Source: Synechococcus sp. C9
GTDB taxonomy: Bacteria; Cyanobacteriota; Cyanobacteriia; Gloeomargaritales; Gloeomargaritaceae
NCBI RefSeq assembly: GCF_022984075.1
Contig: NZ_JALAAD010000001.1
Coordinates: forward strand, 1,158,455 to 1,222,454
Direction: 5' to 3'
Length of the DNA stretch: 64,000 nt
The notes below the pieces were generated by a model. It had not been told where the DNA came from. It did not search any database and saw nothing but the letters and a program-made list of their open reading frames with translations. Position 1 is the stretch's first letter. Each line of letters opens with the position of its first letter. Positions 1 to 64,000 of this stretch are shown here, piece by piece. The translations under genes were made by a program, and so were the position numbers.

Positions 1-1432
1 CCAACCAGTGCGGTAGCCCCATCTTTTGCGCCACGTAGGGCACCAACGCCCCCGCTCCCCCGCCTCCGCCCACCAAAACCACGCTGTCCCGTTCCAGTTC
101 ATACTCGGCGATCAGCCGCTCGATCACCCGTTGCACCTTCCGGCTGGCTAAATCCAGCACCCGTTGCGCCAGGGCAGTGGGGGTCATGCCCAAATCCTCA
201 GCCAACCAAGTCACCCGGGTTTTGCCCGCTGCATCCAGGGTCGGTTCAGCCAATAACCCCAACACCACCGCCGCATCCGTCGGGGTAAAGGTCCAAGCGG
301 GTTGTCCCCCTTCTGCCACCGCTAAATAATGCTGAGATGTTAATGTCTGCCGTTGCCATTGGTCGGGTGCCGGGGCGGTATCGGTAAAGCTCATGTACTG
401 CAAGTTAGCAATATGGGCACTGCGGGGTCCCACGTCCACCAGCCGGTTTCGCTGCAGGCGGGGTACAGAACCCCCGGCAATCCCCAGGGTACGCACATCC
501 AAGGCTTTCAGGTACAACCGTTTGCCCGCCACCTCCGCCGTTTTCACCTGGGGTCGCCCCTGGAGAATCACGGAAATATCGGTACTGGTGCCACCCACAT
601 CCAAAAACAACCCCTGGGAAACCCGGGCATAGCCCAGAGCCGCCGCTACTCCTGCCGCTGGCCCCGAAAGAATGGTCAAAATCGGGCGTTGGCGCATTTC
701 CGCAATCCCCATCACCCCCCCATCGCTCCGCATGATCATCACCGGTGCCGTAATGCCACTGGCTCGCACTGCCTGTTCCGTACGGTTGGCGGTTTCCAGC
801 ATCCGGGGCAAAATCGCCGCATTGATCACCGCCGTGCGGGTGCGTAACCCCAGCCCATAGAGTTGGGACAATTCACAGCCCGCCGTTGCCAAAAAACCCT
901 GCTGGCGCAACCAGTCCACCACCTGCTGTTCCGGCTCGGGGTCATCCACCGCAAAGGCACCACTGACGGCAAACACCTGTGCCCCTTGGGATTGGAGTGC
1001 AGTCACCAACTTTTCTAAATCCGCCCCATTCACCCCCCCATCCGTCGCCAGCCAGCCGTGACAGGTGGGTAAAAACTGCCCCGGTGCCAGTTCCACATCC
1101 CGTACCCGGGTTTGCGCCTGCGTCACCCATCCCAACAGGCGATTGCTGAGGGCAATAATGCCAACCGTCGCCACATCCCCCTCCAGGAGCGCATTGGTGG
1201 CTTGGGTCGTACTGTGGGCAATCAGTTGAATTTGCGTTGGTTCCAACCCCGTGACCCGCAATAATTCCTGTAAGGACTGGACAACCCCCTCGGCCACCCC
1301 CAATGCCGCCCGGTGGGTCGTAGGCACCCGCACCTTCCCCAACAAGTGATGGCTGAGGGTATCCACCGCCACCGCATGGGTAAACGTGCCCCCCACATCA
1401 ATGCCAATTTTGATCCCCGCCGGGATGGTCAT
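1..1432 (-). CDS. Hydantoinase/oxoprolinase family protein (3' end outside window)
   Basis: The gene starts at ATG 1432 and runs off the left edge, so about 477 N-terminal residues are visible. The N-terminus has the sugar-kinase-like phosphate motif IGIDVGGTFTHAVAVD, followed by the family stretch TTQATNALLEG near residue 60 and a second nucleotide motif, FLDVGGTSTDISV, near residue 275. These fit the HyuA/5-oxoprolinase A family, which hydrolyses cyclic amides such as hydantoins or 5-oxoproline using ATP; the exact substrate cannot be read from sequence. The gene is transcribed away from the insertion sequence that begins 43 bp upstream of its start, so its promoter region is short and may have been altered by that insertion. 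Family assignment is firm; substrate is unknown. Confidence 0.9.
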   Translation of the reverse strand, partial: MTIPAGIKIGIDVGGTFTHAVAVDTLSHHLLGKVRVPTTHRAALGVAEGVVQSLQELLRVTGLEPTQIQLIAHSTTQATNALLEGDVATVGIIALSNRLLGWVTQAQTRVRDVELAPGQFLPTCHGWLATDGGVNGADLEKLVTALQSQGAQVFAVSGAFAVDDPEPEQQVVDWLRQQGFLATAGCELSQLYGLGLRTRTAVINAAILPRMLETANRTEQAVRASGITAPVMIMRSDGGVMGIAEMRQRPILTILSGPAAGVAAALGYARVSQGLFLDVGGTSTDISVILQGRPQVKTAEVAGKRLYLKALDVRTLGIAGGSVPRLQRNRLVDVGPRSAHIANLQYMSFTDTAPAPDQWQRQTLTSQHYLAVAEGGQPAWTFTPTDAAVVLGLLAEPTLDAAGKTRVTWLAEDLGMTPTALAQRVLDLASRKVQRVIERLIAEYELERDSVVLVGGGGGAGALVPYVAQKMGLPHWL

Positions 1433-1466
1433 GCGCTCCCCATTCGCAAAAGACGCTTAGAATGAT

Positions 1467-1475
1467 GGTATCGGG
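1467..1475. repeat. Target-site duplication, left copy
   Basis: GGTATCGGG directly precedes the left inverted repeat of the insertion sequence and is repeated exactly at 2563-2571. Confidence 0.9.
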
Positions 1476-2562
1476 CAGTAGTGTTGAATGTTAACGAAAG
1501 GGTGGAAAAGGGAGACTAAAAATGGTATTTTAGATTGGTAGAAACCACGAGTAACAGTATTTTTATGAGACGACAAATTCAGGGACTTATCAAGCCCTTG
1601 CTGAACCTTCTTCCCAAAAACGACTATCCAGTCTTGGATACTCGCTTGTTTGTACTCATATGGATGCACTTCATTTTAGATGCAAGAGTCGCCACCATGC
1701 GGGGCTTATTCTTCCTCTTGAATCATCTCAATTTTAAAGTTGACATATCAACGTTTTCTAAGGCGTGTAAACATCGTAGCACCGAGCCGTTTCAAGTGAT
1801 CCTAAGAGAACTGCAAAAACGGCTTAAACATCATCAAGGTGAATTTAAGCACTTATTCCCATTAGATTCTACCATTATCACCCTGACCAGCAAATTATTC
1901 TGGCACTACAAGCAGGTAAAATTGACGCTTGGCCTGGATATAAATGAGGGCAATATCGGTGACGAATCAATTATATTTGGAAAGACTAATGACCATAAAA
2001 TTGGGCATCTTGTGATTGGGACGATACCTGAGAATGCCGTTGGTATCATGGATAGGGGTTTTGCTTCCTGGAAATTAATGGACGAAATGTGTAAACGAAA
2101 TACATTGTTTATTGTGCGGATTAGAAATAATATGAAGTTGCAACCTGACAATCCGGATATTCGGGTAATTCAATTTTTTAATGAAGAGGAAAACACAGAA
2201 TATAGGCTAGCGACTAACGTGACTTCGATGACGGATGAAGAGATTTGTTCAGCCTATCGTTTGCGCTGGCGAATTGAGTTGCTTTGGAAGGCACTAAAGA
2301 TGCACTTGAAATTGGATAGAATCATTACCAAGAATGAGAATGGTGTGCGGCTACAGATTTATGCCGTATTGATTGGTTATCTAATTTTAAGATTGCTGGA
2401 GATAGGTCACAATAAGACCTATGAATTGATTGACAAGTTGCGATATTTACAAATAGAAATAGGCCGACACTGTAGCTTCATGGAACTCGTAGGGGTAGAG
2501 CCGCTCGTAGGATAACCCTGACCCCTTATGTTAAGTTTTATTACGGACATTCAACACTACTG
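1476..2562 (+). mobile_element. Complete IS4-type insertion sequence, 1087 bp
   Basis: The two ends are perfect 16-bp inverted repeats: CAGTAGTGTTGAATGT at 1476-1491 and its reverse complement at 2547-2562. They are flanked by an exact 9-bp direct repeat, GGTATCGGG, at 1467-1475 and 2563-2571, the target-site duplication. One transposase gene fills the element. Intact ends, duplication and reading frame suggest a recent insertion. It landed between the divergent hydantoinase and zinc-ribbon genes, 16 bp before the latter's start codon. Confidence 0.95.
1565..2515 (+). CDS. IS4-family DDE transposase
   Basis: This encodes the cut-and-paste transposase of the flanking insertion sequence. The catalytic triad is visible as LDST near residue 101, MDRGF near residue 163, and the E of the IS4 signature Y-x2-R-x3-E-x6-K, here YRLRWRIELLWKALK, near residue 241. 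Length is about 316 residues from ATG 1565. An in-frame TTG at 1535 would add ten residues, and neither start has a convincing ribosome-binding site. The frame is open to the stop 47 bp before the right end. Base composition is clearly A+T-richer than the neighbouring host genes. All key residues are present, so it is probably active. Confidence 0.93.
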   Translation: MRRQIQGLIKPLLNLLPKNDYPVLDTRLFVLIWMHFILDARVATMRGLFFLLNHLNFKVDISTFSKACKHRSTEPFQVILRELQKRLKHHQGEFKHLFPLDSTIITLTSKLFWHYKQVKLTLGLDINEGNIGDESIIFGKTNDHKIGHLVIGTIPENAVGIMDRGFASWKLMDEMCKRNTLFIVRIRNNMKLQPDNPDIRVIQFFNEEENTEYRLATNVTSMTDEEICSAYRLRWRIELLWKALKMHLKLDRIITKNENGVRLQIYAVLIGYLILRLLEIGHNKTYELIDKLRYLQIEIGRHCSFMELVGVEPLVG

Positions 2563-2571
2563 GGTATCGGG
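2563..2571. repeat. Target-site duplication, right copy
   Basis: GGTATCGGG directly follows the right inverted repeat and matches 1467-1475 exactly. Nine bp is within the range made by IS4-family transposases. Confidence 0.9.
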
Positions 2572-2587
2572 AAAGGAACCTAGGACG

Positions 2588-2968
2588 ATGGGCAAATGGA
2601 GTGCCCAAAAAATTGATCTCAACCGGGTGTACCCTTGCCCCTGTTGTCGCCGGGGGGGTCGGTTACAGCAAATTACCTTGACCGATGCCTTTGGCTGTGA
2701 CCGTTGCCAGCAAATTTTTGTACTCAAAGAATCCGATCAAATTCTCGAGCAACTCAGTAGCACCTATCCCGCCCAACGGGCGTGGTTTTGGGATGGACAA
2801 TCTTGGCAAAGACTCTATCAAATTTGGGGACGGGTCACACCCTTAAATGGGATTTCCCTATTATTAATTCGCCTCCCCTTACTATTTATTTTATTCTTGC
2901 TGGTGATCATATTATTAGCGATTTTCGGCTTTATTCAAATTTTGGCGACTTGGTTACATAGCCGCTAA
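2588..2968 (+). CDS. Zinc-ribbon membrane protein, uncharacterised
   Basis: A 126-residue protein with a Cys-x2-Cys (C17, C20) and Cys-x2-Cys (C37, C40) pair forming a likely zinc ribbon, then a soluble middle, and one or two C-terminal hydrophobic segments from about residue 90. I chose ATG 2588 because AAGGAA lies nine bases upstream and the protein then begins MGKWSAQKIDLN. An in-frame ATG at 2528 lies inside the insertion sequence and would add twenty foreign residues. No function is known to me; the layout suggests a conserved cyanobacterial membrane protein. The insertion sequence sits just upstream, so native promoter elements are displaced by about 1.1 kb. Confidence 0.8.
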   Translation: MGKWSAQKIDLNRVYPCPCCRRGGRLQQITLTDAFGCDRCQQIFVLKESDQILEQLSSTYPAQRAWFWDGQSWQRLYQIWGRVTPLNGISLLLIRLPLLFILFLLVIILLAIFGFIQILATWLHSR

Positions 2969-2973
2969 TTCCC

Positions 2974-3089
2974 ATAGCAATCCCAAACCATTACGCAACA
3001 GAAATTCTCCAGAACCATACACCGCAGGTGCTTCTTTGACGAGGGGGTACCCCTGCGACCCTTGTTCTGAAGTCAGTTAGGATTGCTAT
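2974..3089. repeat. Family A MITE-like repeat
   Basis: Starts ATAGCAATCC and ends GGATTGCTAT, its inverted complement. The interior carries the CAGAACCATACACCGCAGG subtype of the core. It fills the gap between the zinc-ribbon gene and the DUF29 gene. Confidence 0.8.
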
Positions 3090-3092
3090 AGA

Positions 3093-3566
3093 TTATTTGG
3101 GTTGCCAAGGGAGCCAATCTTCATCTAGGGCTTGCTCCAAGGTAAAGTCAGGCGCTTCGGGAATGAAACTAGAGGATATTTTCATGGCTTTAAGTATAAC
3201 TTTCCGAGCTTTTTGGTAGGATACCGAAAACTTTTCACTTAAAAAAGGTTTGAGGCTAGGGCTATCCTGGATAATCAATTCAATTTCTGAACGAAAATTA
3301 CCGATTTCTAAAATCCAGCCCCTAAAACAACTCTTCCGCTCAGATTCCCAATATTTGAGTTTGAGCAGATGTTCACAAAGGCGCAAGAGGTAGCTAGAAA
3401 TGGCGTGTTTTTGACTCTTGCCCAAGCTTTCCACCTCTGCAATTAAATTCTCTAAATCAAGGTCACGGAAGTGCCCTGATTTTAACTGGGCAACGGTGCG
3501 ATCAATCCACAGCTGATAGTCCGTATCATATAAGGACGTGGGTTTGGCTTTAATTTGAGGTTGCAT
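3093..3566 (-). CDS. DUF29 family protein
   Basis: A 157-residue soluble protein matching the DUF29 pattern: an N-terminal YDTDYQLWIDRTVAQL, then DLENLIAEVESLGKSQKHAISSYL, then a helical C-terminus ending near LDEDWLPWQP. DUF29 proteins are very common in cyanobacteria, often next to mobile DNA, and have no established function. Start ATG 3566 follows an AGGAG-like sequence in AACCTGGAGAAAATGAG. A family A repeat lies three bases beyond its stop codon. Confidence 0.85.
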   Translation of the reverse strand: MQPQIKAKPTSLYDTDYQLWIDRTVAQLKSGHFRDLDLENLIAEVESLGKSQKHAISSYLLRLCEHLLKLKYWESERKSCFRGWILEIGNFRSEIELIIQDSPSLKPFLSEKFSVSYQKARKVILKAMKISSSFIPEAPDFTLEQALDEDWLPWQPK

Positions 3567-3661
3567 TACTCATTTTCTCCAGGTTGCCGTCGTTCTTCTC
3601 CTAGGGTAGCGTCTCTGCAAAATTAACCTACTTAAACCTTGATCACGCTCATCAGTTTCCC

Positions 3662-3780
3662 TAAGGGCACTTCTAAAAATGGGTCGCAGGGGCGTAGCCC
3701 CCGTCTTGGTTCTCGATAGGATGGGCATTTTAGCGAAATAATCTTCCAGTGGTGGTAATAAATAAATAGAGGTGCCCTTA
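3662..3780. repeat. Family B MITE-like repeat
   Basis: Begins TAAGGGCACTTCTA and ends TAGAGGTGCCCTTA, a near-perfect inverted pair. The interior has the GGTCGCAGGGGC / GCCCCCGTCTTGG hairpin shared with family A. The CIA30 gene begins 85 bp after it. Confidence 0.8.
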
Positions 3781-3864
3781 AGTTATTTACTAACTATATG
3801 TTCCTCAGTACCCTTTAACGCCAACCTCCTTTATGATAAAAAAGGTGAAGTATTGTGTGTCCCC

Positions 3865-4539
3865 ATGCAATTTCCCGATGTGGGTCGGCTCTGGCAAACG
3901 GTGACCTATTTTGAGGCACTGCCGGTCGTCGCCTGTATCCAACGCACCCTTGGACTGAACCCACCCCCCGCTACCGTCATGCCCCAAGGGGAACTGCTCA
4001 TGGATTTGACCCAGCCCGCCCCGGTTGCCCTCTGGGGTGCCCTGGATGACGTGGTAATGGGGGGCATGAGCCGAAGCGAGTTGGTGCCTGACCCCAGCGG
4101 TGCCCGGTTTGAAGGGACGGTGACCACCCAAAACAACGGTGGGTTTGCCTCGATTCGTACCCGGAATCTGGAACCCCCCTTGAATCTGGCGGATGCCACT
4201 GGTCTGGCTCTGCGAGTGCGGGGGGATGGCAAACGGTACAAACTTCTGCTGAGGGACAGTTCCAGTTGGGACACCCTCGCCTACGGTGCGGAATTTGACA
4301 CTCAACCCGCCACCTGGATCACCGTGAAAATCCCTTTTGCAAACCTAGTGCCGGTCTTTCGGGCCAAAACCGTTCCCACTGCCCCCCCCATTAATTTGCG
4401 CCAGGTGGTCTCCCTCCAAATCATGTTGAGTAAATTCGCCTATGATGGGCAGATCAACCCCACCTTCCAGCCGGGGGACTTTCGGTTACAAATTGCTACT
4501 ATTAGCACCTATCGGGACGACCCATCCCCGGCACTTTAG
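3865..4539 (+). CDS. CIA30 family protein
   Basis: About 224 residues. The central and C-terminal part has the CIA30 (complex I intermediate-associated protein 30) beta-sandwich signature: WGALDDVVMGGMSRSE, then FEGTVTTQNNGGFASIRTR, GLALRVRGDGKRYKLLLRD and a C-terminal GDFRLQIATIS. In mitochondria CIA30 is a complex I assembly chaperone; the bacterial role is unproven. The open frame reaches back into the upstream repeat through a GTG at 3772, but the first 31 codons there look non-coding, so I start at ATG 3865. A TTG at 3853 behind AAAGGTGAAG is an alternative. No signal peptide is visible from this start. Confidence 0.85.
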   Translation: MQFPDVGRLWQTVTYFEALPVVACIQRTLGLNPPPATVMPQGELLMDLTQPAPVALWGALDDVVMGGMSRSELVPDPSGARFEGTVTTQNNGGFASIRTRNLEPPLNLADATGLALRVRGDGKRYKLLLRDSSSWDTLAYGAEFDTQPATWITVKIPFANLVPVFRAKTVPTAPPINLRQVVSLQIMLSKFAYDGQINPTFQPGDFRLQIATISTYRDDPSPAL

Positions 4540-4638
4540 CAAATAGCTAATGGGGGGCGTGAATTCTTTAGCAATGAATGTAATTGCTTGCCTAATTGAG
4601 CTTACCCGGATTAAATTTTGTGATAATCCTACTTAAAT

Positions 4639-4847
4639 TTAGGGCATCTCCATTTATAGCAATCCTACTTGATTAACAAATAGCAATTCTCCAGAACCAA
4701 GGACGGGGGCGGTGCCCCGGCGACCCCTATTCCATTCTCATTGAGGACTGCTATATTTGCGCCAACCAAACATCTCATCGTTGGCATACCCATGTTACCC
4801 AGTGCCCCCTGCAACCATTAACTTTGAATTGATAAAGGTGCCCTTAA
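4639..4847. repeat. Family B repeat interrupted by a family A copy
   Basis: The left end TTAGGGCATCTCCATTTA (4639-4656) and the remainder from TATTTGCGCCAACC (4754) to GGTGCCCTTAA (4847) together align with the uninterrupted family B copies near 20339 and 49753. The insert at 4655-4755 is a full family A element. Confidence 0.75.
4655..4755. repeat. Family A MITE-like repeat nested in family B
   Basis: TATAGCAATCC at the left and GGACTGCTATA at the right. Removing TAGCAATCC...GGACTGCTA together with one TA restores the continuous family B sequence, so TA is the duplicated target. Confidence 0.8.
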
Positions 4848-4858
4848 ATTTAGTAGTA

Positions 4859-4955
4859 CTATAGCAATCCTACTTGCAAGAATTTTCCAGAACCATACAC
4901 CGCAGGTGCTTCTTTGATGGGAGGGGTGCCCCTGCGACCCTTATTTTAATTCATC
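4859..4955. repeat. Family A repeat, right end missing
   Basis: Left end CTATAGCAATCCTACTT and the CCATACACCGCAGGTGC core are present, but the copy fades into TTCATCTAAT repeats without the right inverted end. Confidence 0.7.
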
Positions 4956-5038
4956 TTTTAATTCATCTAATTCTCATCTAATTCATCGGTAAGGATCGGC
5001 GGCGGGCTGGGCCCGGATAGGGCAACCTCAACCACCCC

Positions 5039-5067
5039 GATTCATTTTTGGTAAAATCAACTATAAT
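5039..5067 (+). promoter_or_regulatory. Candidate nadA promoter
   Basis: A perfect -10 box TATAAT lies at 5062-5067, 37 bases before the nadA start. The -35 position (about 5039-5044) is a poor match, so this rests mainly on the -10 box. Confidence 0.35.
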
Positions 5068-5104
5068 TAAACAAAGCGTTACAAACTCTCTCAGGAGCGG
5101 GTCT

Positions 5105-6070
5105 ATGTTGTTGCCAGTCATGGAAGCGGCGGTTCTGCCTCGGGACTTGGCGGGGGCGGTGCGGGCACTGAAGCAGGAATTGCGGGCGGTGATTTTGGCG
5201 CACTACTATCAGGAACCCCAGGTGCAGGACATTGCCGATTATGTGGGGGATTCCCTGGGCTTGTCCCGGCAGGCGGCTCAGACCGAGGCGGATGTGATTC
5301 TCTTCGCCGGGGTGCATTTCATGGCGGAAACAGCTAAAATTCTCAATCCTGAAAAACAGGTTTTGCTCCCGGATTTAGCCGCTGGTTGCTCCTTGGCGGA
5401 TACCTGTCCCCCCGCAGAATTTGCTCAATTTAAGGCTCGTTATCCTGATCATTTGGTCATTTCTTATATCAACTGCTCAGCGGCAATTAAGGCCATGAGT
5501 GATATTATTTGCACCAGTTCCAATGCGGTAGCTATTGTGCAACAAATCCCCCCGGATCAACCAATTTTATTCGCCCCGGATCAAAATTTAGGACGCTATG
5601 TGATGCAACAAACCGGGCGGGAAATGGTACTCTGGCCGGGGAGTTGTTTGGTGCATGAAACCTTTTCTTATCAACAGTTGGTGAAGCTGAAAGTCCGTCA
5701 TCCCCAAGCCAAAATTATTGCCCACCCGGAATGTGAAACCCCGGTTTTAGGGCTGGCGGATTACATTGCATCCACCAGTGGGTTACTCAAATATATTCAG
5801 CGGGATACAGCCCAGGAATTTATCGTGGTGACCGAGCCAGGCATTATCCACCAAATGCAAAAAGCGGCTCCTGAAAAAACCTTTATTCCTGCCCCCGCCA
5901 ACAACGGTTGTGCCTGTAATGAATGCCCATTTATGCGCTTAAATACTTTAGAAAAAGTCTATTTGGCATTGCGGGATCGACAACCGGAAATTACTTTGAC
6001 GGAGGAAATCCGTTTGGCGGCATTGGCACCTTTGGAGCGGATGTTGGCGATGAGTGAGGGGATTCGCTGA
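5105..6070 (+). CDS. nadA: Quinolinate synthase NadA
   Basis: Condenses iminoaspartate with dihydroxyacetone phosphate to quinolinate in de novo NAD synthesis, using a 4Fe-4S cluster. The three-fold repeated fold is visible, with [20 protein letters not shown] near the N-terminus, AGCSLADTC, the WPGSCLVHE segment and CACNECPFM near the C-terminus, which supply the cluster cysteines. Length from ATG 5105 is 321 residues, normal for the family. ATG 5105 is preferred because CAGGAG lies about nine bases upstream; an in-frame start at 5048 falls within the promoter region. The next enzyme of the pathway, nadC, is also in the window at 23486 but is not linked. Confidence 0.97.
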
Positions 6071-6394
6071 AATGGAAGTCCACCACCGGCAACATTAACC
6101 TTCTACGCACATAACAATCCCATTTGATTAACGCAATTCCCCAGAACTAAGGTGCTCCGTTTCCGTTGATGGGCACTGGCAGAAAATAATTCTGCTGAAA
6201 GACCCTGATTACCAAAAACTCAAGATGTGGCAACCCGGATTCGTAACTCGCTGGGGATGGTGCCCTTGCCACCTGTAATTCCTCAATGCCCAATAAATTA
6301 ATGTTTTCTTTAGGGTTTGGGTGAACAATTTCTGCAATCTTTGGGTGAGGTTAACAACAGATTACAAGAAGTTAAAGACTCCGAAAGGGAAGGT
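6071..6394. other. Leader region upstream of lrtA
   Basis: Over 300 bases. A decayed family A fragment lies at about 6111-6160 (ATAACAATCCCATTTGATT, then CCAGAACTAAGG). The rest probably holds the lrtA promoter and untranslated leader; I cannot place a promoter convincingly. An open frame from TTG 6317 continues into the small ORF at 6395. Confidence 0.5.
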
Positions 6395-6457
6395 ATGGCT
6401 AGTGATAGTTTAGAAATAGTTAACAACCAATATCCTATTTGGGGTTCATGCCTATGA
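6395..6457 (+). CDS. Possible 20-codon leader ORF of lrtA
   Basis: ATG 6395 is preceded by a strong purine run AAAGGGAAGGT and opens a 20-residue frame, [20 protein letters not shown]. Its stop TGA (6455-6457) overlaps the lrtA start in the ATGA arrangement typical of translational coupling. The same frame extends upstream to a TTG at 6317 for 46 codons, so it could also be a relic of a longer gene. No homology is known to me. Existence as a translated peptide is inferred only from position and ribosome-binding site. Confidence 0.3.
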
Positions 6458-7038
6458 AACTCGTCATTCATGGCAAAAATATTGCCATTACCGACCCCAT
6501 CCGTGCCTATGTGGAGAGTAAATTAGACAAAGCCTTGGGGCATTTCAATGGTTTGATCACCGAAGTGGATGCCCACCTATCCGTTGCTCGTAATCCTCGG
6601 ATTCACGATACCCACATTGCGGAAATCACCCTCTACGTGGGCGGAACCGTCATGCGGGCGGAAGAACGGAGCGAAAATCTCTATGCCAGCATTGACTTGG
6701 TAGCGGATAAATTGGCGCGGAAAGTGCGGAAATTCAAGGAGAAAAAACAGGCGAAACTGCACAGCACCCCTGTCCTGGTTACACCGGCGGAATTGGTGCC
6801 CCCCCAACCCCAGAGCGTGCCGGAATTACCCAAGGAGGTGGTGCGCCGTAAATACTTTGCCATGCCGCCCATGACGGTGGATGAAGCGTTGGAGCAATTG
6901 GAACTGGTGGACCATGATTTCTATGTATTTCGCAACGTGGAGACCGGGGAAATCAATGTGGTCTATGAACGCAACCACGGGGGCTATGGCTTGATCCAAC
7001 CCCGGGGCAACGGCCACGCCCCTCCTAAATCCCACTAA
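6454..7038 (+). CDS. lrtA: Long-form ribosome hibernation factor (LrtA/HPF)
   Basis: Promotes pairing of 70S ribosomes into inactive 100S dimers in darkness or stationary phase. The N-terminal HPF/YfiA domain (residues 1-105) begins [21 protein letters not shown] charged linker rich in K, P and Q follows. The C-terminal dimerisation domain (from about residue 135) has [28 protein letters not shown] and ends near GYGLIQPRG. At 194 residues this is the long form. ATG 6454 gives the usual MKL N-terminus; ATG 6448 is two codons upstream. In other cyanobacteria the lrtA transcript is light-repressed through its leader. A short ORF overlaps this start. Confidence 0.95.
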
Positions 7039-7089
7039 CCGGCTCAGCGGGGGTTACACTAATAAAGCATCCTTGTTAATGTGACCCCT

Positions 7090-8439
7090 ATGCTGGCCGC
7101 TGAACGTGCTCCCAACCAGCAGATGTTGCCCCTGACCGCCCAGACCAACGGGCAAGGTCATCTGGAAATTGGCGGTTGTGACGTGGTGGAACTGGTGAGC
7201 CAGTGGGGTTCCCCCCTCTACATCCTGGATGAAATCAGCCTCCGCACTGCCTGCCGCCATTACCGGGAGGGTTTGCGCCAGGATTATCCTGGGGATGCCC
7301 TGGTGATTTATGCCACCAAAGCCTGGTGTTGTCTGGGGGTGTTGGCGGTGGTGGTGAGCGAAGGGTTGGGCTTAGATGTGGTTTCCGGCGGCGAATTGAC
7401 CACGGCGATCCGGCTGGGGGTGTCCCCGGAGTTGGTTTATTTCCACGGGAACAACAAATCCCTGGCGGAATTGCAACTGGCTCTGGACTATGGGTGCCGG
7501 GTGGTGGTGGACAATTGGTACGAATTACAGACCTTAGCCTCCCTTGCGCGGGGGGTTCAACGTCCTGTCGAAATCATGCTTCGTTTTACGCCAGGGATCG
7601 AATGCCACACCCACGAGTACATTCGTACCGGGCACCTGGACAGCAAGTTTGGGTTTGACCCCCAGCAATTACCCGCCGTCTTTACCTGGTTGCGGGAACA
7701 TCCCCAGCTTAAATGTATTGGGTTGCACGCCCACATCGGTTCGCAGATTTTCGCTTTGGAACCCCACCGGGACCTGACCGAGGTGTTGGTGGAGGTTTAC
7801 GCCCAGGGTTTGCAGGCGGGTTTGCCCCTGCGGGAGGTGAATGTGGGGGGCGGTTTGGGGATTCGTTACACGGAGGCGGATCACCCCCCGGCGATTCGGG
7901 ACTGGGTGCGGGTGGTGAGCAAGGGCATTACCCACCATTGCCAACAGAGGGGTTTGCCGCTACCTAAATTGATCTGTGAACCGGGGCGGTCGTTGGTGGG
8001 GCCAGCCTGTGTGACGGCTTATACGATTGGCGGACGCAAGGAAATTCCCGCTGGGCGTACCTATATCAGTGTGGACGGGGGAATGTCCGATAATCCCCGA
8101 CCCATTACCTACCAGGCGCAGTACCAGGCGGTGGTGGCGAATCGGGTGGCTGACCCGCTAGCGGAAACCGTGACTGTGGCGGGAAAACACTGCGAATCTG
8201 GAGATATTTTATTAAAAGATATTGCCCTCCCACGCACGCAACCGGGGGATATTCTGGTGGTGTTGGCAACGGGTGCCTACAACTACAGCATGGCTTCCAA
8301 CTACAACCGGATACCCCGACCGGCGGCGGTTTTGGTGCAAGATGGGTCTGCCAATTTGCTGATCAAGCGGGAAACCTGGGAGGATCTGCTCCGCCAGGAT
8401 TGCCTACCGGAGCGGTTGATCACTCCCGCAACACCCTAA
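7090..8439 (+). CDS. lysA: Diaminopimelate decarboxylase LysA
   Basis: Decarboxylates meso-diaminopimelate to L-lysine, the last step of lysine synthesis. PLP-dependent, fold III. The PLP lysine is in VIYATKAWCC (near residue 80); the glycine loop NVGGGLGIRYTEADHP, the EPGRSLVGPA phosphate-binding stretch and the CESGDIL active-site cysteine from the other subunit are all present. Length 449 residues is normal. ATG 7090 is chosen over GTG 7081. The stop overlaps by four bases with the stop of the convergent LysM/DUF928 gene. Confidence 0.96.
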   Translation: MLAAERAPNQQMLPLTAQTNGQGHLEIGGCDVVELVSQWGSPLYILDEISLRTACRHYREGLRQDYPGDALVIYATKAWCCLGVLAVVVSEGLGLDVVSGGELTTAIRLGVSPELVYFHGNNKSLAELQLALDYGCRVVVDNWYELQTLASLARGVQRPVEIMLRFTPGIECHTHEYIRTGHLDSKFGFDPQQLPAVFTWLREHPQLKCIGLHAHIGSQIFALEPHRDLTEVLVEVYAQGLQAGLPLREVNVGGGLGIRYTEADHPPAIRDWVRVVSKGITHHCQQRGLPLPKLICEPGRSLVGPACVTAYTIGGRKEIPAGRTYISVDGGMSDNPRPITYQAQYQAVVANRVADPLAETVTVAGKHCESGDILLKDIALPRTQPGDILVVLATGAYNYSMASNYNRIPRPAAVLVQDGSANLLIKRETWEDLLRQDCLPERLITPATP

Positions 8440-9440
8440 AAACAGCGGGCGGCGCCCCCCTGGGGATTGGGTTGAACACAGCGCAGGGGTTGGTTGGCAA
8501 TGGCGGAAAACCCAATTTTCCCCAGCAGATTGCCCCAGTCCTGCAGCAATTCCTGGTTCGTGGGATTTTGCCGCCGCAGGGCCACCAACATTTGCAAAGC
8601 ATCGTACCAGACCCCCGCCTCCGCCAAAATGGCTGGGTAGTCCCCCAGATCGGCCTGGGCAAGCGCCGCCGTTAACCGGGGATTATTTGGGGAAATCCGT
8701 TCGATCCGCCCCAGGGCAATCATCCAGGCATCCGGTTCCCCGGCCATGCCATCCAGAGTACACTGTACCGCAAGGGACCATTCGTATTCCTGCCCCACCG
8801 CCAAAGGGGCCACCGTCGCTGGCAGGGTCAGGCTCCCAATCCCCCCGCCGCTACTGGTAAAGGTTTCGCTATGCACCAACTCCCCAGGCTGACCTTGACT
8901 ATTCACCCGCCGGAGTTGAAATTCGACCGGGGTGGGCCGTTCCAATTCGGGGATGTACCAAAAAAAGGTGGCATAGTCCTGGAGGGTTTGGCCGTAATTG
9001 CCCTCGGGTAGGAGTACCCGCAGTTTTTGTTCCTTGTCCTTGGCACAGCCCGAACCCCGTTTAGACCCCCCCTCCCGATTGCCAGGGCGACCCACCGTAG
9101 GTAAATTCAAACTGGCAAAGGCTGGGCGACGGCGGGTGGGGCTGGTTGCTACTCTTTTCGGTTCCACCTGTGGGGGGAGGGGGGTGGCTAAAACGTCTGC
9201 CACACTGGGGGTTGCGCCCTTCGGTAACACCAATTTTTGCCCCACCAAAATCAGGTCTGGGTCATTGCGTAAACTGGGGTTGGCCTGCAACATCTGTTCC
9301 AGGGTGACATTGTGGCGACGGGCGATCCCGGTCAGAGTATCCCCCAAACGTACTGTGTATGGGGACTGCGCCCAGCCGGTAGGTGCCCAGCAGAGCATAC
9401 CACCGACCAACAAACCTGCGACCCATCCATACCGTTTCAT
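8436..9440 (-). CDS. Exported LysM and DUF928 protein
   Basis: 334 residues. A signal peptide (about residues 1-24, ending PTGWAQ) is followed by a LysM peptidoglycan-binding domain (YTVRLGDTLTGIARRHNV, about 28-73), a proline- and arginine-rich linker, and a cyanobacterial DUF928 domain from about residue 125 (YNGQTLQDYATFFWYIPEL-like stretch, then PAILAEAGVWYDAL). Likely located in the periplasm and bound to the cell wall. DUF928 has no known activity. It sits 30-odd bases downstream of a small exported ORF, probably in the same transcript. Confidence 0.85.
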   Translation of the reverse strand: MKRYGWVAGLLVGGMLCWAPTGWAQSPYTVRLGDTLTGIARRHNVTLEQMLQANPSLRNDPDLILVGQKLVLPKGATPSVADVLATPLPPQVEPKRVATSPTRRRPAFASLNLPTVGRPGNREGGSKRGSGCAKDKEQKLRVLLPEGNYGQTLQDYATFFWYIPELERPTPVEFQLRRVNSQGQPGELVHSETFTSSGGGIGSLTLPATVAPLAVGQEYEWSLAVQCTLDGMAGEPDAWMIALGRIERISPNNPRLTAALAQADLGDYPAILAEAGVWYDALQMLVALRRQNPTNQELLQDWGNLLGKIGFSAIANQPLRCVQPNPQGGAARCF

Positions 9441-9469
9441 CCGAATCCTCCTTGAAATTTAATCGAAAT

Positions 9470-9691
9470 TTAATTGGGTTGGGGGGTGCCTTGGGCGGGG
9501 TCAAGCTGAATCTCCAGCAGGGGCGCAGGATTCTGATATTCGCAGATTTCCCGCTCCAACCGTTGCTGACCGACGCTGATGAACCGTTGCGAGCTGTTAA
9601 TCCCCAGGGATGAAGGGCCGGGAATGCCAATCAGGGGCATACAGGGGTTTCCCTGTGCAAGAAGCAGACCCACAGCCATCAGCGGAAGCAT
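9470..9691 (-). CDS. Small exported hypothetical protein
   Basis: About 73 residues from ATG 9691 (a GTG lies three codons upstream at 9700). The N-terminus LPLMAVGLLLAQGNPC is hydrophobic and may be a signal peptide; the remainder is polar, rich in Q and P. Placed 29 bp before the LysM/DUF928 gene on the same strand, it could be co-transcribed with it. I do not recognise the family, so the call rests on position and signal-like start. Confidence 0.45.
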   Translation of the reverse strand: MLPLMAVGLLLAQGNPCMPLIGIPGPSSLGINSSQRFISVGQQRLEREICEYQNPAPLLEIQLDPAQGTPQPN

Positions 9692-9867
9692 GACCGTCAC
9701 CAGAGAACAACGAACCCAAACTGTCTTGACATTTTTATCCTGGTCTGATTATACCCGAGAGCGAGGGGGGAATCATCACGGGGTGACAGTGAGGGGGATC
9801 ACTGCCGGTGGATTGATTTCCTTCCCCCGTTCAAATCAAAATTTATGAACATTAGGGTAATTTAATG

Positions 9868-9969
9868 AATATGGCAATACTAACTGAATTGAAAATGGGG
9901 TTTGCAAGGCACCATGCCCGTCCTTGGTTCTAAGTAATTTCCGTTCGTTAATCCAGTAGGATGGCTATA
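9868..9969. repeat. Family A repeat, diverged
   Basis: Left end ATATGGCAATACTAACTGA and right end GTAGGATGGCTATAT still pair; the core reads GCACCATGCCCGTCCTTGG. Confidence 0.65.
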
Positions 9970-10070
9970 TCAATTTCGCAGTTTTTTAACAAGTGCCTGA
10001 ATAATCTCAACATGAAAAGTAATAGTGCTTTAATAGTGCTTTTACCAACATCACCCCCTTGTGATTCCTA

Positions 10071-10190
10071 ATATAGCAATCCTACTTAATTTAGAAACAA
10101 AAATTTTCCAGAACCATACACCGCAGGTGCTTCTTTGACGGGGGCAGCGCCCCTGCGACCCCTGTTCTAAACTCATTTAGGATTGCTATA
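10071..10190. repeat. Family A MITE-like repeat
   Basis: ATATAGCAATCCTACTTA to TTTAGGATTGCTATA, with TA on each outer side and the ATACACCGCAGGTGC core subtype. Confidence 0.85.
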
Positions 10191-10288
10191 GCATCGCTTT
10201 GATTCATGCAGGACTCCGTCGTCCAGCTTGATGTTAACGGGCGTTTTACTGGCAAGTTTCAGGTATTGTTCCGAGCGGGGTCTGCGGT

Positions 10289-10639
10289 CTAACTCGCTAC
10301 CAACCCCACCAGTTCCCAGCTTTGATTGTTGCTGATCGCTGTCCTAATTTTTTCAAACACCTGCTGGCAATGGTTGTGCTGGTGAAGCGACAGTTCTTCA
10401 TTTTTGGCCACCACCTGCAAACGCACCTGCTGATTGGGATACCGTTCTAGCAAAATTTCCGCCGTCACCAAACGGTTAAACCGGGACAAGGGCACCGAGC
10501 CGGGAATTTCCCGAGCCATTAGGTAATCTTCAGAACGATACACCACATTCAAATCGCACTCCCGCAGGGTCTCCGCCAGGGTAGGCAAGAGATTTGGGCT
10601 TGGCGCATCTAAAACGAACCAACCAATATAACGGGACAT
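10289..10639 (-). CDS. Conserved hypothetical protein
   Basis: 116 residues from ATG 10639, beginning MSRYIGWFVLDAPSPNLLPT. The frame extends nine codons further upstream through a poly-phenylalanine run coded by an A/T tract, which I judge to be non-coding leader. No signal peptide or membrane segment; mixed alpha/beta composition. It resembles short proteins seen only in cyanobacteria, but I know no function. It is a single-gene unit separated by repeats from its neighbours. Confidence 0.7.
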   Translation of the reverse strand: MSRYIGWFVLDAPSPNLLPTLAETLRECDLNVVYRSEDYLMAREIPGSVPLSRFNRLVTAEILLERYPNQQVRLQVVAKNEELSLHQHNHCQQVFEKIRTAISNNQSWELVGLVAS

Positions 10640-10927
10640 AGGCAACTCGCTGAAAAAAAAAAACAAAAAGATATGCGGACATCAACCCTAGATGATTCAT
10701 CTGTGCAAACTGACTACAACCTATGGATTAACCCTAGGTGTACTATACACATAATGACTCGGTTTTGCATATAGCCATCCCTATTCCTTGGCAATTGATT
10801 GGCCCCATTGGCACCCCCAAAATGTTATCTGGTTGGAATGCCCAGATCATCCAGGAAAGCCGGGGTTACGCCCTTAGAACTGCCTTATCTGAATTTTGCA
10901 GAATGGGTGCAGGCGCCGCTCAAAAAA
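10640..10927. other. Intergenic region with unassigned open frames
   Basis: About 290 bases. Two overlapping plus-strand frames (10738-10944 and 10799-11008) are open but start at weak codons, overlap the 3' end of lspA, and show no family features. I see no RNA gene here. Confidence 0.4.
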
Positions 10928-11389
10928 TCAAGAATTTTTACTGAATTGGGAACGCAGGTAATGCCAGAACAGGCAGACCAACCCCAAGTTAATCCACACA
11001 TCGGCTAAATTAAAAATGGGAAAATTGATCCAACGCACATCCAAAAAATCAATTACTGCCCCCAACCGAAAGCGGTCAATGCCATTTCCCATCGCCCCCG
11101 CCAAAATCAGCCCATAGCCCCACTGTTCCGCTACGGCCAACCGTGGCCCCCGCACCGCCAAGGCCAGCAACCCGGCACTCACCGCCACCGACAGCCAGCG
11201 CAACCAGGCCGTTCCCTGGGCAAAAAGACTGAAGGCCGCCCCCGTATTCAACACATAGGTGAGATGCAAGACCCCCGCCCACAGGGGCCAGGATTCCCCC
11301 AGACCGAAGTGATGCACCACCGCATACTTACTGAGTTGATCCACCAGGACCCCCACCCCACTGGCAACCCAAAACCATCCCTGTCTCAC
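10928..11389 (-). CDS. lspA: Lipoprotein signal peptidase II
   Basis: Cleaves the signal peptide of lipidated prolipoproteins in the cytoplasmic membrane. About 153 residues with four membrane segments. The catalytic aspartates are in VLNTGAAFSLF / GNGIDRFRLGAVIDFLDV and FPIFNLADVWINLG. The start is GTG 11389, which overlaps the bioY stop as GTGA, a coupling arrangement. The frame is open upstream for another 590 bases but that part is a shadow of bioY and the gene before it. Confidence 0.93.
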   Translation of the reverse strand: MRQGWFWVASGVGVLVDQLSKYAVVHHFGLGESWPLWAGVLHLTYVLNTGAAFSLFAQGTAWLRWLSVAVSAGLLALAVRGPRLAVAEQWGYGLILAGAMGNGIDRFRLGAVIDFLDVRWINFPIFNLADVWINLGLVCLFWHYLRSQFSKNS

Positions 11390-11961
11390 CACCGGGCCGC
11401 CACCCCCAACCGCCGGGCAACGTAGGCCAGCAGTACCACCCCGCACAGGGCCAGCAGTTGTCCCACCAGGGGCGTGAGGGTGTAATGGGCCGCCCAACTC
11501 AGCCATTCCGACCACCGGGGATAATGAACCGCCAACCCTGCCAAGCCCACCAGATGCACCCCCAGCAGTCCCAACCCCGCCGCCAGGGTCAAATGTTCCA
11601 GGCTGAGGGGCAGACGAAACGCCAACTCCCCGCACACCCAAGCCCCCAGCCCCAGCCCCAGCAGATAACCCAGCCCCGGTTCCCGCAGATACTGCCAGCC
11701 CCCCGCCCAGGTAAAGACCGGCCACCCCATCAACCCCAGGGTGAGATAGGCGATCACCGCCACCGTCGCCGCCCCCCGCCCCCCCAAACAGGCGGTCAAC
11801 AGCATTGCCCCCACCTGCCAACTGCTCACCACCGGCCACAGCCACACCCCCAGGGACGGCCATTGCCACGGGGGACTCACCACATACACCCCCACAAACG
11901 TCCCCAGCACCAACAGCACCAAGCCACTCATCGCCCAAAATCCTTCCCGTACCCAGATCAT
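11386..11961 (-). CDS. bioY: BioY biotin transporter
   Basis: The substrate-binding (S) component of an energy-coupling-factor biotin transporter, an integral membrane protein with about six helices. At 191 residues it has the usual length. The BioY signature region is seen in GGRGAATVAVIAYLTLGLMGWPVF near residue 60 and the C-terminal WLSWAAHYTLTPLVGQLLAL. No EcfA or EcfT gene is adjacent, so it either works alone or uses a shared module. Its ATG overlaps the stop of the upstream gene (ATGA, 11958-11961) and its TGA overlaps the lspA GTG start. Confidence 0.92.
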   Translation of the reverse strand: MIWVREGFWAMSGLVLLVLGTFVGVYVVSPPWQWPSLGVWLWPVVSSWQVGAMLLTACLGGRGAATVAVIAYLTLGLMGWPVFTWAGGWQYLREPGLGYLLGLGLGAWVCGELAFRLPLSLEHLTLAAGLGLLGVHLVGLAGLAVHYPRWSEWLSWAAHYTLTPLVGQLLALCGVVLLAYVARRLGVAARW

Positions 11962-12449
11962 CGGGTTTCCAGCACATTCAGGGATTGGGGTTGAAAGCGC
12001 AAAACAATTCCCTTCGCCCGGTTCACCAAGCCCGCCCCCTGCACCACCACCACATATTTCCCTTGCTTCACCGCCTGGACATAATTGGGCAACCCCCACT
12101 GCGCCAACTGCCCCAACCCGCCCCCCACCACCACACTGCCCATGCCCCCCGCCACCGCCCCCAGCAGTCCGCCCAGCAGGTGATTTCCCCACACTCCCGC
12201 CCAGGACGTGAAGGTTTCCAGCCCAGTCAAAATGCTAAACCCCACCCCACTCACAAACCCAAAGGGCACCAGCCAATAGGTAAAAAAATTGGGTCGCCAG
12301 CCCCCCTGGGGCAAGGGATAATCCGCCACATCCCGATAACCCCGCCCCACCAACGCCACCGCTTCCAAAGGCAAACCCGCTTCCTCCAGGGCGGAATAAA
12401 CCGCCTCGGCTTGCAAACGGTCGGGCAGGAGCGCCACCAAATACTGCAT
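11958..12449 (-). CDS. Conserved hypothetical membrane protein
   Basis: 163 residues from ATG 12449, beginning MQYLVALLPDRLQAEAVYSA. The first 40 residues look like a general-stress/flavin-type ferredoxin-like fold. The centre (about 75-125) is a glycine-rich hydrophobic stretch (HLLGGLLGAVAGGMGSVVVGGGLG) that could be a membrane hairpin, and the end KYVVVVQGAGLVNRAKGIVLRF returns to alpha/beta. No function is known to me. It leads a tight three-gene unit with bioY and lspA, each joined by a four-base overlap. Confidence 0.7.
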   Translation of the reverse strand: MQYLVALLPDRLQAEAVYSALEEAGLPLEAVALVGRGYRDVADYPLPQGGWRPNFFTYWLVPFGFVSGVGFSILTGLETFTSWAGVWGNHLLGGLLGAVAGGMGSVVVGGGLGQLAQWGLPNYVQAVKQGKYVVVVQGAGLVNRAKGIVLRFQPQSLNVLETR

Positions 12450-12619
12450 AAATGTTATGTATGACAACCAAACCCTCTTGACTATTCTACCGCCCCGCTG
12501 GGCTGGGAGTTGGAATCCGTGTTCCAGGGATGAAATGTTCGGTCGGGGTTAATAAACTCATCAATTCAAACTCATCCAAGCCCCATGCCCTAGGATGAAA
12601 GGATTAAGATATTTATAAA

Positions 12620-13372
12620 ATGTTAAAAATTTTGGAAATTCCCATGCTCACTGCCGTTGCCCCAGCCCCCCCGTTGGTTGCCCCCTCGGAACCGGTGGTA
12701 GCCATCGAGCATTTAGAACATTCCTTTGGGGACGGCGACCTCTGCAAACAAATTTTATTCGATATTAATCTCACGATCCGGGCGGGGGAAATTGTGATCT
12801 TAACGGGTCCTTCCGGGTCAGGCAAGACCACGTTATTAACCCTGATTGGCTGTTTGCGGTCGGTGCAAAAAGGCAGTTTACGGGTGTTGGGGCAGGAATT
12901 AAACGGTGCCAGCAAAGCCACCCAAATCCACCTGCGCCGTCACATTGGTTATATTTTTCAGGCGCATAATTTATTGGAATTTCTCACCGCCCGCCAAAAT
13001 GTGCAAATGGCTTTAGAACTGCATCCCCACATTCCGCCCAAGCAAGCGAGACTTATGGCAGAGTCCATGTTGCGTGCGGTGGGATTGGGGGAAAAATGCA
13101 ACAGCTATCCCCACGACCTCTCCGGGGGACAGAAACAACGGGTGGCGATTGCCCGTGCCCTAGCAAGCCATCCCCGCCTCATTTTGGCGGATGAACCGAC
13201 GGCAGCTTTGGATAGCAAAACCGGACGGGAAGTGGTGGATTTGATGCAAAGACTCGCCAAGGAGCAGGGCTGTGCCATTCTCCTAGTCACTCATGATCAC
13301 CGGATTCTGGATATTGCCGACCGGGTGGTGCACCTGGAGGATGGGCATCTGGTACAGGATCAGGTGTTGTGA
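12620..13372 (+). CDS. devA: DevA-type ABC transporter ATP-binding protein
   Basis: ATPase of the DevBCA/MacB-like exporter class. Walker A GPSGSGKTTLL, Q-loop FQAHNLL, signature LSGGQKQRVAIARAL, Walker B LILADEPTAALD and the switch histidine LVTHDHR are complete. Length about 250 residues with an A/P-rich N-terminal extension; ATG 12644 is an alternative start. In other cyanobacteria DevA works with a DevB adaptor and DevC permease, for example in glycolipid export, but neither is next to it here, so its partners must be elsewhere. Its 3' end overlaps the convergent ylxR frame by 86 bp. Confidence 0.88.
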   Translation: MLKILEIPMLTAVAPAPPLVAPSEPVVAIEHLEHSFGDGDLCKQILFDINLTIRAGEIVILTGPSGSGKTTLLTLIGCLRSVQKGSLRVLGQELNGASKATQIHLRRHIGYIFQAHNLLEFLTARQNVQMALELHPHIPPKQARLMAESMLRAVGLGEKCNSYPHDLSGGQKQRVAIARALASHPRLILADEPTAALDSKTGREVVDLMQRLAKEQGCAILLVTHDHRILDIADRVVHLEDGHLVQDQVL

Positions 13373-13610
13373 GCCGTGCCCAGAGGGTGGCGTAAATTTC
13401 CGGGGGAATCGGGGCTTTGAGGACTTTGCCCAGGCGGTTTTTATGTTGCGCCTGCTGCAGACAGGACTGTTGAGGACACAGGTACGCAGAGCGACCCATG
13501 CCCTCGTCCAAAACCACCTGATGGGTAGGGAACAGCCGCACGACTCGCCAGAAGCGTTCCCGGGGGGCAAGGGTGCGGCAACTCAGACAACGGCGGGTGC
13601 CGGGGGGCAT
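13287..13610 (-). CDS. ylxR: YlxR family RNA-binding protein (DUF448)
   Basis: 107 residues. The YlxR fold is shown by CLSCRTLAPRERFWRVVRL at the N-terminus and GRSAYLCPQQSCLQQAQHKNRLGKVLK in the middle. It lies nine bases after nusA, the normal order nusA-ylxR. In most bacteria infB follows, but here the next gene is the convergent devA, so infB is elsewhere. The tail beyond residue 85 (rich in P and G) lies over the end of devA and looks like a readthrough extension. ylxR proteins bind RNA and can influence RNase P or transcription. Confidence 0.85.
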   Translation of the reverse strand: MPPGTRRCLSCRTLAPRERFWRVVRLFPTHQVVLDEGMGRSAYLCPQQSCLQQAQHKNRLGKVLKAPIPPEIYATLWARLTTPDPVPDAHPPGAPPGRQYPESGDHE

Positions 13611-13619
13611 TGACCGCTC

Positions 13620-14843
13620 CTAGTCGTCCCCTGGGACGGGGGGATGGTTCCGCTGTTGTTGTTCCCGCTCGGCGATCAATGCCTGCATCCGGGCATCTTC
13701 GGCGGCGGCATCGTATTTATTAACGTCCTTGATGTCAATTTTCCAGCCGGTGAGCCGGGCGGCGAGACGCACATTCTGCCCCTCCTTGCCGATGGCGAGG
13801 CTCAACTGGTTCTCATTGACCAGCACATGGGCTTGGCGACCATCCGGGTCCATCAGGCGCACCGCTTCAATCTGGGCGGGGCTGAGGGCGTTGGCGATGT
13901 AGGTGGCGGGGTCGGGGGACCACCGGATCACATCAATTTTTTCCCCCCGCAATTCGTTGACCACCGCCTGAATCCGGGAACCCCTTGCCCCAATGCAAGC
14001 ACCCACCGGGTCCACATCCCGGTCCAGGGTATCTACGGCAATTTTGGTGCGGGGTCCGACTTTCGGGGTCGGGGGATTGGCTTCCCGTGCCACCGCCACG
14101 ATCCGCACAATTTCATCTTCCATTTCCGGGACTTCGTTGGCAAAGAGGTACACCACCAGCCCGGCATCCGCCCGGGACACCACCAACTGGGGACCTTTGT
14201 GGGGACCGTCATGCACCTGTTTGAGAAAGAATTTGTAGGTACTGTTGGGGCGGTAATTGTCGTTGGGCAGTTGTTCTTTTTTGGGCAGTTCCGCTTCCAC
14301 CTCGGTTTGGTTGTAGCCGCTACTCACCCCCACGATCCAGGAACCCCGTTCAAAGCGCAATATCCGCCCCTGCAAGACGGTGCCCTCCAGGTCTTGAAAT
14401 TCCTCCTGGATCAGCCGTCGTTTCAGTTCCCGCAGGAGTTGGTTAAACACCTGTTTGGTCTGCATCGCCGCCATCCGCCCCAATTCCCGGCGGTCCTCCG
14501 GGGACACATCCAGCACCACCGTCCCCCCCAACTGGGCTTCGGGGATAAAGGGCTGGACTTCCTGGAGTGCCACCTCGTGGTCCGGGTCTTTCACCTCGGT
14601 GACAATCGTTTTTTCCGCCAACACCCGGAAGCCCCCCTCCTCCAGATCCAGTTCCACATCAAAATTTTGGAAGTACTCTTCCGTCAGGTTGGGGTTGTTA
14701 AAATCCCGCGCCCGCCGGTGTTTTTCGTACCCCTTGAGCAGGGCTTCCCGCAGGGCTTCCTGCAGGTCCGCTTTCGGTAAATTGTGGGTACGGCTGATCT
14801 CGTCAATCAGTTCTTTGAGATTGGGCAAATTGATAATCGACAT
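13620..14843 (-). CDS. nusA: Transcription termination/antitermination factor NusA
   Basis: 407 residues. N-terminal RNA polymerase-binding domain (1-125), S1 domain (about 135-200, [21 protein letters not shown]), KH1 ([19 protein letters not shown]) and KH2 ([21 protein letters not shown]). The acidic C-terminal repeats found in enterobacteria are absent, as is usual in cyanobacteria. It follows rimP in the standard rimP-nusA-ylxR order and is likely co-transcribed with both. It modulates pausing, termination and ribosomal RNA antitermination. Confidence 0.97.
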
Positions 14844-14878
14844 AGGGATTCCCTAGGTATTCAGTTGGTTGAGTCACA

Positions 14879-15349
14879 TCAATCATCCTGGTCATCGGTG
14901 GTCAGCACCACCCGCATCACCCAAGCCCGCAGGAGCCGCACTGTCCGCCCCCGCCGGTTTAGCACCACCGCCTCCCCATCCCGACGGAGTAACCGCCCCT
15001 GCCACTCCCGCCGCCCCCGATAGGGCTGGTGCAGTTCTACCCGCACCGGGAAGCCCTGAAAGGTGGTAAAGTCCCGCTCGGTGAGCAATTCCTCCCCCAG
15101 ACCGGGGCTGGAAATTTCCAAAATGTAGGCACCGGGAAACCAATCCACCGCATCCAGCGCCGGAGCCAGGGCTTGGGTCATGCGTTCACAATCCGCTAAA
15201 CCCGTATCCTGTGCGGGGTGACGAATATCAATCCGCAGGACGGGGGGTGCCTGATCCGTCAGAAAGGTGGCATTCACCACCTCCAAGCCCAGGGATGCCC
15301 CAATGGGTCGGGCTAACTCCAGCACCTGTGGAATAACGGGATGGGTCAT
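14879..15349 (-). CDS. rimP: Ribosome maturation factor RimP
   Basis: 156 residues, needed for 30S subunit maturation. The family pattern is VLELARPIGASLGLEVVNATF at the start, LRIDIRHPAQDTGLADCERMTQALAPALD, and the YILEISSPGLGEELLTERDF motif at about residue 80. First gene of the rimP-nusA-ylxR unit; the upstream UPF0114 gene ends only nine bases before it. Confidence 0.95.
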   Translation of the reverse strand: MTHPVIPQVLELARPIGASLGLEVVNATFLTDQAPPVLRIDIRHPAQDTGLADCERMTQALAPALDAVDWFPGAYILEISSPGLGEELLTERDFTTFQGFPVRVELHQPYRGRREWQGRLLRRDGEAVVLNRRGRTVRLLRAWVMRVVLTTDDQDD

Positions 15350-15358
15350 AATCCAGGT

Positions 15359-15895
15359 CTATATATCATAACTTTTATCCGTAGCTTCCGGGCTATGCGC
15401 CCCGGTAATCTCCCCGTCATGGGTGGTGCGGTCGTTGTGGGTATGGTTGCCCAAAAAATAGGTTAAAGCCACAATTACTAGCGCACTGGCACCCCCGGAA
15501 AGGAGTAAATCCAGGCTTTTAATCCCCTTCACGGTTTCCCCCAAAAAGGACACCCCCAACACCACCACCACGACCCCCGCTAACCGACTTTTGAGTTCAT
15601 CCACACTGCGAATTTCTAACCAGGGGGGAATCCGCAGGCGACTATCTACAAACAATTCATACAAACCCAACGCCACAATATAAAAAACCGTGCCGACGAG
15701 AAACAAATCCGTGACTTCCACCAGGGGTACCATCACCTTTTTGCCGCTCAATTTGCTCCAATCACTCGCCAGGGTATAAAGCACATCCAGGGTTTCCACC
15801 GTACCCGTCAACAGCACCAGCATCGAGGCAATCAGGGAGCAAACCACAGCCACAATGACCAGACGGCGACTGAAGGTAAATAAACGCTGAATCAT
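15359..15895 (-). CDS. UPF0114 (YqhA) family membrane protein
   Basis: About 178 residues from ATG 15895, which is preceded by AAGGGC; an ATG at 15928 would add eleven residues. Three or four hydrophobic segments: LVIVAVVCSLIASMLVLLTG, LVEVTDLFLVGTVFYIVALGLYELF, LAGVVVVVLGVSFLGETV and LVIVALTYFLG. The middle motif VDSRLRIPPWLEIRSVDELK is typical of the YqhA/UPF0114 family, which has no firm function. The last 25 residues are polar and histidine/threonine-rich. It lies just upstream of rimP on the same strand. Confidence 0.82.
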   Translation of the reverse strand: MIQRLFTFSRRLVIVAVVCSLIASMLVLLTGTVETLDVLYTLASDWSKLSGKKVMVPLVEVTDLFLVGTVFYIVALGLYELFVDSRLRIPPWLEIRSVDELKSRLAGVVVVVLGVSFLGETVKGIKSLDLLLSGGASALVIVALTYFLGNHTHNDRTTHDGEITGAHSPEATDKSYDI

Positions 15896-15990
15896 ACAGC
15901 CCTTGGGAAATAGCACGGTTTTAGGCATGGCTTCAGTGTAAATCCTGGGGTTTTCCCAACCGAAAAATTACTAAATAATTACTAAATTAC

Positions 15991-16791
15991 TCAATACTCC
16001 ATCTTTTCCGTCCACAGGGGCATGGTTGCCAGCCCCGGCGCAAACACATCCGCCCCATACCCCACCCCCAACAGGGTCAACCCCCGAGCCGGAGCCGCAT
16101 AGGTCACCTCCTGCCGACGTTCCTCCTGCCACAGGCTGGTAAATTCCGCCACCGACCAATTGCCCCGCCCCACCTCCACCAGCAGCCCCACCAGCAGACG
16201 CATCATGCCATATAGAAACGCATTCGCCTGCACCTCGATATACACCCAAGCCTCCTGTCGCCAACACCGCACCGCCTGCACCTCCACCCAGGAATGCTCC
16301 CGCCCGGAATTACTCCGGTGAAATGCCGCCAAATGGTGCCGCCCCAAAAGCGGTTCCAGCGCCGCCTGCATCACCGGCACATCCAGGGGAGCGTAGTAAT
16401 AATGCCAGCAAAAGGGAGCCGTAAATAGGTTATTGCTCCGGTCAGTGTACAGACAATAGCGATACCTGCGCCAGCGGGCGGAAAACCGGGCGTGCCAGTG
16501 ATCCGGTACCAGCACACTTTGCCGCACCAACACATCCGGGGGTAGCCGTCCATTCAAAATCACCGCCCAGCGCTCCGGGGGAATGGTTCCAGGCGTGTCA
16601 AAATGGGCAACCTGACCGGCGGCGTGTACCCCCGTATCCGTCCGCCCCGCCCCGACCACCGTCACCGGCTGTCCTACCACACTCCCAATAGTTTCCTCCA
16701 GCACCCCCTGCACCGTGCGCTGACCCGGTTGGGACTGCCAGCCATGAAACCCCGTCCCCACATACTGCACCAGCAGGGCGACCCGGGGCAA
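15991..16791 (-). CDS. truA: tRNA pseudouridine synthase TruA
   Basis: Makes pseudouridine at tRNA positions 38-40. Catalytic aspartate in GAGRTDTGVHAAGQVAHF (residues near 50), with FHRSNSGREHS and NAFLYGMMRLLVGLLVEVGRG further on. 266 residues, normal length. The N-terminus fixes the start at TTG 16791, three bases after the rplQ stop; no ATG or GTG lies near it in frame. It is the last gene of the ribosomal alpha-operon segment. Confidence 0.95.
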   Translation of the reverse strand: MPRVALLVQYVGTGFHGWQSQPGQRTVQGVLEETIGSVVGQPVTVVGAGRTDTGVHAAGQVAHFDTPGTIPPERWAVILNGRLPPDVLVRQSVLVPDHWHARFSARWRRYRYCLYTDRSNNLFTAPFCWHYYYAPLDVPVMQAALEPLLGRHHLAAFHRSNSGREHSWVEVQAVRCWRQEAWVYIEVQANAFLYGMMRLLVGLLVEVGRGNWSVAEFTSLWQEERRQEVTYAAPARGLTLLGVGYGADVFAPGLATMPLWTEKMEY

Positions 16792-16794
16792 ACC

Positions 16795-17145
16795 CTAAAC
16801 CAATTCAATAATCGCCATTTCCGCCGCATCCCCCCGACGGGGCACCGTGCGGATAATCCGGGTATAGCCCCCCGGTCGAGAGCCATAGCGTTCCGGGGCT
16901 TCCGCAAACAGGGCGTGCACCAGCTTTTTGTCGTAAATGTACCCCAGGGCTTGCCGCCGTGCCGCCAAGGAACCCTCCTTCGCCAGGGTAATCATGTGAT
17001 CCACCTCCGCCCGAATCGCCTTCGCCCGTGCCTTGGTGGTGGTAATCCGCCCATAGCGCAGTAACGCCGTCGTCAACGCCCGCAGTAATGCTTTCCGCTG
17101 GTCAGCCGGTTTACTCAACCGGGGAATCCGTCGCCCGTGCCGCAT
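16795..17145 (-). CDS. rplQ: 50S ribosomal protein L17
   Basis: 116 residues, [24 protein letters not shown] at the start being diagnostic of L17. Located between rpoA (19 bp upstream) and truA in the usual order. Confidence 0.98.
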
Positions 17146-17163
17146 GATCGATCCTCCTGTTCC

Positions 17164-18096
17164 CTACGCTTTTTCCTTAGGCAAAACAATCCCCAACCGC
17201 ACCTGGAGCGCCTCGATTACCTCCTCCGCCGACTTCTGACCGAAGTTTTTGATCTCCAGCAGTTCTTCCTGGCTGTAGTTGAGCAAATCCGCCACACTGT
17301 GAATCTGCGCCCGTTTCAGACAGTTGTACGCCCGCACCGACAGCTGCAATTCCTCAATCGGCACCTGGCTCACCTTATCATCCTCGGAAGCCATGCCATT
17401 GTCCGTCGGTTCCAAGCCGACAATGCTCCGCAGGGGAGAAAACAGCTCCACCAGGGTGTGCGCCGCCTGACTCACCGCCTCCTTGGGACTCAGACTCCCA
17501 TCCGTCGTCACCTCCAAAATCAACCGATCCTGGAGCACCCCCTCCTCGCTCCGCACCTCCTCCACCTGCCAACTCACCTGGCGCACCGGCATAAACACCG
17601 CATCAATCTGGAGAAAATCAATTGAGGTGCCATCCTCCTGACTCCGGTCCAGCAACCGGTAGCCCCGCCCCCGCTCCACATAAAATTCAAACTCCAGGGT
17701 GTGCCCCTCGCTGAGGGTGGCAATGTACTGGGTCGGATGCACCACCTCTACATCCGCTGGCAGTTTCAAATGCCCCGCCGTGATAATCATCGGACCTTGC
17801 ACCCGCTCCAACCGTCCCAATTGCCGTTCCGCCGTATGGCTACGCAGTACAATTTCCTTCAAATTTAATAACAATTCCAGCACATCCTCCCGCACCCCCG
17901 GCACGGTGGCAAACTCATGGTTGACCCCCTCGATATGCACCGCCGTGATCGCCGCCCCTTCCAAATCCCCCAGCAAAACCCGCCGCAGGGCATTGCCCAC
18001 CGTGATCCCTTGCCCTTGGTGCAACGGCTCCAGGACAAATCGCCCGTACTGTTGTTGCCCCGAGGCTTCCACGACCTCTACCTTAAACTGCGCCAT
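17164..18096 (-). CDS. rpoA: RNA polymerase alpha subunit
   Basis: 310 residues from ATG 18096 (MAQFKVEVVEASGQQQYGRF). The N-terminal domain (1-235) assembles the polymerase and includes PLHQGQGITVGNALRRVLLGDLEGAAI. The C-terminal domain has the DNA/UP-element-binding helix-hairpin-helix IKNFGQKSAEEVIEAL. The frame extends 20 codons upstream into the rpsK intergenic space; that portion is not conserved. Placed between rpsK and rplQ as expected. Confidence 0.98.
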   Translation of the reverse strand: MAQFKVEVVEASGQQQYGRFVLEPLHQGQGITVGNALRRVLLGDLEGAAITAVHIEGVNHEFATVPGVREDVLELLLNLKEIVLRSHTAERQLGRLERVQGPMIITAGHLKLPADVEVVHPTQYIATLSEGHTLEFEFYVERGRGYRLLDRSQEDGTSIDFLQIDAVFMPVRQVSWQVEEVRSEEGVLQDRLILEVTTDGSLSPKEAVSQAAHTLVELFSPLRSIVGLEPTDNGMASEDDKVSQVPIEELQLSVRAYNCLKRAQIHSVADLLNYSQEELLEIKNFGQKSAEEVIEALQVRLGIVLPKEKA

Positions 18097-18121
18097 AGTA
18101 CCTCCCATTGGCTCACCAAAC

Positions 18122-18511
18122 CTACACCCGCCGCCGCTTCGGAGGACGACAGCCATTGTGGGGAATCGGGGTCACATCCCGGATCAGGGTGATCTCCAAC
18201 CCCGCCGCCTGCAATGCCCGAATCGCCGTTTCCCGCCCGGAACCTGGTCCAGAGACCAACACCTCCACCTGGCGCATCCCCTGCTCCATCGCCTGCCTCG
18301 CCGCATTCTCACTCGCCATCTGGGCGGCAAAGGGCGTGCCCTTCTTGGCTCCCTTAAACCCACTCGCCCCCGCCGAGGACCAAGAAATCACCTCCCCCTT
18401 GGGGTCGCTAATGGTGACGATGGTGTTATTAAACGTGGACTGGATGTGCGCCACCCCGTTGGGAATGTTTTTCTTTTGCTTGCGGGGACCTCCCTTCTTC
18501 TGCGGTGCCAT
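18122..18511 (-). CDS. rpsK: 30S ribosomal protein S11
   Basis: 129 residues with [21 protein letters not shown], the [20 protein letters not shown] motif and the basic end [12 protein letters not shown]. Standard position between rpsM and rpoA. Confidence 0.98.
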
Positions 18512-18547
18512 AAATTACACTCCCAAAAACAGTACAAACATAGATGC

Positions 18548-18916
18548 TTACTTCCCAGGTGCCTTTTTCTTCCCCGCCACCGTCTTGCGGGTACGGGCGT
18601 TGGTGCGTGTCCTCTGCCCCCGCACCGGCAAACCCACCCGATGGCGACGACCCCGATAACAGCCGATGTCCATCAGCCGTTTGATATTCATCCCCTCCAC
18701 CCGGCGCAGGTCCCCCTCCACCTGGTAATTCTGTTCGATGTACTCCCGTAGGGCGGCGATCTGCTGGTCATTCAAATCCCGCACCCGAGTGTCCGGGTCA
18801 ATCCCCGTAGCCGCCAAAATCTCCTGGGAACGGGTCAGCCCAATCCCATAAATGTAGGTCAGCGAAATTTCCACCCGTTTCTCACGGGGCAAATCCACCC
18901 CTGAAATCCGTGCCAA
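18548..18916 (-). CDS. rpsM: 30S ribosomal protein S13
   Basis: 122 residues, beginning [21 protein letters not shown] with the C-terminal RNA-binding tail [19 protein letters not shown]. Follows rpmJ. Confidence 0.98.
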
Positions 18917-18942
18917 GGCACACCTCGCAATAGATAAACCAG

Positions 18943-19056
18943 TTAACCCTGCCGTTGCTTATGTTTCGGGTTCATGCAGATCACCATCACCCGCCCCTTG
19001 CGGCGAATAATGCGGCATTTTTCGCACATCCGGCGAACCGAAGCCCGTACCTTCAT
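18943..19056 (-). CDS. rpmJ: 50S ribosomal protein L36
   Basis: A 37-residue protein, [17 protein letters not shown] at the start with the zinc-binding C-x2-C, then C and H near the end ([12 protein letters not shown]). Lies between infA and rpsM, its standard place. Zinc-containing (C+) form of L36. Confidence 0.97.
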
Positions 19057-19121
19057 GACCCCTTACCTAAAAGTCACAGCAAAAATATAATAATACCGGC
19101 AACCCGGGTGCGTGTCAAGGA

Positions 19122-19346
19122 CTATTTTTTCTTCAACCGGAAGGTGATCCGCCCTTTGGTCAGGTCGTAGGGGGTGAGTTCCACCTTCACCCGGTCGCCC
19201 GGCAAAATTTTGATGTAATTGCGGCGAATCTTGCCGGAAATGTGCGCCAAGACGTTGAAGCCGTTGTCCAAATCCACCCGGAACATGGCGTTGGGCAGGG
19301 AATCGGTGACGGTGCCTTCCATCTCAATCAGGTCTTGCTTAGACAA
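19122..19346 (-). CDS. infA: Translation initiation factor IF-1
   Basis: 74 residues, an S1-like OB fold binding the 30S A site: [20 protein letters not shown], then [20 protein letters not shown], ending FRLKKK. The start is TTG 19346. It is placed by the near-perfect ribosome-binding site CTAGGAGG at 19353-19360 and by the conserved N-terminus; an ATG at 19367 would add seven unconserved residues and lies ahead of that site. Confidence 0.96.
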
Positions 19347-19352
19347 GCGGTG

Positions 19353-19360
19353 CCTCCTAG
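19353..19360 (-). promoter_or_regulatory. Ribosome-binding site deciding a TTG start for infA
   Basis: CTAGGAGG on the minus strand, six bases before the TTG codon at 19346. This is an unusually strong site for the window and compensates for the weak start codon. Confidence 0.75.
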
Positions 19361-19397
19361 AATGCAAAGTGTAGTAATCGTACCTACTCCTAGCTTA

Positions 19398-19961
19398 TCA
19401 GGTCGCCGCCAAATGGGCTTGAATTTGCTGGGTCACCTGGGGAATGGGTTGGGTGCCATCAATGCGAATCACCCGCTCGCCGTAGAAGTCCAACAGGGGT
19501 TGGGTTTTGCTGTAGTATTCCTGGAGCCGGTTTTGGATCACCTCTGGGGTATCATCGGCACGGTTTTGCTCCTGCGCCCGTTGTAATAAGCGTGCCACCA
19601 GCATTTCCTCCGGCACATCCAGATTGAGAATGGCATCGCAGGGTTGGTGCAAATTCGCCAGCAATTCATCCAGGGCAGTCGCCTGGGGCACAGTGCGGGG
19701 AAACCCATCCAATATCCAGCCCGCCTGGGCATCCGGTGCCGTCAACCGTTCCTGCATCACCCGAATCACCACCGTATCGGGAACCAATTTGCCCGCATCG
19801 CTGTAGCTTTTCACCTCCAACCCCAGCGGCGTCCCCCGGCGGATGTGGTCCCGAAATATATCCCCTGGTGCCAAGCGGGGCACCGACCAGGTTTGCGCCA
19901 AAACTTCCCCTTGGGTACCTTTACCGGAACCGGGGGCACCCATCAAAATCACCCGTGGCAT
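19398..19961 (-). CDS. adk: Adenylate kinase
   Basis: Interconverts ATP + AMP and 2 ADP. P-loop GAPGSGKGTQG at residues 7-17, the FPRTVPQA AMP-binding stretch, and a short LID (RAQEQNRADDTPEVIQNRL) without the zinc cysteines. About 187 residues from ATG 19961 (MPRVILMGAPG); the frame opens five codons earlier. In most cyanobacteria secY lies directly upstream; here a 2.1 kb insertion separates them. Confidence 0.97.
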   Translation of the reverse strand: MPRVILMGAPGSGKGTQGEVLAQTWSVPRLAPGDIFRDHIRRGTPLGLEVKSYSDAGKLVPDTVVIRVMQERLTAPDAQAGWILDGFPRTVPQATALDELLANLHQPCDAILNLDVPEEMLVARLLQRAQEQNRADDTPEVIQNRLQEYYSKTQPLLDFYGERVIRIDGTQPIPQVTQQIQAHLAAT

Positions 19962-20038
19962 GAACACAATCCTCAAATGTGAGCTAAAGTTCCACTGTAC
20001 TATTGAGTGGTTATCGTTGCGTCACTTCTGCCTAACGG

Positions 20039-20240
20039 TTAATTGAGTTTACGTGACGCATAGGCAAGTGTTGCTTTCAAATCATCCATTTCTAGATCAG
20101 GCAGTTCCTCTAAAATCTGTTCGGAGCTAGGACCCGCCACCAACAAATCTAAAACATCAGATACTCTAATTCTCACTAATTCTCATCCCACGAATACACG
20201 GTTTGGGATTGACTGTGATTCGTTCAACGAGCTTTGACAT
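20039..20240 (-). pseudogene. DUF433 antitoxin, frameshifted
   Basis: Read from ATG 20240 the frame gives MSKLVERITVNPKPCIRGMRI and then runs into a stop. A tandem 10-bp duplication (CTAATTCTCA at 20166-20175 and 20176-20185, plus strand) shifts the frame; skipping one copy continues as RVSDVLDLLVAGPSSEQILEE and ends at 20039. That composite is a DUF433 protein, the antitoxin partner of DUF5615 PIN-like toxins. The usual glycine-rich segment before PCIRG also seems to be missing about five residues. No toxin gene follows. The reconstruction is mine; family assignment is firm. Confidence 0.75.
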
Positions 20241-20338
20241 ACAGTCTTTTGAGTGGTTATGGGATACAATTGAACCCCACTCGCTGTAGGTCAATCATGC
20301 TAAGCCTTTAGAATAATCGAGGCTTTTTGTATTCTTTC

Positions 20339-20461
20339 AGGGCACCTCTATTTATTAGAACCAACGAAAAATCTCATCCTCGGAATGCCCATCTTTCCCA
20401 GAACCAAGGGCGGGGGGTGCCCCCCTGCGACCGCTAATTTCTCATTTATAGAGGTTCCCTT
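20339..20461. repeat. Family B MITE-like repeat
   Basis: CAGGGCACCTCTATTTATT at the left and TTTATAGAGGTTCCCTTA at the right; core CCAAGGGCGGGGGGTGCCC. Confidence 0.8.
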
Positions 20462-20507
20462 AATTGATAAATAGACTGTACGAGGCAACCTCCATAAAAT
20501 TAACGTC

Positions 20508-20611
20508 TATAGCAATTCTATCAATGAGAATGAAACAGGGGTCACAGGGGAACCGCCTCCGTCTTGGGTTCTAGGAAATTTCTGTTCGTTAATCAAATCG
20601 GATTGCTATAG
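20508..20611. repeat. Family A MITE-like repeat
   Basis: TATAGCAATTCTATCA to AATCGGATTGCTATAG. Its right end supplies the last codons and stop of the antitoxin gene at 20593. Confidence 0.85.
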
Positions 20612-20811
20612 ATTTCTTCGCGAGCCAAGGGGCGGAAACCTTGAACACGCACGGGATGAGCGAGGAGCTGGTCCATGAAATGCACAGTGGTTTTGGGCAT
20701 CTGTTCGCCCAGCAAGATGACACGTACACGGTTAGGGAGATTCCTGAGATATTGGCTAGGGATCTCGATGACACCGTTCTTAATTATGGTTGGGAACTCT
20801 ATAGCTTGCAT
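20593..20811 (-). CDS. Orphan AbrB-like antitoxin
   Basis: 72 residues, MQAIEFPTIIKNGVIEIPSQY then NRVRVILLGEQ: a short beta-rich DNA-binding fold as in AbrB/VapB-type antitoxins widespread in cyanobacteria. Such genes normally precede a PIN-domain toxin overlapping the 3' end. Here a family A repeat begins within the last codons (REEIYSNPI, stop) and no toxin follows. The upstream side carries attC-like sites. Likely an orphan left after loss of its partner. Confidence 0.7.
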   Translation of the reverse strand: MQAIEFPTIIKNGVIEIPSQYLRNLPNRVRVILLGEQMPKTTVHFMDQLLAHPVRVQGFRPLAREEIYSNPI

Positions 20812-20853
20812 AATTTACCTCTGCTTTCTGAACAAGACTCTGAACCAATCGCC

Positions 20854-20947
20854 GCCCAACGGCTAAGCTCACCTGCTACTAACAGCTTTGGGAACTGTTC
20901 AGAGTATAACACTGGGTCAGGTGCAGCGACTTGTTATGTTGTGTAAC
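20854..20947 (-). repeat. Integron attC-like site 1
   Basis: On the minus strand the site runs ACATAACAAGTCGCTGCACC ... AGCAGGTGAGCTTAGCC then GTTGGGC. The arms CAGGTG (20919-20924) and CACCTG pair across a spacer of about 50 bases, with unpaired bases between paired boxes as in attC recombination sites. The outer 7-mers GTTGGGC and AACATAAC fit the R' and R'' boxes. Recognised by pattern; not folded. Confidence 0.5.
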
Positions 20948-21067
20948 TTCTACGCCTATCGCCCCGGACTTTCACCGATTCCAGCGCACGGGTCGCCCCA
21001 CCAACTACCAACGAAGCCGAAAATCTAGAAGCTCGCCCCGCCGACCATCTCGCTATTGCGCTGGCAA

Positions 21068-21160
21068 TATAACGGTTGAACTCACCCGCCATCATTGACT
21101 TTGGATGGTACGAATAAATTAGCATCAAGTCGGGTGCGGTGATTTGTTATGTTGCGTAAA
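21068..21160 (-). repeat. Integron attC-like site 2
   Basis: Minus strand: GCAACATAACAAATCACCGC ... GGCGGGTGAGTTCAACCGTT. CACCCG and CGGGTG pair in the same positions as in site 1, and the outer boxes are alike. The sequence between the two sites (20948-21067) has no convincing gene and would be a minimal cassette or a third decayed site. Confidence 0.5.
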
Positions 21161-21350
21161 CTGTTGCAACTTTTCATTAGGTAAAGGTGATTTTGCAATT
21201 ACAATCTCTAACTATTTAAAAACTGCCTAATAATAGTTGCATTGCTAAAGCAGTGAATTTCAGCTTAGGACGCAGTTTTATTCAAGCACCCTAAGCTTAC
21301 TAATCACTAAACTGGGATTACCAACCTATTAACTTGTTCTTTAACTTAAT
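21161..21350. other. A+T-rich spacer
   Basis: About 190 bases after the exported protein gene. I see no ORF, RNA or strong hairpin. Confidence 0.4.
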
Positions 21351-22061
21351 CTAGAATCCGTTCGCGGCTCGCACCAGATGAATTGCTGCTTTTGCCACGC
21401 GAATTGCTGCCCGATTATTAGTCATGATGCTAAGGTTAGGCGCACTAGCGGATGGGATTGAAGCAGTTGGAGATGTGGATGGTGTTGCAAACTCACGGGC
21501 ATAACGAAGTAAATTGCTCACAGTGCTGTCGTTTGAGCTGTAGTAAGCCACGATTGCATCGGCTCTATACAACTCCTCTGACACTCGATAGGGCGCATCG
21601 TAGTAACTACGGGTAAGTACTCCTTCCCCACGAGGACCCACAACATAGCCGAGTTTGCCTTCGTATAAGTTTTGGGCGGCTTCATGAACATTTTTGGCAG
21701 CACGTGCGGTTTCAGCCGCTTGAAAGTATTTTCCAGCCTCATATAGACCCCGCGCATCACTAAGGAGACGATTGCCCAAACTTGTCAAATCGCTCGCCCT
21801 TGCTATTGAGGCTTGTGTTGCCAAGAAAGAGAGCCTATACGCTGTCTCTTCCGCTTTGCGTATGTCACGCCAAGCCCGCTGTTGGTCACGATAACTCGGA
21901 GTGATGCCTGGAGACAGACCGTTAGGAGGAAAAGGCGCGGGAGGTCGACTAGAAGGAGGAAAAGGCTCAGGAGGTCGACCGATAGCAGGCTGTGTGACTG
22001 CTGCAGCTACTACAGCAAATAGTGGAATGGTAAAGAATAAAAGTGGTCGATTGGTTTTCAT
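21351..22061 (-). CDS. Exported hypothetical protein
   Basis: 236 residues. Signal peptide (about 1-28, LLFFTIPLFAVVAAAVTQPAIG), a proline-rich segment (PPEPFPPSSRPPAPFPPNG), then an alanine-rich helical region (about 60-150) with DARGLYEAGKYFQAAETARAA, a spacing seen in DUF4398-like or TPR-type helices, and a serine/proline-rich end. Composition is less G+C-rich than the ribosomal genes around it. It lies upstream of attC-like site 2 in the same orientation, which would fit a cassette gene. Function unknown. Confidence 0.65.
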   Translation of the reverse strand: MKTNRPLLFFTIPLFAVVAAAVTQPAIGRPPEPFPPSSRPPAPFPPNGLSPGITPSYRDQQRAWRDIRKAEETAYRLSFLATQASIARASDLTSLGNRLLSDARGLYEAGKYFQAAETARAAKNVHEAAQNLYEGKLGYVVGPRGEGVLTRSYYDAPYRVSEELYRADAIVAYYSSNDSTVSNLLRYAREFATPSTSPTASIPSASAPNLSIMTNNRAAIRVAKAAIHLVRAANGF

Positions 22062-22108
22062 GAATTTTCATCATCAGGTCTAAGGCGTACTATTTTAGTG
22101 TAACATAA

Positions 22109-23413
22109 CTACTGTTTCACCATGCCCTCATAGCGTTGGGAAATCACAAAGGTTTGCACCTGCTTGGCGGTATCAATCGCCACCCCCACGATAATTAATA
22201 GGGACGTTGCTCCAAACCCCTGAAAGGTGGTGACCCGGGTGGCACTCTCCACGGCGGTGGGTAAAATCGCCACCAAACCCAGGAAAATTGCTCCCAAAAA
22301 GGTCAACCGATTTAACACCTTTTCCAGATACTCACTGGTGGCTTTCCCAGGGCGAATGCCGGGAATACTCGAACCCATTTTTTTCAGGTTTTGCGCCACA
22401 TCCACCGGGTTCATCACCAGACTGGTATAGAAGTAGCTAAACATCAAAATTAAACTCAAATAAAACAGTACATAAAGTGCTGGCATTGGTCCGGTGGGGG
22501 ATAAATAAGTCGCCACCTGAATCAACACCGGATTGGCGGTAAATTGTGCCAAAGAAGCGGGCACCACCAGCATCGCCGAAGCAAAAATAATCGGCATCAC
22601 ATTCCCCTGATTCAACCGCAGGGGTAAATAGCTCTGTTGCTCCCGATAGAATTTACGCCCCACCTGGCGACGGGCGGACACAATCGGAATGCGGCGGATG
22701 CCCTCTTGCACAAACACAATCCCCACAATCATCGCCAAAAAGGACAGCAGTAAAATTACCACACTGCCCACGTTTCCACCACTTTTGACCCATTCCACCG
22801 TGCGGTTGACCGATACGGGCAGACCCGACACAATCCCCACAAAAATTAATAGAGAAGCCCCATTGCCAATCCCCCGCTCGGTGATTAATTCGGACAACCA
22901 CAGGACAAACATGGAACCGGCGGTCAACACCAAAGCAGTTTTGATCACAAAGAAAACCCCAAAATTGTAGGCATAAGGGCGCACCCAAGTACTGGCTAAA
23001 AGGGTACTTTGGAGAATCGCCCAACCCAACGCCACATAGCGAGTAATTTGGGAAATTTTCCGGCGACCGGCTTCCCCTTCTTCTTTTTGTAAACGCTCCA
23101 AAGCGGGGACGGCGGCGGCTAAAATTTGCAGAATAATCGACGCATTAATAAAGGGCAAAATCCCCAGGGCAAAAATCCCCAAGGTGGACAAACCACCCCC
23201 GGCGAAAATGTCCAAAAAACCAATCACCGGATTGCGGGCAATACTTTCGGCAAAGGCGGCGCGATCAATCCCCGGCACCGGGATAAAAATCCCCAAACGC
23301 GCCAGGGTGAGAATCCCCAACGTCACCAAAACCCGTCCCCGTAACCCGGCGGCCTGTGCCATTTGGGCAAAGGTTTCCTGTGCCGTCGGTGTCCGACCCC
23401 GTGTCACATCCAT
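22109..23413 (-). CDS. secY: Preprotein translocase subunit SecY
   Basis: 434 residues, ten membrane helices forming the Sec channel in plasma and thylakoid membranes. Typical stretches: GRVLVTLGILTLARLGIFIPVPGID, ALGILPFINASIILQIL and the C-terminal ISQRYEGMVKQ. It is not next to rplO or adk here: the adk-infA-rpmJ part of the operon lies 2.1 kb downstream, and nadC diverges upstream, so secY probably has its own promoter in 23414-23485. Confidence 0.97.
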   Translation of the reverse strand: MDVTRGRTPTAQETFAQMAQAAGLRGRVLVTLGILTLARLGIFIPVPGIDRAAFAESIARNPVIGFLDIFAGGGLSTLGIFALGILPFINASIILQILAAAVPALERLQKEEGEAGRRKISQITRYVALGWAILQSTLLASTWVRPYAYNFGVFFVIKTALVLTAGSMFVLWLSELITERGIGNGASLLIFVGIVSGLPVSVNRTVEWVKSGGNVGSVVILLLSFLAMIVGIVFVQEGIRRIPIVSARRQVGRKFYREQQSYLPLRLNQGNVMPIIFASAMLVVPASLAQFTANPVLIQVATYLSPTGPMPALYVLFYLSLILMFSYFYTSLVMNPVDVAQNLKKMGSSIPGIRPGKATSEYLEKVLNRLTFLGAIFLGLVAILPTAVESATRVTTFQGFGATSLLIIVGVAIDTAKQVQTFVISQRYEGMVKQ

Positions 23414-23485
23414 AGTTTTTTTTAATTCCCATTATGGCTACTAGGTTAAAATTTTATATGAAAACGGTCAAAGTCGTGGTGGCCT

Positions 23486-24355
23486 ATGGTTGCATCTCCT
23501 GCGGACTCCCTGGCCGGTCTGCCCTGGTTGTTGCTGGATGATACCCTCAAGTCCTGGCTGTTGGAGGATTGGGGGCGGGGCGATCAAACCACCCTGGGGT
23601 TGGGGGGTCAGCGGCGGGGGCGGGGGGTATGGTGCACCAAAGCGACGGGCGTGATTGCCGGTTTGCCCATTGCCAACCGGTTGTTTCACTGGGTGGATAG
23701 CGGGGTCAATTTTGTCCCCCAAGTGACGGAAGGGAGCCTGGTTCAGCCCGGTCAAATGGTTGCCGAATTGCAGGGGGAAACGGCTTCCCTGTTGATGGGA
23801 GAACGGGTGGCGTTGAACATTGTCATGCGATTGAGCGGCATTGCCAGTCTGACCCGGCAGTACGTGGACCGGCTCAAGGGCACGGGGGTGCAGGTGGTGG
23901 ATACCCGCAAGACCACGCCAGGACTGCGGCTGTTGGAAAAATACGCCATGCGGGTGGGAGGGGGCATCAACCATCGGTTGGGGTTGGACGATGCGGTGCT
24001 GATCAAGGAAAATCACATCGCCGCCGCCGGGGGCATTACCCAAGCGGTGCAAGCAATTCGCCAACGGGTTCCCCATCCTTTGGGGTTGGAAATTGAGGTG
24101 GAAACCCTGTCCCAAATTCCCGAAGCCCTCGCCTGCGCACCCCAACGGATTTTGCTGGATAATATGTCCCCGGAATTGTTGACCCAGGCGGTGCAACTCA
24201 TTCGCGCCACCCATCCCCATATCAAAATTGAAGCCTCGGGCAATATCACCTTAGAGAATTTGTTAACCGTGGCGACCACCGGGGTGGATTACATTGCCAC
24301 CAGTGCCCCGATTACCCAGTCCCGTTGGTTGGATTTAAGTATGCGAATTGAATAG
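23486..24355 (+). CDS. nadC: Nicotinate-nucleotide pyrophosphorylase (carboxylating) NadC
   Basis: Converts quinolinate and PRPP to nicotinate mononucleotide in NAD synthesis. Active-site residues lie in DTRKTTPGLRLLEKYAMRVG, then HRLGLDDAVLIKENHI; the barrel ends with IEASGNITLENL and GVDYIATSAPI. 289 residues, normal length. Divergent from secY with 72 bp between. Confidence 0.96.
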   Translation: MVASPADSLAGLPWLLLDDTLKSWLLEDWGRGDQTTLGLGGQRRGRGVWCTKATGVIAGLPIANRLFHWVDSGVNFVPQVTEGSLVQPGQMVAELQGETASLLMGERVALNIVMRLSGIASLTRQYVDRLKGTGVQVVDTRKTTPGLRLLEKYAMRVGGGINHRLGLDDAVLIKENHIAAAGGITQAVQAIRQRVPHPLGLEIEVETLSQIPEALACAPQRILLDNMSPELLTQAVQLIRATHPHIKIEASGNITLENLLTVATTGVDYIATSAPITQSRWLDLSMRIE

Positions 24356-24365
24356 TGGTTTGATC

Positions 24366-24653
24366 ATGGCGTTTTTGGCAGAACGGTTACTGTTTTTGGG
24401 GGTGGGCGGCTTTCTGATCCTCTGGCTCTGGCAACGCTACCGCTGGCAACGACAACAGGAGCAATTAGAAACCACTTTTTATGACTTACTGGCACATCAA
24501 AAGGGGAAAATTACCCTGATCCAACTGGTCGCTAAAAGTCGGATTGATCCAGAAGTTGCCCGGTCATTTCTCAGGGAAAAAGCCCAACTGTTTGGCGCAA
24601 TCATTGAGAGCGACCCCCAGGGGCATGATTATTATCAATTTCCCCCGATTTGA
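24366..24653 (+). CDS. Small membrane-anchored hypothetical protein
   Basis: 95 residues from ATG 24366, ten bases after nadC. One N-terminal membrane segment (LLFLGVGGFLILWLW) is followed by a basic stretch, then a soluble domain LLAHQKGKITLIQLVAKSRIDPEVARSFL that looks like a winged-helix fragment. Seen as a short conserved protein in cyanobacteria; I know no function. Likely co-transcribed with nadC. Confidence 0.7.
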   Translation: MAFLAERLLFLGVGGFLILWLWQRYRWQRQQEQLETTFYDLLAHQKGKITLIQLVAKSRIDPEVARSFLREKAQLFGAIIESDPQGHDYYQFPPI

Positions 24654-24973
24654 ATCCCCTTTACCCCGTCACTTGGACAGTGGCAATTTCATAACCCCTA
24701 GTGGTCTTAGTGATTACCCAACCAATGGTTAGGGAAATCAATTGCCAGTCCATTTCCTATGAAATTATAGTCATTTCGATTGAGAATGCAACCCTTTTTA
24801 GGCATTGGTAATCGCTCTATTTCCTGGGCATCTCTATCAATTCAAAGTTAGCGGTCGCAGGGGTGATATGGGCATTCCCAGGATGGGATTGATGATTGGT
24901 TCCAATAAATAGAGGTTCCCATAAATTAAATTATTTGAATTTGCCCTATTTTTACTCATGCACATAGGGGTTA
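24654..24973. other. Intergenic region with a family B repeat
   Basis: About 320 bases between convergent genes. Apart from the repeat at 24825-24921 I see nothing coding. Confidence 0.55.
24825..24921. repeat. Family B repeat, diverged
   Basis: TGGGCATCTCTATCAATT at left, AATAAATAGAGGTTCCCATA at right; the core is shortened to GCGGTCGCAGGGGTG. Confidence 0.65.
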
Positions 24974-26023
24974 TCAAGCGTCTGATTTTGCCCAAAGATG
25001 ATGCAACAATTCCCGGTGCAACAACGCCCGATCCACCCAGGATTGCACCTGTTCCGGGGATAACCCTTCCCCGTTGGCATACAAATCAAGCCACTGGCGG
25101 CTCAACACATGGGCGGGTGGGGGTGCTTGCGCTAAATCCAGCCCGGGCATACCCAGTTCCTGCTGTAATTGGCGCACCTTCGGGTCATAACTCAAGCTAA
25201 AACACCGACACCCCGCCGCCGCCCCCATGACCAAACCGTGATAGCGCATGGTCACCACCAATTCAATCCCCCGCATCACCCCTTTTAGCTGGGCAGGGTG
25301 TTCCGGTTGCAGGATCGTGGTTTGCGCCCCCAACGCCTGTTGTAATTCGGTCGCCAAAGCCATATCCGTAGCCGGTTGAAAGGGCAGTAGCACCACCCAT
25401 ACCCCCGTCGCCTGTTGAAATTGTTGCAGTGCCTTGGTCATGGTCTCCCGCCAGACCGGGGTGAGCCAACGATGGGGGCGCACAATCACCGCCATACGGG
25501 GGGCAGGCAGGTCGCTCAAAGGCGGATAGGGCTGATCCGGCAACGCCCACACCGGGTCAGGTGCCAACAACCCTGAGCGTCCCCAACGTTGCAACTGCTC
25601 CGCCGCCGGGGCATCCCGCACGCTCACCTGGGTACAACGGCGAAACACATACCCCGCCAACCCCCGCACCCACCGCCGTCGCAACGGACCAACCCCCTGC
25701 GCCCAAGCCACGGTTTGCCGCCCCAACCCCTGCGCCAGGAGCATCAACCCCAGGTAGTACAAAGGACTACCCCAACTCGTACTGTCCTGGATCAAACTCC
25801 CCCCGCCCCAGAGGAACCCCTGACTGCGCCGCAATTCCCGCCAGATGTCCCCCCATCGCCACCGGTCACAGGTGCGTACCCCGTACAAGCGTTGAGTGAC
25901 TTCTGGTTGCGCCGACAACACCACCGGCTCCACCCCCGGCGGCAACATCTGCAACAGGGTCACCAACAGGGCTTCGTCCCCCCCATTCCCATAACCGTAA
26001 TAACCGCTGATGAGTACCCGCAT
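24974..26023 (-). CDS. csaB: Polysaccharide pyruvyl transferase CsaB
   Basis: Adds a ketal pyruvate group to cell-surface polysaccharide, which in other bacteria anchors SLH-domain proteins. 349 residues. Diagnostic segments: MRVLISGYYGYGNGGDEALL, FLWGGGSLIQDSTSWGSPLYY, and VTMRYHGLVMGAAAGCRCFSL near residue 260. SLH-anchored proteins are a regular feature of cyanobacterial envelopes, which suits this role. Confidence 0.93.
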   Translation of the reverse strand: MRVLISGYYGYGNGGDEALLVTLLQMLPPGVEPVVLSAQPEVTQRLYGVRTCDRWRWGDIWRELRRSQGFLWGGGSLIQDSTSWGSPLYYLGLMLLAQGLGRQTVAWAQGVGPLRRRWVRGLAGYVFRRCTQVSVRDAPAAEQLQRWGRSGLLAPDPVWALPDQPYPPLSDLPAPRMAVIVRPHRWLTPVWRETMTKALQQFQQATGVWVVLLPFQPATDMALATELQQALGAQTTILQPEHPAQLKGVMRGIELVVTMRYHGLVMGAAAGCRCFSLSYDPKVRQLQQELGMPGLDLAQAPPPAHVLSRQWLDLYANGEGLSPEQVQSWVDRALLHRELLHHLWAKSDA

Positions 26024-26079
26024 GAACGACCATTATCGGTGATGGGAGCCCCTGGGGTAACAATACCCAGTTTTGGCTT

Positions 26080-27957
26080 TTAGACAGGGGCAGTCACCTG
26101 GGGCAAAGGCGTATATTCCGCTACAATTTGCCGAAACTCGTCCCCGTCAATGGTTTCTTTTTCAATCAGCAAATCCACCAGGCGGTCAATCACCACCCGA
26201 TTTGCTCGGATAATCTCACACGCCCTGTGATAGCATTGGCTGACAATCTCCCGCACCTGGGCATCCACCAGGGAAGCCACCTCGTTGGAATAGTCCGACC
26301 GGGCGACCAAATCCCGCCCCAGGAACACTTCCCCCATCTGCCCATCCAGGGACAACAGACCAAAATCGGACATGCCGAACCGGGTGACCATTTGCCGTGC
26401 CAGCGCCGCCACCTGCTGTAGGTCATTTCCCGCCCCGGTGGTCACCTCCGATTCCCCAAACACCACCGCCTCCGCCGCCCGTCCCCCCAAGGTGCCCGTA
26501 ATCCGTGCCAACAATTGCGCCCGGGACACCAGCATCGCATCTTCCCCCGGCATAAACCAGGTCAACCCCCGTGCCTGCCCCCGGGGAATCAGGGTGACTT
26601 TTTGCACCGGGTCGTGGTGGGGCAACAATGTACCTACAATCGCATGACCGATTTCATGGTAGGCAATCAGCCGTTTGCTCTTGCTGTCCACCAGGGGCGT
26701 GCCCTCCATCCCCGCCACCACCCGGTCAATTGCCGCATCAATTTCGCTGAGACCGATGGCTTCCTTCCGCCGCCGTGCCGTGAGAATCGCCGCCTCATTG
26801 AGCAGATTCGCCAAATCCGCCCCCGAAAATCCTGGGGTGCGCCGGGCAATCATGTCCAGGGAAATGCTCCCATCCAGTTTTTTGTTGCGGGCGTGTACCT
26901 GTAAAATTGCCAACCGCCCATTAATATCGGGGATGTCCACCGTCACCTGCCGGTCAAACCGCCCCGGACGCAGGAGCGCCGCATCCAGCACATCCGCCCG
27001 GTTGGTCGCCGCAATCACAATCACCCCCGTATTCCCCTCAAACCCGTCCATTTCCGTCAAAAGCTGGTTCAGGGTCTGCTCCCGTTCATCATTGCCGCCG
27101 CCAATGCCCGCCCCCCGCTGGCGACCCACCGCATCAATTTCGTCAATAAAAATAATACACGGGGCATTTTCCTTGGCTTTTTTGAACAAATCCCGCACCC
27201 GGGACGCGCCCACCCCCACAAACATCTCCACAAATTCGGAACCGGAAATGCTGAAAAAGGGCACCCCCGCTTCCCCGGCAATCGCCTTGGCTAACAGGGT
27301 TTTCCCCGTCCCCGGCGGCCCGACCAGCAACACCCCCCGGGGAATTTTGGCGCCCACCGCCGTAAACCGCTCCGGCTGTTTCAAAAACGTCACCACCTCT
27401 TGCAATTCTTCCTTCGCCTCATCCACCCCCGCCACATCCGCAAACTTCACCCCGGTTTTGGCTTCCATCTGAAAACGGGCACGGGAGCGACCAAAGCTCA
27501 TCGCCTGCCCCGGCCCCCCCGGCATATTCCCAGAGCGGCGGAACAGGAAAATCAACCCCCCAATCAGCACCAGGGGAAACACCAAATTCCCCAACAGCCC
27601 CCACAGGGCCGCATTATTCCGACTGCTGTGAATGTCAAAATCCACATGAGCCGCCCGCAACCGGCTGATCAGGTCCGGCCCCGCCGTCGGCAAATCCACC
27701 CGAATCCGCTGGAACCGATTGCTCAACTCCGGGTCGGTAATTTCCACCACCGCCGTGCGTCCCCCCTCATACAGGTCCAGCCGTTGCACCTGACCCCCGT
27801 CCAAATACTCCAAAAAACGCCCGTAGGTCATGCGTGCCGTCGCCGCATTCAAGCTGTTTTCCCGCCACACCGGCCCCATCATTCCCTGCCAAAAGAAAAA
27901 CCCGATGATGGCTACCGGTAATAACCACAGCAGTACGACTCTCCAAGACAATTTCAT
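26080..27957 (-). CDS. ftsH: ATP-dependent zinc metalloprotease FtsH
   Basis: 625 residues from ATG 27957, with AGGAG seven bases upstream. Two N-terminal membrane helices (about 6-25 and 108-128) bracket a lumenal/periplasmic domain. The AAA+ module has [13 protein letters not shown] (Walker A), [11 protein letters not shown] (Walker B) and the second region of homology with [21 protein letters not shown]. The protease zinc site is HEIGHA near residue 415. In cyanobacteria FtsH hexamers remove photodamaged D1 from photosystem II; which paralogue this is cannot be decided here. Confidence 0.96.
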
Positions 27958-28130
27958 CACACAACTCCTGCCTAGGGCGTAGAGAACCTTAAAAAAATGT
28001 TCATTATTCTTAATAATAACCCAATCGGGAGGGACTGGGGAGGGGTGGGACTGGTCGGAGCCGGGCTGAGTAGCTTAGGATCGGAATCAGTATGGTTTAT
28101 TTTTGTGCGTAATTCTTTAACTTAGGGGCG

Positions 28131-29042
28131 ATGACGAGTACCAACTACAAGGACTACTATGCGGTGCTGGGGGTGAGTCGGGATGTCAGCCCGGAGGAAC
28201 TCAAGCGGGTCTATCGGCGGTTGGCACGGCAGTACCACCCGGATGTGAATCCTGGCAATCCTACGGCGGAAGCCCGGTTCAAGGAAATCAATGAAGCCTA
28301 CGAGGTGCTTTCCGACCCGGACAAACGGCGCAAGTATGACCAATATGGGCGTTATTGGCAACAGGTGGGGGAACGTCCCCCGAGTGCCGAACCCCAGGTG
28401 GATTTTGACTTCGACTTTGGGCGCTACACCAGTTTTGAAGAATTTATCAACGAATTGCTGGGGCGCATGGGGGAAGGTTCTGGGCGCACGGGTCGTTACG
28501 CCACCAATATCCCGAAGGAAGCCCCCATTACCCTCACCTGGAGCGAGGCGTTTCGGGGCACGCAAAAGCGGGTACAGATCGGCAGTGAGTCCTTTGAGGT
28601 GCGGATTCCGGCGGGGGTGCGCCCAGGGACAAAAATTCGGGTGCGGGGGCAAGGTCCCTTTCAGCCCTACACCGGTCAGCGGGAGGATTTATTCCTGATT
28701 GCCGAACTGCCACCCCATCGGTTTTTCCAGTTCGATGGCACCAATTTAACCGCCGAAGTGCCGATTACCCCGGATGAAGCGGTTTTGGGAGCGCAGATCG
28801 AAGTGCCCACCCCGGATGGCTCCGTCACCGTCACCGTGCCAGCGGGGATGCGTTCCGGGCAGGTGTTGCGCCTGCGGGGGAAAGGGTGGCCCCAAGCCAC
28901 GGGGGGACGGGGCGACCTCCTGCTAAAAATCCAGATTGTGGCTCCGAAAGACCTGAGTGCCAGCGAACGGGAACTGTACACCAAACTCGCCAACCTCCGC
29001 ACCTTCAACCCCCGCAACCACCTGAAGGGGATCACCCTTTAA
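28131..29042 (+). CDS. DnaJ-class (CbpA-like) co-chaperone
   Basis: 303 residues. J domain (about 5-72) with the essential HPD in ARQYHPDVNPGN, a short linker, then the two C-terminal substrate-binding beta domains (IPKEAPITLTWSEAFRGTQK; VRIPAGVRPGTKIRVRGQG). There is no zinc-finger cysteine cluster, so this is a type II J protein. It stimulates DnaK. Divergent from ftsH, 170 bp apart; its end overlaps the next gene's end by four bases. Confidence 0.92.
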   Translation: MTSTNYKDYYAVLGVSRDVSPEELKRVYRRLARQYHPDVNPGNPTAEARFKEINEAYEVLSDPDKRRKYDQYGRYWQQVGERPPSAEPQVDFDFDFGRYTSFEEFINELLGRMGEGSGRTGRYATNIPKEAPITLTWSEAFRGTQKRVQIGSESFEVRIPAGVRPGTKIRVRGQGPFQPYTGQREDLFLIAELPPHRFFQFDGTNLTAEVPITPDEAVLGAQIEVPTPDGSVTVTVPAGMRSGQVLRLRGKGWPQATGGRGDLLLKIQIVAPKDLSASERELYTKLANLRTFNPRNHLKGITL

Positions 29043-30241
29043 GCGGTACACAAGGCGGCGCCGATCTGCTGCTCACAGGTCTGTTGTTCGCTGGCGGTGA
29101 GTTGATCCACGTCCCGGCGGAGCACCATGCCGTTGTGTCCGGCGAGGAAGCGGGGCAGTACCTTTTGGTCAATCACCCGCATCGTCTGCATATCGTAGGT
29201 GGTGTAGGTGGTCAATTCCGGGCTGTTGAAACGAATATCCAGAATCGTCAGGGTTTTCCAGGGGGGGGTATTGCCCGCAATCAAAGGTCGGGGTCCCGCC
29301 CCCAAAATCCCCATGTGCAATAGTTGCAATTTCCCCTTGTGCGCCGGGTAATAGGCATGGTGGTGCCCGCTGATGTAGGTATGTACCTTGTATTTCTCCA
29401 GCATCAGGCGTAATTTATCCGCATTTTCCATCACTTCCCCAGGGTCATTGCGCCCAATCGCCACCGCATACAAGGGCAAATGTCCCAGCAAAATGCGCAT
29501 CTTTGCCTGTTGCGCCCGGGGACTCGCTAAAGCCTTTTCCACCCAGGCTAATTTCTCCGCCGGAATGTGATGGGAAGAACCGTCCCAAACCAAAAAGAAA
29601 ATATCCTTAAATTCAAAGGTGAAATAGAAGGGAAATTCAAATTTATCCACAAACTTCACCCCCGGATCGTGGCGGGGATCACGCCAATATGCCGCCGCCA
29701 TATCCCGCTCTTTTTGAAATAAGAATTTCTTGGTCACACTCAAGGCACTGGAAGCGTCATGGTTCCCCAGGGTAAACCCATAGGGCATTTTGGCTTGGCG
29801 CAGGGGAGCCGCCACGTTTTTATCAAAGGCTTCCCACATCGCCCGCATTTGCGCCTCGGTCAACGCCGGATATTGCCCCGCCACCATGTCCCCACTACAG
29901 ACCACCATATCCGGTCGCCAAAAGGGCATGAGTTTAATCGCCTTGGTCACCTCCGGGGCGTAGGTGGTGGCACCGTAGGCATCATTCAAGTCACTGATCA
30001 CCATCAACCGCACATCCCCCCGGGGTGGGTTGACGATATTCCCCGCCTGGGCAATCAATTCTTTAGTTTCTGGGGGTAATTCCGGGGGACGGGTTTCCAC
30101 AGCGGCGGGGCTGGGATTTGGGGATACGACCGGCATGGGGGGCTGAAATACGGCGGCATACAACCAATTGGCTCCCAAGGCGAGAAGAACCCCTACCCCC
30201 ATACCCAGGAGCGTCTGCACCCAAAAACGAGGTAACCGCAT
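29039..30241 (-). CDS. Membrane-anchored metallophosphoesterase
   Basis: 400 residues from ATG 30241. One N-terminal membrane helix (about 10-30), a proline-rich spacer, then a calcineurin-like domain: VISDLND in the first metal motif, VVCSGDMVAG, LGNHDASSA, ILLGHLPLYAV and ISGHHHAYY. The usual histidine of the first D-x-H motif is asparagine here, a pattern I associate with a subgroup of these enzymes rather than with loss of function. Substrate unknown; likely acts outside the membrane. Confidence 0.88.
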   Translation of the reverse strand: MRLPRFWVQTLLGMGVGVLLALGANWLYAAVFQPPMPVVSPNPSPAAVETRPPELPPETKELIAQAGNIVNPPRGDVRLMVISDLNDAYGATTYAPEVTKAIKLMPFWRPDMVVCSGDMVAGQYPALTEAQMRAMWEAFDKNVAAPLRQAKMPYGFTLGNHDASSALSVTKKFLFQKERDMAAAYWRDPRHDPGVKFVDKFEFPFYFTFEFKDIFFLVWDGSSHHIPAEKLAWVEKALASPRAQQAKMRILLGHLPLYAVAIGRNDPGEVMENADKLRLMLEKYKVHTYISGHHHAYYPAHKGKLQLLHMGILGAGPRPLIAGNTPPWKTLTILDIRFNSPELTTYTTYDMQTMRVIDQKVLPRFLAGHNGMVLRRDVDQLTASEQQTCEQQIGAALCTA

Positions 30242-30450
30242 GGTCAAGACACGCTCACGTTGCTATGACTATAGCATTACGGCAAAAGGGTGCCAAGAGA
30301 TAGGGCAATCTCACCTGAATCGTGAGTGCAAATTTTATACTTAGAGATTCAAGGCTTTTCGCTTATTGCTCCGCCCTGATTCTAAGTACCTTTGTCATTC
30401 ACATAAATCGTCTGAAATTGCCATGCCAGGTGGGCTGAATGTCCCCTGGG

Positions 30451-31074
30451 CTATTCCTTCACTTCCTTGAGAAATTCGGGATTCACCTTATCCGGTTCCG
30501 GCACAATCCACAGATACACCGTCCGCCCATCCACCTGCCGCACCTCATTGGGTTTCCAGTCCCCCATATCAAAGGCGTGGGAGACGATGCGGGTGCCCGG
30601 TCTCAGGCGCAACAGTTTATGACGCAGGCGCAGGTTTACACTGGGCAGAAGATACATAGTGATGACGGTGTATTTACTCAAATCCGTGTTAAAGAGATTT
30701 TGTTGGATAATTTCCGCCCGGTCTGCCACCCCAGCGTTTTCAATATTACGGCGGCTTTCGGCGACTAAGGCGGGGTCAATTTCAACACCCACGGCTTTCT
30801 GGACTTTGTAATCTTTGGCGGCGGTGATCACAATCCGCCCATCCCCACTGCCCAAATCCAGCAGGACATCCTGGCTATTGACATTGGCGATTTTCAGCAT
30901 CGCATCCACCACTTCCTGGGGGGTGGGCACATAGGGCACATCCTTGGCGATGGTTTCCCCAAACGTGGGTAATACGGGCAGGGCATTCGCTCTTGGCGGC
31001 GAGACCCAGGGGTTGAGGATGGCGAGACCCAGGCTGAGACCCGTCACCAACGTGTAAGGCTTCCGTAGCTTCAT
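30451..31074 (-). CDS. SAM-dependent methyltransferase with signal peptide
   Basis: About 207 residues from ATG 31074 (MKLRKPYTLVTGLSL). The N-terminus looks like a signal peptide or anchor, with a probable cleavage site near PPRANALP. The catalytic domain has motif I VLLDLGSGDGRIVITAA, VGVEIDPALVAESRRNIE, and a motif IV-like region near VITMYLLPSVN. Class I methyltransferases need cytoplasmic SAM, so an exported one is unexpected; an uncleaved anchor with the domain in the cytoplasm is an alternative. Substrate unknown. The APC permease ends 55 bp upstream. Confidence 0.82.
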   Translation of the reverse strand: MKLRKPYTLVTGLSLGLAILNPWVSPPRANALPVLPTFGETIAKDVPYVPTPQEVVDAMLKIANVNSQDVLLDLGSGDGRIVITAAKDYKVQKAVGVEIDPALVAESRRNIENAGVADRAEIIQQNLFNTDLSKYTVITMYLLPSVNLRLRHKLLRLRPGTRIVSHAFDMGDWKPNEVRQVDGRTVYLWIVPEPDKVNPEFLKEVKE

Positions 31075-31128
31075 GACACAATCTCCCATAACCAACACAT
31101 CACCAACAATCACAACCAGTGTAGGAAT

Positions 31129-32475
31129 TTAGGGGGATTTTGGCAGGAAACTCAGGGGCAACCCCACCGCCAACACCCCCACCCCCACCAAAGCCCCCAC
31201 CCCCGTGTAAGCCAAACTGGCGTAGAGCAAATACCCGCAGGTGGCGCAAAACACCAGGGGCGTGAGGGGGTACCAGGGCACCCGAAAAGGGCGTAGCCGC
31301 TCCGGTTCCCGCCAGCGTAAGGCTATCAAAGCCACCCCCGCCAACAGCATAAAGAACCAAAACACCGGCGCCGTGTAGTCCACCATCGTGGCAAACCCCT
31401 TACGGGTGAGGGTTGCCAGTCCCACCAGGGCGAAGCAAATCACCCCCTGACCGACCAACGCCCCGACGGGGGAATCGTAACGGTGGTTCCAGCCCGCCAA
31501 CCCCCGCAGGAACCTAAAATCCTGTCCCAGGGCGTAGTTACTGCGAGCGCCGGTGATCAGGGTTCCCTGGATCGCTCCCAGGGCAGAAATGGCAATGATC
31601 CCACTGGTGACCGCCGCCCCCCCATCCCCCAGGGTTTGCCGCAGGAGGTCCGCCGCCACCGCCTTGGAGTTTGCCACCCCCGCCAACCCCAACCCCCGCA
31701 AATACGCCCAGTTCACCAGCAGGTACAGGCTAGTAATCAGCCCAATGCCCCACAGCAGGGTACGGGGCAGGGTACGTTGCACCTGGCGCAATTCCGCCGA
31801 AATATAAGCCGCCTCATTCCAACCGCCGTAGGTAAATAAAACAAACACCATCGCCAAGCCGAGGTTGACCGAGTGGGTTGGTTCGGGAACGGTCAGCCCC
31901 CCCGGACTTGCCCCCCGCCACCCCGCCAACACCACCAACAGCAGTCCCAAAACCTTGGCACCGCTCAGCCCCGCCTGTACCCAAGTGCTGGGGTTCAAAC
32001 CGAGGATATTACAGCCAGTCAAAAGCAGTACCGCCGCCGCCGCATACCAAGACGGGCTAAATTCCCCCAAGGGCAACAACTGAGTGCAATAATCCCCAAA
32101 CACAAACGCCAGCAGGACAATCGAGCCGGATTGAATAATCGTCATGCGCGCCCAGCCAAACAAAAACGCCAGCCGGGAACCAAAGGTGCGATCCAGGTAA
32201 TGGTACACCCCGCCCGCATGGGGATACGCCGCCCCCAACTCGGCAAAACACAGCCCCCCGACCAAGGACAGTACCCCCCCCAACAACCACGCCAGCACCA
32301 CCTGGGGCACCGTCTGGAGATGCATCGCCACCAACACCGGCGTTTCAAAAATCCCCACCCCCACCACAATCCCCACGATCAGGGCAATCCCGTCCCGCAC
32401 GGTCAAACGGGGCGAAAGGGGCGAGCCTAACGCCGCCACCGGGGCTGGTTTGGTCGGACTATCGGGTCGTGACAT
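31129..32475 (-). CDS. APC family amino acid permease
   Basis: 448 residues, about twelve membrane helices. The first helix has VGIVVGVGIFETP (the GxG(I/V) substrate backbone motif), followed by GGVLSLVGGLCFAELGAAYPHAGGVYHYL, typical of the APC superfamily (LAT/basic-amino-acid branch). The substrate cannot be decided from sequence. Preceded by a repeat-rich region. Confidence 0.9.
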   Translation of the reverse strand: MSRPDSPTKPAPVAALGSPLSPRLTVRDGIALIVGIVVGVGIFETPVLVAMHLQTVPQVVLAWLLGGVLSLVGGLCFAELGAAYPHAGGVYHYLDRTFGSRLAFLFGWARMTIIQSGSIVLLAFVFGDYCTQLLPLGEFSPSWYAAAAVLLLTGCNILGLNPSTWVQAGLSGAKVLGLLLVVLAGWRGASPGGLTVPEPTHSVNLGLAMVFVLFTYGGWNEAAYISAELRQVQRTLPRTLLWGIGLITSLYLLVNWAYLRGLGLAGVANSKAVAADLLRQTLGDGGAAVTSGIIAISALGAIQGTLITGARSNYALGQDFRFLRGLAGWNHRYDSPVGALVGQGVICFALVGLATLTRKGFATMVDYTAPVFWFFMLLAGVALIALRWREPERLRPFRVPWYPLTPLVFCATCGYLLYASLAYTGVGALVGVGVLAVGLPLSFLPKSP

Positions 32476-32661
32476 GGGAATTTTGTAACAAAAACGACAT
32501 AAAATCTATCCGTAAGATAGGCGACCCCTACCGCTTTTGACAAGTTTTAACCAGGTTAGCGCTATGGGGTGTTGCCAGGTGCTGTCCTAAATTTTAGGGA
32601 ATTGGGTCAGGACAAAATACCCCTAAGGTCAAAATTCCGCACTAACGAGACTATCGCAATC

Positions 32662-32755
32662 GTAAGCAATCCTAATTTATTTAATTAATTTAATTGAATT
32701 TAGAATATGGGTCGCAGGGGCACCGCCCCCGTCTTGGTTCTCGGCAATTTGGTTA
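32662..32755. repeat. Family A repeat, decayed ends
   Basis: GTAAGCAATCCTAATTTA at left and the full CGCAGGGGCACCGCCCCCG core; the right inverted end is lost where the next copy begins. Confidence 0.6.
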
Positions 32756-32856
32756 TATAGCAATCCTAAATGAGAATGGAATAGAGGTCGCAGGGGCACC
32801 GCCCCCGTCTTGGGTTCTGGAAACTTTGTGTTTGTAAATCAAGTAAGATTGCTATA
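32756..32856. repeat. Family A MITE-like repeat
   Basis: TATAGCAATCCTAAATGA to AAGTAAGATTGCTATA, TA on both sides, core CGCAGGGGCACCGCCCCCG. Confidence 0.85.
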
Positions 32857-32872
32857 GAGGATGCGGCAATAT

Positions 32873-33322
32873 TTAAGTCTGTAACCAGGGGGTGGCGAGC
32901 AGGGCGACGGTTGCACCCAAGAGTCCTCCCACTAAGACCTGAGCGGGAGTATGACCAAGCAATTCCTGGAGAGGGTTGTGGTCTTGAAATTCCCCGTGTT
33001 CCCGGCGGAGGGTGTCCACCATCTGATTGAGTAAACGGGCATGGCGGCTGGCGGCTAACCGTACCCCCGATGCGTCATACATCACGATCAGGGCGACCAC
33101 CACGGCGATGGCAAATTCCGGGCCATTCCAGCCCCAGGTTTGTCCCACCGCTACCGCTAAAGCCGCTACCAGTGCCGCATGGGAACTGGGCATCCCCCCG
33201 GATTGGATGAGAATTTTCGGATGCCATTGCTGATGTTGCACCAGGGCGACGAGGGCTTTGGCCACCTGGGCAACCCCACAGGCCAGCAAGGCAATTAGCA
33301 AAACCCCATTCCAGGTCGCCAT
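32873..33322 (-). CDS. Divergent PAP2 family membrane protein
   Basis: 149 residues with four or five membrane segments. The family signature is IQSGGMPSSHAALVAALAVAVG (residues 40-61) and VVALIVMYDASGVRLAASRHA, matching the divergent PAP2 (DUF212) group. These lack some phosphatase residues and have no settled function. It follows the GGPP synthase gene by about 60 bases on the same strand; an isoprenoid-phosphate link is possible but unproven. Confidence 0.88.
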   Translation of the reverse strand: MATWNGVLLIALLACGVAQVAKALVALVQHQQWHPKILIQSGGMPSSHAALVAALAVAVGQTWGWNGPEFAIAVVVALIVMYDASGVRLAASRHARLLNQMVDTLRREHGEFQDHNPLQELLGHTPAQVLVGGLLGATVALLATPWLQT

Positions 33323-33372
33323 TCTCTTCCCCTTTTGATCCGCCGTTTCCCTCTATCTTAATCGAGTCCTGC

Positions 33373-34284
33373 TCAATGACTGCGGGCAACCACAAATTCC
33401 GCCAGGGCTTGCAGGGGCACCGCCGCCTCCCCCCAGGGGGTCAATAGGTCTTGGGCTTCTTGAATGAGTTGTTTGGCCTGCCGCCGGGATTCCTCAATCC
33501 CCCAGAGGCTGGGGTAGGTGACTTTTTGGGCTTGCAGGTCTTTGCCTGCGGTTTTCCCCAGTTCCGCCGCCGTGCCGGTGATGTCTAAAATATCATCCAC
33601 AATTTGAAAGGCTAACCCAATGTTGCGGGCGTATTGGGTGAGGGCTGACAGCAATTCCTCACTCCCCCCGGCCAAAATTGCCCCGGAAACCACGGAAATT
33701 TCCAGCAGGGCACCGGTTTTGTGGGTGTGAATGAAATGCAACGTTTCCACCGTCACATCGGATTTGCCCTCACATTCCAAATCCACCACCTGCCCCCCCA
33801 CCAGACCCGTGGCGGCCACCGCATGACCCAGACGGGCGACCACTTCCAACACATTGGTTGGGGGCACCCCTTGGGTTTGCCGCACCAGCCATTCAAAGGC
33901 ATAGGCGAGTAACCCATCCCCGGAGAGGATGGCAATAGCTTCCCCATAGATTTTGTGATTGGTCAAGCGTCCCCGCCGGTAGTCGTCGTTGTCCATCGCC
34001 GGGAGGTCATCGTGGATCAAGGACATGGTATGTACCATTTCCAGGGCACAGGCCGTGGGCAGAGCCATCGCCACCGTTCCCCCGGCCAGTTCACAACTCG
34101 CCAAGCAGAGAATCGGGCGCAACCGCTTGCCACTCCCCAACAGGGAATAGCGCATGGCTTCATAAATCCGCTCGGGATAGCGTACCGGCAGTGCCGCCGC
34201 CAACGCCTCTTCCACCCACTCCTGCCGCTGTTGGAGGTAGGCGGCCAAGTCAAATTTGGTACTCACACCCGCCGCATTGCTCAT
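33373..34284 (-). CDS. crtE: Geranylgeranyl diphosphate synthase
   Basis: About 303 residues from ATG 34284. Builds C20 diphosphate for carotenoids, chlorophyll phytyl tails and quinones. First aspartate-rich motif [17 protein letters not shown], second [12 protein letters not shown], with [20 protein letters not shown] near the N-terminus. The chain-length region (five residues before the first motif, VHTMSL) lacks large aromatic blocking residues, which fits a C20 product. An upstream ATG at 34299 is possible. Confidence 0.93.
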
Positions 34285-34347
34285 GGTTCTACTGGTCACT
34301 GTTGCCCGATTATCCCCTTGATCCTAACCGATGCGGGGGACAGGGAA

Positions 34348-35319
34348 CTAGCTCCCCAGGGATTCAGGGGTGGGCAACATCATCTGCGTCAACCCATGAC
34401 CGCTGTCCAAAGAAATCAACTCTTCCACATCCCGCCGGATCACCCCACAAATCTGATCCAAGGGTAAATCGTTGGGGTCGGTGCCAAAGGGATTTTCAAT
34501 TTCCAGGGCAATTTCCTCAATCCCCAGTACCACAAAAGCGGCAATCGCCGTCACCGGAATGGTCGCCCACCCCAATTGGGACACCAGCCGAAACGGAAAG
34601 AAAAAACAGTACAAAATCAGAATATGGCGCAAATGTACCGAATAAGCCAAAGGTTGGGGGGTACGCAAAATCCGTTCACACACCCCCAAGGCATCCACCA
34701 ATTGGGACAAGGGTTGCTCCAGGGTGCTGAATTGATAGGCATTCAAATGCTGTTGCTGGTATTGCCAACGTAAATAATCCCCAATCCAAAACGCCAGCCC
34801 CACCGGACGATGCGCCATCCCCGCCAACAGATGCAGGCGATCCGGGGGAAGCAAACCGACCAATTCCTCCAGGGGCGATTGTCCCCGCAGGTGGCACTTG
34901 ACGGCAATCGCATAGGCGGCAATCAGGCGCACCGCCTGCTCCTTTTCCTGGCGATCCCGGGGGGTGCATTCATCCACCATGACCAAGATTTGGCGGGCGA
35001 GATTGCGGGAGGCATTGACAATCGTTCCCCAGGCTTTGCGCCCCTCCCAAAACCGGTCGTAGGCGGTATTGGTACGAAATACCAACAACAACCCCAGCAC
35101 CACATCCGGGGTAAAGGTGACCAACCCAAAGGGCACGGAACCAGCCGTGTAGGTGTGGGTTAAGACAACGACCAAAGCAATCGCGCTGTAGAGAATGATC
35201 CGGGGTAACACCGCTGGGATCACCGAACCCCGCCAGGTGAAGGTGAGGTTCACCCAATTTTGTTGCAACATCATCGGTGGGGATGACCAAATGCCCGCAA
35301 GTTTTTGCCTCATGCCCAT
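34348..35319 (-). CDS. Bestrophin family ion channel
   Basis: About 323 residues from ATG 35319. Pattern of the UPF0187/bestrophin family: ILYSAIALVVVLTHTY, LLLVFRTNTAYDRFWEGRKAW, LVSQLGWATIPVTAIAAFVVL and the end IENPFGTDPNDLPLD. Bestrophin-like proteins in thylakoids of cyanobacteria and algae conduct chloride or bicarbonate; here the direction and ion are inferred only from the family. Start could also be the ATG at 35313. Confidence 0.87.
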   Translation of the reverse strand: MGMRQKLAGIWSSPPMMLQQNWVNLTFTWRGSVIPAVLPRIILYSAIALVVVLTHTYTAGSVPFGLVTFTPDVVLGLLLVFRTNTAYDRFWEGRKAWGTIVNASRNLARQILVMVDECTPRDRQEKEQAVRLIAAYAIAVKCHLRGQSPLEELVGLLPPDRLHLLAGMAHRPVGLAFWIGDYLRWQYQQQHLNAYQFSTLEQPLSQLVDALGVCERILRTPQPLAYSVHLRHILILYCFFFPFRLVSQLGWATIPVTAIAAFVVLGIEEIALEIENPFGTDPNDLPLDQICGVIRRDVEELISLDSGHGLTQMMLPTPESLGS

Positions 35320-35487
35320 TGCATTGCCGTGATCATTTGGAATACCTCTGCATGATTTTCGTATGTAGGATTGCTTCCTTGGCAATTGTCATGAAGCCGG
35401 GGGCATTCTCAAGAACCAGGAATTAGAGAATTAAATCAAAAATCAAACAGTGCATGATTCAGTTCTACCATGACCAAGTTGGTTAAC

Positions 35488-37095
35488 TTAAGAACGGCGT
35501 AGCAGCACCAGCCCATTATGCACCCTGCCCCCCGGCACCAACACCTGCCCCCCCAACACCAAACTCGTAGAAGTTCCCCCGTCCAAATTCAAAGCCGCCA
35601 CTGCCCCCAAATCCTGCATGATCTGGGTGAGTTCCATCAAGGTGGGTCCCTGTTGGTAGGCTTCATTGCCCCCGACCGTGACCCACAGCCAGCGACCCGA
35701 CCGGCTGACCCCCAGGGCACTGCGGGGGGCTTTTTGTTGGCGGAAAAAGGGCTGAAATTGCTCCTGCTCCGGGTCTAGCACCACCCGCCCATGATTTAGC
35801 AATAAAGGACCTGCCCCCAACCCGTGGGGATAATTCTGCAAAGCGGGGGGGAGCCATTGCTGGCTGAGTTGCACCGTCGCCCCAGGGGGAAATTGACTGC
35901 CTAAATTGTCCAACCCCCGTCCCACCAACAAATACCCCGCCAAGGGCACTGGGATCGGGTTGCCAGTCGCCATGCCCACCACCCGGTCGTCCGTCACCGT
36001 AATCACGGTTTCTCCCTGGGTCAAGGGCGTGTAGGTCGCCCCCCAATTCGCCGTATAGCGGGCGATCCCCTTTTGCACATACCCGGAATTTAACGCTTGT
36101 AAATTCATGGGTGCCCCCTGATTCACCCGCACCTGCTCCTGGAACTGCGCCCGGGCAAATGCTAATTCCCCCTGGTCATTCCAGGCGACCATGCCCCGGT
36201 TGAGGATCGGACTGCTGTACCATTGCCCCTGCCACCGGATCGCCCCCAGGGGAAGCTGGGTATTGCGGTTGAAAAAGCCCCCATTGATCGCCGCCACGCC
36301 CTGCACCTGTTGCGCCAATGTCAGCAAGGGTGCCAAGCCCGTCTGCCCCCGACTCCCCTCCCACACCGGACGCATCGTGTACTGCTGGGGGTCAATCTCC
36401 AGCCAAGTTACCCCGTAGCCCCGCACCTGCTCCTGCCGCCATTGCAACCCCGGTGCCCAGTGAATGGTCAGCTTCTCTACGCCAGTTTGGGGTTCCACCA
36501 CCAACCGGGGTGGGTTGGGTAACGTTGTCACCCGCATGGGCTGGTTAAAGGTCAACACCGTCGCCTGGGCACTGAAATTCAGATTGGGAAAGGATTGGCG
36601 CAATTCGGCACGACCCATTGCCAAAATCCGCAAAATGGTTTGATTAGCATTACTTTGGATACGCCAAGGGGCAATTTTATCCAGGTCAATCACCGTGCGG
36701 CGACTGCTTTGGCGAATCCCCTGAATCTGTGCCACCGGAGCGGTAATGCGGAGTTCATTCCCCTGCACCTGGGTTTGCCAACCAGCGTCCGCCCACAGTT
36801 CCGTCACCTCCAAAAACCGGCGGGTGTACTGCGGATGCCATGACACAGGCAGATTTTGCGCCGGGCGAAACCAGACCACCGGCTGTTCCTGGGGGCGACG
36901 ACTACTGCGTAACCCTATCCCCAACCGCTGGGTTGCATCCCCCTCACTCACCGCCAGCCGCACCCGCCCCTGGGCATCCCGCCATTGCCGCCATGCCCCC
37001 ACCCAGGTTTCCCCATTGACACTCAGCCGTTGTTCTAAAACTGGCGGTTGGGGTGCAGGTAACGGGGTTTGCGCCAGAACGATCAGCCCAAGCAT
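35488..37095 (-). CDS. Phosphodiester glycosidase family protein (exported)
   Basis: 535 residues. N-terminus MLGLIVLAQTPLPAP is short for a signal peptide but probably exported. An N-terminal beta-rich region (about 30-210) resembles AMIN-like wall-binding sheets. The catalytic NAGPA/DUF2233 domain follows (about 255-535): GVAAINGGFFNRNTQLPLG, GLGAGPLLLNHGR, APRSALGVSRSGRWLWVTVGG and AALNLDGGTSTSLVL. These enzymes remove sugar phosphodiesters; in bacteria the target is often an envelope glycan. Good family match, substrate unknown. Confidence 0.88.
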   Translation of the reverse strand: MLGLIVLAQTPLPAPQPPVLEQRLSVNGETWVGAWRQWRDAQGRVRLAVSEGDATQRLGIGLRSSRRPQEQPVVWFRPAQNLPVSWHPQYTRRFLEVTELWADAGWQTQVQGNELRITAPVAQIQGIRQSSRRTVIDLDKIAPWRIQSNANQTILRILAMGRAELRQSFPNLNFSAQATVLTFNQPMRVTTLPNPPRLVVEPQTGVEKLTIHWAPGLQWRQEQVRGYGVTWLEIDPQQYTMRPVWEGSRGQTGLAPLLTLAQQVQGVAAINGGFFNRNTQLPLGAIRWQGQWYSSPILNRGMVAWNDQGELAFARAQFQEQVRVNQGAPMNLQALNSGYVQKGIARYTANWGATYTPLTQGETVITVTDDRVVGMATGNPIPVPLAGYLLVGRGLDNLGSQFPPGATVQLSQQWLPPALQNYPHGLGAGPLLLNHGRVVLDPEQEQFQPFFRQQKAPRSALGVSRSGRWLWVTVGGNEAYQQGPTLMELTQIMQDLGAVAALNLDGGTSTSLVLGGQVLVPGGRVHNGLVLLRRS

Positions 37096-37176
37096 TGGTT
37101 TTTTGGCTCCCTTGTGTTGGTGAGGAATTGGTTAGAAATGGATGAATAATGGTGAGGAATTGAGGGTCATGGGTTT

Positions 37177-38244
37177 TCAGTAATGATGTCCATCGGGGCA
37201 GGGAAGTTGCCGGACTGTAGGGGGGGAATGCCCATCTATCCAGTCTAAAACCCGATGCCATGCCCACCACCGATCCGGGTCAGCCGCCAATTGTTGCCCC
37301 GCCCGACTGCTGTAATAGCCCACATGACCGCCGTACTTTGTCAATACTAAATCAATCCAGGCATTTTGGGCAGTCAGCTGTACCAAATCGAGAATAATGG
37401 TAGGGTCAAAAAGGGGGTCATCCTCAGCGTAAAGAATCAGGGTCGGCAGGGTCAATTCCCCCAAAAACCGCAAGGGACTGGTGGCGGCATAATAGTCCTG
37501 CACCGTCGCAAACCCCAACCGAGGAATCACCAACTCCTGGTCAAACGTCCAAATGCTGTGCGCCCGGGCGATGGCGGCTCCATCAATCTCCTGGGGATGC
37601 GCCAGGTAAAGCTGGTGCGCCAACTTTTGCAATTCCCGGGTGATCGCCCGCTCCAGATACCGTCCCCAGGGGTGCGCCATCAGATAGGCTAGGGAACGAC
37701 CCGCATCCAAATTGGGGCAAACCGCAATCACCCCCCCCACCTGCTCCCGGGGCAAAGGACTCGCCGCGTCCACTGCCGCCCAACCCGCCCACAGCGCCAA
37801 CTGCCCCCCCAGGGAATAGCCCATAAACCAATAGGGAGGCGGACACCCCAACCTCTGTGCCCCCACCGCCACCGCCAGAAAATCCTGCCCCTCCTGGATG
37901 CCATCGGAAGGCAAAGCGGGGGATAACTGACCGGTGCGACCGTGCGCCCGCCAATCAAACAGCACCACCCCATACCCCCGTTGTACTGCCCAGTAAGCCA
38001 GCAAATGTAAGTACTTCTGATCTGCCAAACTGCCTGTAATCCCGTAGGTGGCAATGATGGTTCCCTTAGTCTGCCGGGGCACCACCCACTGCCCAAAGAT
38101 GGGAACACCGCCAGCGCCAGAGAAAACATATTCCTGATACGCCAGCCGGGGCAATTTTACTTCCAAGTGACGGCTTAACCCAGCGGTGTACAGGGTCATG
38201 GCGAAACCATTCTGCAACCACCAGGGGGGAATAAATGCAATCAC
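37177..38244 (-). CDS. YheT-type alpha/beta hydrolase
   Basis: 355 residues. The family N-terminus is FIPPWWLQNGFAMTLYT, the nucleophile elbow is FMGYSLGGQLAL (serine in GYSLGG near residue 145), an aspartate follows in LYAEDDPLFDP, and the catalytic histidine is in KYGGHVGYY. A short-chain esterase/lipase fold; YheT homologues have no agreed substrate. Start ATG 38244 sits right before the conserved PPWW motif. Confidence 0.88.
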   Translation of the reverse strand: MIAFIPPWWLQNGFAMTLYTAGLSRHLEVKLPRLAYQEYVFSGAGGVPIFGQWVVPRQTKGTIIATYGITGSLADQKYLHLLAYWAVQRGYGVVLFDWRAHGRTGQLSPALPSDGIQEGQDFLAVAVGAQRLGCPPPYWFMGYSLGGQLALWAGWAAVDAASPLPREQVGGVIAVCPNLDAGRSLAYLMAHPWGRYLERAITRELQKLAHQLYLAHPQEIDGAAIARAHSIWTFDQELVIPRLGFATVQDYYAATSPLRFLGELTLPTLILYAEDDPLFDPTIILDLVQLTAQNAWIDLVLTKYGGHVGYYSSRAGQQLAADPDRWWAWHRVLDWIDGHSPPTVRQLPCPDGHHY

Positions 38245-38341
38245 AGGGTTAAAACGCCAAAAGCCGCAGGCAACTGCCCCACTTTGGTTTTTAGTAACTT
38301 TGTGATTCCCATAGACCGGCTGAGATGGCTATGGACAAAAG

Positions 38342-40255
38342 TTACCTTGCCAACCCATGCCCACAGGCGGGACAAAACCGGTAGTGGGGTTCCACTGGCG
38401 CCTGACAGGCGGGACAGGTGGCAGTCACCGGGGCAACCTCGGGCAAACCCAACATCTGGTCATTACTACGACCGGGTTTGATCATCGGGTAGCAATTTTC
38501 CGCCGGGTTGACGTGGACATCCATCAGCACCGGCCCCCGATGGGCTAACAATTCCTCCAGAGCAGGGCGCAATTCCTCCCGGCACTGCACCAACATTCCC
38601 TTCACCCCGTAGGCCGCCGCCAATTGCACAAAATCCGGCATCCCCGCCCGCATCGCCGAATGGGAATACCGCTCCTGGTAAAAGGCTTCCTGCCACTGGC
38701 GCACCATCCCCTGCCAGAAATTATTGATAATCACCGTTTTCACCGGCAGGTCGTACTGGGCCAACGTCCCCAACTCCTGGATATTCATTTGCACACTGGC
38801 ATCCCCGGCAATGCAAATCACCTGGGCAGTCGGCAGAGCCACTTGCACCCCCATCGCCGCCGGTAAGCCAAAGCCCATCGTCCCCAAACCCGCACTGGAA
38901 ATCCACTGGCGGGGGCCATTCGGCAAAAACTGCGCCGCCCACATCTGGTGTTGCCCCACATCCGTGGTGGTGTAGGCATCGGGCGCCAATTCCCCCAACA
39001 GATAAATCACCTCCTGGGGCGAGAGCAATTCCCCCTCCCGGGGTACCACCAGGGGATAATCCCGCCGCCACGCCTGGATTTGCGCCAACCACGCCTGGGT
39101 CTGGCCCGGCTCCGGCAGGGAAACGGTTTGCAAATGCTCCAACCAATCCACCAACACCTGTCGCACATCCCCCACAATCGGCACCTCCGGCGGGCGATTC
39201 TTGCCCACTTCCGCCGGGTCCACATCCACATGGATCACCCGGGCATAGGGGGCAAACTCCGCCAATTTCCCCGTCACCCGGTCATCAAACCGGGCCCCCA
39301 ACGCCACCAACACATCACACCGACTGATGGCAAAATTCGCATAGGCCGTCCCGTGCATCCCCAACATCCCCACAGACAGCGGATGCCGCTCATCAAACGC
39401 CCCCTTGCCCATCAGGGTGGTGGTCACCGGAATCTGCAACAACTCCGCCAACTGGCGAATTTCCCGGTGTGCCCCGGCGGCAATCGCCCCACCCCCCACA
39501 TACAACAAAGGCCGTTGGGCAGACAACAACAACCGGGTCGCCTGGGCAATTTGCCGGGGATTTCCCTTCACCGTCGGGCGATACCCAGCCAGTTTCACAT
39601 CCCCCGGTGCCACCGGCACATAATCAAAACTTTCCTCCCCCACATCCTTGGGAATATCAATCAGCACTGGCCCCGGTCGCCCCGTACTGGCAATGTAAAA
39701 CGCCTCCGCCACAATCCGTGCCATATCCTTCGGGTCACGCACCACGTAGGAGTGTTTCACAATCGGCAGGGTAATGCCAAAAATATCCGTTTCCTGAAAC
39801 GCATCACTGCCAATCGCCGACCGGCGCACCTGTCCCGTAATGATCACCATCGGGATCGAATCCATGTGGGCGGTAGCAATCGCCGTCACCAGGTTGGTCG
39901 CCCCCGGCCCGGAGGTGCCAAAACACACCCCCACCTGCCCCGTCGCCCGGGCGTACCCATCGGCGGCATGACCGGCGGCCTGCTCATGGCGTACCAGAAT
40001 ATGTTGCATTTTACCCTGGGCTTCCCAGCGGTATAACTCGTCGTAGATGGGCAAAATCGCCCCTCCGGGATAGCCAAAAATATGCTTTACCCCATGCCGG
40101 TATAAACTATCAATCAGGGCATAGGCTCCCGTACAGCGCAGGGGACTCGCCTCGGGGGGGGAACTTGGGGTACCGGTGGTGGGCAGGGCAGAGGTTAGCA
40201 AGGGAGTAATGGTAACGAAAGTTGCAAAACGCTTGTGATCACCTAGTTTAATCAC
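38342..40255 (-). CDS. ilvB: Acetolactate synthase large subunit with C-terminal zinc ribbon
   Basis: First common step of branched-chain amino acid synthesis; ThDP enzyme. 637 residues. N-terminal domain [16 protein letters not shown] with the catalytic glutamate in [18 protein letters not shown], the central FAD-like domain, and the ThDP motif [15 protein letters not shown]...[12 protein letters not shown]. After the usual end ([16 protein letters not shown]) the chain continues into [20 protein letters not shown], two CxxC pairs that form a zinc ribbon. The start GTG 40255 is uncertain; conservation begins near residue 42. The regulatory small subunit is not adjacent. Confidence 0.94.
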
Positions 40256-40391
40256 CCCCGCTGGACTTGTCTAGGATCGAAGCAGGGGAATTTGTCGCTA
40301 AATTTTAAGAAATTTTAAGAAAATGGGCGGAAAACCTTCCCTATCCGGAAGTTGCCATAAAAAATCTGGTTAACTTGCACGCCAGAGGCAT

Positions 40392-40496
40392 TTAACGAAC
40401 CGAAATCCTCCAGAACGAAAGACGGGGGCGGTGCCTGCAACCCCTATGCTCACAGCGAAACTCTGGCGTAGTCCTACTCAGTTAAGATGGCTATGG
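40392..40496. repeat. Family A repeat remnant
   Basis: CCGAAATCCTCCAGAACG and GACGGGGGCGGTGCC match the family core, and GTTAAGATGGCTATGG the right end; the left inverted end is gone and about 28 bases are inserted before the right end. Confidence 0.55.
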
Positions 40497-40538
40497 AAAT
40501 TGTTATGGAAATGGCAAGAATTTACGTTCACCCCAGCC

Positions 40539-41465
40539 ATGATGGTCGCCCCCCCTGTCCCTGTCCTGGATTTACAGGATTTTACCCAGGGCACCCCGGC
40601 GCAACGGCAGGAATTCATCCAGGGGATGGGTCAAGCTCTGGAGCATACGGGTTTTTTCATTCTGGTCAATCACGGCATTGGCACCGAGATTCTCAGCCGA
40701 GCCTATGCCCAAGTTCACGCCCTGTTTGCCCTACCCTTGGCGCAAAAACAGCAGTACGAAAAGCCGGAACTGCATGGTCAACGGGGGTATGTTTCCTTTG
40801 GCAAAGAACACGCCAAGGATTCTCCTGTACCGGATTTGAAGGAGTTTTGGCACATTGGTCGCCGGGATAACCTCTATCCCCAGGCATTGCCGGAATTTGC
40901 CCCCCTGTTGACCCGTCTGTATCACGCCTTGGATGAATGCGCCCTGCATCTCCTCCAAGCGGCTTCCCTCTACCTGGATGCGCCCGCGGACTTTTTGCCG
41001 GGGTTGGTCGAGGGGGGAGACACGATTCTGCGGTTGATCCATTATCCCCCTGTACCGGCGGATGTGCCCCCTGGGGCGGTGCGGGCAGCTCCCCATGAGG
41101 ATATTAATTTGATCACCCTGCTGTGTGGGGCGACGGCGGCGGGTTTGGAACTGTTGCAACGGGACGGGACGTGGTTGCCGGTGCCCGTGCTCCCGGAGGG
41201 GATCGTGGTGGATAGCGGCGATATGTTGCAATGGTTGACCAACGGCTTGTTTCGCAGTACCACCCACCGGGTCGTTAACCCCATGGGTGCCAATGAATCC
41301 CGCTATTCCATGCCCTTTTTTGTCCATCCCCGCCCGGAAGTGGCGTTAACCCCCCTGCCCACCTGCATTGCCCGCACCGGGGGTATGGCTCGGTTTGGCT
41401 CCATCACGGCGGCGCACTACCTCCACCAACGGTTGCAGGAAATTGGCGTCGCCCCCCCAGTATAA
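40539..41465 (+). CDS. 2-oxoglutarate/Fe(II) oxygenase (isopenicillin N synthase-like)
   Basis: 308 residues from ATG 40539. Non-haem dioxygenase: an N-terminal DIOX_N domain (VLDLQDFTQG, GFFILVNHGIG), then the double-stranded beta helix with the iron ligands PHEDINLITLL (H and D), THRVVNP (H) and the 2-oxoglutarate arginine in RYSMPFFV. The longer open frame to 40431 overlaps a repeat remnant and is not conserved-looking. The substrate is unknown; family members modify hormones, antibiotics or amino acids. Carbonic anhydrase follows 20 bp downstream. Confidence 0.88.
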   Translation: MMVAPPVPVLDLQDFTQGTPAQRQEFIQGMGQALEHTGFFILVNHGIGTEILSRAYAQVHALFALPLAQKQQYEKPELHGQRGYVSFGKEHAKDSPVPDLKEFWHIGRRDNLYPQALPEFAPLLTRLYHALDECALHLLQAASLYLDAPADFLPGLVEGGDTILRLIHYPPVPADVPPGAVRAAPHEDINLITLLCGATAAGLELLQRDGTWLPVPVLPEGIVVDSGDMLQWLTNGLFRSTTHRVVNPMGANESRYSMPFFVHPRPEVALTPLPTCIARTGGMARFGSITAAHYLHQRLQEIGVAPPV

Positions 41466-41484
41466 TTTGGGAGTCCCCCAGGGT

Positions 41485-42060
41485 GTGCCTGTGACCCCAG
41501 AGCGTGTGTTAAACGAGTTACTGGCGGGCAATCGGCGGTTCAGCACCTCCCGTCCGGTGAACCCGCACCATGATTTATTGCGGGTACAGGCGGTGGCGGC
41601 GCACCAAACCCCCTCGGTGGTGATCCTGGGCTGTGCGGATTCCCGGGTGCCCCCGGAGGTGATTTTTGACCAGGGGATTGGCGACCTGTTTGTGATTCGC
41701 AATGCGGGCAATCAAGCCAACCTGGAGGACATTGCCAGCGTGGAATATGCGGTGGCGATGCTGCAAGCCAAGGTGGTGCTAGTCCTGGGGCACGAACGCT
41801 GTGGGGCGGTCACGGCGGCATTGCAGGGGGCGGAAGCGCCAGGAATTATCGAAGCCCTGTTCTTTGGTCTGCGTCCGGCGATGGAATTGGCTCGCCAGCA
41901 ACAGGGGGATTTGATTGCCCATGCGGTTCGGCACAATGTCCAGGTGCAGGTGAAGCGACTCCTGATCTCAGAGGTGATCAAAAAGGCAGTGGCGGCAGGG
42001 AACCTCTTGGTAGTGGGCGGCTGTTATGACCTAAAAACCGGTTTGGTGAGTTTGATTTGA
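41485..42060 (+). CDS. Beta carbonic anhydrase
   Basis: About 191 residues. Hydrates CO2 to bicarbonate using zinc. The ligands are visible: CADSRVPPE (Cys and the D/R dyad) and GHERCGAV (His-x2-Cys). IGDLFVIRNAGNQA and VGGCYDLKTGLVSLI complete the pattern. The frame is open through the preceding gene, so the start is set by conservation: GTG 41485 (VPVTPERVLNELLAGN); GTG 41491 is equally possible. It may be a cytoplasmic or carboxysomal enzyme; nothing here decides which. Confidence 0.9.
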   Translation: MPVTPERVLNELLAGNRRFSTSRPVNPHHDLLRVQAVAAHQTPSVVILGCADSRVPPEVIFDQGIGDLFVIRNAGNQANLEDIASVEYAVAMLQAKVVLVLGHERCGAVTAALQGAEAPGIIEALFFGLRPAMELARQQQGDLIAHAVRHNVQVQVKRLLISEVIKKAVAAGNLLVVGGCYDLKTGLVSLI

Positions 42061-42183
42061 ATAGCTTGTTAGCTGGCCTTAGGTTATCTGTTGGGACAGT
42101 GTTTTAAGCTATCCGCCGTGCCTGTACCCCTGTTCTGGTTGTATACTGAGACCCAATATATGATGTGGCTAAAATAGCCTCCT

Positions 42184-43191
42184 ATGACAGAGCAACTGGT
42201 TCTTCCTTTTTTAAAAAATTCCACATCCCTGACGGTTGTTGAACTGTGTGCTGGGGCTGGTGGACAAGCATTAGGATTACACTCAGTGGGTTTTCAACCT
42301 CTTGCTCTTGTTGATGATGATCAAAATTGTGTAGCAACACTCAAAGGAAACTTTAAGGAAGCCAATGTTTATTTAGAAGATATAAGAACATGGAATCCAA
42401 AACCCTTTGAAGGTGTTGATTTACTAGCAGCAGGTTTACCTTGCCCACCATTTTCAAAGGCAGGTAAACAACTTGGTTCTGATGATGAAAGAAATCTTTT
42501 TCCGGCAACACTAGAAATCATAAATGAGTTAAAGCCCAGAGGAATCATGATCGAGAATGTTCCTGGTTTACTCGAACCTAGATTTGATGATTTTAGATTT
42601 GAGTTTCAAGAGAAACTTCGCAAAATGGGCTATACCTGTGCTTGGAAGCTATTAAATGCCTGTGACTACGGGGTTTCCCAGTTACGACCTCGTGTTGTGT
42701 TAGTTGCGCTTGAGAAAAACTTGGCATCAGATTTTTCGTGGCCTTATCCTATGGAAATTACACTTCCTACTGTCGGTGAAACTCTTTATGACTTAATGGC
42801 TGAGAATGGCTGGAAACAAGTTGATGAATGGAGACAAAAAGCTAATAGAATTGCACCTACCTTGGTTGGAGGTAGCAAAAAACATGGTGGTCCCGATCTC
42901 GGTCCTACAAGAGCTAAGAAAGCATGGGCATCTTTAGGAGTTAATGGACATTTAATAGCGCAGTCAGCCCCTCAGCCTGACTTTAAGGGTGATCCATGTT
43001 TAACGGTTAGAATGTGCGCTCGGCTTCAAGGATTTCCTAATCACTGGTTGTTTTCAGGTAAAAAAACAGCTACATATAGACAAGTTGCAAATGCTTTTCC
43101 TCCACCTGTAGCGGCATCGGTAGGAAGAGAATTATTTAGAGTGCTTACAACAACCAAAAAAGTTTTTGCAGTTAATTCTAGGTCTAGTTAA
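42184..43191 (+). CDS. DNA (cytosine-5) methyltransferase
   Basis: 335 residues. Motif I ELCAGAGGQALGL, motif IV LPCPPFSKAG with the catalytic Cys, motif VI IENVPGLL, motif VIII QLRPRVVLVAL, and the motif IX/X region ATYRQVANAFPPPVAASVG. The target recognition domain lies at about 215-290. It is A+T-richer than flanking genes and its stop is two bases from the next start. With the following gene it makes a type II restriction-modification pair, probably acquired horizontally. Recognition sequence is not predictable here. Confidence 0.94.
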   Translation: MTEQLVLPFLKNSTSLTVVELCAGAGGQALGLHSVGFQPLALVDDDQNCVATLKGNFKEANVYLEDIRTWNPKPFEGVDLLAAGLPCPPFSKAGKQLGSDDERNLFPATLEIINELKPRGIMIENVPGLLEPRFDDFRFEFQEKLRKMGYTCAWKLLNACDYGVSQLRPRVVLVALEKNLASDFSWPYPMEITLPTVGETLYDLMAENGWKQVDEWRQKANRIAPTLVGGSKKHGGPDLGPTRAKKAWASLGVNGHLIAQSAPQPDFKGDPCLTVRMCARLQGFPNHWLFSGKKTATYRQVANAFPPPVAASVGRELFRVLTTTKKVFAVNSRSS

Positions 43192-43192
43192 T

Positions 43193-44029
43193 ATGCCACG
43201 TATACCTACAAATAATCTAAATGCAAATACGGCTGTGCAGGCATTCATAAATGACTTAACTAGCAACAAATGGGGACTCAATGAGGCATGGCTTGCCGTT
43301 TCTAAGCAGCTTATGACTTGTGAAATATGGGACGAGCTAAGAAAAACTTGGGCTCAGTATTACAATCAACCTGTTTTACGTGAAAGAAATGACTATAAAT
43401 TGTTAGCTAATGGTAGCCCAAATAAAGCTCTACAAGAATCAACGCTTGTTGGTGATTACATAGCCCGGAAACTGAAGATTCCCAGGCACGATCTATGTAG
43501 TTATCTTGGTAAGTTTTTGAAAACATTATCTATACAGCCCCAAAACCCTAGGGGTCATGCTTTTCGTTCTATTGTTGCAGAGACTCTAGCACGATACGGT
43601 GATCCTCAAATCACAGTAGAAGAAGAAGTCAATCCCTATATTCTATTTCCGGGAAATCAATTTAATCTTCGCTCTAAAAATCCCAGAATAGACATTGTTG
43701 CATATCGTGATGGTCTTCCAGTTGCTCTCTGTTCGACTCGATGGACTTATCGACATGATCGAGTTGACATACTTGAAGAAGCCAGAGCTTATATGCCTGT
43801 TGCAAAGCAAATTTATCCTAACATTCACTACTTTGGCATAACGGCAGAGATGAACCCTGCACGCCTTAAAAAAGTGGTAGACCAAACCAAACCAGTATCG
43901 CCATCGGCTGACGTTGACTGTCTTGTCCATCTACATAAACCCTTGGCTACAACGGTGGTAAACCACAACGGAGATTTAGCTCATCTTGTAGACCTTGTAG
44001 ATTGGGTTCATAGCTCCCCTAATTGGTAA
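43193..44029 (+). CDS. Type II restriction endonuclease (candidate)
   Basis: 278 residues from ATG 43193, one base after the methyltransferase stop. A PD-(D/E)xK-like core is suggested at PRIDIVAYRDGLPVALCSTRW followed by TYRHDRVDILEEA, a pattern shared with several type II nucleases (typically xSxKW...RHDR). Here the lysine position is arginine (CSTRW), so activity is not assured. The rest has no family I can name. Position next to the methyltransferase and the matching low G+C composition are the main support. Confidence 0.75.
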   Translation: MPRIPTNNLNANTAVQAFINDLTSNKWGLNEAWLAVSKQLMTCEIWDELRKTWAQYYNQPVLRERNDYKLLANGSPNKALQESTLVGDYIARKLKIPRHDLCSYLGKFLKTLSIQPQNPRGHAFRSIVAETLARYGDPQITVEEEVNPYILFPGNQFNLRSKNPRIDIVAYRDGLPVALCSTRWTYRHDRVDILEEARAYMPVAKQIYPNIHYFGITAEMNPARLKKVVDQTKPVSPSADVDCLVHLHKPLATTVVNHNGDLAHLVDLVDWVHSSPNW

Positions 44030-44031
44030 TT

Positions 44032-44038
44032 AAGGAGG
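44032..44038 (+). promoter_or_regulatory. Strong ribosome-binding site
   Basis: AAGGAGG, three bases before ATG 44042 and just behind the endonuclease stop. One of the best matches to the 16S tail in the window, yet it serves only a 19-codon frame. Confidence 0.45.
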
Positions 44039-44041
44039 TAT

Positions 44042-44101
44042 ATGAAAGCCAGTTACATTGGGTTAGTGCGGAGTGTACAAAAGCTTTCAGTCGATGTTTA
44101 A
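44042..44101 (+). CDS. Micro-ORF behind the restriction gene
   Basis: 19 residues, MKASYIGLVRSVQKLSVDV, preceded by AAGGAGG. No homology known to me. It may be the stub of a longer lost gene, a translated leader, or chance. Placed between the endonuclease and the end of tatC. Confidence 0.25.
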   Translation: MKASYIGLVRSVQKLSVDV

Positions 44102-44140
44102 TGTTACCTGCTACTGCATTTTTTAACCTTGGAGACGTGT

Positions 44141-44908
44141 CTAACGGTTAGGCATCACCAGCACCGCCACCCCGATCCCACCCAGGTATAATCCGGCAAT
44201 GGCTCCCGCCAAAAGGATTTGCGTCAAGGGGTCCGTAGAAGGAGTTAAAATCGCCCCAATCACCACCGCCGCCAGTACCACATACCGCCAACCCGCCAAC
44301 ATTTGCCGGGGGGAAACCAACCCCAATGCACTTAAAATAAACTGAATGACCGGAATTTGAAACGCCAGACCCGTGCCTAATAATAAGATCAAAATAAATT
44401 CAAAATAACGCTCAATCGACCACAGGGGTTCCACCACATCCGCACCGTAATTCAAGAAAAATTTCAACGCCGCTGGCACCAACACCCCATAGGCAAAGGC
44501 TAACCCCAAAATAAATAAAATGCTGGAACCAAACACCACCGGCGCCAAAATCCGCCGTTCCCGCCGGGTCAAACCCGGTAATACAAACGCAATGATTTGA
44601 TACAAAATCATCGGGCTACTGAGAATCAAGCCACTGTATGCCGCCACCTTCAAAGACACAAAGAAAAATTCCCCCGGCGCCATCTGGAGAAATTTCACCG
44701 GTCCAGCGGGAGCTTCTAAAAACCGTACTAGGGGCTTCACGCCGATAAAACAGCCCACCGTCGCCACCCCAAAAGCCGCCAATGCCCAAAAAATCCGCTG
44801 GCGCAGTTCTTCCAGGTGGTCAAACAGGGACATTTCCACATCATCGGGGGTCTCGTCGAGGGGGTCAACGTCCGCCTCTAAAACCGGCGTGATGGGGTCA
44901 GGAGGCAT
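44141..44908 (-). CDS. tatC: Sec-independent translocase TatC
   Basis: About 255 residues from ATG 44908. Receptor of the twin-arginine pathway. Six membrane helices with the conserved [17 protein letters not shown] at the N-terminus and [21 protein letters not shown]; the acidic N-terminal extension is common in cyanobacteria. No tatA/B gene is adjacent. Confidence 0.95.
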
Positions 44909-44938
44909 GGGCAAAACGCAAAAAATAACACAATATAC

Positions 44939-45391
44939 CTACGATTCTACCAACCAGGGGAAGCTCGCCGGTTGCCAGGGCACCAATTCCTCATTCCCAA
45001 ACCACAGGCTAATTTCCCGTTGCGCCGTTTCAATTGCATCGGAACCGTGGATCAAATTCCGCCCAATGCTGATGCCAAAATCCCCCCGAATCGTGCCGGG
45101 TTCCGCCGTGAGCGGGTTGGTTGCCCCAATCATTTTCCGGGCAGCCGCTACCACCCCCTCCCCTTCCCAGACCATTGCCACCACGGGACCCGAAGTGATA
45201 AACGCCACTAAACCGGGGAAGAAAGGACGTTCCCGATGCACATCGTAATGCTTTTCCGCCAATTCTTTCGAGACCCGCATCAATTTCAGCCCCACCAAGG
45301 TAAACCCTTTGGCTTCCAACCGGCGGATAATTTCCCCCACCAATCCCCGTTGCACCCCATCCGGCTTAATCGCCAAAAATGTCCGTTCCAT
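44939..45391 (-). CDS. ndk: Nucleoside diphosphate kinase
   Basis: 150 residues. Balances nucleoside triphosphates. N-terminus [20 protein letters not shown]; the phosphorylated histidine is in [14 protein letters not shown]. Complete and typical length. Ends 30 bp upstream of tatC on the same strand. Confidence 0.97.
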
Positions 45392-45471
45392 ACCCTGCCT
45401 CGCACATTACCTTTTGAATTGTATCCAAGTTGGTTCCAAGCGGAAGCCCCAGCTAAGCTAGATTAGGACAG

Positions 45472-46908
45472 ATGCGTCACGGTGCCATGAACCCCACAGC
45501 TTTATTCAATGCGATTGATGTGCCCGCCGACTGGATCGGTCTGCGCCTGGTGCGGGAAACCACCCACAGCCACCATCTCCGGGACGGACACCCCCAGGGA
45601 CATGGACGGGAGACCACCTGGGGCGCCATGGTCGAGGTCAGTGTCCAGGGAACTCTCAGCTACTGCGCCACCCCCCAAATTACCCCGGACGGGATTCGCC
45701 AAGCCGCCACCCTCGCCTACGAGCAAGCGAAATCCCTGACCCCCCGTACCCATGCCGTTGCCGACCGACCGCCAGCGCAGGGACATTACCTCACCCCAGT
45801 AGAACAATCTCAGCGCAATGTAAGTACCAAAGAATTGACCGAACTGCTGGTGAAGGTGTGCCAAACCCTCAAAGTTAGCGATGAAATTGTCTGTACAAAA
45901 GCCAGTTTAGCCAGCACGGAGTCAGAAACCTGGTTTGTGAGTACAAATGGTGCGGATTGGTATCAACAAAAGCATTATATCAGCAATCATTTTGCCGCCA
46001 CTGCCCAAGTGGGAACCGAGGTACAAACCCGCAGTGATCACGGGATGCTCGCCCGTTGTTACCAGGGGGGGCTGGAATGGTTGCTCACGGATGACCTGTG
46101 GGAGCGGGTGCAGCGGATTGGGGAGCAAGCCCTGGAATTGGTGCGGGCGGAAAATTGCCCGGAAATGCGTACCCATTTGGTATTGGCTCCGGATCAAATG
46201 TTATTACAAATCCATGAAAGTGTCGGGCATCCCTTGGAGTTAGACCGGATTTTGGGCGATGAGCGCAACTACGCCGGGTGGAGCTTTGTCACGTTGAATG
46301 ATTTTGGACATTTGCAGTACGGTTCGCCCCTGATGAACATCACCTTTGACCCCACCGTACCGGGGGAATTTGCCAGCTATGCGGTGGACGATACGGGGGT
46401 GAGGGCGCAACGGGAGTATTTAATCAAAAATGGGATTTTGGTGCGGGGTTTGGGAAGTTTAGAAAGTCAAAAACGCTCAGGGGTGCCAGGGGTGGCTTGC
46501 GGACGTGCCTGCTCTTGGAACCGTCCCCCCATTGACCGCATGGCAAACCTGAATTTAGAACCCGGAACTGGCACTTTTCAGGATGTGATCCGGGATATTG
46601 AACAAGGCATCTACATGGAATCGAACCGTTCCTGGTCTATTGATGATTACCGGCGTAAATTTCAATTCGGTTGTGAATATGCCCGCTTAATTGAAAATGG
46701 TCAACTCACCAAAGTGCTGAAAAATCCCAATTATCGGGGTGTCAGTTCCGAATTTTGGCGCAATTTAGTCCGCTTAGGGGGGGCAGAAACCTGGGAAATG
46801 TACGGCTCTCCCTACTGTGGCAAAGGGGAACCCAACCAAGCCATTCGGGTGGGGCATGGTTCGCCCGTAGCGGTCTTTGCCAACGTGGAAGTTTTTGGAG
46901 GTGGGTAA
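45472..46908 (+). CDS. tldD: TldD/PmbA family metalloprotease
   Basis: 478 residues from ATG 45472 (AGGACAG precedes it; ATG 45487 is an alternative). TldD half of a zinc metalloprotease pair. The zinc motif is [18 protein letters not shown], followed by the TldD-type end [18 protein letters not shown]. TldD/PmbA degrade proteins or mature peptides such as microcins. The stop overlaps the start of thrC (TAATG). Confidence 0.92.
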
Positions 46909-47969
46909 TGTGGCAGGGTTTAATTCAGCATTACCAGGAGTATTTACCCGTCACCGAAAAGACACCAATTGTCACCCTTTATGAGGGCAATACCCCCCTG
47001 ATTCCCGTACCCAAAATCGCCAGTTATCTCGGCAAAAAAAATGTGCAGGTCTGGGTGAAATACGATGGGCTAAATCCCACCGGAAGCTTCAAGGATCGGG
47101 GGATGACGATGGCAATTAGTAAAGCCAAAGAGCAGGGAGCCACTGCTGTCATTTGTGCCAGCACGGGGAATACCTCTGCCGCTGCCGCCGCCTATGCCCG
47201 TCGAGCCGGAATGAAGGCGTTTGTGTTGATCCCCGATGGGTATGTTGCCCTGGGGAAGTTAGCCCAAGCCCTGATGTACGGGGCGCAAGTATTGGCAATC
47301 CAAGGCAATTTTGACCAGGCATTAGCCTTGGTGCGGGAGTTAGCCGAAAAATATCCCATTACCTTAGTTAATTCCTTAAACCCTTATCGTTTGGAAGGGC
47401 AAAAAACAGCCGCTTTTGAAGTGGTGGATCAACTGGGCAATGCTCCCGATTGGCTCTGTATTCCTGTGGGTAATGCGGGGAATATTACCGCCTATTGGAT
47501 GGGATTTTGTCAGTATTTTCAGCAGGGTAAATCCCAACAATTGCCCCGGATGTTTGGTTTTCAAGCCGCTGGTGCCGCCCCCATTGTCCACAATCAACCG
47601 GTGCCGAAACCGGAAACCGTGGCGACGGCGATTCGGATTGGCAACCCGGTCAATTGGCAGAATGCGATTGCCGTTCAAGAGGCGAGCCAAGGGGGTTTTT
47701 ATGCCGTCAGTGACCAGGAAATTTTAACCGCCTATCAACTGTTAGCCCAGGAAGAAGGGATTTTTTGCGAACCCGCCAGTGCCGCCTCCATTGCCGGTTT
47801 ATTTCACATCCAAGACCAGATTCCCGAAGGAATACGCATCGTCTGTGTACTGACGGGGAACGGTCTCAAGGACCCGGACAGTGCCATTGCCCGGGGACAA
47901 CAACAACTCTCGCAAGGGATTCCGCCGGAGCGGGATATTTTGGCGCAGGCAATGGGGTTATTGGGGTAG
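46908..47969 (+). CDS. thrC: Threonine synthase
   Basis: 353 residues. Last step of threonine synthesis, PLP enzyme. ATG 46908 overlaps the tldD stop, with GGAGGTGGG as a strong ribosome-binding site. PLP lysine in [11 protein letters not shown], substrate loop [14 protein letters not shown], phosphate-binding [12 protein letters not shown], and [11 protein letters not shown] near the end. Length matches the shorter bacterial type. Confidence 0.96.
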
Positions 47970-47983
47970 GTGAAATAATTACA

Positions 47984-48637
47984 ATGCCATTACAGGTAAC
48001 CCAGGTCTCAGGGCACCGGCTGACCATCAATCGGGAGACTCTTGCCGAGGGGGTCAGGGTACTAACTCGGCGGGACCGGGTGTTAGCGCAGGTGTACGAG
48101 CAGGTGCCAACCCCACCCCTTTGGTTGCGACCACCGGGACTTGCTACCCTCGTGCAAATTATTCTGGAGCAACAGGTTTCTCTCAAGTCCGCCCAGGCTA
48201 CGTTTAACCGCTTACAACATATCTGTCAGCCCTTATCTCCCCAAAGCTTATTAACCTTAACCCCTGAGCAGTGGCGTGCCTGTGGCATCAGTCGGCAAAA
48301 AAGCAATTATCTATGTCATTTAGCGAGGGCTTTGGAAGCAAAAACCCTTGATTTAGAGGCATTAATGGCTTGCGATGATGAACTCGTATATCAACAATTA
48401 ACCCAAATTCGGGGCATTGGCACCTGGACGGCGAACATTTATTCACTCATGGCACTCGCCCGTCCTGATGTTTGGCCGACGGGAGATTTAGCCCTCGTGG
48501 TCAGCCTCAATCAACTGTATGGTTTGCCCGATAAATCTCAGGAAAAAGAACGGCAGGCAATCATTACATCCTGGCGACCCTGGCGGGCGGTGGCGGCTCG
48601 TTTATTGTGGCAATATTATCTGCACGTACTTCGCTGA
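47984..48637 (+). CDS. AlkA-type DNA-3-methyladenine glycosylase
   Basis: 217 residues from ATG 47984. Base-excision repair of alkylated purines. Helix-hairpin-helix LTQIRGIGTWTANIYSLMAL, followed by the catalytic aspartate in WPTGDLALVVSLNQ. TLVQIILEQQVSLKSAQATF is the conserved substrate helix. Follows thrC by 14 bases and may be co-transcribed. Confidence 0.9.
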   Translation: MPLQVTQVSGHRLTINRETLAEGVRVLTRRDRVLAQVYEQVPTPPLWLRPPGLATLVQIILEQQVSLKSAQATFNRLQHICQPLSPQSLLTLTPEQWRACGISRQKSNYLCHLARALEAKTLDLEALMACDDELVYQQLTQIRGIGTWTANIYSLMALARPDVWPTGDLALVVSLNQLYGLPDKSQEKERQAIITSWRPWRAVAARLLWQYYLHVLR

Positions 48638-48644
48638 GCATATC

Positions 48645-49481
48645 CTAACGGAGATTCTGTAAACGCCAAATCAACAGACCAAAAACCAAGGTAAATAGCA
48701 CCACAGCGGCGGCGGCGGCATAGCCTAAATCAAATTGATTAAACGCCTGGTCATAAACATAGTAAACCAGGATATTGGTGCGATTCAAAGGCCCACCCCC
48801 GGTCATCACATAAACCGGTTCAAAACTGCGTAACGTGAATAGGGTGGTGGTGATGGCTACCAAAATTAACGTGGGTCGCAGATTCGGAATTGTAATATAC
48901 CAAAATTGTTGCCAAGCATTGGCTCCATCTAAGCAAGCCGCCTCATATTGGGTGGGGGGAATTGTTTGTAAACCAGCTAAAAAAACCACCAAATTAAAGC
49001 CAATTTGATGCCAAACACTGACCATAATTAAAGCCAACATCGCACTGCCTGGTTCACTCAGCCAGGGGATAGAGAGGCCCAACAGTTGATTCACTGGGCC
49101 TTGGGTTTGCAATAACCACCGAAAGGCTAACCCAGCGGCGACCAGGGAGATAATCGAAGGTAAAAAATAAAGCAATCGCCATAGTCCCTGCGCCCAAATT
49201 CCTTGATTTAATAAAACCGCTAAAACCAAGGGTATAATTATCGCCGGAATGACTGTGCCCACTGTGAAAATAGTGGTGTTGGTCAAGACTTGCCAAAAGT
49301 CCGTATCTGTGAACAAACGCACATAATTTTCTAAGCCAACCCAATGGGAACCGAAACGGGTCAATGTTCCCTGGGTAAAACTTAAACCCAACAGATAAAC
49401 CATCGGCCAAAATGAAAATAATCCCAGGATCGCCAGAGCGGGAAATAGCATTAATCCGGTGAGCCAGCGGGGTAGATTCAT
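48645..49481 (-). CDS. Sugar ABC transporter permease (MalF-like)
   Basis: 278 residues, six membrane helices. The cytoplasmic EAA loop is EAACLDGANAWQQFWYITIPNLRP, typical of MalF/UgpA-type permeases for sugars or glycerol phosphate. No binding protein, second permease or ATPase lies beside it, so the rest of the transporter is encoded elsewhere or outside this window. Confidence 0.9.
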   Translation of the reverse strand: MNLPRWLTGLMLFPALAILGLFSFWPMVYLLGLSFTQGTLTRFGSHWVGLENYVRLFTDTDFWQVLTNTTIFTVGTVIPAIIIPLVLAVLLNQGIWAQGLWRLLYFLPSIISLVAAGLAFRWLLQTQGPVNQLLGLSIPWLSEPGSAMLALIMVSVWHQIGFNLVVFLAGLQTIPPTQYEAACLDGANAWQQFWYITIPNLRPTLILVAITTTLFTLRSFEPVYVMTGGGPLNRTNILVYYVYDQAFNQFDLGYAAAAAVVLFTLVFGLLIWRLQNLR

Positions 49482-49515
49482 GGGGGAAATTCTATCGAGA
49501 CTTTTACAGTATTAT

Positions 49516-49563
49516 AGTTACAGCCATCCTCACTGAATTGAGAACAGGGGTCGCAGGGGCACC
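49516..49563. repeat. Family A repeat fragment
   Basis: TTACAGCCATCCTCACTGAA then CAGGGGTCGCAGGGGCACC; only the left half is present. Confidence 0.55.
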
Positions 49564-49752
49564 TCAAAATGCCGGTTATGGGGATCGATTTAAGAAGAAA
49601 GTCAAAGATTTGATCCTAGAAGCCAAAGCCAATCACAATGCGGTGGCAGAAGAAACCAGCAAGAAGAATGACGAAGCGGATAACATCCCCATACCAGTCT
49701 TTTATTCCAGTTTTTGGGGACATACGTTCAAAAATCAAACGGATCAACTTTT

Positions 49753-49855
49753 TAAGGGTATCTCTAAAAATCGGTCGCAGGGGTTGGTTTTCGATAACAT
49801 AGGCATTTTAGCCAGATCACCTTCAATGGGTGCAAATAAATAGAGTTGCCCAAAA
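49753..49855. repeat. Family B MITE-like repeat
   Basis: TAAGGGTATCTCTAAAAA at left, AATAAATAGAGTTGCCCAAA at right; the hairpin core is shortened. Confidence 0.7.
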
Positions 49856-50014
49856 TACCAACATAAAAAGATGGAATTACTCAGTAAGCGGTTTTCCCCT
49901 AATTATACACAGGCTGATTCCCTGGTTCTGCTCAAGCGCTTTCTCAATCCAGGCAACCCCTGATGTACCCATTCCAGGGCATAATAATCAAGTGAATATG
50001 CTTGTGGAAATCCA

Positions 50015-50491
50015 ATGGCAATCGAACAATTAACCCGTGGGCAGGCGTGGCTCCAGGAGGTTCTGAAATTGATGGGGATACCGGCATCGGTGACCCTTGA
50101 CCCCCAACGGCAATGGCTGGTGATTGACACCCAAGACCCCCCAATGGTCAATGCGCTCCTGGGCGACCAAGGGACGGTGTTGGATGCCCTGCAGTATTTG
50201 GCAAATGTGAATCTGAATCTGCATCTGCCGCCGGAGGAGCAATTTCCCTTTACCATCGAACTGGCTGGGTATCGGGCAAAACGCCAGCAGGAATTGGCAA
50301 ATCTCGTCAGTCAAGTCGCCGCCCAGGTGCGTTCTACGGGGCAGGAAGTCGCCATCCCCAACCTCTCCGCCGCTGAACGTCGTCAGGTGCATACCCTCTT
50401 CCAGCAGTACCCGGACTTGGAAACGGTCAGCCGGGGTCAAGAACCGGAGCGGTATCTGGTGGTCTTACCCAAAACCAACACGCTAAGCTAA
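50015..50491 (+). CDS. KhpB/Jag-like RNA-binding protein (KH-R3H)
   Basis: 158 residues. A KH-like domain at the N-terminus (about 15-70, LGDQGTVLDALQYLANVNLN) and an R3H domain (about 115-155, LSAAERRQVHTLFQQYPDLE, then GQEPERYLVV). Jag/KhpB proteins bind small RNAs and mRNA. No yidC gene is adjacent, unlike in firmicutes. psb28 follows 24 bp downstream. Confidence 0.88.
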   Translation: MAIEQLTRGQAWLQEVLKLMGIPASVTLDPQRQWLVIDTQDPPMVNALLGDQGTVLDALQYLANVNLNLHLPPEEQFPFTIELAGYRAKRQQELANLVSQVAAQVRSTGQEVAIPNLSAAERRQVHTLFQQYPDLETVSRGQEPERYLVVLPKTNTLS

Positions 50492-50515
50492 ACAAACGGT
50501 TTTTTGTAGGTGGTT

Positions 50516-50857
50516 ATGGCTTCTATTCAGTTTATCCGGGGGTTGGACGAAGAAACGGTGCCCGAAGTGTACCTGACCCGGGCGAAGGATGGCACGAATG
50601 GGACGGCACGGTTCCGCTTTGACCAGCCACGGGCGTTTGACCGGGCGGATGCCAGTATTGGCGACATTACCGGGATGTACCTGGTGGATGATGAGGGGGA
50701 GTTGGTGACCCGGGATGTGAACGCTCGGTTCTTGAATGGGAAACCCCAGGCGATTGAAGCCCGTTACATCATGCGTTCCCCCGAAGAGTGGGACCGGTTT
50801 ATGCGTTTTATGGAACGGTACGCCCGGGATATGGGGTTGGAATTTAGCAAAGCCTAG
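50516..50857 (+). CDS. psb28: Photosystem II assembly protein Psb28
   Basis: 113 residues from ATG 50516. Binds transiently to the CP47-containing PSII intermediate and protects it during assembly and repair. Begins [20 protein letters not shown], with [11 protein letters not shown]-like strands and the end [16 protein letters not shown]. Found only in oxygenic phototrophs. Its stop overlaps the ctpA stop by four bases (50854-50857). Confidence 0.96.
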
Positions 50858-52173
50858 CCAGGATTGCGCCCCGGTTGGGGAGTGCGGCTTTGGTTGCTGG
50901 CGGGTTTGGGTGGGGTACCGGCGGTGGTTTTGGTCAATAGTTCCACGGCACGGGCGTAGGCGGGGTCCCGGCTCATCGTGGTGTCCGCTGGGCGTTGGGC
51001 GAGGGCTTGCCGTTGGGCCCGGGAAATTTCCACGGTGACGTTGGGGCTAATGCCTTTGCGGGCGATGTCCCGACCGGAGGGGGTGTAGTAGTGGGCAATG
51101 GTGACCGCCAGACCGGAACCGTCACTGAGGCGATGCACGGATTGCACCAGGGCTTTGCCAAAGGTGGGACTGCCCACCACCACCGCCCGTTTGTGGTCCT
51201 GCAAGGCACCCGCCACGATTTCACTGGCACTGGCGGATTGGTGATCCACCAGGATGGCGAGGGGTTCCCGGGCAAAGGCGGTACCATTGGCATTGAAGAC
51301 TTCCCGCTCCCCTTGCCGCCCCACGGTGCTGACGATCCGTCCCCGATCCAGCCACATGCGGGTAATTTCGATGCTGGAACTGAGCAGTCCGCCGGGATTG
51401 CCCCGTAAATCCAGGACGTAGGCTTGGGCACCCTGCCGTTGTAGGGATTGGATCGCCTGCCGCATTTGTTCCGTGGCGTGGGCGTTGAATCCCTGGAGGC
51501 GAATTAAGCCAATGGCACGCCCCTGCTCCTTTTTCAGCGCATAATCCACGATTTTGGTTTCAATCCACGCCCGGGTGACCTGGAGGGGGATGGTTTCGTT
51601 GGCTCGGCGAATTTCCAGCCGTAATACAGTTCCCACGGGACCCCGGATCAGCTTGCTGGCATCCTCCAGGGTCATGCCCTTGGCACTGCGACCGGCTACG
51701 GAGACCAATTCATCCCCAGGGCGAATCCCCGCTTTAGCCGCCGGGGAATTTTCCACCACATCGGCGATGAGAATGCGTTTTTCTTCCCGTTCTTCATCCA
51801 GTTTTAACCGTACCCCCACCCCGGAAAACTCCCCCGCCGTTTGGTTGGCCAGGGCTTGAAATTCCTGGGGGTCGAGAAAGCGGGTGTAGGGGTCGCCCAG
51901 TTTGCTAATTTCTGCCCGTAAGGCGGCGTAGGCCTGGGCGGTGGTGCTATATTCCTTTGTCAGCAAATCCTGCCGCACCTGTTGCCAATTCACCCGGTTG
52001 AATTTGGGGTCCACGTAGTGGGTGTTGATGATCTGCCACGCCTCATCCAAAATCCCTTTGGGGCTGTTTTCCAGGGGGGTTTGGGCCCCCAAGGGCATGG
52101 CCAGCCCGACGGTGGTTAGCCCTAGCCATAGCCCTATCCATGATGGTTTGATTGGTTGTTTGGTTCTATCCAT
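50854..52173 (-). CDS. ctpA: Carboxy-terminal processing protease CtpA
   Basis: 439 residues from ATG 52173. Signal peptide (about 8-32, ending PLGAQ), PDZ domain (about 90-175, [18 protein letters not shown]...[10 protein letters not shown]), then the S41 protease with the catalytic serine in [14 protein letters not shown] and lysine in [19 protein letters not shown]. CtpA trims the D1 C-terminus in the lumen so that the manganese cluster can form; paralogues exist, so the exact one is inferred. Faces psb28 tail to tail. Confidence 0.94.
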
Positions 52174-52295
52174 AGCCCACCCACTGTACTCACAAAGAAT
52201 TCTTTTTAATGTAACCCATATTTTTGGGAGTCGCCCCATTTTTCACTTCTTTTCACTTCAGGTTAAAATGGCGTTACCTACTCTATTCGCTTGCC

Positions 52296-52724
52296 ATGAG
52301 TCCCCCGTCCCGACCCTTGGAAGTCACCCCGGAAAATCTGGGGCGCATTTTGGATATTGTTGAGCGTCTCGCCCACGACAACCAGGCGCTCACCCACCAG
52401 GTGGAGTTGCTGATTCAGCAGGTGGAAGATGCCCACAATTGCATTCGGGAATTGTCTAAGCTGATCCGGGAAATCTGGGACAATTTGGAGGGACGCTGGG
52501 ACCGCCTGGAGCAGGGGTTAGAGCATATTGATTCCCAACAGGACGGGTTGCAAGGCCGCTGTGACCATTTGATTACCCTGATGAGCCGCCCGTTTTGGCA
52601 ACAACTCCAGGAAGCCAGTGCCCCGGAATGGATGGTGAAACAGGCCTTTGAGGAATATATCCGCCGGTTGAACCATGCCCTGGAGCAGGAACCGGAATCG
52701 CCGCCGGAAGAGGAACAGGCGTAA
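52296..52724 (+). CDS. Coiled-coil hypothetical protein
   Basis: 142 residues from ATG 52296. Residues 15-95 form a long amphipathic helix with heptad spacing (VERLAHDNQALTHQVELLIQ), and the C-terminus is glutamate-rich. No family known to me. It ends three codons before the CobN-related gene and in the same reading frame (TAA CCC ATG), so the two are probably co-transcribed. Confidence 0.65.
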   Translation: MSPPSRPLEVTPENLGRILDIVERLAHDNQALTHQVELLIQQVEDAHNCIRELSKLIREIWDNLEGRWDRLEQGLEHIDSQQDGLQGRCDHLITLMSRPFWQQLQEASAPEWMVKQAFEEYIRRLNHALEQEPESPPEEEQA

Positions 52725-52727
52725 CCC

Positions 52728-54182
52728 ATGCCCGCTGGCCGTCGGGAACAAATTACTGCTTTGGAAACCCAGGCCGCCGTCTGGGTGGGGCAACTCTTGG
52801 CCGGCGCACCCTACGACCCACCCCCAGGCCCCCAGGCCCAACGGGTTTTGGATTGGGTGAAAACCACCCTTTTGCCCCGGGTACGGCAAACGCCCCAGGA
52901 ATTGACCCATCTCTTGCGGGGGTTACAGGGGCATTATGTGCCCAGTGGGCCAGCGGGGGCACCCACCCGGGGCCGGCCAGAGGTACTGCCCACGGGACGG
53001 AATTTTTACGGGGTGGATGGGCGGGCGATTCCCACGGAAACCGCTTGGCAGGTGGGGCAACGGGGGGCGCAGGCGGTGATTGACCGCTATACCCAAGACC
53101 AGGGGGAATACCCCCGCACCCTAGCCCTGTCCGTGTGGGGAACGGCGACGTTGCGGACGGGGGGGGAGGATTTTGCGGAAGCCCTGGCACTGTTGGGGGT
53201 GCGCCCGGTGTGGGCTGGGCCGAGCCGTCGGGTGGTGGATTTTGAGATTTTGCCCCTGGAGTTCCTGGGTCGCCCCCGGGTGGATGTGACCCTGCGGGTG
53301 TCGGGGTTCTTTCGGGATAGTTTTCCCCACCTGTTGGATTTGTTTGACCAGGCGGTGCGGGCGGTGGCCCAGTTGCCCGAGTCCCCCCAGGAGAATCCTT
53401 TGGTAGGGGTGCAGGGGATGGGATTGCCCCCGGAACAGGTGTACCTGCGGGTATTTGGCCCCAAACCGGGGAGCTACGGGGCGGGACTGCAGGGATTGAT
53501 TGCCGCCCAAAATTGGGAAACCCCTGCGGATTTGGCGACGGCTTTTCTCAATTGGAGTGGCTATGGTTATACCGGCTCAACCTGGGGTGAACCGGCCCGA
53601 GAGGCGCTGATCCAACGGTTACAAAATACGCAAATTGTCTTGCATAACCAGGACAATCGGGAGCATGACATTTTGGATTCGGATGATTATTACCAATTTC
53701 AGGGGGGGTTGAGCGTGGCGATTCGCAGTTTAACCGGCCAGCACCCCATCCTGTATCACGGGGACCACAGCCGCCCCCCTTACCTGAACATCCGCACCCT
53801 CCAGGAGGAAATCCAGCGGGTGTATCGCTCCCGGGTGGTGAACCCCAAATGGATTCAGGCGATGATGCGCCATGGGTACAAGGGGGCGTTGGAATTGGCG
53901 GCTACGGTGGATTATCTGTTTGCCTACGATGCCACCACGGCCTGCGGCAGGGATTATATGTATGCGGGCATGGCCCAAGCGTACCTGCTCGACCCGGCGG
54001 TGCAGGCGTTTTTGCGCCAGGCGAACCCCTGGGCCCTACGGGGGATGGCGGAACGGTTGTGGGAGGCACACCAGCGGGGCCAATGGTCGAACCCGGACCC
54101 AAAGATATTAGCCGCCCTGCGCCATTTGATCCATGAAACAGAAGCCCTCATTGAACAACGGGGACAAACTGCCCCACCGTAG
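52728..54182 (+). CDS. CobN-like cobaltochelatase, C-terminal part only
   Basis: 484 residues matching the last 40% of the large cobaltochelatase subunit CobN (about 1,200 residues): VLPTGRNFYGVDGRAIPTET, LALSVWGTATLRTGGEDFAE, VWAGPSRRVVDFEILPLEF, NQDNREHDILDSDDYYQFQGG and LFAYDATTACGRDYMY. The N-terminal two thirds are absent and the gene before it is an unrelated coiled-coil protein. The frame is open throughout and keeps host codon use, so it is not an obvious pseudogene; a split CobN with the other part elsewhere is plausible. The last 35 bases overlap the convergent cheA gene. Confidence 0.85.
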   Translation: MPAGRREQITALETQAAVWVGQLLAGAPYDPPPGPQAQRVLDWVKTTLLPRVRQTPQELTHLLRGLQGHYVPSGPAGAPTRGRPEVLPTGRNFYGVDGRAIPTETAWQVGQRGAQAVIDRYTQDQGEYPRTLALSVWGTATLRTGGEDFAEALALLGVRPVWAGPSRRVVDFEILPLEFLGRPRVDVTLRVSGFFRDSFPHLLDLFDQAVRAVAQLPESPQENPLVGVQGMGLPPEQVYLRVFGPKPGSYGAGLQGLIAAQNWETPADLATAFLNWSGYGYTGSTWGEPAREALIQRLQNTQIVLHNQDNREHDILDSDDYYQFQGGLSVAIRSLTGQHPILYHGDHSRPPYLNIRTLQEEIQRVYRSRVVNPKWIQAMMRHGYKGALELAATVDYLFAYDATTACGRDYMYAGMAQAYLLDPAVQAFLRQANPWALRGMAERLWEAHQRGQWSNPDPKILAALRHLIHETEALIEQRGQTAPP

Positions 54183-56640
54183 CCAGGAGTTCGCTGGGGT
54201 TGCAGGGTTTGCCCAGATAGCCGTTGACCCCCAAACTGCTGGCCTTGGTGCGGTGGCGGTCGCCGGTGCGGGAGGTGAGCATGACCACGGGCAAGCGGGT
54301 GACCTGGGGGTGCTCCCGGATGCTCTGAAGCAGGTCTAACCCATTCAAGCGGGGCATTTCCAAATCCGTCAAAACCAGCTTAACTTTATCAGTATTATGT
54401 AATAAAACTTCCCAGGCTTCTTGCCCGTCTCTGCACGCTAAAATTTCGTATCCCGCTTGCCCCAACACGCTAGACAGAATCCGGCGGGTATAGACGGAAT
54501 CTTCGGCGATGAGGATGGTGGGGCGTTGGCTGGTGGGTTCCTCTCCCACGGGGAGCAGGGTCTGGGTCACGGCTTCTCCCGGTCGCCGCATTTGGCTGGG
54601 GAGCAGTACCGGGATGGATTCCCCCGAGGGCAGAACGGCCGCCCCCACGAAGTAGGGAGGGAGGGGGAAAATTTCTTCCACCCGTTTCACCATCCGTTGT
54701 CGCACCTCGCTGAGTTCGTCCACCACCAGGCCGATGGGTTGCTCCTGGGGGCCACGCAACACCAGGATCGCCTGCGCCAGGGGGGGCTCCAGGGGAACGG
54801 CGTATGCCAGCAGATGTTCCGGCAAATATACGGGCAAATTCTGGTCTTGCCAGGTCACGGTCAAGGGGTGGTCAAAGTTGCGTTCCACCGGGACTTCCCG
54901 CAGAATGTCCAGCACGCTGTCCGCCAAAAAGCCCAACTGCCGTCCCTGGGCACGGACGATCAGCAGGGGCAGGAGGCTCACCGCCAGGGGCAAACGCAGG
55001 GTAAAGCGGGTGCCTTGGCCAGGGGTCGAGGCGATTTCTACCATGCCCCCCAACTGGCGGATTTCCGTGCGTACTGCATCCAAACCCACCCCCCGCCCGG
55101 AGAGTTCCGAGACCTGGGCACTGGTGGAAAACCCCGGCATAAACAGAAAATCCAGAAGCTCCTGCGGGCTGAGTTGCTCAAAAGCGGCCTGGGTCAACCC
55201 CCGCTCCTGGGCCTTGCGGTACACCCGTTCCAAATCCACGCCCCGGCCATCGTCCTGGATGCTGATCAGGGCTTGGTTCCCCTGCACCTGGGCGCACAGC
55301 CAAATCTGGGCGGTGGGGGATTTGCCCCGTGCCAAGCGTTCCTGGGGGGGTTCGATGCCGTGGTCAAAGGCGTTGTTCACCAGGTGGGTCAAGGGGCCTT
55401 TGAGTTGCTCCAACAGCACCCGGTCCAGTAGGACTTCCGCCCCCTCAATCCGGCATTGCACCTGTTTCCCATACCGTTGCCCCAACCGGTGGATTTTGTC
55501 GGCAAAGGGGCTGGCGAGGGTACTGAAGGGGTTCAACCGGGCTTTGGTGGATTCGCTGTAGATTTGGTTCAAATTGCGCCGCAAACTCACCAATTCCCGG
55601 GCGGCACTGCGGGTGACCAGGTCTAAATCCTCGGCGTTTTCGCTGATCTGGGCGACGAATTCCTGGCAGGCTTGGAGGGTTTGGTGCAGGGCACTGAAAC
55701 GGTCCATCTCCAGGGGGTCAAATTCCGTGCCTTCCGTGGCTCGGTATTGCAAAGCCAGTTGTTCGTACACCTCGTCCATCTGCTCCCGCACCGGTTCAAA
55801 TCCCTGCACCAGGTCTTTCAGATGGCGGATGGTGGCTTCCACCTGCTCCTGTTGACCGCTGAGTTTTTCCAGATAGAGCAGTAAATCCCCGCCGGTGTTG
55901 GCGAGAAATTCAATGGTTCTCAGGGGTAAGCGCACATGGGTGAGTACCGTGGCGGGTTCCGGTTCCGGGCGGGGGGCGACCGGGGCAATGCCCAAAACCT
56001 CATCCCGTTCCCGGCGAATCTGGGCAATCACCTGCTCGGCGGTGGCAATGTCGGTGGTGTCCCGCAGGGGGGCGATGGCGGTTGTTAACCAGGGCAATTG
56101 CAATTCTTCCGCCAAAAAGGTGCAGTTTTCCAGCAGTTCCGTGACCGCCCCCAAATCCCCTTGCTGTAACCGTCCTTGCGCCACCTGGAGACAGTCCTCC
56201 AAGGCACCGGTGAGGGCGGCCCGCAGTTCTTCCTCCGGGCTGGGGGGGGTTTGGCTTTCCTGCGCCACCAACTGGGCAATGGCTTCCAAAAGCTGGGGGT
56301 CGCCGGTGACCTCGGGCTGTGCCACGTTATCCAACAGCCAAGCCAGTTCCTCCACGCCCCGCCGCACCAAGGGTTCCCCCCCAGGGACGTGCCGTTGCCC
56401 CATCAGTTCCAGCAAATCCTCCAACTGGTGTGCCAGTTTTTGTAAGGCCGGCATTTGGAAGGTACCGGCACCGCCCTTGAGGGTATGGGCGGCCCGCATC
56501 AGTTTTTCGTAGTCCCACTGGGGGGCCGTGATCCCCTGGCGGAGGATGTCCAGGTACTGGGGCGCTTCCTCCTCCAGAAACCCCTGGCGGGCTTCGGCCA
56601 TCAGGCTGGCGAGGGTGTCGTTGTCAAAGGCACTGCTCAT
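54148..56640 (-). CDS. Hybrid CheA histidine kinase of a Pil/Tax taxis system
   Basis: 830 residues from ATG 56640. HPt domain (1-105, phospho-acceptor His52 in RAAHTLKGGAGTF), dimerisation helices (about 330-400), ATPase with N box LVNNAFDHGIEPP, G1 DDGRGVD and G2 SGRGVGLDAVRTEI, a CheW-like adaptor domain, and a C-terminal receiver (about 705-825) with the acceptor aspartate in LVLTDLEMPRLNG and lysine in GYLGKP. This order is that of PilL/PixL/TaxAY kinases, which steer type IV pili. Last gene of the operon. Confidence 0.93.
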   Translation of the reverse strand: MSSAFDNDTLASLMAEARQGFLEEEAPQYLDILRQGITAPQWDYEKLMRAAHTLKGGAGTFQMPALQKLAHQLEDLLELMGQRHVPGGEPLVRRGVEELAWLLDNVAQPEVTGDPQLLEAIAQLVAQESQTPPSPEEELRAALTGALEDCLQVAQGRLQQGDLGAVTELLENCTFLAEELQLPWLTTAIAPLRDTTDIATAEQVIAQIRRERDEVLGIAPVAPRPEPEPATVLTHVRLPLRTIEFLANTGGDLLLYLEKLSGQQEQVEATIRHLKDLVQGFEPVREQMDEVYEQLALQYRATEGTEFDPLEMDRFSALHQTLQACQEFVAQISENAEDLDLVTRSAARELVSLRRNLNQIYSESTKARLNPFSTLASPFADKIHRLGQRYGKQVQCRIEGAEVLLDRVLLEQLKGPLTHLVNNAFDHGIEPPQERLARGKSPTAQIWLCAQVQGNQALISIQDDGRGVDLERVYRKAQERGLTQAAFEQLSPQELLDFLFMPGFSTSAQVSELSGRGVGLDAVRTEIRQLGGMVEIASTPGQGTRFTLRLPLAVSLLPLLIVRAQGRQLGFLADSVLDILREVPVERNFDHPLTVTWQDQNLPVYLPEHLLAYAVPLEPPLAQAILVLRGPQEQPIGLVVDELSEVRQRMVKRVEEIFPLPPYFVGAAVLPSGESIPVLLPSQMRRPGEAVTQTLLPVGEEPTSQRPTILIAEDSVYTRRILSSVLGQAGYEILACRDGQEAWEVLLHNTDKVKLVLTDLEMPRLNGLDLLQSIREHPQVTRLPVVMLTSRTGDRHRTKASSLGVNGYLGKPCNPSELLATVGQFVPVVQ

Positions 56641-56657
56641 GGGCACTGGTGGCAGGA

Positions 56658-59297
56658 CTAAAGGGCATCGTGTTGTAGGCGGAATTGCAGGACAAATTGC
56701 TGTAATTGGTGGACTTCTTCCCCGAGTTCCTGGAGGGCGGCCCCCACCTCCTGAGCGGCTCCCGAAGTGGTGGCGGCGATGGCGGCCACGTTTTCCATGG
56801 CGGTTTGCACCTGGTTGGAAACCCGGGAGTGGCTCTGGGTTTGGCTGGCGATGGCCTCCTGGTATTCCGCCATCTGCCCCGATAGTTCGGCGAGTTTTTG
56901 CAACACCTGTTGGGTTTTTTGTACCAGGAGGGAACCTTCCACCACCGCACTGGTACTGCTTTCCATGGCGTTGGACACATCGGCGGTGTCCTGTTGAATA
57001 TTGCGGACCAGGGCTTCGATGCGGGCGGTTTCCTTGCGCACCAGGTTGGCCAACTGCCCAATTTCGTCGGCAATCAGGCGAAACCCCTGGCCGTGTTCCC
57101 CCGCCCGGTCCGATTCCAAGGAGGCGTTAAACGACAGCAGGTTGGTCTGCACGCTGATTTCCTGAATAATCGCCAACACTTGGCTGATCTCCTGGCTGGA
57201 GCCGACCAGATGTTTGACCTTTTTGGAGGTTTTCCCCACCGCCTCCCGAATCTGGTCGTACAAACTGGCGGTGGCATCCATGGCCCGTTGCCCTTCCTGG
57301 GCGGCCTCCAGGGAGGACTGGGCCGTGGTGGTGGCTTCGGCGGCCTGCTGGGCAATGGTCTGGATGGCTTGGGTGTTTTCGGCGGCCAAGGCCAGGGCTT
57401 GGGTGAGTTCCAACTCCTGGGACTGGGCGGCCTGGGCTAAATCCACCACGGCGGCCTCCGAATGGCCCGCTAAGGTGCCCACCCGGTCAGTCGTCGCCCG
57501 CACATTCCCCACCAGGGTACGCAGGCTGGCCAGGGTGACATTGAACGCATCGGCAATGGCGGCAATTTGCCCCCTGTCCGTCTGGGCCCGCACGGTTAAA
57601 TCCCCCTGTTGCGCCCCCTCAATGTCCATCAGCAGTTGGATCACATCCGCTTCCAATTGCATCCGGGCCTGTTCCGCCTCCTGCTGTTGCCGTTGCAGGG
57701 TGTCCATCTGGTCGGCGACCTGGGCGGCCATCTGGTTCATTTCCTGGGCCAAAAGGGCCAATTCATCCTGGCTGTTGAGGGTCAGGGGTGGCTGACGGGG
57801 ATTTTGCCCCAGGGCACGGGCGTAAATCCCCAACCGCCGCACCGGCTCCGCCAACAGATTCGCCGCCCCCAACCCCAACCCCCAGGCCAGGAGCAAAATC
57901 ACCAGCCCCAACAGGTAGGTATTGCGGGTGCGCTCCCAGAGCAATTGCTCCAATTCCTGAGCCGGTTGCCCCACCGCCACCATCCCCACGGGTTGGTCAT
58001 TAACATCCCGCAGGACTTGGAACCGCACCAAATACTTTTGCCCATCGGTGGTATCGGGAACCCTCAGGGTGGCCAATTGGTCGTTTTGCCCCTGTTTCAG
58101 CAATGCTTCCGCCACCGGCCGGGGTGCCAAACTGCCCAGGGCCCGGGTACTGCCGTCATCATCCGGGAAATTGGTGGCCACCTGCATATCCCGGGCGTAA
58201 ATCCCCACCAGCGGGAAGCCGTACAGCCGTTGGAGTTGATCCGCCAGCCAGTGATTGCGGTTGAGCAGACTGCCCACCAGCACCACCCCCACCACCTGCC
58301 CCCGCTGTACCACCGGTTGCGCCGCCAGTGCCACCAACGCCACCCCCCGGTTCAATTCCTGGGCATATAAACTTTCTCGGTTACGCAAGGGAATTTTGGC
58401 CTGGGGAGCCAGCCCCAACTTTTGCGCCTGTACCAAAGGCATCAGCACCAACCCCGCCACGGGTTTTTGGGATTGCATCGCCCGTTGTACCCAGGGCAAC
58501 TGCCCCAGGTTCTGATTGGGGGGCAAGGTCACCCGCTGGGTGTCGTAGGGAGGTAGGGGTTGCTCCGGCTCCAGTATCTGGGGATAGGTGCGAAAATCCT
58601 CCCGGGACAACACCACCGCCTGCTGGCGCACCCGCCCCTGCCCGTCTAAAATCAGACGAAAATTCTTGGTCAATTCCGGGTATTGGGACTCGTTGGCCGC
58701 TAGCCCCCGGCTTAAAAGGGTCTGGAGCAAAGGATTCGGTTCCTCGATCAGGGTCGGGTTGGTTTGCCATAACTGCGCCACTGTCCGTGCCTGCGCCAAG
58801 GATTCCTGGGACAACCAATCCAGATACTCCTCCTGCAAGGTGTTGGTGCCCTGGGCGAGGGTGGCCTCAAACTTATCAACCACCGTCTGACGCACCGAAC
58901 GCACCTGCGCTTGGGTCAACACCACCACCGGCACCGCCGTCCACAGGAGCAAAATAGCCGCCAATTTTGTCCGAAATGGGGTACGCCGCCACCACCGCAC
59001 CGGCTGTAACCAGGGTTGGGTTCGCACCGACGGCAACGGTTCGATCACCAAAGGGGGCGGTAATTCCCCTAAAGCCGCCTGGGCCGCTACCCCATAAGAA
59101 CCTTCCGGGTCCTGGGCCACCACCTCCTGCCAAAGCCGCCGTGCCCGCTCCACATCCCCCGCCTCCCGGGCATCCTGACCCTGGAGATAGAGTTCCAACA
59201 GGGGATCAGCCTCCGTCTCGGGTTGGGGACGGGTGCCGGGCACCTCATCGGGACTGGTGGTGGACCACTCAGGGGTGGGGGAAGGGGATGGTTCCAT
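56658..59297 (-). CDS. Methyl-accepting chemotaxis protein (PilJ-like)
   Basis: 879 residues. A soluble N-terminal region (about 1-105), TM1 (FRTKLAAILLLWTAVPVVVL), an extracytoplasmic sensing domain of about 350 residues, TM2 (TYLLGLVILLLAWGLGLG), HAMP, and an MCP signalling domain with the hairpin tip EISVQTNLLSFNASLESDRAGEHGQGFRL-type region (shown only in part: NLLSFNASLESDRAGEHGQG). There are no GAF/phytochrome cysteine motifs, so this is not a PixJ-type photoreceptor. Ligand unknown. Confidence 0.92.
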   Translation of the reverse strand: MEPSPSPTPEWSTTSPDEVPGTRPQPETEADPLLELYLQGQDAREAGDVERARRLWQEVVAQDPEGSYGVAAQAALGELPPPLVIEPLPSVRTQPWLQPVRWWRRTPFRTKLAAILLLWTAVPVVVLTQAQVRSVRQTVVDKFEATLAQGTNTLQEEYLDWLSQESLAQARTVAQLWQTNPTLIEEPNPLLQTLLSRGLAANESQYPELTKNFRLILDGQGRVRQQAVVLSREDFRTYPQILEPEQPLPPYDTQRVTLPPNQNLGQLPWVQRAMQSQKPVAGLVLMPLVQAQKLGLAPQAKIPLRNRESLYAQELNRGVALVALAAQPVVQRGQVVGVVLVGSLLNRNHWLADQLQRLYGFPLVGIYARDMQVATNFPDDDGSTRALGSLAPRPVAEALLKQGQNDQLATLRVPDTTDGQKYLVRFQVLRDVNDQPVGMVAVGQPAQELEQLLWERTRNTYLLGLVILLLAWGLGLGAANLLAEPVRRLGIYARALGQNPRQPPLTLNSQDELALLAQEMNQMAAQVADQMDTLQRQQQEAEQARMQLEADVIQLLMDIEGAQQGDLTVRAQTDRGQIAAIADAFNVTLASLRTLVGNVRATTDRVGTLAGHSEAAVVDLAQAAQSQELELTQALALAAENTQAIQTIAQQAAEATTTAQSSLEAAQEGQRAMDATASLYDQIREAVGKTSKKVKHLVGSSQEISQVLAIIQEISVQTNLLSFNASLESDRAGEHGQGFRLIADEIGQLANLVRKETARIEALVRNIQQDTADVSNAMESSTSAVVEGSLLVQKTQQVLQKLAELSGQMAEYQEAIASQTQSHSRVSNQVQTAMENVAAIAATTSGAAQEVGAALQELGEEVHQLQQFVLQFRLQHDAL

Positions 59298-59301
59298 CAG
59301 G

Positions 59302-59775
59302 CTACCTCACGGAGGATTGACGCAAAACTTGAAACAAAGCGGTGGGGTCGAGCAGGGCCACCGGTTGCCCCTCCCAGCGCACCATGCCGGGGAATAAATG
59401 CTTATGGCGCAGATGGGGCAGGGGTCGAATGTCCCTAGGGGCCAAGGGCAAAAACCCATCCCGGCCTTGGATGGTCACCACCACCGACTTCTGCCCCCCC
59501 TGGACGACCAACCCCTCCCGGTGCGGGGTCACGGGCAAGGGCAAATCCGGTTCCAACTGGCGCAACAGCCGGGCTAAATCCAGCACCCAGAGGAAATTTC
59601 CCCGCACGTTGGCAATACCCTGAAACATCGCCGCCGCCCCCGGCATTGGTGCCACCACCACACTGGCCATATCCAACCCCTCCCGCACCGCCATCTGGGG
59701 CAAGGCCAACCGCACCGCCCCCCCCAAGCGAAACACCACATACTTCACCGGGGCCCTGACCACACTAGCCGACAT
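59302..59775 (-). CDS. CheW-like adaptor (PilI)
   Basis: 157 residues. Couples the MCP to the CheA kinase. VKYVVFRLGGAVRLALPQMAV at the start, GIANVRGNFLWVLDLARLL and VVTIQGRDGFLPLA are the usual CheW strands. Its start overlaps the end of the upstream CheY gene by eleven bases. Confidence 0.9.
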   Translation of the reverse strand: MSASVVRAPVKYVVFRLGGAVRLALPQMAVREGLDMASVVVAPMPGAAAMFQGIANVRGNFLWVLDLARLLRQLEPDLPLPVTPHREGLVVQGGQKSVVVTIQGRDGFLPLAPRDIRPLPHLRHKHLFPGMVRWEGQPVALLDPTALFQVLRQSSVR

Positions 59776-60145
59776 ATTTTTGCACCATCGTAATTAACTG
59801 TTGGGGCGTGTAGGGTTTGGTGAGATAGTCCGTCGCCCCCTGTTTTTGCGCCCAAAACCGATCCGCCTCCCGGTTCCGGGAACTGCACATCACCACCGGC
59901 AGGTTCCGCCAGTCCGGATGGGCACGGATACGGCGGCACAAATCCAACCCACTTTCCCCCGGCAGACCAATATCCGCCAGCACCAAAGCAGGCAACCCTT
60001 GACTTTCCAGCCACCCCCAGGCCGCCTCCGCCGAGGACTGCCCCACCGCCTTGTACCCCGCCCGTTGCAACAGCGCCACCATCAACTTCTGCTCCGCCGC
60101 CACATCTTCCACCACCAACACCAACCGGGGCAGGGCTTCCATCAT
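59765..60145 (-). CDS. CheY-like response regulator (PilH)
   Basis: 126 residues, a single receiver domain: acidic pocket VVEDVAAEQKL, phospho-acceptor in LVLADIGLPGESGL, and TKPYTPQQL with the conserved lysine. Starts immediately after the stop of the PatA-like gene. Likely a diffusible output of the CheA kinase to the pilus motors. Confidence 0.93.
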   Translation of the reverse strand: MMEALPRLVLVVEDVAAEQKLMVALLQRAGYKAVGQSSAEAAWGWLESQGLPALVLADIGLPGESGLDLCRRIRAHPDWRNLPVVMCSSRNREADRFWAQKQGATDYLTKPYTPQQLITMVQKYVG

Positions 60146-61276
60146 CTACACCGACCCCTGGGACAGGACGTGTTGCACACACCGGCGCAGTTGTTCCGCA
60201 TCCACCGGCTTGGTCAGGTATTCCTTCACCCCCAACAACTTCGCCCGCATCTTGTCCACCAACCCATCCTTGCCGGTCAAAAACACAATCGGTGTCTGGC
60301 GCAATTCGGGATGCTGGCGGATCAGTTTACACAGGTCGTAGCCATTCAGGTCGGGCATCAAGAGGTCTAACAACACCAGCGCCGGTTTTTCCCGCTCCAA
60401 CGTCGCCATCACCTGATTGGGTTCCCCAATGGGAATCACCTGGTAGCCACCACTGTGCAAAATCTGGGTCACACTGGTCAAAATCGCCGGACTATCATCC
60501 ACACAGGCCACCTTCGGACCTTGGGGTTTGGGCGGCTCCGGCACCTCAAAGGGCCGCACCAGCAATATCCCCTGCTGCACCAACGGCAGAAAACACTGCA
60601 CCGCCACCGCCGGACTGACCTTCAATTCCCGTGCCAAATCGTAGCCACAGGCAGACTGGGTAAATAATTCCACACACCGTTGCAACTGGGGGGGCGGCAA
60701 TTTCGCCAGATAGCTCTCCCGGGGACAAACAGACCAAAACTCATACACCTGATTTACCCGCTGGGGTGCCAGCTGGAACCGGGCAAAGGGAGACGGCACC
60801 CGGTAGCGCAACCCCGCCCAGGTCTTTACCTCGTTTTGCACCGACTTGGCCACATCCGCCAGATTCACCGCCAACAAAATCGGATTGAGGGGAATCCGGG
60901 GATGCTCCTCCCGCTTGATCTGCTGGGATTTGTGCTGGGACAACACCAAAAAATGGGTCAACCCCTCCTGGGTCAACCGCAGTAAAATCTGCCGCACATC
61001 CGCCAAATTCAGCCGCCCCGCCTGGGTTTGCCGGTAGAGAAACTCGTACTCATCTTGTCCCGGCGGTAAAACCAGGTCACTCAACTTGGGAAAAAACAAG
61101 GGCATCAAACAGTTGAACCGGATCGCCCGCCCCACGCTACTGCCCGCATAATGCAACCGGCTACCCGCCGGCCCCGCATACACATCCCACCGCACGGAAG
61201 GGTCGGCTGGGTCGTGGAGGGTGACATGCCCAGTCAAAGGTCGGTTAACTGCAGAAACTTCCTGACCGGATTCCAT
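60146..61276 (-). CDS. PatA-type response regulator (PilG/TaxP1-like)
   Basis: 376 residues. N-terminal PATAN domain (about 1-235, including LNLADVRQILLRLTQEGLTHFLVL and LFTQSACGYDLARELKVSP), then a receiver domain (about 250-370) with VACVDDSPAILTS, LVLLDLLMPDLNGYDL and EYLTKPVDAEQL. PATAN regulators such as PilG, PixG and PatA act on type IV pilus extension motors in cyanobacteria. First gene of the five-gene operon; its promoter is in the 385 bp shared with acnB. Confidence 0.92.
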   Translation of the reverse strand: MESGQEVSAVNRPLTGHVTLHDPADPSVRWDVYAGPAGSRLHYAGSSVGRAIRFNCLMPLFFPKLSDLVLPPGQDEYEFLYRQTQAGRLNLADVRQILLRLTQEGLTHFLVLSQHKSQQIKREEHPRIPLNPILLAVNLADVAKSVQNEVKTWAGLRYRVPSPFARFQLAPQRVNQVYEFWSVCPRESYLAKLPPPQLQRCVELFTQSACGYDLARELKVSPAVAVQCFLPLVQQGILLVRPFEVPEPPKPQGPKVACVDDSPAILTSVTQILHSGGYQVIPIGEPNQVMATLEREKPALVLLDLLMPDLNGYDLCKLIRQHPELRQTPIVFLTGKDGLVDKMRAKLLGVKEYLTKPVDAEQLRRCVQHVLSQGSV

Positions 61277-61661
61277 TATGAAACTCGGCTGAATTTTACC
61301 AAGGAGTGACTCACTCCAATTTTAATCATATAATCCCCATCGGTAAACCCTCTCCCTGGCAATCATCCTAGATCAAACTATCTCAAAAGAGTTCCACCGG
61401 GGAAAACCCCTGAAGGGACAAGGGTTCCCCGCTTTTATCAAGAGTAAAATTTGTCTAAAATTCCATACGGCGTTTTGCAGTAATTTATGATTATAATCAA
61501 CCAAGATTAAGAATATATTAAGTTCAGGTAAATACTCGGTAAATGTTCATTTGTTGGAAGCGGCTGGCAACGGAGCAGGGGGAGACTGTTCACCGGGAAC
61601 GACGCACCCCCGCCATTCTGCTCTAAACTAAGAATCTAAAAATCCATCCCCCTAGGTTCCG
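61277..61661. other. Divergent promoter region with a hairpin
   Basis: 385 bases between divergently transcribed pilG-like and acnB genes. A hairpin with GGGGAA / TTCCCC arms lies at 61399-61430, followed by GCTTTTAT. No ORF of note and no recognised riboswitch. Confidence 0.5.
61399..61436 (+). terminator. Terminator-like hairpin in the acnB leader
   Basis: GGGGAAAACCC (61399-61409) can pair with GGGTTCCCC (61422-61430) with a two-base bulge, followed by GCTTTT. It lies about 230 bases before acnB and at the 5' side of both flanking genes, so it is not placed as an ordinary terminator; an attenuator is possible. Confidence 0.3.
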
Positions 61662-64000
61662 ATGGCACAGAACCTCCAGCAACGGACAGAATTGGGCATT
61701 CCCCCGTTACCTTTGGATGCCGCCCAGACTGCCGACCTCTGCGAGCGGTTGCAAACCCCGGACAGCACCCCCACCGACCGTTGGTTACTCCAGGAACGGG
61801 TGCCCCCCGGCGTGGACCAGGCGGCCTATGTGAAGGCGGGATTTTTGGGGGAAATTGCCCAGGGACGCCGCACCAGCCCGCAAATTACCCCCCTGACAGC
61901 GGTGGCGATGCTGGGGCAAATGGTGGGTGGCTATAACGTGCCGGTATTAATTGAGTTATTACAAAGTGCGGATGAGGCTATTCAACAGGCGGCGCAGGAG
62001 GCTTTATCCCAAATCACCCTGGTTTACGATGCGTTCAACGATGTGTGGGAATTGGCGCCGAAAAATCCCTATGCCCAGGGGGTGATTGAGGCGTGGGCGA
62101 CCGCCACCTGGTTTACCCGCAAGCCAGCGGTGCCGGAGGTGGTGACGGTGCGGGTCTTCAAGGTGCCGGGGGAGATTAACACCGATGATTTATCCCCGGC
62201 GGTCCATGCCACCACCCGCCCGGATATTCCTCTCCATGCGTTGAGTATGCTGGAAACCCGGGCACCGGGGGCGATTGCCACGATCCGGGAACTGAAGGCG
62301 TTGGGACTGCCGGTGGCGTTTGTGGGGGATGTGGTGGGCACGGGTTCGTCTCGCAAATCGGCGATCAATTCCCTGTTGTGGCACATTGGGGAGGACATTC
62401 CGGGGGTGCCGAACAAGCGGCGGGGCGGGGTGATCCTGGGGGGGACGATTGCGCCCATTTTCTTCAATACCGCCGAGGATGCGGGAGCGTTGCCGATTGA
62501 GTGTGACGTGACGGGGTTGACCACCGGGCAGGTGATCCGGATTTATCCCTACCGGGGGGAACTGCGGGATGAGCAGGGTCATGTCATTACCACATTTTGC
62601 TTAAAGCCGGAGACGTTGTTGGATGAGGTACGGGCGGGGGGACGGATTCCCCTGTTGATCGGGCGGGGGTTGACGGACAAAACCCGCAGTCGTTTGGGCT
62701 TGCCGCCGCATCCGGGGTTTGTGCGCCCCAGGCTTCCGGCGGATACGGGCAAGGGCTTTACCCTGGCGCAGAAAATCGTCGGGCGGGCCTGTGGGGTGGC
62801 GGGGGTGCGGCCGGGGACCGCCTGTGAGCCGGTGATGACCACTGTGGGTTCCCAGGATACGACGGGGCCGATGACCCGGGATGAGTTGAAGGAATTGGCC
62901 TGTTTGGGGTTTAGTGCGGATTTGGTACTGCAGAGTTTTTGTCATACGGCCGCCTATCCCAAGCCGGTGGACATTCAAACCCAGCGGGAATTGCCGGATT
63001 TTTTTGCGACCCGGGGCGGGGTGGCCCTGCGGCCGGGGGATGGGATTATCCATTCCTGGTTGAACCGGATGCTTCTGCCGGATACGGTGGGCACGGGCGG
63101 GGATTCCCACACCCGGTTTCCCTTGGGGATTTCCTTCCCGGCGGGGTCGGGGTTGGTGGCGTTTGCGGCGGCGATTGGCTCCATGCCGTTGAATATGCCG
63201 GAGTCGGTGCGGGTGCGGTTTACGGGCCGGTTGCAACCGGGGGTGACCCTGCGGGATATTGTCAATGCCATTCCCTACGTGGCACTGCAGACGGGATACC
63301 TGACCCTGGGCAAGGCGAATAAGCGCAACATTTTTGCCGGGCGGATTATGGAGATGGAGGGACTGCCGGATTTGCAGGTGGAGCAGGCGTTTGAACTCAC
63401 GGATGCGACGGCGGAACGCTCCTGTGCTGGCTGTACGATTCACCTGGGGGTGGCGACGGTGAGCGAATACCTGCGCTCGAATGTGGCGCTGATCCAGGAT
63501 ATGATCAGCCGGGGGTACGAGGACCGGCGGACATTGCAACGGCGCATGGAGAAAATGCAGGCCTGGTTGGCGAACCCCCAATTGCTGACGGCGGATCCGG
63601 ATGCGGAGTACGTGGCGACCCTGGCGGTGAATTTGGATGAGATTCGGGAACCTTTGGTGGCGGCTCCCAACGACCCGGACAATATCAAAACCCTGAGCGA
63701 ATGTGCGGGCGACCCCATTGATGAGGTATTTATCGGTTCCTGCATGACCAATATCGGCCACTACCGGGCGGCGGCCAAGGTACTGGAGGGAGCGGGGCAG
63801 GTCAAGGTGCGGTTGTGGGTCTGCCCTCCCACCCGGATGGATGAGCAGGTGTTACGGGAAGAGGGGTACTACAGCATTTTTGCGGCGGCGGGGGCCCGGT
63901 TGGAAATGCCCGGCTGTTCCCTGTGCATGGGCAATCAGGCCCGAGTGGCGGACAATACCACGGTGTTTTCCACCTCTACCCGCAATTTCAACAACCGCAT
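61662..64000 (+). CDS. acnB: Aconitate hydratase B (3' end outside window)
   Basis: Isomerises citrate and isocitrate. Starts at ATG 61662 and runs off the right edge; 779 residues are visible of about 860. N-terminal HEAT-like domain (1-155, RTELGIPPLPLDAAQTADLC), the swivelling domain (FKVPGEINTDDLSPA, then GTGSSRKSAIN), and the catalytic domain with DSHTRFPLG and 4Fe-4S cysteines in SCAGCTIHLG, GSCMTN and CSLCMGNQAR. AcnB is the usual aconitase of cyanobacteria. Divergent from the taxis operon. Confidence 0.96.
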   Translation, partial: MAQNLQQRTELGIPPLPLDAAQTADLCERLQTPDSTPTDRWLLQERVPPGVDQAAYVKAGFLGEIAQGRRTSPQITPLTAVAMLGQMVGGYNVPVLIELLQSADEAIQQAAQEALSQITLVYDAFNDVWELAPKNPYAQGVIEAWATATWFTRKPAVPEVVTVRVFKVPGEINTDDLSPAVHATTRPDIPLHALSMLETRAPGAIATIRELKALGLPVAFVGDVVGTGSSRKSAINSLLWHIGEDIPGVPNKRRGGVILGGTIAPIFFNTAEDAGALPIECDVTGLTTGQVIRIYPYRGELRDEQGHVITTFCLKPETLLDEVRAGGRIPLLIGRGLTDKTRSRLGLPPHPGFVRPRLPADTGKGFTLAQKIVGRACGVAGVRPGTACEPVMTTVGSQDTTGPMTRDELKELACLGFSADLVLQSFCHTAAYPKPVDIQTQRELPDFFATRGGVALRPGDGIIHSWLNRMLLPDTVGTGGDSHTRFPLGISFPAGSGLVAFAAAIGSMPLNMPESVRVRFTGRLQPGVTLRDIVNAIPYVALQTGYLTLGKANKRNIFAGRIMEMEGLPDLQVEQAFELTDATAERSCAGCTIHLGVATVSEYLRSNVALIQDMISRGYEDRRTLQRRMEKMQAWLANPQLLTADPDAEYVATLAVNLDEIREPLVAAPNDPDNIKTLSECAGDPIDEVFIGSCMTNIGHYRAAAKVLEGAGQVKVRLWVCPPTRMDEQVLREEGYYSIFAAAGARLEMPGCSLCMGNQARVADNTTVFSTSTRNFNNR

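What the first reader, a model, noticed from the sequence alone, without database searches (positions are those of the whole stretch)
52728..54182. Stand-alone C-terminal part of CobN
Only about the last 484 residues of CobN are encoded, with a clean start, no internal stop and host-like composition. The preceding gene is not the missing part. Either CobN is split into separate polypeptides in this lineage, or this domain has taken on another task, or the 5' part was lost recently.
Basis: partly seen in the sequence, partly recalled or inferred. Interest (0 to 1): 0.6.

Follow-up and report, generated by a model that had tools for sequence, protein, structure and literature searches.

The report
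Cobalt chelatase CobN in two pieces
In this cyanobacterium (a Gloeomargarita relative) the big protein that puts cobalt into vitamin B12 is made as two separate proteins from genes far apart on the chromosome; both halves are conserved in two separate groups of cyanobacteria, so it looks like a real two-piece enzyme and not a broken gene.

Summary
ORF 52728-54182 (+) encodes 484 aa matching the last ~450 positions of CobN (PF02514 637-1089). The complementary 731-aa N-terminal part (PF02514 1-623) lies about 122 kb away on the other strand. No full-length cobN and no cobT were found; ChlH, ChlI and ChlD are present. The same layout occurs in all 8 Gloeomargaritales and all 8 Thermostichaceae genomes searched (one incomplete genome shows only the C-part), including closed chromosomes; other cyanobacteria have one gene or contig-end fragments. 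Both halves are under purifying selection (dN/dS 0.08-0.17). The break falls in the variable linker between body domains IV and V, so the residues matching ChlH H621, E625, E660 sit on one polypeptide and the H1174 segment on the other: neither half holds a complete active site. Most likely the two chains reassemble non-covalently into an ordinary cobaltochelatase large subunit. Trees reject the two split groups as one clade unless fused G059 is included, so the split arose twice, or once with a re-fusion. All split C-parts share a YDPPPGP-type loop not found in fused CobN; possibly a docking element. No description was found in the papers held.

The parts
52728..54182 (+). cobN-C: C-terminal polypeptide of split CobN (484 aa; chelatase body domains V-VI plus two leading helices)
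   Evidence: PF02514 637-1089, 607.6 bits; TIGR02257 762-1225; Foldseek best hit M. tuberculosis CobN 7c6o although the model is of moderate confidence
52812..52832 (+). Codons for Y29-P35 (YDPPPGP) in the loop between the first two helices of cobN-C; this loop form is seen only in split C-parts
53685..53687 (+). Codon of Asp320 in NQDNREHDILDSDDYYQFQGG, the residue aligned with ChlH His1174 (active-site segment contributed by the C-part)
   Evidence: alignment; ChlH residues from PMC13297055
52722..52724 (+). TAA stop of the upstream ORF, in the same frame as cobN-C and three bases before its ATG (probable translational coupling)
   Evidence: sequence
52296..52724 (+). Upstream 142-aa coiled-coil-like ORF, linked to cobN-C in 7 of 8 Gloeomargaritales genomes; not part of CobN and absent from the cobN-C loci of G007 and of the four Thermostichaceae tested (G011, G048, G060, G061)
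   Evidence: tblastn; no Pfam match

Best explanation
The gene encodes the C-terminal half of a CobN that has been permanently split into two unlinked genes. CobN-N (731 aa, domains I-IV, elsewhere in the genome) and CobN-C (this gene, domains V-VI) most likely fold separately and associate without a covalent bond to rebuild the large, corrin-binding subunit of the aerobic cobaltochelatase. It would then be driven by ChlI/ChlD, because CobT is missing. The split runs through the flexible linker between the two halves of the body, so the active-site cavity would be formed between the two chains. Shown here: the split, its conservation, the selection, the residue distribution. Inferred: assembly of the heterodimer and its activity.
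For: Complementary parts PF02514 1-623 and 622/637-1089 with no other cobN. Same layout in all 8 Gloeomargaritales (G005 at 83% completeness shows C only) and all 8 Thermostichaceae, including single-contig chromosomes G002, G004, G011, G062 where the two genes lie 150 kb or more apart. dN/dS 0.085-0.159 for N and 0.076-0.171 for C over seven species pairs. Catalytic residues conserved in both halves: N-part H535, E539, E574 match ChlH H621, E625, E660; C-part D320 aligns with H1174. N-part alone passes the CobN equivalog cut-off, 846 against 822 bits. The break lies in a linker that varies in sequence and length in fused CobN, at the IV/V boundary by the domain description of PMC12583661. C-terminal fragments of CobN (9fpc) and ChlH (6ys9, 5ewu) have been solved alone. 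CobT absent with a working control; ChlI and ChlD present; cobB present.
Against: No physical interaction or activity has been shown. The genome also has a CbiX-type chelatase, so cobalt insertion by CobN is not proved to be needed. The C-part is below the full-length CobN cut-off on its own (678 against 822 bits), as expected for a half. The AlphaFold model of C alone is poor in domain V (pLDDT below 50 for residues 65-197), which may reflect the shallow alignment or a need for the partner.
Confidence: 0.88

Rival explanations
1. The C-part (and perhaps the N-part) has left cobalt chelation and does another job, for example as a stand-alone tetrapyrrole-binding or regulatory protein.
For: The two genes are unlinked, so they can be expressed separately; a CbiX chelatase is present. 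In Gloeomargarita cobN-C is coupled to a small coiled-coil ORF of unknown role.
Against: No CobN of one piece remains to do the usual job; the active-site segment NREHDxLDSDDYYQFQGG is invariant between split and fused forms; both parts are kept together in the complete genomes.
Confidence: 0.07
2. The gene is a decaying remnant left after loss of the 5' part of cobN.
For: Only half of the family model is encoded at this locus.
Against: The N-part is intact elsewhere; purifying selection on both parts; conserved across an order and a second family.
Confidence: 0.01
3. The split is an assembly or frameshift artefact.
For: Several apparent splits in other cyanobacteria are contig ends at or near the linker (G038, G042, G053) or frameshifts (L164).
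Against: The window gene has its own start and flanking genes inside a long contig, and the N and C genes lie at unlinked sites in several independently assembled closed genomes.
Confidence: 0.01
4. On origin, not function: one split in a common ancestor of the Gloeomargarita, Thermostichaceae and G059 (PCC 7336-like) cobN genes, followed by re-fusion in G059, instead of two independent splits.
For: Same split site and a shared YDPPPGP loop; a clade of the two split groups plus G059 is not rejected, p-AU 0.626.
Against: A clade of the split groups without G059 is rejected (p-AU 0.018 concatenated, 0.007 C-part, 0.047 N-part); ChlH places the two orders apart, though not decisively (p-AU 0.098 for one clade with G059); I saw no clear shared neighbour genes (noisy).
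Confidence: 0.35

Closest known systems
CobN, large subunit of the aerobic cobaltochelatase (TIGR02257; structures 7c6o, 9uk9, 9fpc)
   Same: Homology over the full length when both parts are joined; catalytic-site residues conserved; the organism lacks cobT and would use ChlI/ChlD-type partners as proposed for cyanobacteria (PMC9227772).
   Different: Encoded by two unlinked genes as 731-aa and 484-aa polypeptides; the full-length CobN structures (7c6o, 9uk9) are single chains of 1230-1263 residues.
ChlH/BchH, large subunit of magnesium chelatase (4zhj, 6ysg)
   Same: Same superfamily, six-domain plan and active-site geometry.
   Different: Only about 29-33% identical to either half; the genome has its own full-length ChlH (L001).
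Solved C-terminal fragments: CobN 9fpc, Thermosynechococcus ChlH T_926 truncate 6ys9, Arabidopsis ChlH 5ewu
   Same: Cover most of the stretch of the natural cobN-C, showing that this half can fold alone.
   Different: Truncated constructs, not natural proteins; they start 80-100 residues further in.
HmuS heme de-chelatase (9d26; PMC12583661)
   Same: Related six-domain chelatase body, with active-site histidines coming from the two halves of the body.
   Different: Different function, single membrane-anchored chain, mainly Bacteroidota.

Membership tests
CobN (aerobic cobaltochelatase large subunit) | Significant match to the CobN equivalog model TIGR02257 over its length | tested here: met
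   N-part 846 bits, positions 1-737, above the 822-bit cut-off; C-part 678 bits, positions 762-1225. Together they cover the model; the C-part alone is below the cut-off.
CobN (aerobic cobaltochelatase large subunit) | Single polypeptide of about 1200-1300 residues | tested here: not met
   Two unlinked genes in this genome and in its relatives (in one incomplete relative only the C-part was found). The single chain is a habit of the family, not a catalytic requirement, hence 'variant'.
CobN (aerobic cobaltochelatase large subunit) | Conserved active-site residues (ChlH H621, E625, E660 and the H1174 segment) | tested here: met
   H535, E539, E574 in the N-part; NREHDILDSDDYYQFQGG in the C-part, identical in fused CobN apart from I/L.
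CobN (aerobic cobaltochelatase large subunit) | AAA+ partners available (CobS/CobT or ChlI/ChlD) | tested here: met
   CobT not found; ChlI over its cut-off and ChlD present.
CobN (aerobic cobaltochelatase large subunit) | ATP-dependent cobalt insertion into hydrogenobyrinic acid a,c-diamide | not testable with these tools
   Needs a biochemical assay.
ChlH/BchH | Best match to ChlH/BchH models rather than CobN | tested here: not met
   BchH TIGR02025 scores 348 (C) and 332 (N) bits against 678 and 846 for CobN.

The most novel reading that the evidence does not exclude
Splitting a 1200-residue tetrapyrrole chelatase across its active site was fixed independently in two deep cyanobacterial lineages, and the new N-terminal segment of the C-subunit (fixed-length loop with PYDPPPGP) became a dedicated docking element that makes chelatase assembly controllable, for example by separate expression of the halves.
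Probability: 0.2. Interest if true: 0.7.

Novelty: new variant of a known kind. Interest (0 to 1): 0.5.

Why it matters
It shows that the class I chelatase large subunit can persist under selection, and so probably work, as two separately encoded chains, cut so that the active-site cavity is shared. That gives a natural tool for studying how the two halves of the body move during metal insertion, for CobN and by analogy for ChlH. It also concerns Gloeomargarita, the closest known relatives of plastids, and Thermostichales, an early branch of cyanobacteria, and it warns that B12-pathway annotation by length cut-offs can miscall cobN as missing or broken there.

Tried and rejected
Checked whether the 142-aa ORF upstream is the missing part or a required partner: no family match, and absent from the cobN-C loci of G007 and of four Thermostichaceae. 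Looked for an intein by eye: the ends of the two parts are plain CobN sequence and variable linker. Apparent splits in G038, G042, G053, G096, G144 and G033 are contig ends in or near the linker or gene; G158, G113 and G034 are pieces at contig ends; G050 is an 87% complete draft with a C-part only and stays unresolved. Okeania/Trichodesmium long or broken frames are repeat insertions. Gene-neighbourhood clustering was too noisy because of antisense ORFs to use as strong evidence. AlphaFold models of the halves were of moderate or low confidence (pTM 0.56 and 0.67); used only to confirm the fold family. Pattern hits for Y[DN]PPPGP in four other genomes lie outside CobN. An automatic measure of loop length mis-anchored in some rows; the fixed length was read from the alignment.

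Full report
What is there. The ORF at 52728-54182 (+) is 484 aa, opens with ATG and has no internal stop. It matches PF02514 from position 637 to 1089 of 1090 with 607.6 bits and the CobN model TIGR02257 from 762 to 1225 of 1226. The window lies in a 2.96-Mb cyanobacterial genome. Its close relatives include a 3,162,419-bp chromosome titled Gloeomargaritales cyanobacterium VI4D9 (G002/L093) and a 3,049,282-bp chromosome whose size is that of Gloeomargarita lithophora (G004; identification from memory of the genome size).

The missing part. PF02514 finds three places in the whole genome: full-length ChlH (L001), the window gene, and a 731-aa protein covering profile positions 1-623 (L002). The last is the N-terminal part of CobN; it scores 846 bits against TIGR02257 with a cut-off of 822. 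It lies about 122 kb from the window gene on the opposite strand. There is no full-length cobN.

Distribution. In the order Gloeomargaritales all 8 genomes have the C-part as a separate gene and 7 have the N-part as a separate gene; the exception, G005, is 83% complete. In the order of G011 (Thermostichales) all 8 members of its family are split, including a MAG contig titled SM2_3_2 (G061/L094), while G059 (5.07 Mb, a separate family of the same order, probably Synechococcus sp. PCC 7336) has a 1284-aa CobN. A survey with the C-part found CobN in 167 of 184 cyanobacterial genomes: the listed frames outside the two split groups are long, or lie at contig ends, or in one 87% complete draft (G050) are unresolved. 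Among 80 named loci from the GTDB-based collection the only mid-contig C-only frames outside these groups are repeat insertions, a frameshift or a very short contig. In complete chromosomes the two genes are unlinked: for example 2,988,645 and 94,383 in G004, 317,091 and 1,147,210 in G011.

Selection and residues. Nei-Gojobori dN/dS over seven species pairs is 0.085-0.159 for the N-part and 0.076-0.171 for the C-part. Published work gives H621, E625, E660 and H1174 as key residues of Synechocystis ChlH (PMC13297055). Counting along the aligned PDB chain, less a presumed 20-residue tag, reproduces 621, 625 and 660, and these are H535, E539 and E574 of the N-part. H1174 aligns with Asp320 of the C-part, which is also Asp in the fused cyanobacterial CobN aligned. 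[quoted passage not shown] The cut therefore separates the two halves of the body, and neither chain holds a complete site. Truncated C-terminal constructs of CobN and ChlH have been solved on their own (9fpc, 6ys9, 5ewu), so independent folding of such a half is plausible.

The split site. Fused CobN has a linker after '...DPL' that varies in sequence and length, then a helix (GDxVExLE), a loop, and a second helix ending LLPxL. Both split groups are cut in the first linker. In all 16 split C-parts the loop after the first helix has one length and reads YDPPPGP or a close variant (YNPPPGP, YDPAPGM, YDPPPGA). A DNA pattern for Y[DN]PPPGP hits 18 of 390 cyanobacterial genomes: 14 split C-parts and four places outside CobN. 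Fused CobN of a few lineages has looser forms such as ISPPGP (G021) or FSPQPGP (G059). The motif could thus be a docking element, or an ancestral loop kept in these lineages; I cannot separate these.

How many times. Trees of the joined sequence put the Thermostichaceae split genes with fused G059 (SH-aLRT 99) and the Gloeomargaritales apart. One clade of all split genes is rejected (p-AU 0.018; C-part 0.007; N-part 0.047). If G059 is added, one clade is not rejected (p-AU 0.626), so one split with a later re-fusion remains open. ChlH, used as a rough organism marker, puts Thermostichales first after Gloeobacter and Gloeomargaritales in the crown, with weak support, and published work likewise treats Thermostichales as the earliest branch of crown cyanobacteria (PMC10156173). 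I favour two events, at about 0.65.

Mechanism. Best supported: two chains associate non-covalently into an ordinary CobN large subunit working with ChlI/ChlD. CobT is absent with a control that rings; the AAA_5 hits inspected are MoxR, RuvB and ChlD by eye, and ChlI is present. CobB is present. A two-domain CbiX is also present, so dependence on CobN is not proved.

Known or new. PMC10156173 treats CobN of Thermostichales in a tree, and the passages read mention no split. PMC9227772 states that cyanobacteria lack cobS and cobT and may use ChlI/ChlD. Text searches for split or fission of cobN gave nothing on this. Only open-licence papers were searched, and database annotations of these genes were not seen, so prior notice elsewhere is possible.

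Noticed in passing
52296-52724 (+): A 142-aa coiled-coil-like ORF without Pfam match, 80-99% identical across seven Gloeomargarita-group genomes, sits directly before cobN-C with 3 bases between or overlapping it (translational coupling).
   Followed up: partly
54148-54182: The 3' end of cobN-C overlaps the convergent CheA-like hybrid kinase gene by 35 bases; the same overlap is seen in G004 (L040).
   Followed up: no
L100, L110, L123 (also L145, L162): Okeania and Trichodesmium CobN carries a large in-frame repeat insertion of several hundred residues in the N-terminal part, near residue 650 of the N-part.
   Followed up: partly
L065, L066, L067: Gloeomargaritales genomes G001, G003 and G006 carry a second BchH/ChlH-type large subunit (TIGR02025, 1547 bits in L066), absent from the window genome.
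   Followed up: partly
G000:C1:2010482-2011177: The window genome has a 334-aa frame with two CbiX domains in tandem.
   Followed up: no
L052/L053 (G053), L054/L055 (G038): Proline-rich linkers in CobN break short-read assemblies at the same place and mimic split genes.
   Followed up: yes
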